The position numbers and the translations under genes are program-made. From the NCBI GenBank assembly GCA_024686085.1, contig JAIBDT010000002.1, positions 1-64,000 on the forward strand: DNA of 64,000 nt, in the 5' to 3' direction. Below are positions 1 through 64,000 of this stretch, in pieces. Numbering within the stretch: position 1 is the first letter of the stretch; every line of letters starts with the position of its first letter. The notes below the pieces were generated by a model. It saw only the letters and a program-made list of their open reading frames with translations, did no database searches and was not told where the DNA came from. This stretch comes from Loktanella sp. GTDB lineage: Bacteria; Pseudomonadota; Alphaproteobacteria; Rhodobacterales; Rhodobacteraceae.

Positions 1-947
1 ATCGACACCCCGTTCGGGAGTGTTTGCGCAAAGACGTCAGCCACCTCTTGGGTGCGCTCCTGTATATCGATGGCATCACCCCGATCAGACCGGTCAACAC
101 GGATCGAGATCGCAGAGTCCTGACCAACAAAATAGGCACGATTGCGATCCACCGCACCTTCCAAGACAGTTGCCACATCCCCCACCGTCAACACCGAGTT
201 ATCTGGATTTGTTCGAAGCGATATGCCTGATATTTCCTCCGCCGTGCGCTTGGGGGACCCTGTGCGCACACGTGAAGTGCCGGACACATCACCTGCAGGG
301 TTGGCATCCGCTTCCGCGGTGATTGCATCGGCAATCTCGGCAAGGGTGATATCGTATTTAATCAAAGATAACGACGGCACTTCAATCAAGGTTTCGCCAG
401 CCGCAACGCCTTGCACGGTTGTTTGCGTGACACCCGCAGCAAAGAGGCGGACGATCAACTGATCGGCAAATCGGGCAAGTTGATCCACCCCAACAGGCCC
501 AGTGATGACCAAGTCTGTGACGCGATCCGACCACTGCCCACGACTGACATTGGGTTCCTCGGCGGCAGCTGGCAGGTTGGACACACCATCAATCGCTTTT
601 TGAACGTCATCAGCAGCGCGTTCCATGTCCCAATTTGGCTCGAATTCCAGCCGAACAGAGGCGCGCCCCTCTGTAGAGGTCGCCGTGGAATCCGTCACCC
701 CTTGGACCGCCAGCAACGTAGGCTCTATGACCTGCACAATGCCAAAATCGACGTCCTCTGCACCCGCGCCGTCCCAAGCAACCGATACGCTCACGGTATC
801 AATAACGACATCTGGAAAGAATTGGGTGCGCATCTTTGGGAACGCAACGATTCCTGCGGTTATAAGAATAACTAGCAATAAGTTCGCAGCCGTCTTGTGC
901 CGCGCAAAGTAGGATAAGATGCCGCCGACATGACCAAGTTCGCGCAT
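1..947 (-). CDS. RND efflux permease, N-terminal part (cut by window edge)
   Basis: About 315 N-terminal residues of an inner-membrane RND (AcrB/MexB-like) proton-driven efflux pump. The start at 947 gives MRELGHVGGILSYFARHK, then the first transmembrane helix (TAANLLLVILITAGIVAF). A periplasmic porter domain follows, with family-typical stretches such as TQFFPDV near the helix, a VIEPTLLAVQGV-like segment, and VQGVAAGETLIEVPS. The rest lies outside the window. It starts 3 bases after the stop of the membrane-fusion protein gene, so the two are co-transcribed and form a pump with an outer-membrane channel not seen here. Substrate cannot be told. The family call is firm. Confidence 0.9.
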   Translation of the reverse strand, partial: MRELGHVGGILSYFARHKTAANLLLVILITAGIVAFPKMRTQFFPDVVIDTVSVSVAWDGAGAEDVDFGIVQVIEPTLLAVQGVTDSTATSTEGRASVRLEFEPNWDMERAADDVQKAIDGVSNLPAAAEEPNVSRGQWSDRVTDLVITGPVGVDQLARFADQLIVRLFAAGVTQTTVQGVAAGETLIEVPSLSLIKYDITLAEIADAITAEADANPAGDVSGTSRVRTGSPKRTAEEISGISLRTNPDNSVLTVGDVATVLEGAVDRNRAYFVGQDSAISIRVDRSDRGDAIDIQERTQEVADVFAQTLPNGVS

Positions 948-950
948 GGC

Positions 951-2414
951 CTATCCCCCCATGCGGCTTTCAAGCCGCGCAATTGTTTCCGCTGGGACTT
1001 CATCTTCTTGCAACTGCGATATCAATCGGGTTTTCGCCTCGTCGGGCATCCGCTGGTTCGCCTCGACAAATGCAACCAGCTTCGCACGACGCTCTGGCGT
1101 CAGCACAACCATTTCAGGCGCCTCGACCACTACAGCCCCATCTGCAGACCGGCGCAGCGGGTTGACCTTAATACCCACACCAAGGATCGGTGATCTTTCT
1201 GCGACGACACTGACCCCGTTTAGGCCGCGCGCGCGAACGATCACGTCGTCACCTTGCCTGCGTAAAACCTCGACCTGTGACGCCGTTAACCTATTGTCAT
1301 CGCCGATAACCAAAACCGAATTATCCGCTCCGACCGAGGTAGACGGAAGCAAAGCGACCCTTTCCAACGCAGGCTCAGAGACCGATAGTGTCACAAAGTC
1401 ACCAGGGCGAAAGCCCCTAACGTTTTCCATTTTGGCAAACAGTTGCCGACCTGTTTGACCCTCTGACACCGATGCACCTTCGCGGGTAAGCGTCGCAGAC
1501 GCGGTCAGGTCGCCACCAAGAATATCCAGCCGTACGGTCGCCGTGGCAGGAATAAGCCGCCCGTCGGTATCTAGCAGACGCGTGTATTGCGCTGTTGAAA
1601 CGCGAAACGCGACCTCTAGCTCGCTCGGGTCAATCAATTGGGCCACCAATTGGTTGGCCGTGACGCGCCCGCCCTCGACAACGGAGGTGTCGGCCAAAAC
1701 TCCATCAAATCCAGCGGTCACCGTCGTATCTGCAAGGGTGCGTTGTGCCTCTGACAAACTGATTTGCATACGCAGTTCGCGCGTCTTTGCCTGATCAATG
1801 CGCCCCTGTGCCTGCGCAATTGATTGACGCTTGCCCAACACAGCTTGATTGGCCGAGGAAACCGCAAGTTCGGCGCTTTCAACCGCTGCCGCTGTTCCAA
1901 CACCCCGCTGTTGTAAGTCGCGCTGACGGGTCAAGGCGACCTGCCGTAGACGGGCCTGTTCTGCGGCTGCATCCAATTCGTCTTGTGCAAGGGTCAATGA
2001 CCTTTGCGCATCTTGCAATTCATCTTGCGCGTCCTGCATGTCAGCGCGAACACGGTCGAGCGCGGATTGCGCATCCGATCTATCAAGCTGCAAAAGAACC
2101 TCGCCATCTTTTACAATGCCACCGCTTTGAAAGTTCTCTGACATCGCGATGACCCGACCTGTCGCCGAGGGACGAATGTCGAGGGTGCGGCGGGCCTGTA
2201 CTTCACCAAAAACCGTCAACTCGGGCGTGATTGTCGTCATTTCAACAGAAATCGCGTTGACCGTCAGAACCTGCTCTATTGCGGGACGGCGGCGCGGCTC
2301 TTCGGACATTTGCGCCTGAATTGCACCTCTGACCATCGTGAAAGCAACGCCCAAAATCGCAAGAGTGGCCGCAGCCAAAAATAGACCCACAAGGCTACGT
2401 TGTAAAAAGCGCAT
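951..2414 (-). CDS. RND efflux periplasmic adaptor (membrane fusion protein)
   Basis: HlyD/AcrA-type adaptor that links an RND pump to the outer-membrane channel. From the chosen start the N-terminus is MRFLQRSLVGLFLAAATLAI, a signal-anchor helix. A lipoyl-like half (LDIRPSATGRVIAMSENF) follows, then a long Ala/Gln/Asp-rich coiled-coil hairpin (about residues 110-200), the second lipoyl half (TVTAGFDGVLADTSVVEGG) and a beta-barrel region. I chose 2414 because GGAG lies 7 bases upstream; an in-frame start at 2435 has no such site. Length (about 487 residues) is at the long side for the family, with a C-terminal tail rich in charged residues (residues 430-487). It is the first gene of the pump operon. 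Confidence 0.9.
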   Translation of the reverse strand: MRFLQRSLVGLFLAAATLAILGVAFTMVRGAIQAQMSEEPRRRPAIEQVLTVNAISVEMTTITPELTVFGEVQARRTLDIRPSATGRVIAMSENFQSGGIVKDGEVLLQLDRSDAQSALDRVRADMQDAQDELQDAQRSLTLAQDELDAAAEQARLRQVALTRQRDLQQRGVGTAAAVESAELAVSSANQAVLGKRQSIAQAQGRIDQAKTRELRMQISLSEAQRTLADTTVTAGFDGVLADTSVVEGGRVTANQLVAQLIDPSELEVAFRVSTAQYTRLLDTDGRLIPATATVRLDILGGDLTASATLTREGASVSEGQTGRQLFAKMENVRGFRPGDFVTLSVSEPALERVALLPSTSVGADNSVLVIGDDNRLTASQVEVLRRQGDDVIVRARGLNGVSVVAERSPILGVGIKVNPLRRSADGAVVVEAPEMVVLTPERRAKLVAFVEANQRMPDEAKTRLISQLQEDEVPAETIARLESRMGG

Positions 2415-2491
2415 GCTGCATCTCCGTTCCGACAATGTGTTTGATACGCACTTCGCAGCGCTTTGGATGGAATTCTTACGGCTTATACGGG

Positions 2492-3412
2492 CTAACCCGC
2501 CAAATCCGTCGGTATTTTTTGCATTTGCTCCCCAGAACGTTTCACAACTTCCGCAACCTGTGTAAATCGTTGCGACAATGGATTAGACCGTCTCCAAATC
2601 ATGCCAATTGTGCGGTTTGGGGGATTTACGGGAAAGCGCGAGATAGCCACAGGTGCGGCCCGCCCCTCCACTGCTATCGCCATCTCAGGCAACAACGTGA
2701 CCCCCATATTGGCGCCAACCATTTGCACCAAAGTTGACAGCGAACTGCCGTCCAGTCCTTCCCAGGGGCGCACAGTCGGCACGCTGCAAAACGATAGGGC
2801 CTGATCGCGAAAGCAGTGCCCCTCTTCCAGCAAAAGTAACTTCATGTCTCGCAGCGCGGCTGGTGCGGGAGTTGGCTTATCAGCTTCCCCTATTGGGCGC
2901 ACCAGAACGAAGTCTTCGGTAAATAGTGGAACTTCTTGAAAATTCGGCTCGTCAATCGGAAGTGCAACAATCGCAGTGTCCAGCTTTCCATCGGATACTT
3001 CTTGGATAAGACGCGGCGTTAAGGTTTCGCGAATGTTAAGGTCTACCCCTGGATAACTAGACTGCAAATTTCTAATCAATGTCGGCAACAGATAAGGCGC
3101 GACCGTTGGAATGATGCCCAACCTTAAACGGCCCGACAATGTGTCGCCTGTCGCACGTGCCAAATCAGCCAAGTCATCGGTCGCGCGCAAGATGTCGCGG
3201 GTCCGCAATGCGACCTCCATTCCGAAATTTGTCAATTTCACTTGCCGGCCAGACCGGTCAAATAGCGGCTCCCCTAAGATTTCTTCCAGATCTTTGATTT
3301 GCATCGATAGCGCTGGCTGCGTGATCGCACAGACATCCGCCGCATTGCCAAAATGCAAATGACGGGCAAGGGCCTCGAAATATCGAAGCTGTTTTAAGGT
3401 GAATTCAGCCAT
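2492..3412 (-). CDS. oxyR: LysR-family peroxide sensor OxyR
   Basis: Transcription factor that senses hydrogen peroxide and activates catalase and related genes. The N-terminal winged helix (residues 1-60, TLKQLRYFEALARHLHFGNAA) is followed by a LysR effector domain. The decisive feature is EEGHCFRDQALSFCS: Cys200 and Cys209 match the peroxide-reactive pair Cys199/Cys208 of E. coli OxyR, with the same nine-residue spacing. Length, 306 residues, equals the family norm. It is divergent from katG with 95 bases between the starts, the classic arrangement for a regulator next to its target. OxyR usually also represses its own gene from the shared region. Confidence 0.95.
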   Translation of the reverse strand: MAEFTLKQLRYFEALARHLHFGNAADVCAITQPALSMQIKDLEEILGEPLFDRSGRQVKLTNFGMEVALRTRDILRATDDLADLARATGDTLSGRLRLGIIPTVAPYLLPTLIRNLQSSYPGVDLNIRETLTPRLIQEVSDGKLDTAIVALPIDEPNFQEVPLFTEDFVLVRPIGEADKPTPAPAALRDMKLLLLEEGHCFRDQALSFCSVPTVRPWEGLDGSSLSTLVQMVGANMGVTLLPEMAIAVEGRAAPVAISRFPVNPPNRTIGMIWRRSNPLSQRFTQVAEVVKRSGEQMQKIPTDLAG

Positions 3413-5676
<2,264 letters not shown>

Positions 5677-5685
5677 AGAACCAAT

Positions 5686-5720
5686 AAAACGCCGGCGCAG
5701 GAAATTGCGCCGGCGTTTTT
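5686..5720 (+). terminator. Rho-independent terminator of katG
   Basis: Eleven-base perfect stem (ACGCCGGCGCA at 5689-5699 with its complement at 5706-5716), a six-base loop, a run of A before and a T run to 5720. It starts about 10 bases after the katG stop. Confidence 0.93.
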
Positions 5721-5855
5721 CGTCTTTGTGAAATACTCGGCTCTGGCATCACCGGAATTCACGAATTATGAACGCACAAATGAAATGGTCTAAAACTGAA
5801 TTGGACTAGGTCTTGCACCGGTCCGAAACGCGAAATGCATTCAAGGACACCGCTT

Positions 5856-8552
5856 ATGCCATCTGCCGATAATATCGACACCAATGGCCATCCGATCATG
5901 CGTTTTGTAAGGCATCCCGCTTGGCGCTTAATCCTGCCGATCGTCATTGCAGCGATCGCATTTTGGGTGCTGGAAAAGATGTCACAAGACATCAATTTTT
6001 CTGACGTTATTGCAGATGCAAAAAACTATTCCGTCTGGCTTCTGATCGCGTCGTTTGTCGCGATGGTCGTCAGCTACTTATCATTCTCACTATATGACGT
6101 TTTGATCCTGCCAAGCGTAACCAAAGTCAGACTCCCCGTTCACATCCAACTTATGACCGCAGGGTCCAGTATGGCCGTGTCGAATATGCTAGGGTTCACT
6201 TGGATTACGGGCGCGGCCGTTCGGTATCGGGTCTATTCGGCATTCGGCATCGACCTGACAGCGGTTGCCAAACTGATCGGCATTTCGTGGGTCGCGTTTA
6301 CGGGCGGCCTATGGGCCATACTTGGCCTATTGATGGTGATAAACCCTAACGGAATGTCAAAACTGATCCCGATTTCATCGTCTGTGGAATCTTGGATCGG
6401 CTTTGCGATGCTCGCAGCACTTGCAGGGTTCTTTTGGTGGACACGACGTGGACCGCGTTCAGTTCGGCTTGGACCACTCAGCATGGAAGTTCTCGGCGCA
6501 AAAGACAGCCTCAAATTAACTGCAGTTTCAATGATCGATGTCGTCGCGATGGCGGCCACATTGTATTTCTTGATGCCCCCGGATTTATCGCAAAACTTCT
6601 TTTACTTTTTCATTGTTTTCGCTGCCGCCCTTTGGCTTGGGATCGTCAGTCATTCACCCGGCGGCTTAGGGGTGTTCGAGGCAACCCTGATTGCGGGCCT
6701 TGGTGCGGTCGGGCGGTCGGATGCGCTGGCGGCTATTGCGATTTACCGCGTGATTTACACAGTCCTGCCCTTTGTGATCGCAATCATCGGCCTCGCAATT
6801 GCTTGGCTTCTTTCCAATCGCGTCAAAGCGACCAGCAGGTCAATCATGGTGCACCGCGCAATCGAACCGCTCGTTCCCATCCTTGCTGCCGCTCTTGCCA
6901 TGCTATCAGGGGCAATTCTCCTGATCTCCGGAAACTTACCCCCCGACCCTACACGTCTAGGGTTTTTGCAAGAAATTCTGCCGCTTTACCTTGTCGAAAC
7001 ATCGCACTTGCTAGGTAGCATCAGTGGGGTCCTCTTGCTCGTCGTCGCACGAGGGCTTTACCGGCGCATGTTCCGCGCTTGGTTCGTCGCAATGGGATTG
7101 TTCGCGATCGGACTATCCGTATCTTTGCTGAAAGGGTTTGACTGGGAAGAGGCGTTAAGTCTGGCGGGGGCAATGGCAATTCTCTGGGTCTTTCGGTCAG
7201 CATTCTATCGTGCCGACGTCAAAGCCGCGCTGACGTTGAATTGGCGCTGGATCATCAGCGTTTCAATTCTCGCAGGCGCTATCAGTTGGATCGGCTTTTT
7301 TGCCTACTCGAACGTGCAATACTCCGATGCCCTTTGGTGGCAGTTCGCATGGAAAGGCGATGAGTCCCGGTTTTTGCGGGCGACGCTTGCAGTCGCCGTT
7401 GTGATCTCTGCGTTCGTTTTAAACCTGCTTCTTAGCAAACAGTCGACACGACTGCAGCGCGAACCAATTCCAGACATTGTGTTGCAGTTGACTATGAACG
7501 CCAGCAATGCCGGCGCGGGGATCGCGTTGAGCGGTGACAAACGATTTATCATCAGTGACGATCAAGCCGCCTATATCGCTTACGCGGATACGGGCAGCTC
7601 GCTTATCAGCAAAGGCGATCCAGTTGGCGAAAAAACCGCAAGTATCGCCACGATTTGGCAAATGCGCGAGCTGGCTGATCGGATGGGGCGGCGTTGCGCC
7701 TTCTACGGGGTCTCTGAAAAGTTTCTGCCAACCTACCTCGACCTTGGAATGCAAATTCTGAAAATCGGTGAAGTTGCGCGCGTTGAACTCAGCTCGTTTT
7801 CACTTGAAGGTCCTAAGCGGAAAGACTGGCGGCACGCCAAAGCGCGGATTAGTCGAGATGGGTATCATTTTGAAGTTATCCCAGCAGGAGAGGCTGACGA
7901 CTACGCAGATGACTTGCGTGCCGTATCGGATGCATGGCTGAGTGCTAAAAATAGCCGGGAAAAGGGATTTTCTTTGGGCTGGTTCAACACCGAATACCTT
8001 CGGCATTTCGATCTCGCCGTCATCAGACACTCGCAAACTGGACAAATCACAGCCTTTGCAAACATGATGAAGGCTGGCGATAAATCAGAAATCTCAATCG
8101 ACCTCATGCGATATGACCCAACGGGTCCAGGGGCCGCGATGGACGCCCTTTTTGCCGAGATGTTGCTATGGGCCAAAGAAGAAGGATTCACTTGGTTTTC
8201 TCTGGGCGCAGCCCCGCTATCTGGCCTTGAAAACCGACGCCTCGCTCCAACTTGGCATCGGATTGGTAGCTTTCTTTATGAGAACGGCGAGCAATTCTAC
8301 CAGTTCGAGGGGTTGCGAAGCTATAAGCAAAAGTTCGACCCGGTCTGGTCGTCGGAGTATTTGGCAACCTCGAGCCGATTGGACGCCGCACGCGTGCTTT
8401 ACGAGGTCAGTCTTCTCATCTCTCGAGGAGGGAAGGGCATGAAACAACACGGAACACACCGAACCGTTAAGTCCCTCGCGGCTCTGACACTCTCAGCCGT
8501 TCGAAACCGGCTCAACCCAAACCGCAAGTTCGCAAAGTTTGCATCAGACTAA
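5856..8552 (+). CDS. mprF: Lysyl/alanyl-phosphatidylglycerol synthase and flippase MprF
   Basis: Bifunctional membrane protein that transfers an amino acid from aminoacyl-tRNA to phosphatidylglycerol and moves the product across the membrane, lowering surface negative charge. About the first 545 residues are hydrophobic with many helices: the flippase, including NMLGFTWITGAAVRYR and SHSPGGLGVFEATL, both typical of MprF. The C-terminal part (about 560-860) is the cytosolic DUF2156 GNAT-like synthase. Length, about 898 residues, fits. I chose 5856 because AAGGA lies 8 bases upstream; an ATG at 5835 has no such site. Aminoacyl specificity (Lys or Ala) cannot be read. It stands alone between the katG terminator and gabD. 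Confidence 0.92.
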   Translation: MPSADNIDTNGHPIMRFVRHPAWRLILPIVIAAIAFWVLEKMSQDINFSDVIADAKNYSVWLLIASFVAMVVSYLSFSLYDVLILPSVTKVRLPVHIQLMTAGSSMAVSNMLGFTWITGAAVRYRVYSAFGIDLTAVAKLIGISWVAFTGGLWAILGLLMVINPNGMSKLIPISSSVESWIGFAMLAALAGFFWWTRRGPRSVRLGPLSMEVLGAKDSLKLTAVSMIDVVAMAATLYFLMPPDLSQNFFYFFIVFAAALWLGIVSHSPGGLGVFEATLIAGLGAVGRSDALAAIAIYRVIYTVLPFVIAIIGLAIAWLLSNRVKATSRSIMVHRAIEPLVPILAAALAMLSGAILLISGNLPPDPTRLGFLQEILPLYLVETSHLLGSISGVLLLVVARGLYRRMFRAWFVAMGLFAIGLSVSLLKGFDWEEALSLAGAMAILWVFRSAFYRADVKAALTLNWRWIISVSILAGAISWIGFFAYSNVQYSDALWWQFAWKGDESRFLRATLAVAVVISAFVLNLLLSKQSTRLQREPIPDIVLQLTMNASNAGAGIALSGDKRFIISDDQAAYIAYADTGSSLISKGDPVGEKTASIATIWQMRELADRMGRRCAFYGVSEKFLPTYLDLGMQILKIGEVARVELSSFSLEGPKRKDWRHAKARISRDGYHFEVIPAGEADDYADDLRAVSDAWLSAKNSREKGFSLGWFNTEYLRHFDLAVIRHSQTGQITAFANMMKAGDKSEISIDLMRYDPTGPGAAMDALFAEMLLWAKEEGFTWFSLGAAPLSGLENRRLAPTWHRIGSFLYENGEQFYQFEGLRSYKQKFDPVWSSEYLATSSRLDAARVLYEVSLLISRGGKGMKQHGTHRTVKSLAALTLSAVRNRLNPNRKFAKFASD

Positions 8553-8698
8553 GGCCAAACGGGCTTCAAAAACCACGCCGGCTTAATCTCGCGCGCACCA
8601 AGAAAGGCGCGGTGGCGTGCTTTTCCAATTCACTGGACTTTATCCACATCCTGCGTCAGATCAGCATCAAATCCATGCGACACGGAGCAGGAGCTATA

Positions 8699-10159
8699 AT
8701 GCCCATTCTAAAGCTAAACGATCCATCTTTGCTAGAAACCCGCGGCTATGTGAATGGTGAGTGGGTCACGACATCCGCGACCTTCGCGGTCAATAACCCA
8801 GCCACCGGAGAGCAAATTGCACAAGTCGCGGATTTGTCCGTAGCGGACACAACTGCTGCGATTGATGCGGCATATGCGGCCAAGGCAGATTGGACTGCAT
8901 GGACTGGTAAAGAGCGCGCAGCAGTGCTGCGAAAATGGTACGATCTCATGATCGCCAATGCCGATGATCTAGCGACAATTCTGACAGCGGAAATGGGCAA
9001 GCCGTGGGCAGAAGCACGCGGTGAAATTCTCTACGGCGCAAGTTTCATTGAATGGTTCGCGGAAGAAGCCAAACGCATCTATGGTGACGTGATTCCGGGT
9101 CATCAGCGCGACAAGCGGATCGTTGTACTGAAACAGCCTATCGGTGTTGTTGGGTCGATCACACCGTGGAATTTTCCAAATGCCATGATAGCGCGGAAGG
9201 TTGCACCAGCACTTGCCGTTGGCTGTACTTTCGTTGCGCGGCCCGCGGAGCTAACACCGCTTTCTGCGCTTGCGATGGCTGTTCTGGCCGACCGTGCAGG
9301 CATCCCAGCGGGTGTGTTTAATGTCATTCCATCGTCGGATAGCGCAGGCGTCGGGAAAGAACTTTGCGCGAATGAAAAAGTAGCCAAGATCACCTTTACA
9401 GGGTCAACCCGCGTTGGCAAAATCTTGATGAACCAGTGCTCTGACACGATCAAAAAGATGTCCTTAGAACTTGGTGGCAATGCCCCGTTCATCGTTTTTG
9501 ATGACGCCAACATTGACGCCGCAGTCGAAGGCGCAATGATCGCGAAATACCGTAATAACGGCCAAACCTGCGTTTGCGCGAACCGCATCTATGTGCAGGC
9601 AGGCGTTTACGATGAATTCGCTACCAAGCTAAAGGCAGCAACTGAAAAGCTGGTGATCGGGGACGGCTTCGCAGACGGCGTGACCACAGGCCCGTTGATC
9701 AACGAAGCCGCGCTTGCAAAGGTCGAAGAGCACATCACGGATGCTGTGTCTAAAGGCGCGCAAGTTATCTCTGGCGGCACAAGGTCCAACCAAGGAGGCA
9801 CATTCTTCCACCCCACCGTTCTGACTGGCGTCACATCAGAAATGAAAGTGGCTCGCGAAGAAACCTTTGGACCTGTCGCCCCATTGTTCAAGTTCGAGAC
9901 CGAGACAGATGTTATCGCGCTTGCGAATGACAGCGAATTTGGCTTGGCATCGTATTTTTATAGCCGTGATCTATCCCGCGTTTGGCGGGTCGCTGAAGCA
10001 CTCGAGAGCGGCATGGTCGGGATCAACACCGGGCTGATCTCAACCGAAGTCGCACCGTTTGGCGGTGTCAAACAATCGGGCCTTGGTCGCGAGGGGTCCA
10101 AATACGGGACCGAAGATTACCTCGAAATCAAATACCTTTGCATGGGCGACATTAGCTAA
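8699..10159 (+). CDS. gabD: NAD(P)-dependent succinate-semialdehyde dehydrogenase
   Basis: Oxidises succinate semialdehyde to succinate, the last step of GABA breakdown. ALDH fold, 486 residues. Catalytic Cys291 is in NNGQTCVCANR, the general base Glu257 in SLELGGNAP; SITPWNFPNAM and FTGSTRVGK are cofactor-site motifs. An upstream in-frame ATG (8612) exists, but AGGAG stands just before 8699 and the family N-terminus begins there. One oddity: the usual KPAE..TP cofactor-binding motif reads RPAELTP, so the nearly invariant Lys is Arg181. gabT lies about 13 kb away on the other strand, so the two GABA genes are not one operon. Confidence 0.88.
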   Translation: MPILKLNDPSLLETRGYVNGEWVTTSATFAVNNPATGEQIAQVADLSVADTTAAIDAAYAAKADWTAWTGKERAAVLRKWYDLMIANADDLATILTAEMGKPWAEARGEILYGASFIEWFAEEAKRIYGDVIPGHQRDKRIVVLKQPIGVVGSITPWNFPNAMIARKVAPALAVGCTFVARPAELTPLSALAMAVLADRAGIPAGVFNVIPSSDSAGVGKELCANEKVAKITFTGSTRVGKILMNQCSDTIKKMSLELGGNAPFIVFDDANIDAAVEGAMIAKYRNNGQTCVCANRIYVQAGVYDEFATKLKAATEKLVIGDGFADGVTTGPLINEAALAKVEEHITDAVSKGAQVISGGTRSNQGGTFFHPTVLTGVTSEMKVAREETFGPVAPLFKFETETDVIALANDSEFGLASYFYSRDLSRVWRVAEALESGMVGINTGLISTEVAPFGGVKQSGLGREGSKYGTEDYLEIKYLCMGDIS

Positions 10160-10166
10160 ACCGAAT

Positions 10167-10194
10167 TGCGCTGGGGTAACGTCACGCCAGCGCA
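10167..10194. terminator. Shared hairpin between convergent gabD and aminotransferase gene
   Basis: Inverted repeat TGCGCTGG (10167-10174) and CCAGCGCA (10187-10194), between the gabD stop and the 3' end of the minus-strand aminotransferase gene, slightly overlapping the latter. It could end transcription both ways. The T tract is short, so strength is uncertain. Confidence 0.5.
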
Positions 10195-11504
10195 GTTTCA
10201 ATCGCGCCTGATAGCTTGGTTACAAGTTCATCAATCTGCTCATCTGAAATGATAAATGGCGGCGCCAGCAAAACGTGATCGCCGTTTTGCCCGTCGATCG
10301 TGCCGCTCATCGGATAGCAGATCAAACCTGCCTCAAACGCCGCAGCTTTTATCTTACCTGCGATTTTGCGCGACGGATCAAAAGGCGCTTTGGTCTCACG
10401 ATCAGCCACTAATTCGATCCCTTGGAACAGACCACGCCCACGAATATCTCCGACATTAGGGTGCTGTCCAAAGGCTGATTGCAACGCTGCCATCAACTTT
10501 TCACCCTGCGACTTTGCCCGTGCGACAAGGTCCCGATCCAACAATGCCGTGACGACGGCAAGCCCAGCAGCAGCGGCAGTTGGATGCCCTAGATAGGTAT
10601 GCCCGTGTTGGAAAAAGCCGCTACCACTCTCAATAGCGGCATAAACCTGACGACTGCACAACATCGCGCCAATCGGCTGATATCCCGCACCCAATCCCTT
10701 TGCGATACACAAGATATCGGGTGAAATGCCTTCTTGCTCACATGCAAACAAACTACCGGTGCGGCCCATACCGCACATGACCTCATCCAAGATCAGCAAG
10801 ATTCCATATTGGTCACAGATCTCACGAATACGCTTGAAATACCCCGGTGCAGCGGTCAACGCACCTGACGTAGCACCCACAACAGGTTCGGCGGCAAAGG
10901 CCATAACTGTCTCGGGACCGACGCGCAGCAATTCTTCTTCTAACAAGTTTGCAGCGCGGATACCGTATTCCTCAGGAGTTTCGTCATCATCCTTCAGGCG
11001 GTATTCATAGCATGGGTCGATATGGCTCATGTCGATCAAAAGGGGGCCGAATTGCGCACGCCGCCACGCATTACCACCAGCTGACAGCGCGCCCATCGTG
11101 TTGCCGTGGTAGCTTTGCTTACGGGCAATCACGCGGCCACGGTTTGGTTCACCCTTTTCGACAAAGTATTGGCGGGCAAGTTTCAGCGCTGCTTCCATCG
11201 CCTCGGACCCACCGGAGACCAAATACACGCGATCCAAGTCACCAGGTGCATTTGCGATCAACAGGTCCGCGAGGTCTTCAGCAGGTTGAGATGTAAAGAA
11301 CCCCGTATGCGCATAGGCCAACTGATCCAATTGCGCCTTAACAGCGTTGATTATCACCTGATCACCGTGGCCAAGACACGACACAGCGGCACCGCCAGAG
11401 GCGTCTAGATATTGCTTGCCTGTGTCATCATACAAATAGCAACCCTCACCGCGCATCGCGGTCGGCGGCAGTTGTTTTGTATGGCGTGGAAAAATATGCG
11501 ACAT
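10182..11504 (-). CDS. Class III PLP-dependent aminotransferase
   Basis: Cytoplasmic aminotransferase of the omega-amino acid / diamine type (subgroup III), 440 residues. PLP lysine is Lys269 in ILCIAKGLGAGYQP; Asp240 (LLILDEVMCGMGRTG) contacts the pyridine nitrogen; SGGSEAMEAALKLAR binds phosphate; QSYHGNT stacks on the ring. The sequence departs from GabT further up the same strand, so it is not a duplicate of it. AAGGAG precedes the ATG. It is the last gene of a tight minus-strand run, 9 bases after the C45 hydrolase gene, so its substrate is probably the amine or amide made or released by that cluster. Putrescine- or beta-alanine-type substrates are possible; the sequence does not decide. 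Confidence 0.85.
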   Translation of the reverse strand: MSHIFPRHTKQLPPTAMRGEGCYLYDDTGKQYLDASGGAAVSCLGHGDQVIINAVKAQLDQLAYAHTGFFTSQPAEDLADLLIANAPGDLDRVYLVSGGSEAMEAALKLARQYFVEKGEPNRGRVIARKQSYHGNTMGALSAGGNAWRRAQFGPLLIDMSHIDPCYEYRLKDDDETPEEYGIRAANLLEEELLRVGPETVMAFAAEPVVGATSGALTAAPGYFKRIREICDQYGILLILDEVMCGMGRTGSLFACEQEGISPDILCIAKGLGAGYQPIGAMLCSRQVYAAIESGSGFFQHGHTYLGHPTAAAAGLAVVTALLDRDLVARAKSQGEKLMAALQSAFGQHPNVGDIRGRGLFQGIELVADRETKAPFDPSRKIAGKIKAAAFEAGLICYPMSGTIDGQNGDHVLLAPPFIISDEQIDELVTKLSGAIETALA

Positions 11505-11513
11505 CTGATCTCC

Positions 11514-12485
11514 TTAGGCGGCGCCGGGGATTTGAACTTTCCGGCCGCCTTCTTGAAATGCGTCAAAGGTTTGCGGCCAAGCAGTGCCGGGCCAACGGAC
11601 CTCCATCTCGCCCTTTTTGGGGCGATAGATAGCGGTATAGAGCGTGCCAAAACCAGCCTTAAATGCGGTCGAATAAAGCGGTGGCCGCAAGAACGCGTTG
11701 ATGAATTTTTCTTGTGGGTCACGGTGCAAGGTCAACCGCTGCAACAGATATCGCTCGCGTTCTACGGTGGCTGTAAATCGGGCATGACTTAGCCACTCTA
11801 CATTCTCTTGATGGTTAGTCGCAACAGAGGCCCGCGTGACAATCGTCGGCCGATCAGGGGCCATCATCGCGGTAAGATAGTTCCGCTTTTTGTCCAAAAC
11901 GGTGACGTTATAGCTCATGTGGGTCGGCACGCGTTCCAGCACCTTTCCAGCCTCTTCCGCCGTCGAACACGTCTGAAGAACGTAACGAAGAATCAGCGGT
12001 ACACCAAAGCCAACACCGACGATGCGTCGACCACCAAAGGTCAGTGAAATCGCCAACCCAGCATCGTTCATCCCATCAACAAGGCCAAACAACCCGTCTG
12101 ACGTGCCGATCACCTGCCGGCCCTGCCAAGCGGTGCGCAGGGTCAGGCTGTCAAACGCGTTGGGGTTGTAGTCATAGTTGCGCACCATGACGGGTTCTTT
12201 GCCATGCCAAATCGCCTGACTGCATCCCGACAAATAAGGCGGCGGACAGTAAAAAGACAGGAACCGCGCGGCTTGATCCCCACCGCCTGCCATTTCGCAC
12301 AGATCTTCATACAATGGCACAATTTCGGGCATATGCTCTTTGAGTGCGCGTCGGCATTCCAGATAACTGGGGCGCGCAGCATTACCCTCTTTCAGCCACC
12401 ACTTTTGATAGTCAGGCCAATATTCGGCGAAAAGCCCGGCCCACTTGGGGCCAGGCTGATCTTCACTGATGGCGCGCCAAAACAT
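11514..12485 (-). CDS. C45-family Ntn-hydrolase / acyltransferase
   Basis: Member of the acyl-CoA:6-aminopenicillanate acyltransferase (peptidase C45) family. Such enzymes are made inactive, cut themselves before a cysteine, and use that new N-terminal Cys to break or form amide bonds. The likely self-cleavage site is Gly87-Cys88 in PPPYLSGCSQAIW, followed by the conserved MVRNYDYNP. GLFGLVDGMNDAGLAISLTFGG is the next core strand pair and VATNHQ supplies the Asn/His region. Length 323 residues, no signal peptide seen, so probably cytosolic. It lies 8 bases after the ATP-grasp gene and 9 before the aminotransferase gene. Natural substrates of most bacterial members are unknown; here an amide made by the ATP-grasp partner is my inference. 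Confidence 0.82.
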   Translation of the reverse strand: MFWRAISEDQPGPKWAGLFAEYWPDYQKWWLKEGNAARPSYLECRRALKEHMPEIVPLYEDLCEMAGGGDQAARFLSFYCPPPYLSGCSQAIWHGKEPVMVRNYDYNPNAFDSLTLRTAWQGRQVIGTSDGLFGLVDGMNDAGLAISLTFGGRRIVGVGFGVPLILRYVLQTCSTAEEAGKVLERVPTHMSYNVTVLDKKRNYLTAMMAPDRPTIVTRASVATNHQENVEWLSHARFTATVERERYLLQRLTLHRDPQEKFINAFLRPPLYSTAFKAGFGTLYTAIYRPKKGEMEVRWPGTAWPQTFDAFQEGGRKVQIPGAA

Positions 12486-12493
12486 CGCTGCCC

Positions 12494-13951
12494 TTACATT
12501 ATTTTAAAGGCAGGGTCTTCAAATGCAGGCCCCGCATGAGCGACGGCCAACGGTTGGCCTTCAACGGATTGCTTGATGCCATGGATCCACTTTTTCGCAC
12601 GCTCATTGAGTTGGAAGTTCTTGGTCATTGAACGGCCACGCGTCACAAGAATACCGATGTCGGCACCTTCGTAACGGTAATCGCCTGGCTGCAAGATGCG
12701 CAAGAAGAACGCTTCGTTCTCGGATTCAACAGCGCGACGGTGATAATCAAATCGGTCATACACAACGCGGCCATCCTCAAGCATCTTGTAGATGCCTGTT
12801 TCGGGCACATTTGTGCAGATATCAACCGTATCATCCGTATGCTTGATCACCATCTGTGACCAACTATCGATCATGTCCGGGTTAGCCCAACGGTTGTTCA
12901 ACTCTGTTGTATCCAAATCGAATTTCTTCTTCGAGAACTCTAGCAAGTGGAACAAGAACAACGGCGCGTCCGCATGGGCAAATGCAGCGTGGTTCGTCAT
13001 TGACGAACAGCCAGTGATCCGTGGGTTCAACTCGCCCAGCCAGATATCACCCGTCTTTTTATCGATCAAAAAGTCGAGTTCAAAGTAACCGCGATAACCT
13101 TCTTTGCGGAGTTGTTCACCAAATTTGAAAGTCAGTTCCCGAGCTTTCTGGCGCACCTTAGGCGGGAACGCGGTGGACAGGATTTCATTGCCACACCAAC
13201 CGCCACGGTACGGGGTAAGGTCTTTAAAGCCAACAAGTTCAGTCATCAAAGGCCCAACGATTGTGCCCTCTTTAGTCGCACATGCCTCGATCGCCGAACC
13301 ACGGCAATCGATCCGCTTCATGATCTTGATTTCGCCCTCACCGACGATTTCATGCTCGTGACGACGGAAGTCGGCCTCGGACTTGATAAAGAACGTGGTA
13401 TGACCGCTATCGCCAAAGGCAGATTGCAGAACAAGGTCGTGACCAATGCCCGCCTTCTCACAAGTTTTCTTGAGATCATCGTAGTCTTTGACCTCGGCCA
13501 ACACGTTTGGCACGGACGGCACGCCTGCTTTGTTACCGATGCGGACGGTCTCGATCTTGTTGTCCATCTTCGTACGTAGCTTGGCCTTTGGGAACCAAAC
13601 TTCAGCACCCAACTCTTTTGACAACCGTTCGGTTTCCTCGTCGAACATCAAGAACACAAACTTGGGCTTGCCGCCACGGCGCTTGATAAAATCAACCACT
13701 TCTTTGTGCTGCAGCAGGTAGTTGTTAATATCCTCGATCGACTGGAACTCCGCATGCGGTTGCTCGGACGGGCAAAACACGTTCGGGTGCTTGCCGCCGT
13801 AACAGTCGATGTAGCAAATATATTTAAAGTTCTTTACCCATTCGTCGAGGCCCAACAGGTTAAAGTTGGTCGCAGAGATGAAGTAGACTGGGTCTTCGTT
13901 ACGATGGAAGAACCGCCTAATTTCCGAGATATTCTTTAGTACAGTCGCCAT
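12494..13951 (-). CDS. ATP-grasp carboxylate-amine ligase-like protein
   Basis: An ATP-grasp enzyme of 485 residues. A pre-ATP-grasp N-terminal domain covers about residues 1-125. The ATP-binding subdomains follow, with LQSAFGDSGHTTFFIK (175-190) as the flexible ATP lid. The metal-binding acidic residues lie in GYFELDFLID (288-297) and the ELNPRITG motif (307-314). A C-terminal region of about 150 residues is of unknown role. Such proteins are often auto-labelled biotin carboxylase, but there is no biotin carrier or carboxyltransferase gene nearby, and peptide/amide ligase activity is more likely. I chose 13951 because GGAAGGA lies just upstream; a longer reading frame from 14056 overlaps the decarboxylase gene. 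It lies 13 bases after that gene. Confidence 0.8.
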   Translation of the reverse strand: MATVLKNISEIRRFFHRNEDPVYFISATNFNLLGLDEWVKNFKYICYIDCYGGKHPNVFCPSEQPHAEFQSIEDINNYLLQHKEVVDFIKRRGGKPKFVFLMFDEETERLSKELGAEVWFPKAKLRTKMDNKIETVRIGNKAGVPSVPNVLAEVKDYDDLKKTCEKAGIGHDLVLQSAFGDSGHTTFFIKSEADFRRHEHEIVGEGEIKIMKRIDCRGSAIEACATKEGTIVGPLMTELVGFKDLTPYRGGWCGNEILSTAFPPKVRQKARELTFKFGEQLRKEGYRGYFELDFLIDKKTGDIWLGELNPRITGCSSMTNHAAFAHADAPLFLFHLLEFSKKKFDLDTTELNNRWANPDMIDSWSQMVIKHTDDTVDICTNVPETGIYKMLEDGRVVYDRFDYHRRAVESENEAFFLRILQPGDYRYEGADIGILVTRGRSMTKNFQLNERAKKWIHGIKQSVEGQPLAVAHAGPAFEDPAFKIM

Positions 13952-13964
13952 TTTCTGTCCTTCC

Positions 13965-16712
13965 CTATTTATTTTCGCTTTTTGTTTTTTCCTTATTCGC
14001 CAATGGTAACGTGGCCAAAGCCTCTGGCGTAAACACTCGTAAGCCCAAATCCGCACGGTAACCGTGAATTTCGTTCACATCCAATGCGCGCATGAATGCC
14101 AAGATTTCAGGACTAATCACCTGACCGGGAACCAAAATTGGGAACCCAGGTGGGTATGGGATGATAAAGCTGGCAGACACGACCTCTTGGCCCGCGTCCA
14201 GCATATCTTTCAAACCACCGTCCAACTCGAAATAATCGCAGTTCTTATCGTCGTAGCTAAGGTAATACGCGGACCGGATATCACCTTCGGGGGTCACATC
14301 ATCTGGTCGGAAAGCATCATGGAACCGGCTAAAGTCAGGAAGCGGCGGGTAGTTTTCCGTCAGGTTCTTGACCCTGCGATCAAATGACATGCGCTCCATT
14401 TTTGACGCGTCATCCAACCGGTCGTCTAGCTCTTTCGCAATCTCGACGAGGACTTCGATTAAGTACGCAACCGATGATCGTGTCGTCCCGATGTTGGTCA
14501 TAAACAGCACCGAGTTGCGCGATGTCTTGTTGATCTGGATCCCATATTTATCCATCAGGATTTTGGTCTTGAACGTATCACCGTCCCAGCCAGTGCCACC
14601 AACAGCCAACGTGACGCGGGTCGCATCCAAGACAAAGTCATCTTGCTCCCAGCAGTCCCAAATGTCGGTCCAACCTTGTTCGTCATCATGATAACTGGTC
14701 ACGCCACTTTGACGGTATTCCTCTGGGATCATGTCGCCAGCGGTCAATACCTTGAAGTATTTCTTCAACAATGGGTGGCTGGATATCGCACGGCGCATCG
14801 ACATCGCCGCCTCAATCTGGCGCTGCACAAATTCAAAGCCTTCAAGCTCGACTTGCCTGCGTCCTACGTCCAAAGACGCGATGATCTGATAATTCGGAGA
14901 CGTTGACGTGTGGGTCATATACGCCTCGTGGAACGATTGTTCGACCTCTCCCTTGAAGTCACTATCGCTAACGTGAATCATCGACCCTTGCCGCAGTGAC
15001 GTCAGGGTTTTGTGCGTCGATTGGGTCGCATAAACACGAACCCTTGCGTTAGGCGGCGGAAGAAGACGGGTGTTTAACAGAACCTCATCTGACGCGTCCG
15101 CAAGATCCGCTTGCTGTGCCTCATAGGCGGTTGCGTGTACATCCGTCTTTAACAGCTTGCGCAAGTTGTTTGCTGTGCGCATTGCCGTACGCTGGCGGTA
15201 GGTTGGGCTAAACCGCGCAAAAGCAAACCATGCTTCATCCCAAAGGAAAACAAGATCAGGCTTGATCGCAAGACATTCTTCCATGACGCGCTGAACGTTA
15301 TACACCAATCCGTCGAAGGTGCAGTTTGTCAGCAAAAGCATACGCACACGATCCAGCTTGCCTGCAGCTTTCAGTGCCAGCAACTGATGCTTGATCTCAC
15401 GTAGTGGGACCGCGCCATACATCGAGTATTCGTTCAATGGATAGCTATCGAGATAAACCACCTCGGCCCCCGCAAGGACCATGCCGTAGTGGTGCGATTT
15501 GTGACAATCGCGGTCGACCAGAACGATATCGCCAGGACGCACGATGGCCTGCACAACGATCTTGTTACAGGTCGACGTGCCGTTGGTGGCAAAGAACGTC
15601 TGCTTGGACCCAAATGCACGGCTGGCAAGCTCTTGGGCCTCTTTGATCGGGCCTTGCGGCTCTAGCAGACTGTCCAGACCACCAGAAGTTGCCGAGGTTT
15701 CGGCTAGGAAAATATTCGGCCCATAAAAGGCACCCATATCCTGAATCCAGTGCGATCGTGTGATCGACTTACCACGGCTGATTGGCATCGCGTGGAATAC
15801 GCCCGTCGGCTGCTTGGAATAGTTGACCAGCGCGGTAAAAAACGGCGTACGGTTTCTGGCCTCAACACCGCGTAGGATGTTCAGGTGCAATTCCATAAAG
15901 TCTTCTTGATTGTAAAACACGCGACGGCAGATACCCAAGTCCAGACCAGCGATATCTTCGACAGAACGATCCGTGACCAAATAGGCGTCCAACTCGGGAC
16001 GGACCCGTTGAATTAATCGGCAAAGTTCAGGGCCATAGCTTTCGGGTGCCAGTTCGCTTAGCGCATCACTCCCGCCCGCGCGGTTCAGATACTTTTGCAG
16101 AATTTCGTTGTCCAATTCGGACTTCAACACCAATCCCGGACGCACGACAATCGCTTGAATATTGTGGTTAAACAAAACCGCAATCAGTGCGTCTTCCAAG
16201 CTAGGAACAACAACCGCCTCATAGGTAAATGGATCTTCAGCGCGACGCATCCGCGAGACGTTGTTGCGCAACCAACGCTCTTGTTGGTCACTAACTGAAT
16301 CGACAATCAGAACCTCGAAATAGGGCCGCGCCAGTGCGCGCGCTTCTGGAGATAAAAGTGCCTCGTCGTCGTGCTCTTCTTTATCCATGCTATCGCGCTC
16401 TAGCGGAATACTCCGGCGGCGATATGCACCTGTTGTCAGGGCACGGGTCACACGGTGAACAGAAAATGCAAGATCTTCAAAACTGTTATGATCGAACATG
16501 CGCCGCATGTGATCAAAGGCGTTCATGCCCGGAAATGCCCAATAAGGCTCGATTAAAGAAAGCGAGCGAAACAGCTCTTCTGCTGCAGCCCTGTCTTTGG
16601 CGGTTACTTTCGCCGCCACTTTGCGCGCAAGAGAGCCGGTTAGCTCACGCAATTCGCTCCACCTGTCGATGCGCAGCTGCGTCGCAGAATAATAGTCGCT
16701 GACGGAATCCAT
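13965..16712 (-). CDS. Very long Orn/Lys/Arg-type decarboxylase
   Basis: PLP enzyme of the Orn/Lys/Arg decarboxylase major-domain family (fold type I), expected to turn a basic amino acid into a diamine or agmatine. The PLP lysine is Lys568 in TQSTHKTLTSLRQGSMIHV; DRDCHKSHHYG and WDEAWFAFARFSP are family motifs; FFATNGTSTCNK binds phosphate. At 915 residues it is far longer than E. coli LdcI or AdiA. About 130 residues (Arg/Glu-rich) precede the flavodoxin-like wing domain, and about 40 extra residues sit between WDEAW and STHK. GGGAGA lies 7 bases before 16712, which decides against the ATG at 16727. It is followed after 13 bases by the ATP-grasp gene. Confidence 0.85.
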   Translation of the reverse strand: MDSVSDYYSATQLRIDRWSELRELTGSLARKVAAKVTAKDRAAAEELFRSLSLIEPYWAFPGMNAFDHMRRMFDHNSFEDLAFSVHRVTRALTTGAYRRRSIPLERDSMDKEEHDDEALLSPEARALARPYFEVLIVDSVSDQQERWLRNNVSRMRRAEDPFTYEAVVVPSLEDALIAVLFNHNIQAIVVRPGLVLKSELDNEILQKYLNRAGGSDALSELAPESYGPELCRLIQRVRPELDAYLVTDRSVEDIAGLDLGICRRVFYNQEDFMELHLNILRGVEARNRTPFFTALVNYSKQPTGVFHAMPISRGKSITRSHWIQDMGAFYGPNIFLAETSATSGGLDSLLEPQGPIKEAQELASRAFGSKQTFFATNGTSTCNKIVVQAIVRPGDIVLVDRDCHKSHHYGMVLAGAEVVYLDSYPLNEYSMYGAVPLREIKHQLLALKAAGKLDRVRMLLLTNCTFDGLVYNVQRVMEECLAIKPDLVFLWDEAWFAFARFSPTYRQRTAMRTANNLRKLLKTDVHATAYEAQQADLADASDEVLLNTRLLPPPNARVRVYATQSTHKTLTSLRQGSMIHVSDSDFKGEVEQSFHEAYMTHTSTSPNYQIIASLDVGRRQVELEGFEFVQRQIEAAMSMRRAISSHPLLKKYFKVLTAGDMIPEEYRQSGVTSYHDDEQGWTDIWDCWEQDDFVLDATRVTLAVGGTGWDGDTFKTKILMDKYGIQINKTSRNSVLFMTNIGTTRSSVAYLIEVLVEIAKELDDRLDDASKMERMSFDRRVKNLTENYPPLPDFSRFHDAFRPDDVTPEGDIRSAYYLSYDDKNCDYFELDGGLKDMLDAGQEVVSASFIIPYPPGFPILVPGQVISPEILAFMRALDVNEIHGYRADLGLRVFTPEALATLPLANKEKTKSENK

Positions 16713-16784
16713 CGGTCGTTCTCCCATTTACAGGCCTTTTCACCGATCGATTCCGCCACTTGTAGGAAGCGTTAAGAACGATGA

Positions 16785-17759
16785 TTAACCTCTTATACCT
16801 TTACCCATATAGTCTACTCGGCCGTGGCCGAGTTGGGGTCTGCTAGCTTCAACTTCGGCCTCGATCGTCGCGGGCACATCAACGTGTAATCCAGCGCGTG
16901 ACCCTTGTGTCGGGATCGCGAGGGGCCCAAGTGACTTAAGAAAGTCATCCGTGCCGCTTGTGCGGTCATATACATCAAAATCAACCGAGCGATCCCGGAA
17001 GCTTTTCAAGACTTGACCAAGTCCCTTCATGCCTGTCTCACGTTGACGGCGAACCATGGAAAGGTCCACCTCAATCGGGAACATATCTTCCTGTCCGCCA
17101 GATTGGTGCAAGACCAACGACGTCGGGTCGATCACACAAGACTTGCCAATACCACCAGCACCAAGGCCATTTACATCAATGACATAGCACTGAAATTGCG
17201 CCGCAGTTGCACGCGCGATAGCCAGTTCCGCATCACGGTCTGTGGTGCCCGTCAGAACAGGGTGCAACAGAACTTCAACGCCTTGACTGGTCAACTGACG
17301 GGTGGTTTCTGGGAACCACATATCATAGCAAATCGACAGACCAAAACGGCCCACATCAGGCACATCAAAGACACAGAAATCAGTGCCAGCCGCAACGCCG
17401 GCTTCGTAAGGCAGGAATGGGAACATCTTAGCGTAACGACGGATCACTTCACCATCAGGATTGATGACAAGCGACGTGTTGTAAATACGGCCATCTTCTG
17501 GGTGCGTCAGAAACATCGATCCAGGGATAAGCCAAATTTTATGGCGGCGCGCTGCTTCGCAAAATTTCTCGATGACTTCGTTTTCTTGCGGCAACTTGAA
17601 CTTTTCAAGCGGACCAAACGGGGCCAACTCACTGAATAGAACCATCTGTGTCCACGGGAAACGAAGCATCAATACATCAAGGCGATGCATCATGCCTTCG
17701 ACGTTGGGCTGAAGGGCGTTGACATACATCTGTACGCCAGCAATTGCGAATGGGGTCAT
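16785..17759 (-). CDS. Carbon-nitrogen hydrolase (nitrilase superfamily)
   Basis: Cytosolic amidase-type enzyme with the full Glu-Lys-Cys triad: Glu44 (LFSELAPFG), Lys111 (RRYAKMFPF) and Cys144 (LSICYDMWFPE). About 270 residues form the catalytic alpha-beta-beta-alpha fold; the C-terminal tail (about 270-324) is extra. Family members cleave amides or carbamoyl groups (for example N-carbamoylputrescine) or act on nitriles; the exact substrate cannot be read. It is upstream of the decarboxylase gene by 72 bases, the head of the amine cluster. Placing it beside a decarboxylase suits an amidase acting on an amine-derived amide, but this is inference. Confidence 0.85.
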   Translation of the reverse strand: MTPFAIAGVQMYVNALQPNVEGMMHRLDVLMLRFPWTQMVLFSELAPFGPLEKFKLPQENEVIEKFCEAARRHKIWLIPGSMFLTHPEDGRIYNTSLVINPDGEVIRRYAKMFPFLPYEAGVAAGTDFCVFDVPDVGRFGLSICYDMWFPETTRQLTSQGVEVLLHPVLTGTTDRDAELAIARATAAQFQCYVIDVNGLGAGGIGKSCVIDPTSLVLHQSGGQEDMFPIEVDLSMVRRQRETGMKGLGQVLKSFRDRSVDFDVYDRTSGTDDFLKSLGPLAIPTQGSRAGLHVDVPATIEAEVEASRPQLGHGRVDYMGKGIRG

Positions 17760-17827
17760 GTAGAAAGTTCTCCGAACTTGCAGAGGGGCCCGACGCGGGT
17801 AATCAAAAGCTCTGCGTTAGGCACGCC

Positions 17828-18259
17828 TTACCCCCTTACTACAAGAACGGAAACAGGTGATCTGCTGACAACTCTGTCAGCGTTCGACCCCACTAAAAAT
17901 TCGCGAATTCGATCAGGTAGCGGTGCCCCGATTATGATCAAATCCGCCTCGGTCTTGTCGATCGTTGCCAAGACTTTCTTATGGATCTTACCAAAGGACA
18001 GATGCTGTTTAACCTTGATATCGGCAGGGACATTATCCTCGACGAGTTTGTTCAACGCGGTACTTGCGGCAGCTATGGCCTTTTCCTCAAAATCCTGCGG
18101 AAAGAACCCTTCAACCAAAGGGGTCCCCATATCAGGGACGACCGTCATGATATGCAAGGTGCCGCCAGAAACACGGACCATCTCAATCGCTTGTGGTAAG
18201 GCCTTTTTCCACGAGGCTTTCGTATTCAGGTCCAAGGTTAGCAAAACATTGTTGAACAT
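17828..18259 (-). CDS. Universal stress protein (UspA family) linked to TRAP transporter
   Basis: Single Usp domain of 143 residues: MFNNVLLTLDLN at the start, TLHIMTVVPD as second strand, ADLIIIGAPLPDRIREFLVGSNADRVV at the end. ATP-binding Usp proteins carry G-x2-G-x9-G-S/T; here the first Gly and the final GS are present but the middle Gly is missing (GAPL), so nucleotide binding may be altered. A strong AGGAGG overlaps the permease stop, so it is translated from the same message as the TRAP permease. In Halomonas a Usp protein (TeaD) encoded with TRAP transporter TeaABC modulates transport, which makes a similar role plausible here. Confidence 0.9.
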   Translation of the reverse strand: MFNNVLLTLDLNTKASWKKALPQAIEMVRVSGGTLHIMTVVPDMGTPLVEGFFPQDFEEKAIAAASTALNKLVEDNVPADIKVKQHLSFGKIHKKVLATIDKTEADLIIIGAPLPDRIREFLVGSNADRVVSRSPVSVLVVRG

Positions 18260-18270
18260 GGTGTTTCCTC

Positions 18271-21015
18271 CTAAGCGGATGCAGTTTTGCGAGTGACCCG
18301 CGCATTGCGGCCCCGCTGTAGGAATACCACCAGCCCCAAGAGCAAAAGCGCTGGAATGAACATCAGGTATTTGCTTGGCTGACCAACAGGTCTGAGAACA
18401 CGTAGAACCTCTTGATCCCAGTCCAATCCGGCCTGCGACGCAGCGCTATCGTAACCAACATCGTCAATGAACATCGCATCACCATCGTTTCGGAATGCAA
18501 GTCCCGCATTCTCAAGGCGTTCCTCGCCCGTAGCACCCTCTTGGATCTCCAATACAGCTACAAACTCAATCGGATCACCAAGGTCATTCACACCCGCGAC
18601 ACGAATACGTAGGTCTTCACCAACCGGGGTAGCAAGTGCGGCGGCCGCAATATCAGACGGAGCCTCCTCCGAATACGGTGGCGATACCATGTCCATCCAG
18701 AAACCCGGGCGGAACAGCGTGAAGGCAATCAGCAACAGGGCAACCGTCTCATAGATGCGGTTCTTAGCCAAGAACCAGCCCTGCGTTGCCGCCGCAAACA
18801 GCAACATCGCAATCGTGGCGACAATGAACACGAATATGCCCTGCCCCATCGTCACATCAATCAACAGCAATTCAGTGTTGAAGATGAACAAGAACGGCAA
18901 CGCAGCGGTACGTAAGCTATAGAAGAACGCGATAACACCTGTTTTGATCGGATCACCACCCGACACAGCCGCAGCCGCAAAACTGGCCAGCCCGACAGGC
19001 GGCGTCACGTCGGCCATGATGCCAAAATAAAAGACAAACAAGTGAACAGCGATCAGCGGCACGATCAGCCCGTTTTGCTGACCAAGCGTCACGATGACGG
19101 GGGCAAGCAACGCGGAGACAACGATATAGTTCGCGGTCGTCGGCAAACCCATCCCTAGGATCAGCGACAAGATCGCCGTCAGAAACAAGATTGCCAAGAT
19201 GTTACCGCCCGAGAGGACTTCAACAACATCAGCCAACGCAGACCCAACACCAGTCTGGCTAACAGCACCCACAATAATACCCGCAGTCGCAGTCGCGATG
19301 CCAATACCAATCATGTTTCGGGCACCTGTTTCCAGACCATCGATCAGGTCCCTGCCACCTTCACGAATAGCAGCAGCAATCGTGCCTTCGCCGCGCATCA
19401 TTGCGGTCAAAGGGCGCTGTGTAAGCAGGATGAAGACCATATATGTCGTCGCCCAAAATGCAGACAAACCAGGTGACAAACGGTCAACCATCAGGGCCCA
19501 AACCAACACAACGACCGGCAGGATAAAGTGAAGGCCTGAACGGATTGTCGGACCAGGCATTGGCAATGCAGTGACGGGCGCGTTCGGATCGTCCAACTCT
19601 AGCGGCTCTTCCTTGGAAGCCACGTAAAGCAGGCCAACATAGATCGCAGTGATGAATGCAAAGATAATGTAACCCGCAGAGTTCGGGAACGCTGGGCGAA
19701 TCCAGCCCATGCCGTAGTAAACCGCAAACGAAATTCCGCAGATGGCGGCAATGGTAAAGGCGATACCAATAAGGCGTTGCACAATCGGCTTTGGCACATA
19801 GGCACGAGGCAGACCTTCCATGCCTGCCTTCAGGGCTTCGAGGTGAACGATATAGACCAACGCGATGTAGGAAATAACCGCGGGCAGGAACGCATGTTTG
19901 ACCACGTCAAAATACGGAATGCCGACATATTCCACCATCAAGAACGCAGCAGCACCCATAACAGGCGGCATGATCTGACCGTTTACAGACGACGCAACTT
20001 CGACAGCGCCCGCTTTCTCGGAACTAAATCCAACTTTCTTCATCAGCGGAATGGTGAAGGTACCCGTTGTCACAACATTAGCAATGGACGACCCAGAGAT
20101 CAGACCCGTCATCGCAGAGGACACAACAGCGGCCTTCGCAGGACCACCCTTCATGTGACCCATCAAACTAAACGCAACTTGGATGAAATAGTTGCCCGCA
20201 CCCGCACGGTCCAACAACGAACCGAACAAAACGAACAAGAACACAAAACCAGTTGATACGCCCAAGGCGATACCGAACACACCCTCGGTTGTAATCCACT
20301 GGTGGTTCACGATTTCAGACAGGCTATTACCCTTGTGGGCGATGATGCTTGGCATGTTCGGGCCAAGAACCGTGTAGACCAAAAAGACGCTGGCGACGAT
20401 CATCAAGGCTGGGCCTAACGCGCGACGCGTGGCCTCAAGCAGCAACATGATACCAATGACGGCAACGACGTAATCTTGGGTAATCGGGGCGCCAACACGA
20501 CCAGAGATGTCGCGGTAATAAACAAACAAGTAAAGCGCAGCACAGGCTGCAACAACTGCAAGCGCCCATTCCCAAACTGGGATACGATCTTTTGGTGATC
20601 CAAGAACGACGGCCGCAACAACAACAAGTGCAATCAGGGGAATCCACCATGTTGCCGTAGAATCCTTAGCAGCAACCATAAACAGGAACGCCAGCACAAC
20701 AGGGACAACAATGCCAAGGCCGATTTGAAACTTGGTTCGGGCAGAGGGAAAGGCCGCGAAGGCTAGAAATATAGCAAATGCTAGGTGGATTGACCGGCTT
20801 TCGGTGTCGTTAAACACACCCCATCCAACAATGAATGGAATGGGGGAGGCGATCCAAAGTTGGAACAAAGACCAAGCAAGGGCAACAAGAGTCAAAAATA
20901 GGCCAACATTACCTGTGGCACCGCGACCACCAGTGTCAGACGAGGCTACAAGCGCATCCAACTCTTCTTGGCTCAGGCCACCGCGATCAATATTGTTTGA
21001 AGTGTCGGTCATCAT
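18271..21015 (-). CDS. TAXI-TRAP transporter fused 4TM/12TM permease
   Basis: Inner-membrane permease of a sodium-driven TRAP system in which the small (DctQ-like) and large (DctM-like) subunits are fused, as in the TAXI class. An N-terminal cytosolic stretch (about 40 residues, including LSQEELDALVASS) precedes many helices. VFLFVLFGSLLDRAGAGNYF, PVMGAAAFLMVEY and LGMGLPTTANYIV are typical DctM-fusion motifs. The C-terminal part (from about residue 780) is a soluble DUF3394-like domain between two helices. 914 residues. Two adjacent ATG codons (21015, 21012) follow GGGGGA; either may be used. It is downstream of the substrate-binding protein gene, separated by a hairpin. Confidence 0.93.
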   Translation of the reverse strand: MMTDTSNNIDRGGLSQEELDALVASSDTGGRGATGNVGLFLTLVALAWSLFQLWIASPIPFIVGWGVFNDTESRSIHLAFAIFLAFAAFPSARTKFQIGLGIVVPVVLAFLFMVAAKDSTATWWIPLIALVVVAAVVLGSPKDRIPVWEWALAVVAACAALYLFVYYRDISGRVGAPITQDYVVAVIGIMLLLEATRRALGPALMIVASVFLVYTVLGPNMPSIIAHKGNSLSEIVNHQWITTEGVFGIALGVSTGFVFLFVLFGSLLDRAGAGNYFIQVAFSLMGHMKGGPAKAAVVSSAMTGLISGSSIANVVTTGTFTIPLMKKVGFSSEKAGAVEVASSVNGQIMPPVMGAAAFLMVEYVGIPYFDVVKHAFLPAVISYIALVYIVHLEALKAGMEGLPRAYVPKPIVQRLIGIAFTIAAICGISFAVYYGMGWIRPAFPNSAGYIIFAFITAIYVGLLYVASKEEPLELDDPNAPVTALPMPGPTIRSGLHFILPVVVLVWALMVDRLSPGLSAFWATTYMVFILLTQRPLTAMMRGEGTIAAAIREGGRDLIDGLETGARNMIGIGIATATAGIIVGAVSQTGVGSALADVVEVLSGGNILAILFLTAILSLILGMGLPTTANYIVVSALLAPVIVTLGQQNGLIVPLIAVHLFVFYFGIMADVTPPVGLASFAAAAVSGGDPIKTGVIAFFYSLRTAALPFLFIFNTELLLIDVTMGQGIFVFIVATIAMLLFAAATQGWFLAKNRIYETVALLLIAFTLFRPGFWMDMVSPPYSEEAPSDIAAAALATPVGEDLRIRVAGVNDLGDPIEFVAVLEIQEGATGEERLENAGLAFRNDGDAMFIDDVGYDSAASQAGLDWDQEVLRVLRPVGQPSKYLMFIPALLLLGLVVFLQRGRNARVTRKTASA

Positions 21016-21066
21016 AGTCCCCCTGTGCGGCCAGCGTTGGGCCTGCGGTGTCTTATTTTAAGACGT

Positions 21067-21092
21067 GATGCGGCAGGTTCTCCCGCCGCATC
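21067..21092 (-). promoter_or_regulatory. Intercistronic hairpin between TRAP binding protein and permease genes
   Basis: Inverted repeat GATGCGGC (21067-21074) and GCCGCATC (21085-21092) in the 98-base gap. On the transcribed strand no T run follows, so it looks less like a full terminator than an mRNA-stabilising or partial stop element. That would allow more binding protein than permease to be made from one operon. Confidence 0.55.
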
Positions 21093-21113
21093 GCTTTTCA
21101 CAAACGGGTTGGG

Positions 21114-22073
21114 TTACATCCAGCCACGCTCTTTGTAATAGCGCACAGCACCGTCATGCAGAGGTGCGGACAAGCCGCCGCTGATCATTTCTTCTTCAGT
21201 CAGGTTTTCAAACGCTGGGTGAAGACGCTTAAAACGATCAAAGTTGTCGAAGACAGCTTTTACAACTTGGTACACGACTTCATCGTCAACGTCGGAGGAC
21301 GTCACAAACGTTGCTTTCACACCAAATGTCGCAGTGTCCTCTGGGGACCCTTCGTACATACCACCTGGGATCTTTGCGGCAGCGTAGAACGGATTGTCCG
21401 CGATCAGCGCATCGATTTCGGCACCCGTCACAGGAACCATAACCGCATCAACCGTCGAGACAGCTTCTTGGATAGACCCGTTCGGATGGCCAACAGTGTA
21501 GATGATGGCGTCAACTTTGTTATCGCCAAGTGCAGCAGCCTGCTCCGCTGGCTTCAGCTCGGACGCGAGCGCAAAGTCATCCATGGACCAACCTTTAGCG
21601 TCGAGAACAACTTCCATAGTTGCCAACTGACCAGAGCCTGGGTTGCCAACGTTCACGCGCTTGCCCTTGAGATCATCAAAAGTAGCGATGCCCGCATCTG
21701 CACGTGCAATCACAGTGAATGGCTCGCCATGCACAGAGAATACGGCACGCATGTTTTCAAATGCGCCGTCGTCTTCGAACTTGGATGTGCCGTTATAACC
21801 GTGGAACTGCCAGTCGGACTGGGCAACGCCCATATCCATGTCGCCAGCTTTGATCGCATTGATGTTCGCGATGGACCCACCAGTGGATGGGGCTGTGCAC
21901 TTCAGGTTGTGATCCGCTGTTCCGCGGTTAACCAAACGACAAATGGACTGACCTACAACAAAGTAGACCCCTGTTTGTCCGCCAGTACCAATTGTAATGA
22001 ACTGTTCTTGTGCAAGCCCAGCGGTACCTGCCATCATTGCGCTTGCGACAGCAAGACCCTTAAAAATCTTCAT
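21114..22073 (-). CDS. TAXI-family TRAP substrate-binding protein
   Basis: Periplasmic binding protein that delivers a carboxylate-type solute to the fused permease. MKIFKGLAVASAMMAGTAGLAQE is a clear signal peptide, cleaved after AQE or thereabouts. ITIGTGGQTGVYFVVGQSICRLVN is the TAXI hallmark N-terminus (GTGG..G.Y), and AAALGDNKVDAIIYTVGHPNG is the matching second motif. 319 residues, normal. GGGAGA precedes the ATG. It is the first gene of the transporter operon that continues with the permease and uspA. TAXI members are known or proposed to carry glutamate and other organic acids; here the location next to gabT and the amine cluster hints at an amino acid or its derivative. Confidence 0.93.
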   Translation of the reverse strand: MKIFKGLAVASAMMAGTAGLAQEQFITIGTGGQTGVYFVVGQSICRLVNRGTADHNLKCTAPSTGGSIANINAIKAGDMDMGVAQSDWQFHGYNGTSKFEDDGAFENMRAVFSVHGEPFTVIARADAGIATFDDLKGKRVNVGNPGSGQLATMEVVLDAKGWSMDDFALASELKPAEQAAALGDNKVDAIIYTVGHPNGSIQEAVSTVDAVMVPVTGAEIDALIADNPFYAAAKIPGGMYEGSPEDTATFGVKATFVTSSDVDDEVVYQVVKAVFDNFDRFKRLHPAFENLTEEEMISGGLSAPLHDGAVRYYKERGWM

Positions 22074-22243
22074 TGCGTTCTCCCTTTAACGTACGCTTTT
22101 TCTGGCGCGGGACGCAAACGACCTTACTGACGACAACTCAAGGGGACCGCAGCAAGATGTCTGGCATTCGCGCGCCTGTGTTTTAAAAGACTGGAGGAGT
22201 CCGCGGGATCCTGCAACTAAAAACTGAAAAGTTGGCGGATATT

Positions 22244-22261
22244 TGTTGAATATTTTCAACA
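22244..22261. promoter_or_regulatory. Palindromic operator candidate upstream of TRAP operon
   Basis: Perfect seven-base dyad TGTTGAA (22244-22250), four-base TATT centre, TTCAACA (22255-22261), about 170 bases before the binding-protein start. The 18-base size and AT-rich centre are typical of a dimeric repressor site; there is no T run, so a terminator is less likely. The regulator is unknown. Confidence 0.45.
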
Positions 22262-22353
22262 GCAAATCCAGATGGAACAGCGAAGAACGTCCGCTATGAG
22301 CCGATCTGAAATCTGCTTAATCTATGTTTCTATATGGATAATTCGGGTGAAAG

Positions 22354-22373
22354 GGCGGGACGCAAATCCCGCC
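22354..22373 (-). terminator. Terminator-like hairpin after gabT
   Basis: Perfect seven-base stem GGCGGGA (22354-22360) and TCCCGCC (22367-22373) with a six-base loop, 14 bases after the gabT stop on the minus strand. The following T tract is weak (CTTTC). Confidence 0.55.
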
Positions 22374-22387
22374 ACTTTCCTGTTTAA

Positions 22388-23773
22388 TTAAGCATTTGCG
22401 ATTGCAGCGGCCAAAGATGCCTCAAAGATCGCAAGGCCCTCTTCGATGATTTCGTCGGATGCGGTTAGCGGTACCATGATACGCAACGCGTTGCCATGCA
22501 TACCACATCCCAACAGAATCAGACCGCGCTGTAGCGCTTCGGCGATGACTGCTTTTGTCAAAGCGGCGTCCGGTTCGATGCTATCAAAATCCGTCACGAA
22601 TTCGATGGCAATCATCGCGCCAAGGCCACGCACGTCCCACATACGGTAGGGCGAAACGCGCGCACCAATGTCGGCAAAACGGGCGCGGAAAAGCTCGCCC
22701 ATTTCCAAAGAACGGTTCAGCAAGCCTTCGGAATCGATGGCCTCAATCGCAGCCAACGCCGCCGCACAAGCGACAGGGTTTCCGCCATATGTGCCGCCCA
22801 ATCCACCGGGAACAACCGCATCCATCACTTCGGCGCGACCAATCACACCGGCAATCGGATACCCACCAGCCATTGATTTAGCGACAGTGATCAAATCAGG
22901 CACGACGCCAGAATGTTCAATCGCAAACCACTTGCCAGTCCGGCCAAAGCCAGCCTGAATTTCGTCAGCAATCAACAAGATGCCATGTTCGTCACAGATG
23001 GCGCGCAAAGCGTGCAGCATCTCGAATGGCACAGGTGTATAACCACCTTCACCCAATACAGGCTCGATAATAATAGCCGCAACGCGCTCTGGCTGCGCAT
23101 CCGTCAGGAACAGGTTTTGCAGGCCAGTCAATGCATCCTTCACAGAAATGCCGTCACGCACATTCGGGAAAGGCGCGCGGAAAATATCCGACGGGAACGG
23201 ACCGACGTCCTTTTTGTATGGCGAAATCTTGCCAGTCATACCCAAGGTCAAAAGCGTACGACCGTGGTAACCGCCAGTAAACGCAATCACACCCGGACGG
23301 CCTGTTGCGGCGCGTGCGATCTTGACCGCATTTTCGACAGCTTCTGCGCCAGTGGTCACCAAAAGCGATTTCTTCGCGTGGTCACCAGGGGCCAATTCGT
23401 TCAGCTTTTCAGCAAGCGCAATGTAGGGCTCGTAGGGCACAACCTGAAAACTTGTATGCGTATAGTGATCTTCTTGCGCCTTTGCGGCAGCAATCACGTC
23501 AGGGTGACGGTGGCCCGTGTTCAAAACCGCGATACCACCAGCAAAGTCGATGTAGCGGTTGCCTTCAACGTCCCAGAGTTCAGAGTTCTCTGCATGGGCC
23601 GCGAAAATGGTCGTCGCCGACGCAACGCCACGTGCAACTGCGGCGTCACGACGTGCAACCAGTGCCGCATTCGTTTTCTCTGGCGCAACGTAGTCAGGCA
23701 CGATCGCAATTTCTGGCTTTACGTTCTTTTTTGCGGCAGTTTTGCCGGCTTTCTTCTTAGCAGTGTTCGACAT
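22388..23773 (-). CDS. gabT: 4-aminobutyrate aminotransferase GabT
   Basis: Class III aminotransferase that moves the amino group of GABA to 2-oxoglutarate, giving succinate semialdehyde for GabD. PLP lysine Lys299 (LITVAKSMAGGYP), Asp270 (LLIADEIQAGFGRTG), VTTGAEAVENAVKIAR and GGYHGRT match GabT closely. 461 residues. AAGGAG lies 9 bases before 23773, which fixes the start. The mature family core begins near residue 32; before it is an unusual Lys/Ala-rich leader (MSNTAKKKAGKTAAKKNVKP). It is divergent from the PuuR-like regulator gene, which probably controls it. Confidence 0.92.
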   Translation of the reverse strand: MSNTAKKKAGKTAAKKNVKPEIAIVPDYVAPEKTNAALVARRDAAVARGVASATTIFAAHAENSELWDVEGNRYIDFAGGIAVLNTGHRHPDVIAAAKAQEDHYTHTSFQVVPYEPYIALAEKLNELAPGDHAKKSLLVTTGAEAVENAVKIARAATGRPGVIAFTGGYHGRTLLTLGMTGKISPYKKDVGPFPSDIFRAPFPNVRDGISVKDALTGLQNLFLTDAQPERVAAIIIEPVLGEGGYTPVPFEMLHALRAICDEHGILLIADEIQAGFGRTGKWFAIEHSGVVPDLITVAKSMAGGYPIAGVIGRAEVMDAVVPGGLGGTYGGNPVACAAALAAIEAIDSEGLLNRSLEMGELFRARFADIGARVSPYRMWDVRGLGAMIAIEFVTDFDSIEPDAALTKAVIAEALQRGLILLGCGMHGNALRIMVPLTASDEIIEEGLAIFEASLAAAIANA

Positions 23774-23820
23774 ACTTCTAGACTCCTTGAGCTGGCATTC
23801 ATGCGCACAGAACCGTGCAT

Positions 23821-23852
23821 CGTTTAAAATTCTCATAATCCGTTTAATTTAA
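23821..23852. promoter_or_regulatory. Candidate operator in gabT/regulator divergent region
   Basis: In the 235-base spacer between gabT and the regulator gene, the word CGTTTAA occurs at 23821-23827 and again at 23841-23847, 20 bases apart (two helical turns). The second copy runs into a near-palindrome (GTTTAATTTAAC at 23842-23853). Direct repeats on one helix face suit a HTH dimer. Binding is inferred, not shown. Confidence 0.4.
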
Positions 23853-24008
23853 CTGTCAACGACTTTCGTTTGCGCGCCAATTCCAAGTTTGTATAGCGAC
23901 AATAATCCGCTCATTAACGGCATTTTTTGTGTCGAATTGTGTTTGCCTCAGGTCTGACATGCACTAGCAAGTCCCTACATGTGTTGCCGCAAAAATAAGG
24001 TGTTTTGG

Positions 24009-24563
24009 GTGGATATCGGAACAAGACTTAAAGAAATTCGCAAAGCAAGCGGCCTTTCCCAGCGTGAACTGGCAGAGCGTGCCGGTCTGACCAATGGGAC
24101 AATCTCACTGATCGAAAAAAACAAATCCAGCCCCTCTGTCGCCTCTTTAAAAAGCATACTTGATGCGATTCCCATGAGTATCGCCGACTTTTTCACCACC
24201 ATCGAAGACGATCTGGAAACAAAATACTTCTACAAAAAGAACGAACTTAAAGAGATTTCACCGCAGGGATATGGTGCAGGGGTTTCGCTGCGTCAGCTCG
24301 GCAATACCAGCAACCACAGCTTGCAGGTGCTTGATGAAACATATCCGCCCGGTGCAGATACGGGGCCCGAACTGTTGTCGCACCTCGGCGAGGAAGCAGG
24401 CATCGTCATTCAGGGCGAAATCGAAATCACTGTCGATGAACAGGTCAGGGTTCTGGGCGTCGGTGAAGGCTACCTCTTCGAAAGTCGCCTACCGCATCGC
24501 TTTCGCAATATTGGCACAGACGTGTGCAAAATCATTAGCGCCTGCACACCGCCGACATTCTAG
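24009..24563 (+). CDS. XRE-cupin regulator, PuuR-like
   Basis: Transcription factor of 184 residues. An N-terminal helix-turn-helix (residues 1-60, TRLKEIRKASGLSQRELAERAG then TNGTISLIEKN) is joined to a C-terminal cupin (about 105-180, PPGADTGPELLSHLGEEAG and FESRLPHRFRNIG). PuuR of E. coli has this build and represses putrescine utilisation genes. I chose the GTG at 24009 because AATAAGG lies 8 bases upstream and the protein then starts at the usual (M)DIGTRLKEIRK; an ATG at 23979 adds a non-family leader. It is divergent from gabT, so it most likely controls GABA or polyamine breakdown. Confidence 0.85.
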   Translation: MDIGTRLKEIRKASGLSQRELAERAGLTNGTISLIEKNKSSPSVASLKSILDAIPMSIADFFTTIEDDLETKYFYKKNELKEISPQGYGAGVSLRQLGNTSNHSLQVLDETYPPGADTGPELLSHLGEEAGIVIQGEIEITVDEQVRVLGVGEGYLFESRLPHRFRNIGTDVCKIISACTPPTF

Positions 24564-24598
24564 GCTGGGGCGCATCACACGCCCCAACCAGCCGTTGG

Positions 24599-26056
24599 TT
24601 ATTTCTCTGGGGTGACGTCGACGACTTCCGCCTCGACAACATCGTCGTTTTCGGCGTCCGCATCACCGGACTGGTCAGCAATCCGACCAACGATCAAAGG
24701 CAACATTTCAGTGCCCGAAGGCATAGCCACCTCACCTGCTGGTGGGGTTTTCCAAGTCAGCGTATCAAAAGACCCACAATTGTTACACGTTGGCGACCAT
24801 CCCGCATGGATTGTCTGGCACTTGTCACAAATCCACTGCGGGCCACGCGGCGCTGTCAAAGCACGAGTGAGCCAGCCGCGCACAACAACATCGTCAGCAC
24901 CTTCACCACGTTCAATCGCTGCCATCAAGGTCAGACTACGCGAGGTTGGATCAACGTCGTTCAAATCGCCCAAGCTGCGTTTTGCAGCGGGGAAATCCTC
25001 GGCGGCAATGTTTAGCTCTGCCAGCAACATCTTTGCTTCAGAATGGTCCGGTGTTTGCTTGATCAACGTCTTGAAACGCTTCAACCGGGCCTGCGGTGTT
25101 TCGTCAGGAACGATTTCGGCAAAGGCCGCCGCAAGATCAGGGTGGGGCGTTGTTGACCAAGCCTTTGTCAGAACCCGTGATGCATAACGCGCATTGCCAG
25201 CATCAATATAGCCGCGGGCAGCCATAACAGCAGCAGGGATCAAATCAGGGGACAAACGGTTTGCCTCAATCGCTGCCTCGCGGGCCTCGATCGACTTGCC
25301 TTCATCCAACACATCCTTTGCCTCGGATAGGGCAAGAACCGCATCGCGACGCTTATGCACATCACGCGGCAAAGCGCCGGATTTCAACTTGGCACCCAGC
25401 GTCGCGCGGGCACCCTTCCAATCAGACTTATCCGCCTGAAGGCGCAGCAGCACGTCCTGCGTATCCTCGTGCTTTGGCTTCAAGGCAAATGCCTTTTCCG
25501 CAAGTTTCAGCGCAGTATCGGTATCACCCTCAGCCAGCTTTTGTTTCATGATGCCGCGCACGCCAACAAAACGGGTTTTATCGTCTTCAAGCAGCTTTTT
25601 ATACGTCGCTTCGGCAGTGCGCGCATCGCCTGTCATCTCGGCAGCTTGCGCCGTCAAAAGGTTGGTCAACTGCGGTTGCTTCAGCAACTTGTCAGCACGC
25701 TGGGCTTTGCTCATCGCAAGGTGGCCCTCGCCTGACGCCAAAGCCATCATTCCTTCGGCCAATGCTTCGTAACCCTTCTTTTCGCGGTTACGGTCAAAGT
25801 AGCGCGAAATCGCGGTTTCATCGCCATTCAAGAACTTGAATGCGGCGATCAAGAATTTTAGCAACTTCAGGCCAAGCCAAACCAGCACGACCAAGGCAAC
25901 CAGCGCAAAGGCCAGTTGTAATGGGGAAAGCGTCAATTCGACACCAGCAATGGCAATCGTTGCCCCACCGGATACTTCCATCAACTGGGTGGCCCCAAAG
26001 GTCAGGGCGGTGACCGCTGCAACAAACAACAAGATTTTGATCAAGGAAAATAACAT
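24599..26056 (-). CDS. hemY: HemY-like TPR membrane protein with C-terminal zinc ribbon
   Basis: Homologue of the TPR-containing HemY of haem operons (not protoporphyrinogen oxidase). Two N-terminal transmembrane helices (LIKILLFVAAVTALTFGATQ and LAFALVALVVLVWLGLKLL) precede the HemY domain (FLNGDETAISRYFDRNREKKGYEALAEGM) and TPR-type helices (about 120-380). Near residues 405-430 a Cys4 ribbon appears (ICDKCQ...PTCNNCG), then an acidic tail. About 485 residues. The start at 26056 follows GAAGG; a TTG at 26071 overlapping the upstream stop is possible. It follows the mitofilin-like gene directly and hemD before that, as in other alphaproteobacteria. Molecular role is not established; a scaffold for haem-pathway enzymes is the usual idea. 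Confidence 0.85.
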   Translation of the reverse strand: MLFSLIKILLFVAAVTALTFGATQLMEVSGGATIAIAGVELTLSPLQLAFALVALVVLVWLGLKLLKFLIAAFKFLNGDETAISRYFDRNREKKGYEALAEGMMALASGEGHLAMSKAQRADKLLKQPQLTNLLTAQAAEMTGDARTAEATYKKLLEDDKTRFVGVRGIMKQKLAEGDTDTALKLAEKAFALKPKHEDTQDVLLRLQADKSDWKGARATLGAKLKSGALPRDVHKRRDAVLALSEAKDVLDEGKSIEAREAAIEANRLSPDLIPAAVMAARGYIDAGNARYASRVLTKAWSTTPHPDLAAAFAEIVPDETPQARLKRFKTLIKQTPDHSEAKMLLAELNIAAEDFPAAKRSLGDLNDVDPTSRSLTLMAAIERGEGADDVVVRGWLTRALTAPRGPQWICDKCQTIHAGWSPTCNNCGSFDTLTWKTPPAGEVAMPSGTEMLPLIVGRIADQSGDADAENDDVVEAEVVDVTPEK

Positions 26057-26067
26057 CAGCGGCGCCT

Positions 26068-27240
26068 TCAATTATCGTTAAGTGATGTAGCAAGGGTTGC
26101 GGCAGCAGCCAGCGCATCTGCGCGGGCCTCTGCCAATCCCTGCCACTCGGTAAGTTCGGCGCGTGCCACTTCAGGTAGCGCACCGACTTCGGCAAGCGTA
26201 TCGGTCAATCGGCCCTCTTTCAAAGCGGCCTCGGCACGAGACAGAACAGCATCAGCGCTATCTCCGTCTTTGGGGGCAACCGACCGCACATCCAATTGGT
26301 TGCGCAGAAATGCAGTAAAACCACCCTCTGCTTCGCCAGATGCGCCTTCTCGGCGGGCAGTCGCCAAAGCAGCGCGCGCATAGTCGGGGAATGACGCCTG
26401 CAAAGACGCCAATGTCGCAACGCCGTCACGCACATCAGCCAATTCGGCAGGCACGTCCGACTGCAAGGCATCCGCCAAATCATCGAGTGCAGCACCTAAA
26501 GGTGCACCTGTTTCTAGCCCACCCTCAATCCGGGACACAGCCGCACGAGCAGCCGCAGCGCGGGCAGCAGCCTCTGCGTTCTGTTCAATCAACGCAGCTG
26601 CATCGCGGGCGGCACCTAGCTCGGCCACAGCTGTGCCGCGCAGATTTTCCATTTCTGCACGCAACGCATCCAATTCCTCGGCATAAGCTGCCGCAGACAA
26701 CGACCCTTCGTTGCCTGCACGACTACTTAAAGCATCAAATCGACCCTCCAAATCGGTGATTCGACCATCCAAGGCCGCAGCCAATTCAGTGGTCTGAGAC
26801 TGTGCCGCCTCAACGGCCGACAAGTCTACGACTGGCAGCTCGTCAATACGATTACGTAGTCCAGACACCTCTGTTGATATTGCAGAAACACGGGACGGCA
26901 ACGTCATGTCCGCCTTTGGCAATACAATGTAAGCGGCGCCAAAACCAATCGCACCAGCGACAAGACCGCCGAAAATGGCAGGCATTACCGATGTCTTTTG
27001 AGGCTCTAACGCTGGTGGTTTCGAGGTTTCTGGCTGCGGCTTTACAACTGGCTCTTCTGCTTTCGCAGGCGGTGCAACCTTTTCTGCAACTGCGGGTTTA
27101 GGATCAGGTTTAACCTCAGGCTTCGGCGCGGTCGGTTCGACCTTCGCTGCCTCAACCATGGGTGTTACATCCTCGCTCTTAGGCGTCTTCGCCTGAGACT
27201 TTGCAGGAGCCTTACGACCCTTTGCCGGTTGTTTTACCAC
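26068..27240 (-). CDS. Mitofilin/Mic60-like inner-membrane protein (COG4223)
   Basis: About 390 residues. A Lys/Pro/Ala/Glu-rich cytosolic leader of about 85 residues is followed by one transmembrane helix (AIFGGLVAGAIGFGAAYIVL) and a long Ala/Glu/Arg-rich coiled coil (about 115-260). The C-terminal region (FPDYARAALATARREGASGEAEGGFTAF and after) matches the mitofilin signature seen in alphaproteobacterial relatives of mitochondrial Mic60, which bends inner membranes. GAAAGGG lies 7 bases before a GTG at 27240, which I take as the start. Gene order hemD, this gene, hemY is the typical alphaproteobacterial arrangement. Confidence 0.82.
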   Translation of the reverse strand: MVKQPAKGRKAPAKSQAKTPKSEDVTPMVEAAKVEPTAPKPEVKPDPKPAVAEKVAPPAKAEEPVVKPQPETSKPPALEPQKTSVMPAIFGGLVAGAIGFGAAYIVLPKADMTLPSRVSAISTEVSGLRNRIDELPVVDLSAVEAAQSQTTELAAALDGRITDLEGRFDALSSRAGNEGSLSAAAYAEELDALRAEMENLRGTAVAELGAARDAAALIEQNAEAAARAAAARAAVSRIEGGLETGAPLGAALDDLADALQSDVPAELADVRDGVATLASLQASFPDYARAALATARREGASGEAEGGFTAFLRNQLDVRSVAPKDGDSADAVLSRAEAALKEGRLTDTLAEVGALPEVARAELTEWQGLAEARADALAAAATLATSLNDN

Positions 27241-27325
27241 GTTCAAACCCTTTCTTCACATCGCCATTTCTCGCATCAGGCGCACATGCAGCCTATATCG
27301 GCACTGCCAGACCCTCAAGCGACGT

Positions 27326-28009
27326 TCACGCGGGCGACACTTTGTTGCAGGCATTCACAACAGCAACCAGCATTTCAGCACCATTGGGGGCATCGACAAC
27401 CATGACGTGATGTGGTGCCAAAGCATCCGCAGTCGCCTGACTAATTGCCATCAATTCAATATGTGACCCAAGTTTAATTTGGTCCACCAATAGTTTGCCC
27501 GTACGCGGAGAGAATAGGGGAATGATCACATGGTTTGCCCCCTCAATCGCCGCCCTCGCTTCTTTTGTTAGTGCAATTGCACGCTGATCGTAGGCAATAA
27601 CATCGTCACAATGGATGCCTGCGGCAGACAATCGCGCCGCAATATCACCGCGAGCCGCCCGTCCGCGGATATGAGCCAACGCGATAGAAGGACGTTGGTT
27701 TAAAACCATCGCAATTAAATCTTCTGCATTTCCATTTGCAGATTGGGCATCAAACCCGGCATCCCGCGCCACTTGCGCCGTACGATCCCCGACACACCAT
27801 GCGGGTCCAGCGCTCAAACCCGATCGCGATGCCTGCGCAACGCCGTTTGACGACGTAAATAGATAACCCTCTGCCGCACATACCGCATTCAAAGGGACGA
27901 TTTCTTGCAAAGGGGACAAGATCGTCGGCACGTCGATATGCGTCGCAACCTCGCGGGCAAAGCGGGCACCATCGGGCACAGGGCGTGTGATAATCAATGT
28001 GGGCTTCAT
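27326..28009 (-). CDS. hemD: Uroporphyrinogen-III synthase
   Basis: Closes and inverts ring D of hydroxymethylbilane to make uroporphyrinogen III, the branch-point of haem, sirohaem and cobalamin synthesis. 227 residues in two similar lobes: [18 protein letters not shown] at the start, FTSSNGVAQ and YDQRAIAL between. HemD proteins are poorly conserved; the start motif (TRP), the FTS.NGV motif and the context with HemY support the call. Start at 28009 gives the family N-terminus; a longer frame to 28213 would run across tsaD. Divergent from tsaD with 68 bases between starts; leads the haem-linked operon. Confidence 0.85.
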
Positions 28010-28077
28010 CGCAGGACCATTGTTTGCGTAAGGCCCAAGTGTTACCTGCATACAGACAAACCGCAACCGGACTTCGC

Positions 28078-29172
28078 ATGACACAATCCCTGACCATCCT
28101 TGGTATCGAAAGCAGCTGCGATGACACCGCCGCCGCCGTCGTGCAACTTTCGAACGGGGCACCCTCAGTCCTGTCATCCGTGGTTTTTGGGCAGACCGAT
28201 CTGCACGCGGCATTCGGCGGGGTCGTGCCGGAAATCGCAGCGCGGGCGCATGTTGAAAAACTGGATATCAGCGTAAAAGAGGCTCTATCAAAGGCCAAAA
28301 TGCAATTCTCAGACCTCGACGCGGTTGCGGTGACCGCGGGACCTGGCTTGATCGGCGGCGTTGTCTCTGGCGTTATGCTTGCAAAAGGCATCTGCGCGGC
28401 GACAGGTCTACCTCTTGTCGGGGTGAACCACCTTGCGGGTCACGCCTTAACGCCACGGCTGACCGATCAAACACCTTTCCCCTACCTGATGCTCTTGGTC
28501 TCAGGTGGGCACTGTCAATTCCTGCTGGTCAAAGATCACGACGACTATACGCGCATTGGCGGAACGATAGACGATGCACCCGGTGAAGCGTTCGACAAAA
28601 CCGCGCGTATCCTAGGCCTGCCGCAACCCGGTGGCCCGTCTGTGCAAAACGCTGCAGAAAGAGGCGACGCCAAACGGTTCAAGCTGCCGCGCCCGCTGCT
28701 TAATCAAGCAGGTTGCGACATGTCTTTTTCAGGTTTGAAAACCGCAATGATCCGCGCGCGCGACGCTGTCATCGCCGAAAAGGGCGGGCTGACCATCCAA
28801 GACCAGGCCGATCTTAGCGCAGGCTTTCAAACCGCCGTGGCCGATATCATTACTGAAAAGTCGCGCCGTGCGCTGGGTGAGTATTTTACACTAAATCCCA
28901 AAACCCGCAGCTTTGCGGTCGCTGGCGGTGTTGCCGCGAACACGCAAATCAGATCGCAACTTTTGGCGCTTTGTGCCACGTTAGACACTGTTTTTGTCGC
29001 ACCTCCGCTTGCGCTTTGCACAGATAACGCCGCCATGATTGCTTATGCAGGGTTAGAACGTTTTCAGGCGGGTCTGCAGGACGATATGACACTGTCAGCA
29101 AGGCCGCGCTGGCCCTTGGACCAAACCGCCGCCCCTATGCTAGGGTCAGGAAAAAAGGGAGCAAAAGCATGA
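28078..29172 (+). CDS. tsaD: tRNA N6-threonylcarbamoyladenosine transferase TsaD
   Basis: Transfers the threonylcarbamoyl group to A37 of ANN-decoding tRNAs, in complex with TsaB and TsaE. 364 residues of the Kae1/ASKHA fold. [15 protein letters not shown] is the N-terminal hallmark; metal ligands His118 and His122 lie in [25 protein letters not shown] and [15 protein letters not shown] are conserved. Start at 28078; an earlier frame start would enter hemD. It overlaps gpsA by 4 bases (ATGA), so the two are translationally coupled. Its partner gene tsaE is at 39.5 kb in this window. Confidence 0.96.
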
Positions 29173-30131
29173 AAATCGCAGTTGCAGGCGGCGGTGCCTT
29201 CGGCACAGCATTGGCTGTCGCGCTTGTTCTGGACGGAAAGGCGGTCACCCTTTGGGCGCGTGACGCGGCTGCAGTGAAGCAGATGCAAGACGACCGAACA
29301 AACTCCCGCCTTGCGGGGGTCACCTTACCAAAAGGGTTACAGCCAACGAATGATTTGGCGATACTGTTCGAGGCCGAGATTGTCTTGCTTGCGACACCAG
29401 CACAAACGTTGCGTGATTTCCTGCTCACTCACAAAGACGCTCTGGCGGGTAAAACCCTTGTTGCTTGCTGTAAGGGGATCGACCTGCAAACCATGACTGG
29501 ACCGGTCAGCACTATTCGCGATTGCGTGCCCAGCGCGACAGCGGCGATGTTAACGGGTCCCAGTTTTGCGGCTGACATCGCAAAAGGCCTGCCAACAGCA
29601 CTGACTCTCGCCTGTGCCGATGAGGATAAAATCGAAGCACTTCAAACAACGCTTTCAACCCAAACACTGCGACTTTACCGCACAACAGACACCGTTGGGG
29701 CGGAACTTGGTGGTGCATTAAAGAACGTCATGGCCATCGCATGTGGCGTCTGTATGGGTGCGGGACTTGGTGAAAGCGCACGCGCTGCGTTAATCACGCG
29801 CGGGTTTATCGAAATGCAAAGGCTCGCGGCGAAACTGGGCGCAGAGCCGGAAACTTTGAGCGGGCTTTCAGGGTTCGGCGACCTTGTTCTGACCTGCACC
29901 TCCGACCAATCCCGCAACTACCGATACGGTCTCGCCTTGGGGCAAGGCACCGCATTTGACACGCATAGCACTGTCGAAGGGGCCGCAACGGCCCGCGCAG
30001 TACGGCAACTTAGCCAAACACTGGACATTGAAATGCCAATCTGCACAGTCGTCGCAGATCTAACCGAAAACAAAACGACCGTCAGAGAGGCCCTTGGGGC
30101 GCTACTTTCACGGCCACTAAAGGAAGAATAA
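29169..30131 (+). CDS. gpsA: Glycerol-3-phosphate dehydrogenase [NAD(P)+]
   Basis: Reduces dihydroxyacetone phosphate to sn-glycerol 3-phosphate for phospholipid synthesis. Rossmann motif [13 protein letters not shown] at residues 8-20; catalytic lysine in [22 protein letters not shown]-terminal substrate domain includes [21 protein letters not shown]. 320 residues, normal. ATGA overlap with tsaD, and the next gene starts 1 base after its stop, so tsaD-gpsA-yciI-EVE form an operon. Confidence 0.96.
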
Positions 30132-30132
30132 C

Positions 30133-30405
30133 ATGCGCGTAGCTCTTATCTGTCATGATAAAGCCGATCACCTCGACGTCCGCAAAGCCAACCGCGACGC
30201 GCATCTGGCCTATATCAAAGAGACAGGCGTCGTCGAAATGGCGGGCCCATTTCTAGATGATAACGGGACGATGTGCGGCAGCTTGATTATTCTCGACGTT
30301 GCTGACGTAGCGGCAGCCGAGCATTGGGCGCACAACGATCCCTATGCCAAGGCCGGACTGTTTGAAAGTCACAGCACCCAAGCGTGGAACAAGGTCATCG
30401 GCTGA
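30133..30405 (+). CDS. YciI-family protein
   Basis: Small dimeric alpha-beta barrel-type protein of 90 residues (DUF1428-like YCII fold). MRVALICHDKADHLDVRKANRDAHLAY at the start and AEHWAHNDPYAKAGLFESH near the end carry the usual His/Asp pocket residues. Function of the family is not settled. It lies 1 base after gpsA and shares its last base with the next start codon. Confidence 0.85.
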   Translation: MRVALICHDKADHLDVRKANRDAHLAYIKETGVVEMAGPFLDDNGTMCGSLIILDVADVAAAEHWAHNDPYAKAGLFESHSTQAWNKVIG

Positions 30406-30824
30406 TGGCAAAGTGGCTGTTAAAATCTGAACCCGACGTTTGGGGCTGGGACGCTCAGGTCGCCAAAGGGGACGCAGGCGAAGAATGGAACGGCGTGCGT
30501 AATTACCAAGCCCGCAACAACATGCGGACAATGGCGGTTGGCGATCTGGGGTTCTTTTACCACTCGCGATCGGGCCTAGAGATCGTGGGGATCGTCGAGG
30601 TCTGCGCAACGTCGCATCCAGACAGCACAACCGACGACGAGCGTTGGGATTGCGTTGATATTAAAGCCGTGCGGCCCTTTGTGCAGCCTGTGACCTTGGC
30701 ACAAATCAAAACCGACCCCCGCCTTGAAAATATGGCCCTTGTCAAAAGTTCCCGCTTGTCCGTTCAGCCTGTCACAGAGGCGGAATGGGACATCGTTTGC
30801 GCCTTAGGGAAAACAAAGCCCTAG
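30405..30824 (+). CDS. EVE-domain protein
   Basis: PUA-like EVE domain of 139 residues (MAKWLLKSEPDVWGWD, then WNGVRNYQARNNMRTM and GDLGFFYHS). The YTH-related fold binds modified nucleotides; EVE proteins are thought to bind modified bases in RNA or DNA. In alphaproteobacteria it commonly sits with yciI and gpsA, as here. The start at 30405 overlaps the yciI stop by one base (TGATG). Confidence 0.88.
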   Translation: MAKWLLKSEPDVWGWDAQVAKGDAGEEWNGVRNYQARNNMRTMAVGDLGFFYHSRSGLEIVGIVEVCATSHPDSTTDDERWDCVDIKAVRPFVQPVTLAQIKTDPRLENMALVKSSRLSVQPVTEAEWDIVCALGKTKP

Positions 30825-30886
30825 CGACATTCCGCCGCAGGCGTCATAGTTTCTCCATATAGGCAAGCTTTTACAGGAGGGACGTT

Positions 30887-31279
30887 ATGGGAATTCTATC
30901 AGTTCTCGTCGCAGCAATCGCAGGATTTGCCTTTGGGGCGATTTGGTACATGACATTATCAAAGCCTTGGATCGCCGCAACGGGCATAAAGGTCGACGAA
31001 AAGGGCCAGCCTGAAGGTGGGTCACCTCTGCCCTACGTTCTGTCATTCATCGCGATGATCCTCGTGGCGGGGATGATGCGGCACACATTCGCGCTGTCTG
31101 GGATTGACACATTTGGCAAAGGGTTGATTTCAGGGCTGGGGATCGGACTTTTCTTCATCAGCCCTTGGATCATGATCAACAACGCTTACGGAATGCGGCC
31201 ATTCAAGCTGACATTGATCGACGGCGGATACGCAACATTCGGCTGTGCGATTATCGGCGCGGTTCTGATGCTATTCTAA
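30887..31279 (+). CDS. DUF1761 membrane protein
   Basis: Hydrophobic protein of 130 residues with about four helices: ILSVLVAAIAGFAFGAIWYM, LPYVLSFIAMILVAGMM, GLISGLGIGLFFISPWIMI and a C-terminal TFGCAIIGAVLMLF. GGGAxW-type and NxxYG patterns fit DUF1761. AGGAGGG stands upstream of the ATG. Function unknown. It is separate from the EVE gene (62 bases) and convergent with DUF2853. Confidence 0.8.
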   Translation: MGILSVLVAAIAGFAFGAIWYMTLSKPWIAATGIKVDEKGQPEGGSPLPYVLSFIAMILVAGMMRHTFALSGIDTFGKGLISGLGIGLFFISPWIMINNAYGMRPFKLTLIDGGYATFGCAIIGAVLMLF

Positions 31280-31284
31280 ACGCA

Positions 31285-31315
31285 AAACGCTCGCCCTTAT
31301 CAAAGGCGAACGTTT
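31285..31315. terminator. Bidirectional terminator between DUF1761 and DUF2853 genes
   Basis: Eleven-base arms AAACGCTCGCC (31285-31295) and GGCGAACGTTT (31305-31315) with one mismatch and a nine-base loop. A-rich before and T-rich after on the plus strand, which suits both convergent genes. Confidence 0.7.
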
Positions 31316-31336
31316 CGTAATCAACATAGCAAGGAC

Positions 31337-31678
31337 TTAGCCGTAAACGGATTCTTTGCCGAAGTGCTTTGTCAGCATGTAATAAACAACAGCGCGGTAT
31401 TTGTTGCGCTCGGATTTACCATAAATTTCGATGACTTTGCCGATGGCTTCCATCAACTCAGGACCGTCAGCAAGGCCAAGCTTCTTGATAAGGAAGTTGT
31501 TCTTAACTGTTTCAAGCTCGGACGCTTGGCCACCAGCAACAGTTTGCGCATCTTTGTTATAGATCGCAGGACCGCAACCGATTGTGACTTTCGTCAACAA
31601 ATCCATGTCAGGTGTCATGCCACATTTGTTGGTCAGATCGTCCGCATACTTTGCGATCCATTCGTCTCTCTTACCCAT
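31337..31678 (-). CDS. DUF2853 protein
   Basis: Small soluble protein of 113 residues (WIAKYADDLTNKCG at the start, YRAVVYYMLTKHF at the end) matching the DUF2853 family, common in Roseobacters. Predicted mainly helical. No catalytic residues are known for it and function is unknown. Own transcript likely: 138 bases of spacer upstream and a terminator downstream. Confidence 0.8.
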   Translation of the reverse strand: MGKRDEWIAKYADDLTNKCGMTPDMDLLTKVTIGCGPAIYNKDAQTVAGGQASELETVKNNFLIKKLGLADGPELMEAIGKVIEIYGKSERNKYRAVVYYMLTKHFGKESVYG

Positions 31679-31816
31679 AGGTAGTTCCCCATCTTATGTC
31701 TTTGGCCGTTTGGCCTTGTGATGCGCAGACCGAAGTGACCAGCGCTTGTGCGCAGCCTAGTGCGGTTAATCGCGTCAGGTAAAGAAAAAATAGGGGGGAA
31801 AATTGGCGTAATCAGA

Positions 31817-32554
31817 TCAACGACAACCGCCCCACCCCACAGATTGCAAATGAAAATGGTCTGCGTGCAGGGCATTATAGTCAGGGGATAAGGTCAATCT
31901 GAACCAATCACATGCGCCGTCCTTTGCATTACGGAGATAAGTTGACTTAGCGTCGGAGCCATCCCAATCGTCGATCAACCGTATCCTTTCGCCATTTTCA
32001 AAGCGGAACCCCGAGATATCAATCGCGCTGGCCGTCGCGTGGGTGCTCATGCGACCCGTGCCACCACCTGTCGTTCTCATCTGGCGACAATTGTAGCTGC
32101 CGATATGGTCGATCTCTGACAATCGTGTACCCATCTCAATCGCGGCGGGCTTCAAACTATGCTCGGCCCACATCGCCATGCTCAGGGCGATTGCACAGCG
32201 GGTTTCAACAGGGCGAACGCGGACGGAACCGGCAGAGGAAAGATCAACGCGCGGTCTGATATAACACTGCTCCGATTTTTCTAAATCAGGCAAAATCTCA
32301 AAATCAGCGGCATCCGCTAGCGCAGCAAGGCACAGCTCTGGGTCTGCAATCGTGCGTCGAAAACGCCATTGGGTAATCGGTGTAATCGGGTCGGACACAC
32401 GCAGCGGCGCAAGCGGGTTCCATCCAACGGGAATGGCACGATCGGGGTTAATGCCACCCCAAACAATCGCCCAGAAAATCCCCGCAAACACCAAACGCAA
32501 AAGCACGCCAGCAATGCTGACGCGCTTCTTTTTCGGTGTCTTATCGTCCGCCAC
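31817..32554 (-). CDS. Extensin-like/M15-type zinc peptidase-like protein
   Basis: About 245 residues. A basic N-terminus (DKTPKKKR) and one transmembrane helix (LLRLVFAGIFWAIVWGGI) anchor it, leaving an outside domain of the extensin-like family. HATASAIDISGF and HADHFHLQ are the H-x(6)-D ... HxH zinc-ligand pattern of D-Ala-D-Ala carboxypeptidases (M15 fold), so a peptidoglycan role is plausible. Five or more cysteines (ELCLAAL, EQCY, TRCA, NCRQ, GACDW, GGCR) may form disulphides in the periplasm. It lies 3 bases after the ahcY stop codon, so it may be co-transcribed with ahcY. Confidence 0.8.
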   Translation of the reverse strand: MADDKTPKKKRVSIAGVLLRLVFAGIFWAIVWGGINPDRAIPVGWNPLAPLRVSDPITPITQWRFRRTIADPELCLAALADAADFEILPDLEKSEQCYIRPRVDLSSAGSVRVRPVETRCAIALSMAMWAEHSLKPAAIEMGTRLSEIDHIGSYNCRQMRTTGGGTGRMSTHATASAIDISGFRFENGERIRLIDDWDGSDAKSTYLRNAKDGACDWFRLTLSPDYNALHADHFHLQSVGWGGCR

Positions 32555-32557
32555 GAT

Positions 32558-33946
32558 TTAGTAGCGGTAGTGCTCTGGCTTGAACGGACCATCGACGGTC
32601 ACGCCGATATAATCCGCCTGCTCTTTATTCAGCGTCGACAGCTTTACGCCGATACGGGCAAGGTGCAAACGGGCTACTTTCTCGTCCAGATGCTTTGGCA
32701 GAATGTAAACGCCAGGCTGGTATTCGTCGCCTTTTGTCCACAACTCGATTTGCGCCAAGACTTGGTTGGTAAATGACGCTGACATCACAAAGCTTGGATG
32801 CCCAGTCGCGTTGCCAAGGTTCAGCAAACGACCCTCGGACAGCAAGATAAGCCGCGCACCGCTTGGCATCTCGATCATGTCAACTTGATCTTTGATGTTG
32901 GTCCACTTGTGGTTCCGCAGGTTGGCGACCTGAATTTCATTGTCGAAGTGACCGATGTTACCAACGATCGCCATGTCCTTCATTTCGCGCATATGCTCGA
33001 TACGAATGACGTCTTTGTTGCCTGTTGTGGTGATGAAAATGTCAGCCGTCGCAACAGCATCTTCCAGCGTTACAACCTCAAATCCGTCCATCGCAGCCTG
33101 CAACGCACAGATCGGATCAACCTCCGTCACCTTCACGCGCGCACCCGCACCAGACAAGGACGCAGCCGAACCCTTACCAACATCGCCGTAGCCACAAACA
33201 ACGGCCACTTTACCAGCCATCATCGTATCCGTCGCGCGGCGGATACCGTCAACAAGGCTCTCTTTACAGCCGTATTTATTGTCGAACTTAGACTTGGTAA
33301 CCGAGTCATTCACGTTAATAGCAGGGAACGGCAGCTGGCCTTGCTTATGCAGATCGTAAAGGCGGTGCACACCCGTTGTTGTTTCCTCAGACACACCCAA
33401 AATCGCGGCTTTCGTCTTGGCAAACCAACCTGGTGTCTCGGCAATACGCTTTTTAATCTGAACCTTGATCGCTTCTTCTTCCTCAGACTGAGGAACCGAA
33501 AGCACATCTTCGCCAGCTTCCATGCGTGCGCCCAAAAGCACATACAATGTCGCGTCACCACCATCGTCCAAAATCAAGTTAGCACCCTCTGGGAACATGA
33601 AGGATTTGTCCAAATAATCCCAATGCTCTGTCAGGCTTTGGCCCTTAATCGCAAATACAGGCACGCCTGATTCCGCAATCGCGGCCGCCGCATGGTCTTG
33701 GGTCGAGAAAATGTTGCAAGACGCCCAGCGCACATCGGCACCTAATGCTGTCAGCGTTTCGATCAAAACCGCCGTCTGGATCGTCATGTGCAGCGACCCT
33801 ACAATCCGCGCACCCTTCAAAGGCTTGCTCGCCCCAAATTCCTCGCGCAGTGCCATCAGGCCCGGCATTTCTGTTTCAGCAATATCGAGTTCCTTGCGGC
33901 CATAGCCTGCGAGTGCGATATCTTTTACAATGTAGTCGGTTGCCAT
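32558..33946 (-). CDS. ahcY: S-adenosylhomocysteine hydrolase
   Basis: Splits S-adenosylhomocysteine to adenosine and homocysteine, clearing the product of all SAM methylations. 462 residues. Rossmann motif [29 protein letters not shown] and the C-terminal KPEHYRY, which reaches into the neighbouring NAD site, are all present. AGGA lies 8 bases before the ATG at 33946; earlier in-frame codons to 33967 are possible. An insertion typical of the longer bacterial form is present around residues 140-190. The upstream gap to the divergent HD-domain gene is only 78 bases; I saw no SAH riboswitch in it. Confidence 0.97.
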
Positions 33947-34024
33947 CTGGGCCATCCTGTCTGTCATCTATTTGATGGACCATCTAGCACTGGCACGGCA
34001 CTGCGACAAGGCAATGGGATAAAC

Positions 34025-34615
34025 ATGAAACAACCACGCGCATGGCAACGGATGCTCTCGGGACGTAGACTTGACCTGCTGGACCCCACCCCAATGGATA
34101 TCGAGGTCGAAGATATCGCCCATGGGCTTGCCTTTGTCGCGCGCTGGAACGGGCAGACAATTGGTGATTACGCCTATTCCGTCGCCGAGCACTCGCTGTT
34201 GGTGACTGACATCTTCTCCGCTCAAAACCCAAACGCGCCTATCAAATGGCAACTCGCGGCCTTGCTGCACGACGCGCCCGAATATGTGATCGGCGATATG
34301 ATCTCACCCGTAAAAGCAGCCGTCGGGCCAAGTTACGGCGAACTTGACGACAGGCTAACCGCCGCGATCCACATCCGCTTTGGACTGCCCGCGCAAATTC
34401 CAGTGGCGGTCAAAAAGCAGATCAAAGCCGCCGATAAAATTTCCGCCTGGCTAGAGGCCGTGCAAATTGCAGGTTTCTCTGCCGTCGAGGCAGACAAGTT
34501 CTTTGGAAAAATCGATCCTAACTTGGCGAAATCTCTTCATATCCGACTACGACCACCCGTGGACGTCCGCAATGACTTCACCTTAAAACACCACGAATTG
34601 ATGGCAAAGCTATGA
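34025..34615 (+). CDS. HD-domain hydrolase (YfbR-like)
   Basis: Protein of 196 residues with metal-binding HD motifs: YSVAEHSLLV (first His) and LAALLHDAPEYVIGDMISPVK (HD pair), then AADKISAWLEA (last Asp). This matches the YfbR/5'-nucleotidase-like group that removes phosphate from deoxynucleoside monophosphates; the exact substrate is unknown. The start at 34025 is in the 78-base ahcY divergent gap; a frame open to 33788 is only antisense to ahcY. Overlaps the GNAT gene by 4 bases. Confidence 0.85.
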   Translation: MKQPRAWQRMLSGRRLDLLDPTPMDIEVEDIAHGLAFVARWNGQTIGDYAYSVAEHSLLVTDIFSAQNPNAPIKWQLAALLHDAPEYVIGDMISPVKAAVGPSYGELDDRLTAAIHIRFGLPAQIPVAVKKQIKAADKISAWLEAVQIAGFSAVEADKFFGKIDPNLAKSLHIRLRPPVDVRNDFTLKHHELMAKL

Positions 34616-35100
34616 TCACAATCAACACACGTGTCCGTCCCGCAGTCGGTCCAGACGCCACGCAAATGGTAAGACTGCTCAATCAGGTGATCGCGGATGG
34701 CGGAACCACCGCCCACGAAACCCCATACACGGTCGAACGGATGCGCGCAGATTACATCGCGCCGCCAAATCTGATCTCATGTCATGTCGCGATTACAAAC
34801 GGCAGGCTGTCGGGCTTTCAGTTGTTGAAGAACGACGACCGCGACGGTTGGGCCATCATCGCCACTTTTGTAGCACTTGATCGGGCCAAGATGGGGATCG
34901 GGCAAAAGCTGTTCTCGGCCACACGCTTTGCCGCCAAAGCTGCCGGTGTGCAAACCATCGACGCCACAATCCGCGCCGATAACATCGGTGGGCTCAAATA
35001 TTATGGCGGCCTTGGCTTCGCCGATTACGATGTGTTCAAAGATATCCCGCTAAAAGACGGCACACCCGTTGACCGTATCCGCAAGCGGTTCGATCTATAA
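34612..35100 (+). CDS. GNAT-family N-acetyltransferase
   Basis: 162 residues of the GNAT fold. The acetyl-CoA loop appears as FVALDRAKMGIGQKLFSAT and the C-terminal strand as NIGGLKYYGGLGFADYDVF. The substrate cannot be told. ATGA overlap with the HD gene, and convergent with regA with 2 bases between stops. Confidence 0.85.
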   Translation: MITINTRVRPAVGPDATQMVRLLNQVIADGGTTAHETPYTVERMRADYIAPPNLISCHVAITNGRLSGFQLLKNDDRDGWAIIATFVALDRAKMGIGQKLFSATRFAAKAAGVQTIDATIRADNIGGLKYYGGLGFADYDVFKDIPLKDGTPVDRIRKRFDL

Positions 35101-35102
35101 AT

Positions 35103-35654
35103 CTACTTCGGGCTGCGCTTTGCCAGAATACGCTGCAATGTACGGCGATGCATATTTAGGCGACGTGCGGTCTCTGAGACATTGCGATCACACAACTCGT
35201 AAACCCGTTGAATATGTTCCCAACGAACGCGGTCTGCGCTCATCGGGTTTTCGGGGGGTGGCGGCAATTCATCCGTCCGCGCAAGCAGTGCATTCATAAT
35301 ATCATTTGCATCCGCGGGCTTTGCCAAATAGTCGGTTGCGCCGATTTTGACCGCCGCGACAGCCGTCGCAATCGCACCATACCCAGTCAGAACCACGATC
35401 CGCGCATCAGGGCGGCGCTCGCGTAGCACCTCTACCACGTCCAGCCCGTTGCCATCAGTTAGGCGCAAGTCGACGACCGCATATGCTGGTGGTCTGGCCG
35501 TTGCAATGGCGCGTCCTGCGGCCACTGAACCCGCGGTTTCAACAGAAAATCCACGCTTTTCCATGGCCTTTGCCAAACGCTTTAAAAATGCCTCGTCGTC
35601 ATCGACCAACAACAATGTCTTATCATCGCCAAGCTCTATCGGGTCTAATTCCAT
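35103..35654 (-). CDS. regA: Redox response regulator RegA/PrrA
   Basis: Cytosolic DNA-binding response regulator of 183 residues, the partner of RegB. Receiver domain: acidic pair DDD at 18-20, phospho-acceptor Asp62 (VVDLRLTDGNG), Thr in VLTGYGAI and Lys in YLAKPADAND. A short proline linker (DELPPPPENP) joins a Fis-type helix-turn-helix (ELCDRNVSETARRLNMHRRTLQRILAKR), nearly the invariant RegA DNA-binding sequence. In relatives it controls photosynthesis, respiration, carbon and nitrogen fixation by redox state. It lies 62 bases after senC on the same strand. Confidence 0.96.
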   Translation of the reverse strand: MELDPIELGDDKTLLLVDDDEAFLKRLAKAMEKRGFSVETAGSVAAGRAIATARPPAYAVVDLRLTDGNGLDVVEVLRERRPDARIVVLTGYGAIATAVAAVKIGATDYLAKPADANDIMNALLARTDELPPPPENPMSADRVRWEHIQRVYELCDRNVSETARRLNMHRRTLQRILAKRSPK

Positions 35655-35716
35655 TAATCTAAGCCCTTCCGCTTACATGCGCCTTAGGTAGCTTTTAGCG
35701 CACCTGCGTCAACATG

Positions 35717-36325
35717 TCAGGTCGCCGCAGCAAAACAGGCCACAATATCCGCAACTTTTTCTGGACTATCGACCTGACGGAAGAATTCAACAAAGCCCGC
35801 GTCGGGCATCGTCAGGTAACTAAATGTCGAATGCTGCATCAAGTAATACTCGGGATCATCGTCCTGTTTTGCATAAACAGTGCGATATGCCTTTGATGCC
35901 GCCGCAATCTGTTCATCGCTGCCGGTGAGGCCAATCATATTGGGGTGAAAGTTGTCGGTGTAGTCCGCGACAACCTCGGGCGTGTCACGCGCGGGATCGA
36001 TTGTGATGAACACAGGCGTCACATTGATTCCGCGTTCAGCCAAAATATCGACCGCGGCAGCATTGCGGGCCACATCTAACGGGCAGACATCAGGACAAAA
36101 CGTATAGCCGAAATAAATCAAAGTTGGCTGTGTGATGATATCTTTATCCGTGACTGTTTGGCCAGTCTCATCGATCAGTTCGAACGGGCCACCGATTGAC
36201 CCGCCAGCAACCGCGGTCGCACCACAGTCCGTCAGACTAGGTGCGCGCATTTGTGTGATCGCAAAGGTGCCGCCTACCAGAGCAACCGCCGCTAAAGACG
36301 CTGATATTGCTATTACCTTGGACAT
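35717..36325 (-). CDS. senC: SCO1/SenC copper chaperone (PrrC)
   Basis: Membrane-anchored thioredoxin-fold copper chaperone for cytochrome c oxidase assembly, also linked to RegB signalling. N-terminal helix (VIAISASLAAVALVGGTFAI); copper ligands Cys77 and Cys81 in YTFCPDVCPLD, with a His in LMQHSTFSY. 202 residues. Located between regA and divergent regB (85 bases between starts), the classic reg/prr locus. Confidence 0.94.
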   Translation of the reverse strand: MSKVIAISASLAAVALVGGTFAITQMRAPSLTDCGATAVAGGSIGGPFELIDETGQTVTDKDIITQPTLIYFGYTFCPDVCPLDVARNAAAVDILAERGINVTPVFITIDPARDTPEVVADYTDNFHPNMIGLTGSDEQIAAASKAYRTVYAKQDDDPEYYLMQHSTFSYLTMPDAGFVEFFRQVDSPEKVADIVACFAAAT

Positions 36326-36410
36326 TCCGAACCCTTTTCATTTGGCATCGCATTGATGATCGAACACGCTACACTTAACAATAGCGCAGTGCGGCGCAAA
36401 AGGTATCCCC

Positions 36411-37784
36411 ATGTCCTCTACCGAATTCGAGATGTTTCAAGAACGGCAACGCAGTGACTGGGTGCGCCTACGGACCCTTGCAAAACTACGCTGGTTTGCG
36501 GTGGCAGGGCAAACGCTTGCGCTGATCGTCTCGGTTCAAATGTTTGATCTGCAATTACAAACCGGGTTGGCCGCCATGACAATCGGGGCATCGGTGCTGG
36601 TCAATTTGGTCGTCCGTTTCATATACCCAGACAACAAACGGTTAATTGAACGCGAAGCGTTTTTGATGCTTGTCTTCGATATGGCCCAGCTTAGCCTGCT
36701 ACTTTACCTGACAGGCGGTTTGAACAATCCATTCGCTTTACTGCTGCTTGCGCCCGTCACGATTGCAGCAACGATCCTAAACCTTCAGCGCACAATTTTG
36801 CTAGGTGCGGTTGCGATTATCCTGACGACCTTGCTTAGCCAATTTAGCCTGCCTATCGAAAATTCCAGCGGCGCGACGCTAGAGCTACCGATGCTTTTCC
36901 AATTCGGGTTTTGGCTTGCAATCGTGACGGGCGTGGTCTTTTTGTCCGTCTATGCGCGCCAAGTTATTACCGAAATGCACAATATGGGCGAGGCGCTTTT
37001 GGCCACGCAACTGGCATTGTCGCGCGAACAGAAACTCACCGACCTGGGTGGCGTAGTCGCAGCGACCGCACATGAACTGGGCACGCCTCTTGCCACAATT
37101 ATGCTCGTCAGCGGCGAACTACGCCACGAACTTGCAGCCAATCCCGAGGTTTTAGACGACATCGACTTGATCCACGATCAGGCGACCAGATGTCGTGAAA
37201 TTCTGCAATCGATGGGGCAAGCAGGAAAGGACGACCTTCACCTTCGACACGCCCCGATCGAGGCGCTGGTCAAAGAAGCCGCAGAACCACACCTTAGTCG
37301 GGGAAAGTCCGTCGTATTTCATATCGGCGCCGAGGAAATCGGCGGGGAAAAGCAGCCCATCGTGCCGCGGCGGCCCGAAATCGTCCACGGACTACGGAAC
37401 CTCATTCAAAACGCTGTCGACTTTGCGCATAGCGGTGTTGAAATTACCATTAGCTGGTCGGAAACTGAACTGCGCGTTAGAATCTCAGATGATGGCGACG
37501 GTTTTCCCGCATCCGTTATTGGCCGCATTGGCGACCCGTTTGTGCGCCGCAGATCAGAGAGTGCAGACGGAGAAAAACGCCCCGGGTATGCAGGTATGGG
37601 GTTAGGGCTGTTTATTGCCAAAACCTTGTTGGAACGATCGGGCGCACGGCTTTTGTTTCGAAACGGATCAAAGACCACGCGCAGCATGGGCGGTGCGACC
37701 ATCGACGTGATCTGGCCTCAGGATGATGTCCAAACACCTGCGGCGCAGGCCTTGGGTGACAATCAACAATTCAAGATTCATTAA
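36411..37784 (+). CDS. regB: Redox sensor histidine kinase RegB/PrrB
   Basis: Inner-membrane kinase of 457 residues that phosphorylates RegA. Six helices lie within residues 25-185. The quinone-binding heptapeptide GGLNNPF is at 102-108; phospho-acceptor His221 is in ATAHELGTPLATI; redox-active Cys261 (DQATRCREIL) corresponds to Cys265 of R. capsulatus RegB. ATP-binding motifs follow: NLIQNAVDFA (N box), DDGDGFP (G1) and GYAGMGLGLFIAKTLL (G2). All three redox-control elements are intact, so it should sense quinone and thiol state. Confidence 0.96.
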   Translation: MSSTEFEMFQERQRSDWVRLRTLAKLRWFAVAGQTLALIVSVQMFDLQLQTGLAAMTIGASVLVNLVVRFIYPDNKRLIEREAFLMLVFDMAQLSLLLYLTGGLNNPFALLLLAPVTIAATILNLQRTILLGAVAIILTTLLSQFSLPIENSSGATLELPMLFQFGFWLAIVTGVVFLSVYARQVITEMHNMGEALLATQLALSREQKLTDLGGVVAATAHELGTPLATIMLVSGELRHELAANPEVLDDIDLIHDQATRCREILQSMGQAGKDDLHLRHAPIEALVKEAAEPHLSRGKSVVFHIGAEEIGGEKQPIVPRRPEIVHGLRNLIQNAVDFAHSGVEITISWSETELRVRISDDGDGFPASVIGRIGDPFVRRRSESADGEKRPGYAGMGLGLFIAKTLLERSGARLLFRNGSKTTRSMGGATIDVIWPQDDVQTPAAQALGDNQQFKIH

Positions 37785-37855
37785 TTCAGACTTAACCATA
37801 CATTAACCTTCCTAAAGCAATCTCTGACGTGGGGCAAAATTGGGACGGATTAATT

Positions 37856-39442
37856 ATGTCATTGGGGCTATTGGATTTATTCGTAATCGGTGCGACGGCG
37901 TTTACATCAGCTGCGGTGTTCTGGGGGCTTCTATTTCTTACCAAAAAACCAGATGGCAGTTCACAAAGTTCAAGCCAAAATCATCTCAAAAAGGTATCCT
38001 TTTTGCTTGAGGCCGAAGCGGTCATCGACGCGACACCGCAAGCCATCGCATTACTTGGTTTACCACCACACAAAGACCTTTCGCGCAGCGACATTATTGC
38101 GGTTTTAGAAAACACTTTTCCGACGCTGTCAGATGAACTGGCCCAATGTCAGGATAAACCGATCATCGTTAATGCCTGTGACGGCACATCGGCTTGGCTC
38201 GAATTGCGTCCCGCCAATGGGCGGATTCAGCTTTGCTTAGGGGCGATTGAAGGCACTGTCGAGACTGCCGCAATTGACATACGCGAAGCCAACGAAGACG
38301 CCGAACTGCTGACATTGCGCGAAATGGTCAACCATGCACCGGTACTGATGTGGCGCTCGGACCCGACAGGCCGATTGGTCTGGGCAAACGACGCTTATCT
38401 CACCGCAAATGATGCATGTTCTGACATCTTAGGTGTAACGCCCACGTTGCCTTCATCTCCACTTTTTAAAGAACTCGAAGACGTGCCTGCTTTCGGCAAC
38501 TCTGTTTGCCGCACATCCCTGAAGGTTCGCAATGATGACGCTCCTAGGTGGTATGAGGTTTCGACAGTTAAAACAGACACAGGGGCCGCGCAATTCGCGA
38601 TCAACGTTGACCCCATTGTTCGCGCAGAGCTGGCGCAACGGAAGTTCATGCAAACACTTAGCCAAACCTTTGCGCAGCTCTCGATTGGCTTGGCTATCTT
38701 CGACAGACGCAGGCAGCTTGCAACCTTTAACCCCGCATTATTTGACATGACGGGCCTGCCAATCGAGTTCCTCTCGGCCCGCCCTACCTTGGATGCGTTC
38801 CTTGATCACCTAAGAGAATTGCGGATGCTTCCCGAACCAAAAGACTATGCAACTTGGCGTGAACAATTCATGGCTCTCGAAGCGGAATCAAAAATCGGCG
38901 GATATTCAGAAAGCTGGAACCTACCGGACGGCCAAACCTTTCAAGTTACCGGCAGACCCTATCCAGACGGCGCCTTTGCGTTGCTCTTTGAAGACATCAG
39001 CGCCGAAATCTCGCTGACACGGCGGTTTCGGTCCGAAATTGAAACCAGCCAAGCCGTCATGGACAAAATCGAAGACGCAATCGTGGTGTTTTCCAACGGG
39101 GGAAACCTTGTGCTTTCGAACGAAGCCTACAACACGCTTTGGGATGGCACATCCAATGTGGGCTTTGGGCAGTGTGACCTTCGCGGCGAGCTTAGCAAGT
39201 GGCAAGAACGGTGCACGCCATCCCGCATTTGGACAAATCTGCGTGAATTTACAACGCAGATGGGACTTCGCAAACCTTGGACAGACACGGCCATTCTAGA
39301 TGACGGACGATGGATCAGTTGTCATGCAGACCCGATTTCCGGCGGCATGACCATGGTCCGGTTCCGGTTTCCAAGCAGCCCCTCGGCTACTGTGCAAAAG
39401 CTAACGCAGGTTGATCCGGCTTTGAATGTCATGAAACGCTGA
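37856..39442 (+). CDS. PAS-domain protein without kinase domain
   Basis: 528 residues. One N-terminal helix (LLDLFVIGATAFTSAAVFWGLLFL) is followed by about three PAS-like modules: one near 50-130, one near 160-255 (MVNHAPVLMWRSDPTGRLVWAN), and one or two from 275 to 510 (LSQTFAQLSIGLAIFDRRRQLATFNPAL and AIVVFSNGGNLVLSNEAYNTLW). I see no His-kinase dimerisation motif, N box or other output domain. ATG at 37856 follows GGGACGGA; a GTG at 37829 is less likely. It follows regB by 71 bases and precedes tsaE by 39. It may sense something and signal by contact; this is inference. Confidence 0.75.
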   Translation: MSLGLLDLFVIGATAFTSAAVFWGLLFLTKKPDGSSQSSSQNHLKKVSFLLEAEAVIDATPQAIALLGLPPHKDLSRSDIIAVLENTFPTLSDELAQCQDKPIIVNACDGTSAWLELRPANGRIQLCLGAIEGTVETAAIDIREANEDAELLTLREMVNHAPVLMWRSDPTGRLVWANDAYLTANDACSDILGVTPTLPSSPLFKELEDVPAFGNSVCRTSLKVRNDDAPRWYEVSTVKTDTGAAQFAINVDPIVRAELAQRKFMQTLSQTFAQLSIGLAIFDRRRQLATFNPALFDMTGLPIEFLSARPTLDAFLDHLRELRMLPEPKDYATWREQFMALEAESKIGGYSESWNLPDGQTFQVTGRPYPDGAFALLFEDISAEISLTRRFRSEIETSQAVMDKIEDAIVVFSNGGNLVLSNEAYNTLWDGTSNVGFGQCDLRGELSKWQERCTPSRIWTNLREFTTQMGLRKPWTDTAILDDGRWISCHADPISGGMTMVRFRFPSSPSATVQKLTQVDPALNVMKR

Positions 39443-39481
39443 ATTGGCTTGCAGGCACCGACCCAGACCATATCTTAAGGC

Positions 39482-39952
39482 ATGGCTGAAAATACACTCG
39501 ACATCGTGCTTTTGGACGAAACTGACACCATAGGATTAGCAACACGCATCGCACCGCATTTGCGGGCCGGTGATACATTGCTGTTGGAAGGACAGATCGG
39601 GGCAGGCAAATCTGCATTTGCGCGCGCCCTCATTCGTGCGCGTTTGGGTCGCGTCGAAGACGTGCCTTCGCCGACCTTTACAATCGTGCAAACCTATGAC
39701 GACGCTGACTGTGAAATCTGGCACTGCGACCTATACAGATTGACCCACCCTGACGAAGCACTCGAGCTTGGGCTGGAGGACGCATTTTCATCCGCCATTT
39801 GCCTAATTGAATGGCCCGACAGATTGGGTAGCGACCTGCCCGCCAATGCGGCAACCCTGTCATTCAAAGCAACCGAAACAGCCCATCACGTCAAAATCAC
39901 CCTCCCAGACAGTATGAAATCCCGACTATTGAGGGCAATTCAAGATGCGTGA
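39482..39952 (+). CDS. tsaE: tRNA t6A synthesis ATPase TsaE
   Basis: Small P-loop ATPase of 156 residues that works with TsaB and TsaD in threonylcarbamoyl-adenosine synthesis. Walker A is GQIGAGKSAFAR at about residues 37-48; VPSPTFTIVQTYDD and CDLYRLTHPDEALELGLED are conserved. Overlaps amgK by 8 bases, so coupled. Confidence 0.94.
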   Translation: MAENTLDIVLLDETDTIGLATRIAPHLRAGDTLLLEGQIGAGKSAFARALIRARLGRVEDVPSPTFTIVQTYDDADCEIWHCDLYRLTHPDEALELGLEDAFSSAICLIEWPDRLGSDLPANAATLSFKATETAHHVKITLPDSMKSRLLRAIQDA

Positions 39953-40913
39953 TCAACTTGTCGCAGACGTATTGGCAAAATCAATATGGGCCGATTGGAC
40001 AAGGACGCCTATCACGGGTGACGCCTCATCCCGCCGCTACTTTCGTTTGAGAAAGGCAAGCGAAGCTGACATAATCGTCATGGATGACCCATCGCGAACC
40101 ACAGCGAAATTCGCCGAGATTGCAACTTTTCTAACCCTATCAGGCTTCGCAGCACCCGAGATATATCTCCACGATCCCAAATTAGGGATCATGGTCATTG
40201 AAGATCTTGGCCCCAACGATTTCGCCGCACACCTGCACAACGAACCAAACGGCGAGGCTCTGCTTTATAAGGTCGCGACCCAAACGCTTTGCTATCTGAA
40301 CAACCAGAAGACCGATCTCGAACTCGGGGCAATTGACGCTTATACTGCGCCAACCATGATCAATCTGGCGGCCCTGCACTACGCGCCTGATCCAAGCTGC
40401 GAAAATGCCCTGTGCGACGCGATGCAGTCAGCATTTCAAGCACAAGTAGACCCCTCCCCACACCTTGCCCTGCGTGATTTCCATGCGGAAAACCTGATCT
40501 GGCGACCAGAGCAAAAGGGCTTGGATCGAGTTGGGTTGCTTGATTTTCAAGACGCCTGCTATGCACCAGCAGGCTATGATTTGATGTCTTTGATCCGCGA
40601 CGCACGGCGTGATGTGGACAAAAAGATTGCCTTGGATTGCATTACCCAGTTCTGCGAGGCAACAGACCGCAACCCGCAAGAATTTTCAGCACACCTCGCG
40701 TGTATTTCAGCCCAGCGCAATCTACGCATCCTTGGAATTTTTGCGCGCCTGTCCAAGCAAGACGGCAAAACCAAATACCTGTCCTTTCTGCCACGGGTCT
40801 GGGATCACCTGATGACAGACTTATCGCATCCCGCTTTGTTTGAACTCCAATCGACGGTCGCCCAACACCTGCCACCCCCAAATGCGGAAACCCTGCAAAG
40901 GCTGCAATCATGA
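39945..40913 (+). CDS. amgK: Aminoglycoside phosphotransferase-fold sugar kinase AmgK-like
   Basis: 322 residues of the APH kinase fold. TGDASSRRYFRL is the glycine-rich N-lobe start, LALRDFHAENLIW the catalytic loop (Asp in RDFHAENL) and VGLLDFQDACYAP the metal-binding DFQD. In Pseudomonas AmgK phosphorylates N-acetylmuramate/GlcNAc at the anomeric position and MurU makes the UDP-sugar, a cell-wall recycling bypass that avoids fosfomycin-sensitive MurA. The murU-like gene directly follows with 4 bases of overlap, which supports this role over antibiotic resistance. Confidence 0.85.
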   Translation: MRDQLVADVLAKSIWADWTRTPITGDASSRRYFRLRKASEADIIVMDDPSRTTAKFAEIATFLTLSGFAAPEIYLHDPKLGIMVIEDLGPNDFAAHLHNEPNGEALLYKVATQTLCYLNNQKTDLELGAIDAYTAPTMINLAALHYAPDPSCENALCDAMQSAFQAQVDPSPHLALRDFHAENLIWRPEQKGLDRVGLLDFQDACYAPAGYDLMSLIRDARRDVDKKIALDCITQFCEATDRNPQEFSAHLACISAQRNLRILGIFARLSKQDGKTKYLSFLPRVWDHLMTDLSHPALFELQSTVAQHLPPPNAETLQRLQS

Positions 40914-41593
40914 CACAACGCCCCGTTCTTCTATTCGCCGCGGGACTTGGCACACGCATGGGTGTGCTGACGCAGGACTGTCCAAAGCCACTTATCGAGG
41001 TCGCGAAAAAACCCCTGATCGACCACGCGCTTGACCTTATAGAACGCGCCGATGTCGGACCTATCGTCGTGAATGTGCATTACAAAGCGGACATGATGCG
41101 GGAACACTTGGCGACAAAAAACATCCTTATCTCTGATGAAACGAATGCCTTGCTCGAAACAGGCGGCGGCCTCCGGCACGCCTTGCCGCTACTTGCCGCG
41201 AGCCCCGTTGTCACGCTGAACACCGATGCCATTTGGCAAGGTCCCAATCCGATAAATGCGCTGCTTGCATCATGGCGACCCGAGATGGAGGCGCTTCTGG
41301 TCACAGTCCCGCGCATGAACGCAATCGGACATAAGGGACAGGGTGATTTTATCGCCGACGGGGCAGGCAGGCTTAGCCGTGGCGCGGGCGAGATATATAC
41401 AGGCTTGCAGATCATTCGGACCGACGATCTGCATGCGATTACCGAAACCACATTCTCAATGAACGTTCTGTGGGACAGGATCGCAAAGCGCGGCGGACTT
41501 TACGGGCTGTCATACACGGGAAATTGGTGCGACGTCGGGCAACCCGAAAGCATTGCACTGGCCGAACAGATGTTAGGACACGATCATGTTTAA
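40910..41593 (+). CDS. murU: Nucleotidyltransferase MurU-like
   Basis: 227 residues, GT-A nucleotidyltransferase. VLLFAAGLGTRMGVLTQDCPKPLIEVAKKPLIDH is the G-x-G-T-R-M ... PKP signature for NTP binding; VTLNTDAIW carries the metal Asp; GNWCDVGQPESI closes the site. With AmgK it would make UDP-MurNAc from recycled MurNAc. Overlaps addB by 8 bases. Confidence 0.85.
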   Translation: MTQRPVLLFAAGLGTRMGVLTQDCPKPLIEVAKKPLIDHALDLIERADVGPIVVNVHYKADMMREHLATKNILISDETNALLETGGGLRHALPLLAASPVVTLNTDAIWQGPNPINALLASWRPEMEALLVTVPRMNAIGHKGQGDFIADGAGRLSRGAGEIYTGLQIIRTDDLHAITETTFSMNVLWDRIAKRGGLYGLSYTGNWCDVGQPESIALAEQMLGHDHV

Positions 41594-44531
41594 TCCGTCG
41601 TCAAAACCGCGCATTTTCGGGATGCCGCTGGGCGCTGACTTCGCGGGGTCTCTGGTGGCTGGCCTGCAAGACAAATTAGACGGAATGCCCCCCGCCGATA
41701 TGGCGCGTGTCGAGATATTCGTAAACACCAGCCGGATGCGCCGCCGTATCCGCGAGGTCTTTGATGCAGGCCCAGCCCGCCTATTACCGCGCATTCGCCT
41801 GATCACAGAACTGGCCAACGATCCGATTGTGGACGCAGGACCACCCTCGGTCTCGCCATTGCGCCGCCGCCTGGAATTATCACAACTCGTCGCAGCACTT
41901 CTGGACCAAGACCCGACCCTCGCGCCGCGCGCAGCACTTTATGATCTATCAGACAGTCTTGCAAAACTGATGGAGGAAATGCACGGCGAAGGCGTCGATC
42001 CGGCAATATTCACCAAGCTCGATGTCACAGACGAATCTGGACACTGGGACCGCGCCCTGCGGTTCTTGAACATTGTGACCAAATTCTTTGACGAACACAC
42101 ACCACCCGACAAAGACCTGCGCATGCGCCGTGTGGTTGATCAACTTGCGACCCGCTGGAAAGACACGCCACCAAATCACCCGATCATCGTTGCGGGCTCG
42201 ACAGGGTCACGCGGGGCGACCGCGCAGTTCATGCAAGCCGTCTCAAACCTGCCGCAGGGTGCGGTCGTTCTTCCAGGGTTTGACTTTGACCTACCGACGG
42301 ACGTTTGGGACCGGATGACCGACGATCTGGTCTCAGAAGACCACCCGCAATATAGGTTCCGCAAACTGATGGACATGATCGGTTTCAGCAATGACGACGT
42401 TGAACGGTGGGACACAACCCCGCCGCCACATCCCGCACGTAACGCGCTTGTTTCACTTTCACTACGCCCGGCGCCCGTAACCGATCAATGGCTGCGCGAC
42501 GGGCCAGACTTGGGCGACCTAAAAGATGCAACCACAGGCTTGACCTTGCTCGAGGCACCCTCACCCCGTGCCGAAGCCGACGCAATCGCACTGCGGTTGC
42601 GGGTCGCCACCGAAGAAGGCCTTACCGCCGCCCTGATCACTCCTGACAGGATGCTCACCCGCCAAGTCACCGCAGCCCTTGATCGCTGGAACATCAGGCC
42701 AGATGATAGCGCCGGCACACCCCTACCGCTCTCGCCACCCGGACGGATGCTACGCCATGTGGCCGATCTGTTTGGCAAGCCGGTGACGGGCGAAAGCCTG
42801 CTTACTCTTCTCAAGCACCCGCTATGCAATACAGGCGGATCGGCGCGTAACGATCACTTGTTATTCACGCGCGAGCTAGAACTCGAACTGCGGCGCAACG
42901 GACCCCCGAACCCGACCGCCGAAACACTCGACACATGGGCGCGCAAAACGGCGGGGTCAAATCCGCAGCGTATCGCATGGGCGGCTTGGCTTGGCGGGTT
43001 AATCACTGGGCTTGATCTGCCCCTGACCCTTAGCCTTACAGACCATATCGCGGCGCATCGGACGTTAACCGAAATCCTATGTTCAGGACCAGACGAAGCA
43101 GGATCAGGGGAGCTTTGGCGCGAGGCGGCAGGGCGCGAAGCCCAGCGCATTTGCGATAACCTGACCAATCACGCAGACGCTGGCGGACAACTAAACCCAC
43201 GCGAATACGCGGCACTCTTTGGCGCTGTTTTGGCGGAAGGCACAGTGCGCAACCCTGACGGGGCACACCCAAATATCCTGATCTGGGGCACGCTAGAGGC
43301 CCGCGTTCAAGGCGCCGACCTTGTGATCCTTGGCGGCATGAACGAAGGCATCTGGCCAGAGGCCGCAGCGCCCGACCCTTGGCTAAACCGTAACATGCGC
43401 AAGCAGGCAGGGTTACTTTTACCAGAGCGACGCATCGGTCTATCCGCGCACGACTACCAACAAGCCATCGCTGGCAAAGAGGTCTGGATCAGCCGCGCAA
43501 AACGGTCGGCAGAGGCGGAAACTGTGCCTTCGCGCTGGGTCAATAGGCTGGTCAACTTGCTTGGCGGTCTTCCAGCAAACGGCGGACAGATCGCATTGGA
43601 CAAGATGCGAGCCGAGGGCGACAAATGGCTGGCAAGAGCGGCGGCCTTGTCGCTACCTTTGAAACGCAGCGAACCCGCCAAACGACCCTCTCCACAACCG
43701 CCCGTTACGGCGCGACCCAAATCCATTTCCGTCACACAGGTCAAAACACTGATCCGCGATCCATATGCGATCTATGCGCAAAAGGTGTTACGCCTCAAAG
43801 AACTGGACCCGCTAAACCCAACTGTTGATTTCCGACTTCGTGGCGAAATCATCCATGAAATCCTTGAAGATTTCATCGGCGGTGACATTAAAGCAGCAGA
43901 TGAAAACGCACGCGACCACCTGATGCATCTGGCCAACGAAATCTTCACGCGCGACTGCCCGTGGCCGACAATTCGGGCGCAATGGCTGTCGCGGTTTGAA
44001 CGTATCGTCGATATCTATCTGGCAGGCGAAAAGGAACGACAGGCGCTTTGCGACACGTCAGTCCTCGAGAAAAAGGAAGAACTGACCGTGCTCAACACAG
44101 GTGTCAAACTTGTCTGCAAAGCCGACAGAATTGACCTCGCACATGACGGAACTGCGTTGATCTACGACTATAAGACGGGGCAAATTCCCACCAAAAAGAT
44201 GCAAGAACAGTTCGACAAACAACTGCTGCTCGCTGCGGCTATGGTCGAACGCGGTGCATTTGGCGAAGTGGGCAAACGGCCCGTTTCAAGCGCGTCGTTT
44301 GTCGCGATAAACACCGTCATGCGGGATGTGGACGCGCCTTTAGACGACAACCCCGTAGATCAGATATGGACGGATTTTGCCAAGCTTTTGAACGAATACA
44401 ACATTAAGTCACGCGGTTACACGGCACGGATTGCAACCTTTTCGCGCACCGATGTCAGCTACTATGACCACCTGTCACGTTTTGGCGAATGGGACACCAG
44501 CCAGACCGCCAAGCCAGAGGATTTAACATGA
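41586..44531 (+). CDS. addB: Double-strand break repair nuclease subunit AddB
   Basis: 981 residues, the alphaproteobacterial AddB type, partner of AddA in the helicase-nuclease that processes double-strand ends for RecA. The middle (about residues 240-680) includes ILGGMNEGIWPEAAAPDPWLNRNMR, a helicase-related motif found in this family. The C-terminal RecB-type nuclease motif is ALIYDYKTGQIPTKKM (about residues 855-870), preceded by RGEIIHEILEDFI. I did not see the intact Walker A of AddA, as expected for AddB. ATGA overlap with addA: one operon and one complex. Confidence 0.94.
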   Translation: MFNPSSKPRIFGMPLGADFAGSLVAGLQDKLDGMPPADMARVEIFVNTSRMRRRIREVFDAGPARLLPRIRLITELANDPIVDAGPPSVSPLRRRLELSQLVAALLDQDPTLAPRAALYDLSDSLAKLMEEMHGEGVDPAIFTKLDVTDESGHWDRALRFLNIVTKFFDEHTPPDKDLRMRRVVDQLATRWKDTPPNHPIIVAGSTGSRGATAQFMQAVSNLPQGAVVLPGFDFDLPTDVWDRMTDDLVSEDHPQYRFRKLMDMIGFSNDDVERWDTTPPPHPARNALVSLSLRPAPVTDQWLRDGPDLGDLKDATTGLTLLEAPSPRAEADAIALRLRVATEEGLTAALITPDRMLTRQVTAALDRWNIRPDDSAGTPLPLSPPGRMLRHVADLFGKPVTGESLLTLLKHPLCNTGGSARNDHLLFTRELELELRRNGPPNPTAETLDTWARKTAGSNPQRIAWAAWLGGLITGLDLPLTLSLTDHIAAHRTLTEILCSGPDEAGSGELWREAAGREAQRICDNLTNHADAGGQLNPREYAALFGAVLAEGTVRNPDGAHPNILIWGTLEARVQGADLVILGGMNEGIWPEAAAPDPWLNRNMRKQAGLLLPERRIGLSAHDYQQAIAGKEVWISRAKRSAEAETVPSRWVNRLVNLLGGLPANGGQIALDKMRAEGDKWLARAAALSLPLKRSEPAKRPSPQPPVTARPKSISVTQVKTLIRDPYAIYAQKVLRLKELDPLNPTVDFRLRGEIIHEILEDFIGGDIKAADENARDHLMHLANEIFTRDCPWPTIRAQWLSRFERIVDIYLAGEKERQALCDTSVLEKKEELTVLNTGVKLVCKADRIDLAHDGTALIYDYKTGQIPTKKMQEQFDKQLLLAAAMVERGAFGEVGKRPVSSASFVAINTVMRDVDAPLDDNPVDQIWTDFAKLLNEYNIKSRGYTARIATFSRTDVSYYDHLSRFGEWDTSQTAKPEDLT

Positions 44532-47500
44532 TCCGCAACGACGCAACCCAACGGCAGGTCGATGCCGCCAACCCCAAGGCCTCGACATGGCTGTCGGCAA
44601 ATGCGGGGTCCGGCAAAACGCGCGTTTTGACCGACCGCGTGGCGCGGCTGTTGTTTGACGGGGTAGAGCCGCAGAATATCCTTTGCCTGACATACACCAA
44701 AGCCGCCGCCGCCGAGATGCAAAACCGCCTGTTCAAACGGCTTGGCGCTTGGGCAATGATGGACGACGACAAGCTGCGCAGCGACCTCGTCGAGCTAGGA
44801 ACCGAAGGCAAAATTGACAAGCTGCGACTTGCAAACGCGCGGCAGCTTTTCGCGCGCGCAATCGAGACCCCCGGTGGTCTGAAAATCCAAACCATCCACT
44901 CTTTTTGTGGCGGGGTATTGCGACGCTTTCCGCTAGAGGCAAACATCAGCCCGCAATTCCGCGAGATGGAAGACGGCATTGCTCAAGACCTGCGTGCAGA
45001 GGTCGTCGATGACATGATCACAGACGCACACGCCGCCCTTGTCGACAACTTGCTTTACTACTTTTCGGGCGCTGATCTGGCCGACCTGACCGCCAACATC
45101 GCCCGCCAACGCGAAGCCCTTGCCATCCGCCCATCCGATACTGATCTGCGCGGCACGCTTGGTCTTGACCACGACACCAGTCGCGAAAGCATTTTGAAAA
45201 CTATCTTTATGGACGGTGCAACCGAAACCCTTAAGGCCCTCATTCCAGCCCTACAAAAAGGGTCAGCCAATGATGTGAGGGCAGCAATCACACTTAGCCA
45301 AATCAACTTTGACAGATCCCCCAAGATCGCCGACGTTTTAATCCTTGAAAGCCTGTTCCTGTTTGGCGGAACAGCCAAGTCACCGTTTGGGGCCAAGTTC
45401 GACACTTTCCCAACAAAGGGGACCCAAAAAGCAAACCCCGAACTGATCGACGATCTGCATCCCGTTATGGAGGCCGTCGAGGCATGTCGCCAACAACGGC
45501 TCGCCCTAAACGCTTACGACAGAACCCGCACGCTTTACGATTTCGCAGACGTATTCCTGCCCGCCTATGAGCAGCGCAAGGTGGACATGGGGCTGCTGGA
45601 TTTTGACGATCTTATCGTGAAAACCAAGATGCTTTTGACAGATGAAAAGGTTGCCGCTTGGGTACTTTTCCGACTGGATGGGGGCATCGACCACGTGCTT
45701 GTGGACGAGGCCCAAGACACCAGCCCCAACCAATGGGCCGTGATCCGTCAGCTAACCCACGAATTTACCGCAGGCGTCGGTGCGAACCCTGATATCGAGC
45801 GCACGATCTTCGTCGTCGGTGACCGCAAACAGTCGATCTATTCCTTCCAAGGGGCCGCCCCCGAGGCCTTCGACCAAATGCGCCACCACTTTGACGACGC
45901 GTTACAACATGTGGGCCGCAGCCTTGCGAACCTGCAGCTTAGCTACTCGTTCAGATCCTCCCCTGCGATTTTGCGTGTTGTCGACGAAACCTTTGTCGGC
46001 CCCAAAAACATCGACCCCGAAACAGAGGCCAGACACCTCGCCTTCAAGGCAGACATGCCCGGTCGTGTGGACCTTTGGCCAGTGATCGAAAAGACCGAAG
46101 ACGATGATACGAACGACTGGTTCGCGCCCGTCGACCAGCCCAGCAAAACCAACGAAAAGGTCCTGCTCGCCAATCAGGTCGCGGCGCAGATCAAGCATAT
46201 GATCGCCCACGACACCCTGCCTGAAGAGATCGGCAATACGGGCGTCTACAATCACCGTCCCATCACCGAAGGCGACGTGCTAATCCTTGTGCAAGGGCGC
46301 AGGACAGGGCTGTTCTCTGAAATCATCCGTGCATGCAAAGCTGCCGATCTGCAAATTGCAGGGGCTGACAGGTTGCGGGTCGGGGCCGAACTTGCGGTGC
46401 GCGATCTGACAGCTCTTTTGTCATTTCTCGCCTTGCCAGAGGATGATCTATCGCTCGCATGTGCCCTCAAATCCCCTCTGTTCGGTTGGACCGAACAAGA
46501 CCTCTTTACGCTTGCGCACCACAGACCTGAAAAAGGGTTTCTATGGCCCGCGCTGCGTGACGCAAGCGAACACAAAGCGACCATCGACATCCTGCAAGAC
46601 CTGCGCAAACAGTCCGATTTCTTGCGGCCCTACGACCTGATCGAACGTATCCTGACCCGCTTTCACGGTCGCGAAAACCTGCTTGCACGCCTCGGAATCG
46701 AGGCAGAAGACGGCATCGACGCCCTCCTATCCCAAGCGCTGATTTACGAATCCAACGGGGTGCCAAGCCTCACAGGCTTCTTAGCCGCAATGCAAACCGA
46801 CGACCTAGAGGTCAAGCGCCAGATGGACAGTCAAGGTGACCGCATCCGCGTAATGACCGTTCACGGCGCGAAGGGCTTAGAGGCCCCAATTGTATTCCTG
46901 CCCGATTGCGCGAAAAAGAAAGACCCACCCATCGGCGACCTGATCCCGTCAAACAATCATATCATCTGGCGACCCAACGCCGATAACGCCTGCGAAACTG
47001 TGCAGTCCATTACCAGCGACCTTAAGGCATCCCTACAAGAGGAACGCTTGCGCCTGCTCTACGTCGCTATGACGCGCGCTGAAAAATGGCTGATCGTCGG
47101 GGCGGCAGGCGATGTCGGCAAAGATGACGATAGCTGGTATAACATGATCCAAGGCGGCATGACCCACGCGGGGTCCGTAGACGAGGTCAGTTTTGGCCTG
47201 CCAATTAAACGGGTCAGTCATGAACTATGGACCACCGGCGAACGCCAGCCGCCGCAATCCGTCACCGAACAATCTAACGCACGACCCATCCTTGGGGACA
47301 TGCCCGAAATTATGCCCAGCAAAACCCTCGCGCCGTCTGATCTAAAGGGCGCAAAGGTCCTGGCAGGCGATCCCAGCAAGATGGACGAAGATACGGCGAT
47401 GGCACGCGGCACAGCGATCCACCTTCTGCTCGAACACCTGCCGCTTGTGCCCACCAAAGATCGCGACGGTCTCGCCCGTGCGCTATTAGCAGGCATGGAT

Positions 47501-47896
47501 CAGGGCTTTGGCGACGATAGCGAAATCGCGCCACATGTTATGGCGGTTCTCGACGCGCCCGCCCTCGCCCATCTGTGGACACATGATGCGCTGACCGAAG
47601 TCGACATCAGCGCCCAAGTGGACGACATCCGGTTCCACGGGTCCATCGACCGCCTAATCATCAGCGACACAACCGTGCTGGCGATTGACTATAAATCGAA
47701 CCACTTCGTGCCTGAAACACCTGACAAAACACCCGAAGGATTATTACGCCAGATGGGGGCCTATCAGGCGGCCTTGGGCAAAGTGTTCCCAGATCACAAG
47801 ACTGATGTCGCAATCCTCTGGACTGAAAACGCAACATTGATGCCAATGCCTGCGAAACTGGTGCTGGATGCTCTCGATCGCGTGACCATACCTTGA
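44528..47896 (+). CDS. addA: Helicase-nuclease subunit AddA
   Basis: 1122 residues. UvrD-like helicase: Walker A in SANAGSGKTRVLTDR (about 24-38), CLTYTKAAAAEM, Walker B VLVDEAQDTSPNQW, VVGDRKQSIYSFQGA, and VMTVHGAKGLEAPIVFLP. YVAMTRAEKWL is the last helicase motif. A C-terminal RecB-family nuclease (about 960-1110) carries LLEHLPL and LAIDYKSNHFVPETP. Start at 44528 gives the ATGA overlap with addB. Cytosolic DNA repair enzyme. Confidence 0.96.
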   Translation: MIRNDATQRQVDAANPKASTWLSANAGSGKTRVLTDRVARLLFDGVEPQNILCLTYTKAAAAEMQNRLFKRLGAWAMMDDDKLRSDLVELGTEGKIDKLRLANARQLFARAIETPGGLKIQTIHSFCGGVLRRFPLEANISPQFREMEDGIAQDLRAEVVDDMITDAHAALVDNLLYYFSGADLADLTANIARQREALAIRPSDTDLRGTLGLDHDTSRESILKTIFMDGATETLKALIPALQKGSANDVRAAITLSQINFDRSPKIADVLILESLFLFGGTAKSPFGAKFDTFPTKGTQKANPELIDDLHPVMEAVEACRQQRLALNAYDRTRTLYDFADVFLPAYEQRKVDMGLLDFDDLIVKTKMLLTDEKVAAWVLFRLDGGIDHVLVDEAQDTSPNQWAVIRQLTHEFTAGVGANPDIERTIFVVGDRKQSIYSFQGAAPEAFDQMRHHFDDALQHVGRSLANLQLSYSFRSSPAILRVVDETFVGPKNIDPETEARHLAFKADMPGRVDLWPVIEKTEDDDTNDWFAPVDQPSKTNEKVLLANQVAAQIKHMIAHDTLPEEIGNTGVYNHRPITEGDVLILVQGRRTGLFSEIIRACKAADLQIAGADRLRVGAELAVRDLTALLSFLALPEDDLSLACALKSPLFGWTEQDLFTLAHHRPEKGFLWPALRDASEHKATIDILQDLRKQSDFLRPYDLIERILTRFHGRENLLARLGIEAEDGIDALLSQALIYESNGVPSLTGFLAAMQTDDLEVKRQMDSQGDRIRVMTVHGAKGLEAPIVFLPDCAKKKDPPIGDLIPSNNHIIWRPNADNACETVQSITSDLKASLQEERLRLLYVAMTRAEKWLIVGAAGDVGKDDDSWYNMIQGGMTHAGSVDEVSFGLPIKRVSHELWTTGERQPPQSVTEQSNARPILGDMPEIMPSKTLAPSDLKGAKVLAGDPSKMDEDTAMARGTAIHLLLEHLPLVPTKDRDGLARALLAGMDQGFGDDSEIAPHVMAVLDAPALAHLWTHDALTEVDISAQVDDIRFHGSIDRLIISDTTVLAIDYKSNHFVPETPDKTPEGLLRQMGAYQAALGKVFPDHKTDVAILWTENATLMPMPAKLVLDALDRVTIP

Positions 47897-47921
47897 CCAT
47901 TCGCGGCGCGGTTCATAGGTT
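47893..47921 (+). promoter_or_regulatory. Putative promoter of trxA
   Basis: TTGACC at 47893-47898, 17-base gap, TAGGTT at 47916-47921. It overlaps the addA stop, giving trxA its own start of transcription; AAGGAG precedes the trxA ATG. Confidence 0.5.
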
Positions 47922-47953
47922 CTGGTCAAATCACATCGTCAAGGAGAGCCGAC

Positions 47954-48274
47954 ATGGCAACCGTAGCAGTAACAGACGCAACATTTGACGCCGAAGTGCG
48001 TCAGTCCGACATCCCAGTCGTCGTCGACTTTTGGGCAGAATGGTGCGGTCCATGTAAACAGATCGGCCCAGCACTCGAAGAACTGTCCGCCGAAATGGAA
48101 GGCAAAGTCAAAATCGTCAAAGTTGACGTAGACACCAACCCGAACTCCCCTGCTCAAATGGGCGTGCGCGGAATTCCGGCACTGTTCATCTTCAAGAACG
48201 GCGAAGTCGTGTCAAACAAAGCAGGCGCCGCACCCAAAGCAGCCCTGCAAAGCTGGATCGAAGACTCGATTTAA
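47954..48274 (+). CDS. trxA: Thioredoxin 1
   Basis: Cytoplasmic disulphide reductase of 106 residues. Active site WCGPC with Cys31 and Cys34 ([14 protein letters not shown]), cis-Pro in [16 protein letters not shown] upstream. It follows addA by 57 bases, the common alphaproteobacterial order, and ends in its own terminator. Confidence 0.98.
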
Positions 48275-48295
48275 GCCTTAAGAATATATGAAATC

Positions 48296-48320
48296 GGGCG
48301 CCCAAGTGGCGCCCTTTTTT
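48296..48320 (+). terminator. Rho-independent terminator of trxA
   Basis: Perfect stem GGGCGCC (48296-48302) and GGCGCCC (48308-48314), loop CAAGT, six T (48315-48320). Confidence 0.93.
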
Positions 48321-48328
48321 ATGTCCGC

Positions 48329-48358
48329 CTTGTAGCGTTCGACTTGGACCGCCATATA
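48329..48358 (+). promoter_or_regulatory. Possible RpoH (heat-shock) promoter of hslVU
   Basis: CTTGTA (48329-48334), 18-base gap, CATATA (48353-48358), just after the trxA terminator and before hslV. The CTTG box with a CCATAT-like -10 fits alphaproteobacterial sigma-32 promoters, and hslVU is a known heat-shock operon. A housekeeping promoter cannot be excluded. Confidence 0.4.
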
Positions 48359-48385
48359 GGTTTCAGCAAAGTGAAGGACGCAACA

Positions 48386-48943
48386 ATGGCAAAAGACGAA
48401 TTTCCAGGTTGGCACGGCACAACGATTATCGGCGTGCGAAAAGACGGTAAAGTCGTCATCGCAGGCGACGGGCAAGTCAGTCTTGGCCAGACCGTCATCA
48501 AAGGCACAGCACGTAAAGTGCGCCGCTTGTCGCCGGGTGGGCAAGACGTTATCGCGGGCTTTGCAGGCTCCACCGCTGATGCCTTCACACTGCTGGAACG
48601 GCTCGAGAAAAAACTCGAAGCCACGCCCGGTCAACTTGCCCGCGCCTCTGTTGAGTTGGCTAAAGACTGGCGCACCGACAAATACCTGCAAAAGCTAGAG
48701 GCGATGTTGATCGTCTCAGACGGTCGCGAACTGTTCGTCATCACTGGCGCAGGCGACGTCTTGGAACCCGAACATGACGTGACCGCCATTGGCTCTGGCG
48801 GAAATTTTGCACTGGCCGCAGGGCGCGCCCTGATGGACAGCGACCTCGACGCCGAGGCTATCGCTCGCAAAGCCATGGCCATTGCCTCCGACATCTGCGT
48901 CTACACAAACGGCCGCCTCACAGTGGAAAGTATTACAGCATGA
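48386..48943 (+). CDS. hslV: ATP-dependent protease proteolytic subunit HslV
   Basis: Threonine protease of 185 residues that forms the HslUV (ClpQY) complex. A propeptide ([11 protein letters not shown]) precedes the catalytic Thr12, exposed on maturation ([23 protein letters not shown]). [14 protein letters not shown] is typical. The start at 48386 follows GAAGGA; a longer frame to 48344 lacks this. The short propeptide is the alphaproteobacterial form; E. coli HslV has only the initiator Met. Overlaps hslU by 4 bases. Confidence 0.96.
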
Positions 48944-50244
48944 CCGACCTGACCCCCCGCGAAATCGTCTCCGAACTTGACCGCTATATCATCGGCCAAA
49001 ATGACGCCAAGCGCGCCGTGGCCGTGGCGCTGCGAAACCGTTGGCGCCGCAAGCAACTTGGCGATGATCTGCGCGATGAAGTCTATCCAAAGAACATCCT
49101 GATGATCGGGCCAACTGGCGTTGGTAAAACCGAAATTTCTCGTCGCTTGGCGAAACTTGCCCGTGCGCCGTTCATCAAAGTCGAAGCGACCAAGTTTACC
49201 GAAGTGGGTTACGTTGGCCGTGACGTTGAACAGATCATCCGCGACCTGATTGAAAACGCCATCATCGACACCCGCGAACACATGCGCGAAGACGTCGCCG
49301 CCAATGCCCGAGAAGCCGCAGAAGAACGGGTCATTACCGCCGTTGCAGGTGCAGACGCACGTGACGGCACCCGCGAACTGTTTCGCAAAAAGCTCAAATC
49401 AGGCGAACTTGATAACACGATCATCGAACTCGAACTCGCAGACACCTCCAACCCGATGGGTGGTTTTGAAGTCCCCGGTCAACCTGGGGGCATGGGCGGC
49501 ATGATGAACCTTGGCGAGTTGTTCGGTAAAATGGGCGGACGTACAGTCAAAAAGAAAATGACCGTCGCCGACAGCTATGATGCACTGATCGCAGATGAGG
49601 CAGACAAGCTACTCGACGACGAGGCCGTGACCAAAATCGCACTCGAAGCGGTCGAGCAAAACGGGATCGTGTTCCTAGACGAGATCGATAAAGTTTGCGC
49701 GAAATCTGACGCGCGTGGCGCTGATGTATCCCGCGAAGGGGTGCAGCGCGACTTGCTGCCACTGATTGAAGGCACCACCGTTTCCACCAAATACGGACCG
49801 ATAAAGACAGACCACATCCTGTTCATCGCGTCGGGTGCGTTTCACGTAGCAAAACCGTCCGACCTGTTGCCAGAACTCCAAGGTCGCCTGCCAATCCGCG
49901 TTGAACTGCGCGCTCTGACAGAGGCTGATTTTGTGCGCATCCTGACCGAGACAGACAATGCACTCACACTGCAATACTCAGCCTTGATGGCCACGGAAAA
50001 AGTAACCGTAACTTTCTCCGACGACGGAATCAAAGCGCTTGCAAAGATCGCCGCAGAGGTGAACGAGAGCGTCGAAAACATCGGCGCACGCAGACTCTAC
50101 ACCGTGATTGAACGGGTATTTGAAGACCTGTCCTTTAACGCGCCAGACCGCACCGGTGACGAGATCACAATCGATGCCGCCTTCGTCGAGACACATCTGG
50201 GCGAGCTGTCCCGCTCGACAGATTTGTCGCGCTACGTGCTTTAG
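48940..50244 (+). CDS. hslU: HslU ATPase (ClpY)
   Basis: AAA+ unfoldase of 434 residues that feeds substrates to HslV. Walker [19 protein letters not shown], Walker [13 protein letters not shown]-domain in the middle (about 110-230) with [13 protein letters not shown], sensor 2 [14 protein letters not shown], and the C-terminal LSRYVL tail that docks into HslV. ATGA overlap with hslV. Confidence 0.97.
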
Positions 50245-50255
50245 GGCTTTTCGTC

Positions 50256-50283
50256 GCCGACATTCGCCCCCATGAATGTCGGC
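50256..50283 (+). promoter_or_regulatory. Perfect inverted repeat in front of MFS gene
   Basis: Ten-base arms GCCGACATTC (50256-50265) and GAATGTCGGC (50274-50283), eight-base loop, ending at the base before ATG 50284. No T run follows, so it is not a typical terminator; in RNA it would hide the ribosome landing region. Confidence 0.6.
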
Positions 50284-51510
50284 ATGAAAACAGGCTATAT
50301 TTCCTTCATCCGCGAAAACGCACCCTTCCTCGCGACGGGCGCGTTATTGTCGTTCATGTCCTGCCTTGGACAGACGTTTTTCATCTCGATCTTTGGCGGA
50401 GAAATCCGCGAGACCTTTAACCTGTCAAACGGGGATTGGGGCCTGCTTTATATGGTAGGCACCATGGCCTCTGCGGCGGTCATGGTGTTCGCGGGCGGAT
50501 TGGCCGACATCTTTCGGGTGCGGACACTCGGCATTTTCGTGATTGCAGGGCTGGCGGTGACATCTCTCGCAATGGCCTTCAACGCCTCGCTGATCGGTCT
50601 GGTCTTCATCATTTTCGCACTGCGGTTCCTTGGCCAAGGGATGGCGACCCACATATCCGCCGTCGCGATGGCACGGTGGTTTATCGCAACACGTGGTCGG
50701 GCACTTGCCGTTGCAGGGCTTGGGTTCATGATCGGCGAAGCCACCCTGCCCCTCACAATGGTCTGGCTTAAGTCGCACGTCGAGTGGCGCACCCTTTGGG
50801 TGTTCTTCGCGATCTTCTGCGTCGCAATGTGTCCCGTCATTTACCACCTGCTCAAACTTGAACGGACCCCGCAAAGTGCCGCGCAATCCAACGCAACACT
50901 CGGCATGATGGGCCGTCACTGGACGCGGCGGCAGGCACTAACCCACCCACTCTTCTGGCTGCTTGTGCCTGCAATCGTTTGCTTCTCTGGGTTCGGCACC
51001 GTGTTCTGGTTCCACCAAGCACATTTCGCCGAAATCAAAGGTTGGTCACACTTGTCACTTGTGGCCGTTTTCCCACTCGGCACAGCGACCCTCGCTCTTA
51101 GCACCATCTTCTACGGTTGGGCGATTGACCGCTTCGGCGTGAACCGTCTGCTTCCGCTCTACATCGTCCCCTACATCATCGCATTCGTGCTGCACTGGTA
51201 TGCACCATCACTGGCATGGACAGCACTCGCCGTAATTCTAATGGGCATGTCGGGGGGCGGACATGGAACCTTGCTTAACGCGTGTTGGGCGGAATTCTAC
51301 GGCACGCAATTCATCGGCTCGATCAAATCGGCCGCAACAGCATTGATGGTTCTCGGCTCTGCTATTGGGCCAGGTTTAAGTGGCTGGTTGATCGATATCG
51401 GGGTCGGTCTGGAAATCCAGATGCTCGGCTACGCAATCTGCTTTGCAATCTCGGCGCTCTGCTTCTGGGCAGCCGCCCGCATGGCCCAGCGTCTAACGGT
51501 TCTTGCGTAG
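50284..51510 (+). CDS. MFS transporter
   Basis: About 408 residues with twelve predicted helices (for example FLATGALLSFMSCLGQTFFISIF, MASAAVMVFAGGLADIF, IFALRFLGQGMATHIS). The loop motif GGLADIFRVR is a variant of the MFS signature. Substrate unknown; relatives in Roseobacters have no proven function. Two ATG candidates: 50272, inside the inverted repeat, and 50284, right after it. I favour 50284, as MKTGYISFIRENAPFL starts like relatives, but neither has a clear Shine-Dalgarno. Its 3' end overlaps the convergent smr gene by 18 bases. Confidence 0.85.
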   Translation: MKTGYISFIRENAPFLATGALLSFMSCLGQTFFISIFGGEIRETFNLSNGDWGLLYMVGTMASAAVMVFAGGLADIFRVRTLGIFVIAGLAVTSLAMAFNASLIGLVFIIFALRFLGQGMATHISAVAMARWFIATRGRALAVAGLGFMIGEATLPLTMVWLKSHVEWRTLWVFFAIFCVAMCPVIYHLLKLERTPQSAAQSNATLGMMGRHWTRRQALTHPLFWLLVPAIVCFSGFGTVFWFHQAHFAEIKGWSHLSLVAVFPLGTATLALSTIFYGWAIDRFGVNRLLPLYIVPYIIAFVLHWYAPSLAWTALAVILMGMSGGGHGTLLNACWAEFYGTQFIGSIKSAATALMVLGSAIGPGLSGWLIDIGVGLEIQMLGYAICFAISALCFWAAARMAQRLTVLA

Positions 51511-52080
51511 ATAGACGTAATAGGCGCCATGCCCGCCGTGGGTCAAATGCGCGGGCGTCACCTGCAAAATCGCTTGCGCCAAGGGCGGCAACGCCATCCA
51601 CTGCGGCACTTGATGACGCAAAACACCATGACGCACAGGGATCGGCCCGCCATCATCGCGCACCTTGCCCTTTCCCGTAATGACCAAGACCAGACGACGG
51701 CCAATCGCATGGGATCCCAAGATAAACGCAACCAACTCGGGATGCGCCTCAGACATTGTCATCCCGTGCAAATCAATGCGAGCCTCTGGCTTTAGCTTGC
51801 CACGGGTCATCTTGCCGTAGGCTTTGTTGTCCATATTCACAGGGGCTTGGGTCAGGCGCGCCGTGATACTAGGCAAGATATCGTGACCACGTGTATGTTT
51901 GGCCTTTTCGCCCAGCATGAAATGATGGATCGGATCGGGATGCTTGACCACGGGCCTGTTCACAGGCTTGGGCGCAGGAATCGGCTCTATCGGACGCGTA
52001 GCATCAAGCGGATGGGCGGTATCCGCGACGCGATCCCATAAGGCGCGTTCTTCAACAGAGAGATGGCGAGGGCGTCTCAT
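51493..52080 (-). CDS. Smr-domain endonuclease-like protein
   Basis: 195 residues. The N-terminal half is Pro/His-rich and basic (IEPIPAPKPVNRPVVKHPDP); the C-terminal Smr domain has ARIDLHGMTMSEAHPEL and LVLVITGKGKVRDDGGPI, the DLHG and TGKG motifs needed for nicking nuclease activity in Smr proteins. It overlaps mltA by 4 bases; Tim44-like, mltA, smr is a conserved alphaproteobacterial operon. Role probably in DNA or RNA processing; not proven. Confidence 0.9.
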   Translation of the reverse strand: MRRPRHLSVEERALWDRVADTAHPLDATRPIEPIPAPKPVNRPVVKHPDPIHHFMLGEKAKHTRGHDILPSITARLTQAPVNMDNKAYGKMTRGKLKPEARIDLHGMTMSEAHPELVAFILGSHAIGRRLVLVITGKGKVRDDGGPIPVRHGVLRHQVPQWMALPPLAQAILQVTPAHLTHGGHGAYYVYLRKNR

Positions 52081-53111
52081 TCAATCGTTTCGGGCAACAT
52101 TGCATAGGCCATCTGGATTGGCAGCAGACGGATCATGCGGCCACCATCCTTGATACGACCTGCCTTACGACCCGCAGCATCACCTGTACCGTAGAAAATA
52201 TCGGCGCGCTGCGCACCTTTAATCGCAGAGCCAGTATCTTGAGCCACCATCAAACGGTGCATCGGGGTCGCGCCCTCTTTCTCGACCCAAACAGGGGTGC
52301 CCAACGCGGTAAATGCAGGATCCACCGCAATAGAACGCCCCGTCGTGATCGACCGGTTCATTGCACCTAAGGGGCCTTTGTCAGCCGGCACTTCATTGAC
52401 TTCACGAAAGAAGACATAGCTTTTGTTGACCCACAAAAGGTCACGGCCATCATCGGGGTTATTGCGGACCCAATTGCGGATGACCTGCGCAGATACTTGG
52501 TGCTGGTCATAAATGCCACGATCAATCAGCTCGCGACCAATGGACGAATATTCATGCCCGTTCTTGCCGCCATAGCCAACACGGATGCCGCCACCGTCGG
52601 GGTAACGAATGCGGCCCGACCCTTGAACCTGCAAAAAGAACAGATCAACAGGATCAGCCAACCACGCAATCTCCAACCCGCGGCCCGCAAGGGGACGGCC
52701 ATCTTCGATTTCCTGACGGGTCAAATACGGTTCGCCCGCAACATGGTCGTCAGGCAGGCGGTAGATCGGATATTGGTATTCGCCACCTTGGGTCGGTGCG
52801 CCCCGCAACTCCGGCTCAAAGTATCCGGTAAACAACATCGGTGCGCCGTCTTGGATCAAAACAGGCTGGAAAAACGCTTCGAAAAAGGCACGCGCATCTG
52901 GGGCGGTCTTGGCAACAGCACAAATACCATCCCACTCGGGGTCCTTCAGATCACCGCAGGTTTCCGTAAAAACCGTTAAGGCCGCCTGATGATCATCAGC
53001 GGCCCAGTCATCCAAATCGTCAAATGACAATAACGTAAAAGTCGGCTCTGCCATCGCGGCCCCCGTGATCGAAATGCTAAGGGCCGCAGCCCCTAGCCAG
53101 TTTCGGGTCAT
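52077..53111 (-). CDS. mltA: Membrane-bound lytic murein transglycosylase A
   Basis: 344 residues. Signal peptide MTRNWLGAAALSISITGAAMAEP; no lipobox Cys, unlike the E. coli lipoprotein, so it may be soluble in the periplasm. MltA barrel (MLFTGYFEPELRGAPTQGGEYQYPIYR; FFLQVQGSGRIRYPDGG) and the C-terminal 3D domain (LMVAQDTGSAIKGAQRADIFYGTG), whose Asp in AQDTG is the catalytic acid. Cleaves peptidoglycan glycan strands to anhydro-MurNAc products, which connects to the amgK/murU recycling genes in this window. ATGA overlaps on both sides. Confidence 0.94.
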   Translation of the reverse strand: MTRNWLGAAALSISITGAAMAEPTFTLLSFDDLDDWAADDHQAALTVFTETCGDLKDPEWDGICAVAKTAPDARAFFEAFFQPVLIQDGAPMLFTGYFEPELRGAPTQGGEYQYPIYRLPDDHVAGEPYLTRQEIEDGRPLAGRGLEIAWLADPVDLFFLQVQGSGRIRYPDGGGIRVGYGGKNGHEYSSIGRELIDRGIYDQHQVSAQVIRNWVRNNPDDGRDLLWVNKSYVFFREVNEVPADKGPLGAMNRSITTGRSIAVDPAFTALGTPVWVEKEGATPMHRLMVAQDTGSAIKGAQRADIFYGTGDAAGRKAGRIKDGGRMIRLLPIQMAYAMLPETIE

Positions 53112-53761
53112 TCGTCAGTGGCAACAAGATGCCAATTAGGATCATTGGCATCCATGTCGCGGGCAAAGGTCCAAACGTCCTTTTGGCGCTTGATTTCATT
53201 GGCGTTGCCTTCAACGACATCGCCACCAGCATCACGGACCTGATAGGTCAGCTCACCCATAAAGCGCACAGTGACCTCGGCCTCTTTGGTTGCTTCATCA
53301 AACGTCGCACCTTTGAGGGTCAAATCTGAAATACCAACAAAAGTCGCCTCAACGGTCAGGCCCTTTTTCTCGCGCTCATCAACCACAGTCGAGAACGCCT
53401 CGTAAACATCTTCCGAGATAAACGGCAGAACGCTGGCCAGATCACCACGCTCAAACGCCATCAGGATCATCTCATAGGCACCGCGTGCGCCACCCAAGAA
53501 TTCGGTGACATTAAACGACGGGTCAATGCGCTTCATCGCAGCAAGGGCAATCGCGGTATCGGATCCTTCCTCGGTATGATCCGTGATGTCCAGATCAGGG
53601 CCACCTTCGATGACCTCAAACCCTTTGCGGTTCAATCCGTCTGGTTTACGTTCCAGCGGTTTCTCAAAACCCTCGCGGGTACCCAATACACTGCGCAGAC
53701 GCAGGATCAGAAATACTGCAATGCCAGCAAGTACCAAAAGTTGGATAATCGGAGAGTTCAT
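53108..53761 (-). CDS. Tim44-like/MBA1-like membrane-associated protein
   Basis: 217 residues. One N-terminal helix (IIQLLVLAGIAVFLILRLRSVLG), a short linker, and a Tim44-like domain (about 80-215) with FNVTEFLGGARGAYEMILMAFERGDL and the C-terminal WTFARDMDANDPNWHLVATDE. In mitochondria Tim44 helps protein import; bacterial relatives are inner-membrane proteins of unsettled function. Start at 53761 follows AAGAGG. Divergent from fxsA; overlaps mltA. Confidence 0.9.
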   Translation of the reverse strand: MNSPIIQLLVLAGIAVFLILRLRSVLGTREGFEKPLERKPDGLNRKGFEVIEGGPDLDITDHTEEGSDTAIALAAMKRIDPSFNVTEFLGGARGAYEMILMAFERGDLASVLPFISEDVYEAFSTVVDEREKKGLTVEATFVGISDLTLKGATFDEATKEAEVTVRFMGELTYQVRDAGGDVVEGNANEIKRQKDVWTFARDMDANDPNWHLVATDE

Positions 53762-53873
53762 GTGGGCCTCTTTTACATAGGGCATGGAAACGCGGGGTTG
53801 CGTTCCTTATGTAGGTGCGGCGGGGGTCCAAGTCCACCTTACCCCTACAACAACATATGAAAGGGCCCATGTT

Positions 53874-54344
53874 ATGTGGCTTTTAATAGCATTTATCGCG
53901 ATTCCGCTGCTAGAGATCGGATTATTCATCCAAGTCGGGGGCTTTATCGGGCTCTGGCCGACACTTGCAATCGTGCTTGTGACGGCGGTTTTGGGGTCTT
54001 CTCTGGTTCGAAGCCAAGGCGCGCGCGAACTTTCCAAGCTGCAAGGCTCGTTTTCTGCGCTCAATGATCCCACAGAACCACTGGCAAACGGGGCAATGAT
54101 CCTATTTGCAGGGGCTTTGCTGCTGACACCGGGGTTCTTTACCGATGCTGTCGGTTTTGCACTGCTGTTTCCACCATTTCGGGCGGCTGCGTTCAAATGG
54201 GCTAAATCACGCGTCAAAGTGCAGCAATTCACGATGGGAACAGGGCCTGCACAGCCGCAAAGACCTGATGATCAAGTCATTGAGGGCGAATTTGAAGAAG
54301 TCACGCGCAAGACCGAAGGCCCATCTGGCTGGACGCGCGACTAA
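53874..54344 (+). CDS. fxsA: FxsA membrane protein
   Basis: 156 residues with about four short helices: MWLLIAFIAIPLLEIGLFIQVGGFIG, WPTLAIVLVTAVLGSSLVRSQG, GAMILFAGALLLTPGFFTDAVGFAL. This is the FxsA pattern; in E. coli overexpression relieves T7 exclusion. C-terminal tail is basic and cytosolic. AAAGGG precedes ATG 53874; 90 bases further upstream the frame is open but would cross the promoter region. Confidence 0.9.
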   Translation: MWLLIAFIAIPLLEIGLFIQVGGFIGLWPTLAIVLVTAVLGSSLVRSQGARELSKLQGSFSALNDPTEPLANGAMILFAGALLLTPGFFTDAVGFALLFPPFRAAAFKWAKSRVKVQQFTMGTGPAQPQRPDDQVIEGEFEEVTRKTEGPSGWTRD

Positions 54345-54411
54345 ACATGATTGAGGGACCGTCTAAGTCCTGATAGGAACAGCCGAACCTTTTTAACGCC
54401 GGAGCAATTTT

Positions 54412-54912
54412 ATGGCCGATACACCACAAACAGGCGCAGACGCTGCCGCCGCACCAAAAGTCAACAATCGCGTGTTGGCACAATACGTTCGCGACTTGTC
54501 GTTTGAAAACATCCTTGCGCAAAAGGGCGTTGCGGGCGACGCACAGCCAGAGATCAAAGTTCAGGTTAACCTCGACGCACGCAAGCGCGGTGCCGAGAAC
54601 CAGTTCGAAGTGATCACCAAGCTGAAGATCGAAAGCAACACCAAGGAAAAGGGCGATCCATTGTTCGTTCTGGAAATTGAATATGCAGGCGTCTTCGAAG
54701 TGACCGGTGTGCCAGAGGATCAGATGCACCCTTACCTTTTGATCGAATGCCCGCGCATCACATTCCCGTTCCTGCGCCGCATCGTCAGCGACGTCACACG
54801 TGACGGTGGCTTCCCGCCGCTGAACCTAGAGACAATCGACTTCATGGCGCTTTACCGCAACGAGATCGCTCGCCGCGTCGAAGCAGACAAAGAAAAGCCT
54901 AAAGTAAACTGA
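54412..54912 (+). CDS. secB: SecB export chaperone
   Basis: Tetrameric cytosolic chaperone that holds pre-proteins unfolded and hands them to SecA. 166 residues: VLAQYVRDLSFENI, VNLDARKRGAENQFEV, LLIECPRITFPFLRRIVSDVTRDGGFPPLNLETIDF, and the short C-terminal tail are all diagnostic. Preceded by a 67-base gap after fxsA. Confidence 0.97.
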   Translation: MADTPQTGADAAAAPKVNNRVLAQYVRDLSFENILAQKGVAGDAQPEIKVQVNLDARKRGAENQFEVITKLKIESNTKEKGDPLFVLEIEYAGVFEVTGVPEDQMHPYLLIECPRITFPFLRRIVSDVTRDGGFPPLNLETIDFMALYRNEIARRVEADKEKPKVN

Positions 54913-54927
54913 GGGCTACCCTAGTTT
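54906..54927. terminator. Convergent secB/dnaQ hairpin
   Basis: AAACT.AGGG (54906-54915) pairs with CCCTAGTTT (54919-54927) with one bulged base and a three-base loop, over the two stop codons, which are only 3 bases apart. Weak; may end transcription in both directions. Confidence 0.35.
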
Positions 54928-55647
54928 CTTCCAAATTGCGCCGTCGCCCAGCTTTTCAACAAAAGCATCATGGGCGGCGGTTTCTTCTTTTGTCAGTTTG
55001 GACGGCAGCGGGGTCGGGCGCGGGGCCGCACGCCAAGCGGTCAACACGCCGTTCTCGTTTGTTCTGCGACTATCGGCTGCCAAGGCAAAATCCGGCTGGC
55101 GACCACCGATCAGTTCGAGATACACCTCGGCCAGAATTTCGCTGTCCAACAAAGCGCCGTGTAATGTGCGGCTAGAGTTGTCGATGCTAAAGCGGCGGCA
55201 AAGCGCATCCAGTGAGGCAGGCGATCCGGGAAATTTACGGCGCGCAATCGCCAAGGTATCCACCGACTGATCCATCGGCAAAAGCGGGCGGTTTATCCAG
55301 CCTAATTCGGCATTCAGAAACTTCATGTCAAACGCAGCATTGTGAATGACCAGTTTGGCATCCCCAATGAAATCAATGAAACCCTGCGCAATATCGGCAA
55401 AAACGGGTTTGTCCCGCAATGTCACTTGGCCTGTGGTCGGGGTTTGCGGTGGTTCCAACAAATCAGGGCCAATTCCATGAACACCAAAGGCGCCGGCGGG
55501 CATAGACCGTTTTGGGTTAATATACTGATGATAGGTGCGGCCCGTCGGCATATGGCCAATCAGCTCAATCGCACCGATTTCAACGATGCGGTCACCTTCG
55601 TGGGGTTCAAACCCTGTGGTTTCCGTATCTAGCACGATTTCACGCAA
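54916..55647 (-). CDS. dnaQ: DNA polymerase III epsilon subunit
   Basis: Proofreading 3'-5' exonuclease of the replicase, 243 residues. DEDDh motifs: EIVLDTETTGFEPHEGDRIVEIGAIE (Exo I), VIHNAAFDMKFLNAEL (Exo II) and HGALLDSEILAEVYLELIGGRQ (Exo III, His at start). Overlaps coaE by 8 bases; part of the maf-aroE-coaE-dnaQ operon running away from the candidate origin. Confidence 0.95.
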   Translation of the reverse strand: MREIVLDTETTGFEPHEGDRIVEIGAIELIGHMPTGRTYHQYINPKRSMPAGAFGVHGIGPDLLEPPQTPTTGQVTLRDKPVFADIAQGFIDFIGDAKLVIHNAAFDMKFLNAELGWINRPLLPMDQSVDTLAIARRKFPGSPASLDALCRRFSIDNSSRTLHGALLDSEILAEVYLELIGGRQPDFALAADSRRTNENGVLTAWRAAPRPTPLPSKLTKEETAAHDAFVEKLGDGAIWKKLG

Positions 55648-56230
55648 GGGACTGGCCTTTCAATTGGTCAACAATATCTCGCACAGCAAGACGGGCGGCG
55701 TCCATGGAAACTGTTGCGATGATATAATCTGCACGCGCGCGTTTTTCAGCGTCTGGCATCTGTTTGGACAGGATCAGATCAAACTGGGCGTCCGTCATAT
55801 CAGGGCGTTCGAGAACACGGGCGCGCTGAACCTCATAAGGGGCTGTCACCACAGCAACAGCATTAAGCCAAAGATCGGCTTTGGTCTCAAACAGCAACGG
55901 AATATCCAAAACAAGCAATGAATCCGGGTATTTGGCAAAGAACGCTTCACGATCGTCAGCAACCAAAGGATGGACGATCTGTTCAATCTGGCGCAATGCG
56001 TCAGGCTTGGCAGCGATCAATTCACGCAATGCAGGACGCGACACCGCACCTTCGGTCACAACTTCGGGGAACACCTTTGCAATCGGATCAACCGCAGCGC
56101 CGCCCTTTTCATAAAGGGCATGAACAGCGGCATCAGCATCCCAAACAGGGACACCTTCATCGCGAAACATCTGGGCCGTGGTTGATTTACCCATCCCGAT
56201 AGAGCCGGTTAATCCAAGAAGGTAACTCAT
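55640..56230 (-). CDS. coaE: Dephospho-CoA kinase
   Basis: Last step of coenzyme A synthesis. 196 residues, P-loop LLGLTGSIGMGKSTTA near the N-terminus, WDADAAVHALY and VLDIPLLFE substrate loops. Overlaps aroE by 4 bases (ATGA) and dnaQ by 8. Confidence 0.95.
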   Translation of the reverse strand: MSYLLGLTGSIGMGKSTTAQMFRDEGVPVWDADAAVHALYEKGGAAVDPIAKVFPEVVTEGAVSRPALRELIAAKPDALRQIEQIVHPLVADDREAFFAKYPDSLLVLDIPLLFETKADLWLNAVAVVTAPYEVQRARVLERPDMTDAQFDLILSKQMPDAEKRARADYIIATVSMDAARLAVRDIVDQLKGQSLA

Positions 56231-57057
56231 CCCAGAACGACACGACGGGTGTCATCGTCGACCTCGGGACGAACGCCAAACCAACGCTCGAATCCAGGCA
56301 CGCCTTGGTGCAGCAACATGCCCAGACCGTCGACCGTGATACAGCCAGCGGCATCAGCAAATTCCAACAGCTTGGTGCGCAGCGGACTATAGACAATATC
56401 CGTAACCAAAGTGCCTGCACGCAAACCATCCAGTGGAACGCGCAACTCGGCATTGCCCACCATACCCAGCGAGGTGGTGTTAATCACAGTTGCAGCGTCT
56501 TCCAGCATATTGCCAGCTTGCACCCAATCGACAACACGAATACGGGCACCAAACTCGGCGCGCAGGGCATCCGCCTTGGGACGGGTGCGGTTGGCGAGAT
56601 AGATCTCGGACACACCCGCATCAACCAAAGCCACGATAATGGCACGGGCGGCACCACCAGCGCCGAGAACTGCAGCAGGTCCAGCCTTGGGATTCCAGTC
56701 AGGGGCATTTTGCTTGAGGTTAGCTATGAAACCATAACCATCGGTATTATCTGCATAGATTGAACCGTCAGGCTTGAACGTCAGGGTATTCGCGGCACCG
56801 ATCAACGTCGCGCGATCACTGACTTGGTCAGCGACCTGCATGGCGGCAACTTTATGTGGCAGTGTCACGTTCACACCGACAAATCCCATCTTGGGTAATG
56901 TGTGCAGAACAGTCTCAAAGTCGTCTTCGGTGACATGCAACGGGACGTAATCGCCAAGCAAACCGTATTTACGCAACCAATGCTTATGCAGCCTTGGGGA
57001 CTTGGATTGGGCGATCGGGTTTCCCATAACGCCAGCAAGGGGGATATGCTTCATCAT
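56227..57057 (-). CDS. aroE: Shikimate dehydrogenase
   Basis: NADPH-dependent reduction of 3-dehydroshikimate. 276 residues. GVMGNPIAQSKSPRLHKHWL binds shikimate; catalytic Lys and Asp in VNVTLPHKVAA and ADNTDGYGF; Rossmann VLGAGGAARAII; NRTRPKAD adenosine-phosphate pocket. ATGA overlap with maf; two adjacent ATG codons at 57057 and 57054. Confidence 0.95.
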   Translation of the reverse strand: MMKHIPLAGVMGNPIAQSKSPRLHKHWLRKYGLLGDYVPLHVTEDDFETVLHTLPKMGFVGVNVTLPHKVAAMQVADQVSDRATLIGAANTLTFKPDGSIYADNTDGYGFIANLKQNAPDWNPKAGPAAVLGAGGAARAIIVALVDAGVSEIYLANRTRPKADALRAEFGARIRVVDWVQAGNMLEDAATVINTTSLGMVGNAELRVPLDGLRAGTLVTDIVYSPLRTKLLEFADAAGCITVDGLGMLLHQGVPGFERWFGVRPEVDDDTRRVVLG

Positions 57058-57653
57058 CCGTCGATTGTCCCGCGAAGTGTGAGATATGACAAGAGTTCTA
57101 ATAACGGGATGCCCAAGACATTGAAATAGTCGCCTTCAACGCGGGAAAACAGGCGGGCGCCCTCTTCTTCCAACTTATAAGCACCAACCGCGTGACGAAT
57201 ACTGTCCCAGTTGCGATCGACATAGGCGGCCAAATAGGCATCCGACACATCACGCATAAACAAACGGGTTAAACCAACGTGACGCCATTGGGGTTTGCCG
57301 TCAGCATAAATCACTGCAGCTGAAAGCAATTGGTGGGTCTGGCCGCGCAAGGACTTAAGTTGGGCAATCGCATCCGCGGGGGTTTTTGGTTTTGACAGCA
57401 TCTGACGGCCATGGGCCAAAACCTGATCGCAACCAATGACAATCGCATCGGGATGTTTTGACGCGACGCGCAGGGCTTTCATTTCGGCCAAAGCATCGGC
57501 AATATCACGGGGCGAGGCATTTTCGGCAATCAGTGACTGCTTGATAGTGTCCTCATCAACGCGAGGAACAACAACCTCGAATTCAATGCCGGCATTGCGC
57601 AAAAGGGTCGCGCGGATATCAGACCCAGAGGCAAGAATGAGCGGTTGTACCAT
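57054..57653 (-). CDS. maf: Maf-family nucleoside triphosphate pyrophosphatase
   Basis: House-cleaning hydrolase of non-canonical or dTTP/UTP-type nucleotides, 199 residues. N-terminal LILASGSDIRATLLRNAG is the Maf S-x-x-R-x-x-L-L loop in a variant form (SDIR instead of SPRR); VIGCDQVLAHGRQMLSKP and YKLEEEGARLFSRVEGDYFNVLGIPLLELLSYL are the other Maf motifs. I start at 57653; the frame open to 57740 runs through the origin region with no support. First gene of the operon leading away from the candidate oriC. Confidence 0.9.
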   Translation of the reverse strand: MVQPLILASGSDIRATLLRNAGIEFEVVVPRVDEDTIKQSLIAENASPRDIADALAEMKALRVASKHPDAIVIGCDQVLAHGRQMLSKPKTPADAIAQLKSLRGQTHQLLSAAVIYADGKPQWRHVGLTRLFMRDVSDAYLAAYVDRNWDSIRHAVGAYKLEEEGARLFSRVEGDYFNVLGIPLLELLSYLTLRGTIDG

Positions 57654-58034
57654 GGGGATAACCCTTTGGAAAACTCCTGTGTCATCCATTGAATGACAGC
57701 GTGGATAATTACGGTAATCAGTCGGTTGTGCGTATCTCACAAGTTATGCAAGCGGTTCAGTAGAAATGTCCACTGTGGGAAAGAATAAGTTAAGGCTGTG
57801 GAGGAATCTGTCACGGGGTGCGAGTCAATATCTTGATGCAATCAAATGTTAATATTTTTATTTATCTAAGTAATTGAAATATATGTAAAATAATATTTCT
57901 ACGGCATAAACTGGATGGTTGACTTGCGGGGGATAACCTTGCGGATAAAAAAACTATCCACAGATCGGGTCGTGCCTACTTCATCATCATCTTTCTTTAT
58001 ATATACTTAATTATATTAAGAGGACGGACAGACC
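57654..58034. other. Candidate chromosome replication origin (oriC)
   Basis: A 381-base gene-free stretch between maf (minus) and hemJ (plus), unusually AT-rich for this genome. DnaA-box-like words (consensus TTATCCACA): TTATCCACG on the minus strand (57700-57708), TTATCCCCC (minus, 57928-57936), TTATCCGCA (minus, 57940-57948), CTATCCACA (plus, 57954-57962); weaker ones near 57774 and 57797. Three boxes lie within 35 bases. AT-rich tracts suited to unwinding lie on each side (57840-57900 and 57990-58020). Two GANTC sites (57804-57808, 57822-57826) could be CcrM targets. A near-match to an IHF site is at 57840-57852. Genes diverge from it on both sides, and parS and parA lie 3-6 kb away, as in Caulobacter. 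Confidence 0.7.
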
Positions 58035-58484
58035 ATGAATGAAATCATCCTAACACTCTATCCGTGGATCAAGGCACTGCACATCATGGCAGTGATATCT
58101 TGGATGGCAGGGATGTTCTATCTGCCCAGACTTTACGTCTATCACGCAGAGCGGGCAGAATTCGGGACAGAGCTCGATGCGACATTCCAGATCATGGAAG
58201 AAAAGCTACTGCGGGTCATTATCAATCCGGCTATGATCGTGACGTGGGTTTGCGGGCTGATCATGCTCTATGCAGGAGCATTCGATTTCAGTGCTGCGTG
58301 GTCCTGGATTAAAATCATCGCGGTTATCCTTATGTCAGCGTTTCACGGATGGTTGGCCACACGGCGTAAAGATTTCGTTAAAGGGGCCAACACGCGCACT
58401 GGACGGACCTACAGGATAGCAAACGAAGTGCCGACTGTGCTGATGCTGGTAATTGTCGTCATGGTCGTTGTCAGGCCGTTCTGA
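58035..58484 (+). CDS. hemJ: Protoporphyrinogen IX oxidase HemJ-like
   Basis: Inner-membrane protein of 149 residues with four helices. WIKALHIMAVISWMAGMFYLPRLYVYH carries the conserved His and Arg/Tyr of HemJ, and RIANEVPTVLMLVIVVMVVVRPF ends it. HemJ oxidises protoporphyrinogen IX in bacteria without HemG or HemY-type oxidase (the TPR HemY at 25 kb is unrelated). AGAGGAC precedes the ATG. First gene right of the candidate origin. Confidence 0.88.
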   Translation: MNEIILTLYPWIKALHIMAVISWMAGMFYLPRLYVYHAERAEFGTELDATFQIMEEKLLRVIINPAMIVTWVCGLIMLYAGAFDFSAAWSWIKIIAVILMSAFHGWLATRRKDFVKGANTRTGRTYRIANEVPTVLMLVIVVMVVVRPF

Positions 58485-58598
58485 TTGACTCAGACAGGTT
58501 TCGCGCCTAAAGGTATCTGCGCTACCCGTCCGGGATAGCTGTTTTCCATTCCTGTTACGAAATACACCGGCCTATGGGCGCGGTGATTGGATATATTT

Positions 58599-59870
58599 AT
58601 GACCCAAGACCGTCTGAACCTCGCCGACCTTAAAGCACAATCGCCAAAAGACCTTTTGACCCTCGCTGAAGAGCTAGAGATCGAAAACGCGTCTACCATG
58701 CGCAAAGGCGACATGATGTTCGCGATCCTGAAAGAACGGGCTGACGAAGAATGGGTGATCGGTGGCGACGGTGTGTTGGAAGTCTTGCAAGACGGGTTCG
58801 GTTTCTTGCGGTCGCCAGAGGCAAACTATCTGCCGGGACCAGATGACATCTACGTCTCACCTGACATGATCCGTGCGCATTCCATGCGGACAGGGGACAC
58901 CGTCGAAGGGGTGATGAAAGAACCAAACGACGCAGAGCGTTATTTCGCACTGACCAGCGTCGAAAAGATCAACTTTGAAGATCCTGAAAAGACGAAGCAC
59001 AAAGTTGCCTTTGATAACCTGACACCGCTCTACCCAGACGAGCGGTTCAAGATGGAGGTCGAAGACCCAACCATCAAAGACAAATCCGCACGGATTATCG
59101 ACCTCGTAGCGCCAATCGGCAAAGGACAACGGTCCTTGATCGTGGCACCGCCGCGGACTGGTAAAACGGTCCTACTGCAAAACATCGCTAACTCGCTGGA
59201 AAAAAACCATCCAGAGATTTACCTCATCGTTCTGTTGATCGACGAACGGCCAGAGGAAGTGACCGACATGCAGCGTTCGGTTAAAGGCGAAGTTGTATCC
59301 TCGACATTCGACGAGCCACCTACACGTCACGTCGCTGTCGCCGAAATGGTGATCGAAAAAGCGAAACGACTGGTTGAGCATAAGCGTGACGTTGTGATCC
59401 TGCTCGATTCGATCACGCGTCTTGGACGAGCCTACAACACCGTTGTGCCTTCGTCGGGTAAAGTTCTGACAGGTGGTGTTGATGCGAATGCATTGCAGAG
59501 GCCAAAGCGCTTCTTTGGTGCTGCGCGAAACATTGAAGAAGGCGGGTCGTTGACCATTATCGCAACCGCGTTGATCGATACAGGATCACGGATGGACGAA
59601 GTGATCTTTGAAGAATTCAAAGGGACGGGTAACTCTGAAATCGTGCTTGATCGGAAAATCGCCGACAAACGGGTTTTCCCTGCGATGGACATCCTTAAGT
59701 CTGGGACGCGCAAAGAAGAGCTGTTGGTCGACAAGGCTGATCTTGCGAAAACTTACGTGCTGCGCCGTATCCTCAACCCAATGGGGACAACAGACGCAAT
59801 CGAGTTCCTGATCGGGAAGCTGAAGCAGACAAAGTCCAACGCAGACTTCTTCGACTCAATGAACACCTAA
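58599..59870 (+). CDS. rho: Transcription termination factor Rho
   Basis: Hexameric RNA-dependent ATPase, 423 residues. RNA-binding cold-shock domain around 50-120 ([24 protein letters not shown]), Walker [19 protein letters not shown], Walker [18 protein letters not shown]-loop and R-loop [31 protein letters not shown]. Start at 58599 ([20 protein letters not shown]) fits the family; a TTG at 58587 is possible. A 114-base gap after hemJ may hold its promoter. Confidence 0.97.
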
Positions 59871-59900
59871 GTTATCGTTCTAAAACAACGGGTTACGCCA

Positions 59901-61181
59901 ATGGATACGATATTTGCCTTAGCGACTGCGCAAGGGCGTGCTGGTGTTGCTGTGATACGATTATCAGGCACCAGCGCGACGAGAGCGGCCCAAAAAATGA
60001 TGAAAACCGTGCCATCTAGGCGCGGTTTACGCACTTTGGTGGATGCGACAGGCGAACATCTGGATGAAGCATTGGTTCTGGTCTTTCCATCGGGGCAAAG
60101 CTTTACCGGCGAAGAAGTTGTTGAATTGCACCTGCATGGGTCAATTGCGGTCGTTAGTGCGGTGTTGCGGCTCTTGGGTGATATGCCTGAATTGCGACCC
60201 GCCGAAGCTGGCGAATTTACAAGGCGGGCCTTGGATAACGGGCGGCTTGATCTCGCACAAGTCGAAGGGCTTGCAGACTTGATCGATGCCGAAACCGAAG
60301 GTCAGCGGCGGCAAGCGCTTCGCGTCTTATCTGGTGATTTGGGAACATTGGCCGAAGGGTGGCGACATAAGCTGCTGCGTGCAGCTGCTTTGCTAGAGGC
60401 CACAATTGATTTCGTAGATGAAGACGTACCTGTTGACGTTAGGCCTGAAGTGATTGAACTACTCAGCACAGTGCAAACAGAACTGGCCCGGGAGGCGTCC
60501 GGGGTGGTCTTTGCAGAACGGCTACGGCACGGTTTCGAGGTTGCAATCGTCGGTGCGCCCAACGCAGGCAAATCCACGTTACTGAACAGATTAGCAGGTC
60601 GCGAGGCCGCCATTACATCTGAAATCGCAGGTACAACGCGGGACGTGATCGAGGTCAAAATGGACCTGAGCGGCATTCCAGTGACCATTCTTGATACGGC
60701 GGGCTTGCGAGAGACCGATGATGTCGTCGAGGGGATTGGGGTGCAACGGGCAAAGGATCGGGCAGAAAAGGCCGACGTTCGGGTCTATTTGCAGCTACCA
60801 GATGACACCGTTTCGATAGATCTATCCACTGACGATATCTTGCTGCGTGCAAAGTCGGACCTACATACGGGTTCAGGCGATGGTATTTCGGGAATTAGCG
60901 GTGATGGTGTCGATCAGTTGATCAGCGATCTGTCGGGCATACTTTCTTCTCGGGTAGCAACTGTCGGTGTCGCTATGCGAGAACGGCACCGGCTGGCGAT
61001 GGAAAAATCGCTGGGTTTCCTAAAGTTTGCCCAAAATGCTATGGAAAGCGGTGTTTTTATGGAAGACTTGGTCGCAGAAGATATCCGCACCGCGACTCGG
61101 GCGATTGATAGTTTGGTTGGTCGTATAGACGTGGAAGATGTGCTAGGGGAAATCTTCTCTAGCTTTTGTATTGGAAAATAG
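59901..61181 (+). CDS. mnmE: tRNA modification GTPase MnmE
   Basis: Works with MnmG to make cmnm5U34 in tRNA. 426 residues. [23 protein letters not shown]-terminal folate-binding domain, helical domain, G domain inserted from about 215: [22 protein letters not shown] (P-loop), [16 protein letters not shown], and the C-terminal CIGK (FCIGK) motif. Its stop is followed after a few bases by the mnmG start and the first parS. Confidence 0.97.
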
Positions 61182-61184
61182 GAT

Positions 61185-61200
61185 TGTTTCACGTGAAACA
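61185..61200. promoter_or_regulatory. parS centromere site 1
   Basis: The perfect 16-base palindrome TGTTTCACGTGAAACA, identical to the parS consensus bound by ParB. It straddles the mnmG start (GTG at 61193 lies inside it). About 3.2 kb from the candidate origin and 2.5 kb before parA. Confidence 0.93.
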
Positions 61201-63067
61201 TTTTGACGTAGTCGTAATTGGGGGCGGTCACGCCGGGGCAGAGGCAGCCCTTGCAGCCGCGCGTATGGGTGTTCAAACCGCACTTGTAACGCTTTCGCAA
61301 GAAACCATCGGTGTCATGTCCTGCAATCCGGCGATTGGTGGGCTTGGAAAAGGGCACTTGGTCCGCGAAATCGACGCCCTCGACGGGGCGATGGGGCGTG
61401 TTGCAGATGCCGCTGGCATTCAGTTTCGGCTATTGAACCGCAAAAAGGGTCCCGCTGTCCAAGGTCCACGGACCCAAGCGGACCGAAAGCTGTATCGCAA
61501 TGCGATGCAGGCAGAGGTCGCAGGCGCACAAAACCTAAGCGTCGTCGTTGGCGAAGCGACAGATCTCATGATGGATGGCGATCGAGTCGTCGGGATCATT
61601 CTTGGTGATGGATCAGAGGTTAAATCAAAAACCGTTATTCTTACGACAGGGACATTCCTGCGCGGGATAATCCATATCGGCGACGTATCAAAACCTGGCG
61701 GACGGATGGGCGAAAACCCAGCGATCAAAATGGCGGAGCGTCTTGATAGTTTTGACCTGCCACTAGGGCGCCTTAAGACCGGTACGCCACCACGATTGGA
61801 TGGGCGGACGATCAACTGGGGCATTCTTGAAATGCAGCCTGGTGACGACGACCCGGTGCTTTTTTCTTTTCTGTCGAAAGGTGTGCAGGCCAAACAAATT
61901 AGCTGCGGCATTACGCACACTAACAATCAAACACATGATATCATTCGTGAAAACCTAACTCGATCTGCGATGTACGGCGGGCATATCGACGGTATTGGTC
62001 CCCGTTACTGTCCGTCCATTGAAGACAAGATCGTGCGTTTCGGCGATAAGGATTCTCATCAGATCTTTCTTGAACCAGAAGGGATAGACGACCACACAGT
62101 ATATCCAAACGGTATCTCGACATCACTTCCCATTGATGTGCAGGAACGTTATGTCCGGTCTATCGTCGGGCTCGAAAACACAACGATCCTACAACCCGGT
62201 TACGCGATTGAATACGACTATGTGGATCCAAGGGCGTTGTCCGCCACGCTCGAACTGCGGAGCGTTCCAGGCCTTTACCTAGCTGGCCAAATCAACGGAA
62301 CCACGGGATATGAAGAGGCCGCCGCTCAAGGCCTTGTTGCGGGCTTGAATGCAGCCAGGGCCGTGAAGGGCGAGGAGACATTGAACTTCCGCCGTCGGGA
62401 TTCTTATATCGGCGTGATGATTGATGACCTAACGACAAGAGGCGTCACCGAGCCCTATCGGATGTTCACCTCGCGCGCAGAGTTTCGCCTTTCGCTGCGT
62501 GCCGATAACGCGGACCAACGGCTAACCTCATGGGGAAACGAAATCGGATGTGTCGGCGAAGCGCGTTGGAACGCCTTCCAAACCAAATTGGACGCGATTA
62601 ACGACACAAAACAAAAGCTGACGGCAATTACGTTTAGCGCCAGAGAGATAGCCTCGGTTGGGGTTAATTTGTCGCCGGACGGCCCGCGCCGCACCGCGCT
62701 TGACGCGCTCTCACTCGCTGACTTCGATTTCACCCATATCGGCGAACTGTACGGTGACGAATTGGATCAACTACCTGATATTCTTCAGCAAATTAAGAAT
62801 GATGCACTCTATGCTAATTACATCGAACGGCAGGCAAAAGACATCGCCGCAATGGAGCGTGATGAAAAACATGTCCTCCCTAAAGACATGAACTACAGTC
62901 TTGTGGTCGGACTATCGAATGAGCTTGTTCAAAAACTACAGCATGCTCAACCGCGCGACGTCGCCCAAGCCGGGCGGATCGAGGGAATGACACCTGCTGC
63001 GCTCATGTTGATCGTTGCGTGGCTCAAAAGGCAAAAACAAGCATCACTAGAGGCCACGCATGGTTGA
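61193..63067 (+). CDS. mnmG: tRNA uridine-5-carboxymethylaminomethyl modification enzyme MnmG (GidA)
   Basis: FAD protein, partner of MnmE, about 624 residues. [25 protein letters not shown] is the FAD-binding Rossmann start; [23 protein letters not shown] and [16 protein letters not shown] follow; the Cys region is [35 protein letters not shown] is the second dinucleotide site. I take GTG 61193 as start, with TAGGA (the mnmE stop) 9 bases upstream; TTG 61184 is an alternative that adds three residues (MFH). The first codons are made of the parS site. Confidence 0.95.
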
Positions 63068-63671
63068 GATCGCAGGGATAAATGTTTCACGTGAAACAAT
63101 GGACCGGTTAGAGAGTTTCGCAGCGCTCGCCAAAAAGTGGAACCCAAGCATTAATCTCGTTGCACGCAGTACGCTGGCGGACCTTTGGGATCGTCATATC
63201 GTTGATTCGGCGCAAGTCTATCGTTTTGCACCGCAAAATGCCGTTCATTGGGTAGATATCGGCAGTGGTGGGGGTTTTCCGGGCATTGTCGTTGCGGCGA
63301 TGGCGAAAGAATTAAGTCCTAATACAAAGTTTACATTGATTGAAAGCGACCAGCGTAAATCAACATTTTTACGAACCGCCGCACGTGAACTTGACCTTAA
63401 ACTAACCGTACTGGCCGATAGAATTGAACACGCTCCACCACAATCGGCGGATGTTCTTAGTGCGCGGGCCCTTAGTTCGCTCGATGCATTATTTCCGATG
63501 ATTTTAAGACATCTCGGACCAAATGCGGTGTCGATTTTGCCAAAAGGAAAAACTTTTGCCGATGAAATTACTCAGGCGAAACAGCATTGGGACTTTGATA
63601 TCGTGGCGCACACCAGTATGACAGAACCAGACGCCCGCATCCTTGTTGTGAAAGATATCACTCGTGACTGA
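63060..63671 (+). CDS. rsmG: 16S rRNA (guanine527-N7)-methyltransferase RsmG (GidB)
   Basis: SAM-dependent methyltransferase, 203 residues. [26 protein letters not shown] and [16 protein letters not shown] (SAM site, GSGGGFPG) are diagnostic; [15 protein letters not shown] follows. Loss in other bacteria gives low-level streptomycin resistance. Overlaps mnmG by 8 bases. Residues 8-13 (NVSRET) are encoded by the second parS, a known alphaproteobacterial arrangement. Confidence 0.95.
63083..63098. promoter_or_regulatory. parS centromere site 2
   Basis: Second perfect copy of TGTTTCACGTGAAACA, inside rsmG codons 8-13, about 1.9 kb from the first and 0.57 kb before the parA start. Confidence 0.93.
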
Positions 63672-64000
63672 TCCCAGCCGCATCCATGGCCCCCGAATTC
63701 TCGCAGTCGCCAACCAAAAGGGTGGTGTCGGCAAGACAACTACTACGATCAACCTCGGCGCTGCTCTGGCAGAGGTTGGGAAACGTGTCCTTTTGGTCGA
63801 CCTCGACCCACAAGGAAATGCTTCGACTGGCCTTGGTGTCGATCAAAGCGACCGCGATGTGACGACATATGATCTGATCGCTGGTGACGCGACGCCGTCT
63901 GAGGCAATTCAGACAACAGACGTCGATAATCTTTGGATCATCCCAGCGACAACCGATCTTAGTTCCGCTGATATTGAACTGATTGCAAACGAGAAACGCA
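63664..64000 (+). CDS. parA: Chromosome partition ATPase ParA, N-terminal part (cut by window edge)
   Basis: 112 residues visible. ILAVANQKGGVGKTTTTINLGAALA is the deviant Walker A (KGGVGKTT) of ParA/Soj, and VLLVDLDPQGNASTGLG is the switch/Walker A' region. GTG at 63664 overlaps the rsmG stop by 8 bases. With ParB (expected just past the window) and parS it moves new origins to the cell pole. Confidence 0.93.
   Translation, partial: MTDPSRIHGPRILAVANQKGGVGKTTTTINLGAALAEVGKRVLLVDLDPQGNASTGLGVDQSDRDVTTYDLIAGDATPSEAIQTTDVDNLWIIPATTDLSSADIELIANEKR

Follow-up and report, generated by a model that had tools for sequence, protein, structure and literature searches.

The 381-bp intergenic region between maf and hemJ of this Loktanella genome (positions 57654-58034, 39% G+C) is very probably the chromosomal replication origin, oriC. 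This reading, first put forward in an original prediction and supported here by sequence comparison, is the best one because the region holds a cluster of DnaA boxes that is conserved over 111 regions, lies near the switch in GC skew of three related chromosomes, adjoins a parABS system and is orthologous by gene order to the origin of Caulobacter crescentus. The Caulobacter origin lies between hemE and COG1806/PPSR (PMC1914354), and the flanks found among relatives suggest that the origin kept its place here, whereas its two neighbors in other alphaproteobacteria disappeared or went elsewhere.

Origins have already been predicted for 101 Rhodobacteraceae, Loktanella vestfoldensis included, from TTATCCACA-type boxes, the GC-disparity minimum, a local GC minimum and proximity to parAB (PMC6699656); these belong to the same family as the source genome, and the main text of that survey mentions neither hemE nor maf. 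What is added here is a footprint and a series of flank states. A limited literature search found no report of the loss of both flanks in Rhodobacteraceae, and we claim no priority.

The Region and Its Neighborhood

The source assembly is a 2.99-Mb draft of 109 contigs (91% complete), and the region is located on contig C108 (118,503 bp); the window is the whole stretch of 64,000 nucleotides that was analyzed. HemJ has its closest named matches among records of Loktanella and Yoonia (79% identity). The gene names dnaQ, coaE, hemC, hemW, rdgB, rph, hrcA, grpE, mutS, tsaD, gpsA, and ahcY were assigned by eye from translations. The features are as follows (a DnaA box being a word with at most one mismatch to TTATCCACA unless stated).

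57054-57653, minus strand: maf, left flank (Pfam PF02545)
57654-58034: proposed oriC, the maf–hemJ intergenic region (box cluster, conservation)
57653-57661, minus strand: DnaA box TTATCCCCA, one mismatch, overlapping the maf start
57700-57708, minus strand: DnaA box TTATCCACG, one mismatch
57767-57789: conserved near-palindromic block TGTCCACTGTGGGAAAGAATAAG, with facing box-like words
57796-57808: CTGTGGAGGAATC, conserved at 57797-57805 and holding a GANTC site at 57804-57808
57822-57826: second GANTC site (GAGTC)
57840-57852, plus strand: weak near-IHF word, one mismatch from WATCAANNNNTTR (judged by eye)
57849-57897: central AT-rich tract with the least stable 40-mers, candidate unwinding element
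57928-57936, minus strand: box-like word TTATCCCCC, two mismatches, right-hand cluster
57940-57948, minus strand: DnaA box TTATCCGCA, one mismatch, right-hand cluster
57954-57962, plus strand: DnaA box CTATCCACA, one mismatch, right-hand cluster
57978-57996, plus strand: conserved ACTTCATCATCATCTTTCT, ATC repeat and pyrimidine run, which may be trio-like
57997-58019: right-hand AT-rich tract TTATATATACTTAATTATATTAA, second candidate unwinding element
58035-58484, plus strand: hemJ (UPF0093), right flank (Pfam PF03653)
58599-59870, plus strand: rho, followed by mnmE, mnmG, and rsmG
61185-61200: parS, exact TGTTTCACGTGAAACA, at the mnmG start (first codons)
63083-63098: parS, exact 16-mer, at the rsmG start (first codons)
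63664-64000, continuing to C108:64476, plus strand: parA (Pfam, first 112 residues)
C108:64482-65378: parB, after parA (Pfam, whole protein)

Several elements that the original prediction had listed are borne out by these assignments: the divergent genes maf and hemJ (both by Pfam); the AT-rich tracts, one comprising the least stable 40-mers and one the TTATATATACTTAATTATATTAA tract; a near-IHF word, though a weak one, with one mismatch to its consensus; and the nearby partition locus, where two exact parS sites (61185 and 63083) are followed by parA and then parB. The whole parABS system is within 8 kb of the region, and the offset of each parS site from hemJ is kept within 17 nt in the relatives G173 and G127.

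DnaA Boxes and Their Conservation

Together with its maf edge, the region carries four boxes (57653, 57700, 57940, and 57954) of the 22 on the 118.5-kb contig and is the densest 400 bp of that contig, which elsewhere has at most two boxes per 400-bp window. At the density of the genome (508 boxes in 2.99 Mb, or 0.067 expected per 393 bp), four or more boxes have a probability of about 8e-7 per window and of 0.006 over all such windows. All boxes inside the region are imperfect, with at least one mismatch each, and no two exact boxes in the same orientation lie within 30 nt of each other anywhere in the source assembly. The three box-like words within 35 bases that had been predicted are present as the right-hand cluster (57928-57962), the first of them with two mismatches to the consensus; a further word with two mismatches, TTTCCCACA at 57774 on the minus strand, lies in the near-palindromic block.

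Among 100 listed of the 508 box places in the genome there is another cluster of three boxes, on contig C4 (C4:114-249). Its boxes, two exact and one with one mismatch, are all on the minus strand and precede mraZ and cell-division genes by 300-430 nt. Exact boxes occur at the corresponding position in two relatives (G149 and G148); 4 of 17 relatives have any box within 600 nt and 13 have none. These boxes may reflect control of division genes by DnaA in a small clade.

To compare the region across relatives, maf, aroE, coaE, dnaQ, hemJ, rho, mnmE, mnmG, and hemE were placed on 156 loci, some genomes giving several; the 130 loci with a gap of 200-560 nt after maf were counted, and the other 26 (longer gap, maf out of reach or incomplete) were left out. 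In the family and genus sets, which are best-scoring matches rather than random draws, 24 of the 29 Rhodobacteraceae loci with the best HemJ matches (the source's own excluded) have a leftward maf, a gap of ~0.4 kb and a rightward hemJ, three have a longer gap and two have hemE before hemJ, and maf and hemJ are adjacent in 29/29 genus loci among the matches listed. Leaving aside the box at the maf start, the 130 regions and the source's own contain a mean of 1.96 boxes, compared with 0.09 in 1649 control windows (400 bp each, from loci of at least 9 kb), none of which has more than two. Removal of duplicates left 111 distinct regions, the source's own included (four of them, L063, L114, L118, and L121, precede hemE), and with the maf edge these have a mean of 2.75 boxes versus 0.12 in dinucleotide shuffles. 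At least one box is present in 108 of these regions and at least two in 88, counts that are not independent tests because the regions are related by descent. A box is found at the offset of the 57653 box in 57/111 regions, and several Yoonia regions have no box other than one at the maf start.

An alignment of hand-chosen near relatives (29 rows, 28 of them distinct, as L010 and L058 are alike) depicts a fast-changing region with conserved islands at 57655-57672, 57767-57789, 57797-57805, 57930-57949, 57959-57963, 57978-57996, and 58003-58013. Islands of this kind lie at the boxes.

Unwinding Elements and Other Motifs

Of the 111 copies, 49 have their least stable 40 bp at 0.4-0.7 of the region's length and 61 have them at 0.8-1.0, close to the gene that follows. 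The CATCATC of the conserved element at 57978-57996 is kept in 26/29 aligned rows, and a run of six (.T.) triplets stands 3' of the right-hand cluster, 17 nt from the box. DnaA-trios have been defined as three or more repeats of (.A.) no farther than 16 nt from a DnaA box (PMC8287927), so that this spacer is just beyond the published limit. The succession of box, spacer, and a lower-strand run that fits (.A.)n may correspond to the Bacillus-type basal unwinding system (PMC8287927), from which it differs in the 17-nt spacer, in triplets that read AAG/TAG/AAA/GAA rather than GAT, and in a signal only modestly above base shuffles. Over the 111 regions, the longest trio-type run has a mean of 5.14, compared with 3.54 in single-base shuffles (a weak control), and reaches four in 93.

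GANTC sites had also been offered as a mark of the origin. Two are present (57804 and 57822), the first with a GANTC nearby in 21/29 aligned rows (one row being a duplicate); however, the motif is not enriched in the 111 regions (1.43 vs 1.62 in shuffles). Neither a strict IHF site nor a TTAA-N7-TTAA CtrA site occurs in the source region, the former being found in 17/111 regions and the latter in 9/111. The scarcity of CtrA sites fits with the finding that loss of ctrA is harmless to growth in the Rhodobacterales studied, although an influence of CtrA on replication has nonetheless been demonstrated in some of them (PMC8116508).

Changing Flanks around a Stationary Region

The region shares with Cori of C. 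crescentus an orthologous place by gene order, DnaA boxes and an AT-rich stretch, and its 381 bp compare with an intergenic region of >400 bp there (PMC1914354). It differs from Cori in lacking the CtrA site, the strict IHF site, and the TGATCCACA word, and the Caulobacter-type flanks, hemE and COG1806/PPSR, are not present around 57654-58034. The original prediction had correctly described the absence of hemE and of the regulatory-kinase gene from the flanks: in the source genome hemE is on another contig (C94), divergent to hemC, and PPSR (PF03618) was not found in the 91%-complete assembly. The origins of Wolbachia, Ehrlichia, and Anaplasma are similar in that one flank departs from Caulobacter and in that their regions are mostly ~0.4 kb; in these genera hemE is one flank and COG1253 the other (PMC1914354), whereas in the source genome PPSR is missing and hemE is elsewhere.

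The outgroup locus L104 has the order maf (leftward), PPSR (leftward), the region, hemE, hemJ, and rho (all rightward), and L110 has the same order up to hemJ, with rho unmatched; Pfam identifies PPSR in both and hemE (PF01208) in L104. Within the family, several flank states are found. Both genes are kept at the region in G004 and G101; PPSR is kept beside it with hemE elsewhere in G057, G015, and G074; hemE is kept with no PPSR match in G093 and G017; and neither gene is beside the region in G173, G127, G045, G003, G055, G058, G013, and the source genome. PPSR was found in 5 of 16 genomes. The same 16 genomes each have a single hemE match, which indicates that hemE was moved or replaced rather than merely duplicated; in a wider draw, hemE was matched in 117/120 genomes, with more than one match (mostly weaker or partial) in six. 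Directly adjacent hemE and hemJ were read by eye in 6 of the 110 genomes with both matches (G004, G017, G054, G083, G093, and G101), ~20 of the hemJ matches in these genomes being weak and possibly paralogues elsewhere. The predicted change in local order holds relative to Caulobacter but is common in Rhodobacteraceae.

The right-hand module (box, box, pyrimidine run, and AT-rich tract, identified by eye) stands before hemE where hemE is kept and otherwise before hemJ. It is clear in L063, L121, L122, and L117 and degenerate in L118 and L125, and in L121 and L122, which have hemE interposed before hemJ, no box is present in the 600 nt upstream of hemJ. As the module is found before whichever gene follows, it appears to be part of the origin rather than of hemJ or maf. 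The distant outgroup loci L104, L108, L110, and L111 have 0-1 box in the 600 nt before hemE. A further flank state is represented by the Paracoccus loci L066, L068, L080, and L106, in which no maf was matched and hemJ is preceded by 4-7 boxes within 600 nt.

GC Skew and Alternative Readings

At the scale of the chromosome, skew was determined in G055, G173, and G045, with 20 samples of 20 kb per genome, taken every 150-210 kb. Skew is positive in 27/30 samples downstream of the locus (G055 7/10, G173 10/10, and G045 10/10) and negative in 27/30 upstream (G055 10/10, G173 8/10, and G045 9/10), and it flips again near the opposite pole; the three negative downstream samples of G055 include the nearest (+105 kb). 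This sampling fixes the switch to 100-300 kb only, and the exact place of the origin therefore rests on the footprint. The chromosome-wide skew check that accompanied the original prediction is thus answered in two ways: the sign switches near the locus in three sampled relatives, but the minimum on the source contig lies 25 kb off.

Within the window alone, cumulative skew has its minimum near 57 kb, which we dropped as confirmation of the origin because the minimum of the whole contig is at 83127, 25 kb to the right of the region. Taken together with a strand-corrected third-position change point at 75-84 kb, which fits clearly better than the hemJ place (RSS 290 vs 454), this minimum is the chief counterevidence to the present reading and would place the functional origin near 78-84 kb of the contig, ~20-25 kb rightward, with maf–hemJ as a former or secondary DnaA-binding region. 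We consider this quite improbable. There is no box cluster in that stretch, the nearest boxes being single (74628 and 85542). Where matches were found, from -23 to +46 kb, the genes follow the order and orientation seen in G173 and G127, so that a local inversion of 58-83 kb in the recent past is not supported (synteny with G173 extends to about +57 kb, and G127 has ~17 kb inserted beyond +38 kb). In seven relatives the minimum within ±40 kb is always to the left of hemJ and never at +25 kb (-33, -40 [edge], -19, -18 [near edge], -0.5, -14, and -12 kb). G127 has its minimum over ±100 kb at -88 kb; third-position change points are placed at about -50 kb in G173 and about -43 kb in G127. Net skew over eight genomes, the source included, is positive on the right-hand side in 8/8 and negative on the left-hand side in 5/8. 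Additionally, the bin of genes 7.3-12.6 kb to the right is skew-negative in 7/8 genomes, which points to gene-specific composition as the cause of part of the shift. We hence read the 83127 minimum as local noise, since relatives share synteny over this stretch yet have minima scattered to the left, and we rejected the place near 83 kb, which has no box cluster, as the origin. The skew minimum, which the original prediction had named as a refuting test, is 25 kb from maf–hemJ on this contig, and the relatives indicate that such a minimum is unreliable at this scale; a local minimum at the locus supports an origin but does not define one.

Two readings that dispense with an origin at this place are less probable still. 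The location between divergent genes, and the occurrence of a box cluster upstream of mraZ in the same genome, which indicates that clusters also occur at promoters, could be accommodated if the conserved words were a DnaA-controlled divergent promoter of maf and hemJ. The persistence of the boxes when hemE or PPSR replaces hemJ or maf as neighbor, the chromosome-scale skew and the position of parABS make this very improbable. dnaA is a usual neighbor of bacterial origins (PMC10225481). An origin at dnaA–dnaN, as in many other bacteria, is nevertheless extremely improbable, and we rejected it: no box lies upstream of dnaA in the source genome (contig C96), nor in the 6 kb around dnaA in G173. 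In G045, G055, and G173, dnaA is 67-265 kb from the locus; at such spacing the skew samples of G045 and G055 do not discriminate between the two places, but both G173 samples between locus and dnaA (+62 and +215 kb) are skew-positive, against an origin at dnaA.

Two side observations concern composition and gene order on the contig. Six genes at C108:65375-73290 (hemW, rdgB, rph, hrcA, grpE, and mutS), located on both strands to the right of the region, have negative plus-strand third-position skew in 7/8 genomes. The block at 24600-35100 (tsaD, gpsA, and ahcY by eye) is to the left of the origin in the source genome but inverted and to the right of it in G173 (+76 to +83 kb), as is part of the block in G127 (+97 to +99 kb); this amounts to an inversion between the arms of the chromosome.

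Proposed Mechanism and Implications

If the maf–hemJ region is the origin, the right-hand cluster (57928-57962) is the most likely nucleation site among the conserved boxes to which DnaA would bind, and contact would then extend to the boxes on the maf side. DnaA would open an adjacent AT-rich tract, either the central one (57849-57897) or the right-hand one (57978-58019), and helicase loading in both directions would follow; segregation would then start with the origin part, through ParB bound at the parS sites 3-5 kb to its right. We tentatively propose, while leaning slightly against it, that oriC in Rhodobacteraceae has an architecture of its own: a self-contained unit of ~0.4 kb with box clusters at both ends, two AT-rich tracts, an ATC-repeat/pyrimidine target for single-strand binding by DnaA and mostly no CtrA sites, which may have kept its size while both ancestral neighbors were shed via intermediates that persist in living genera.

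For a widespread marine group whose origins have so far been assigned by skew, box counts and proximity to parAB, the region provides a footprinted candidate origin at the level of bases. The rule that alphaproteobacterial origins are flanked by hemE and COG1806 fails in most of the Rhodobacteraceae genomes sampled, and the order maf–hemJ–rho serves instead as a guide to the origin in most loci seen. The different flank states among relatives, finally, make the limits of the functional unit directly testable.
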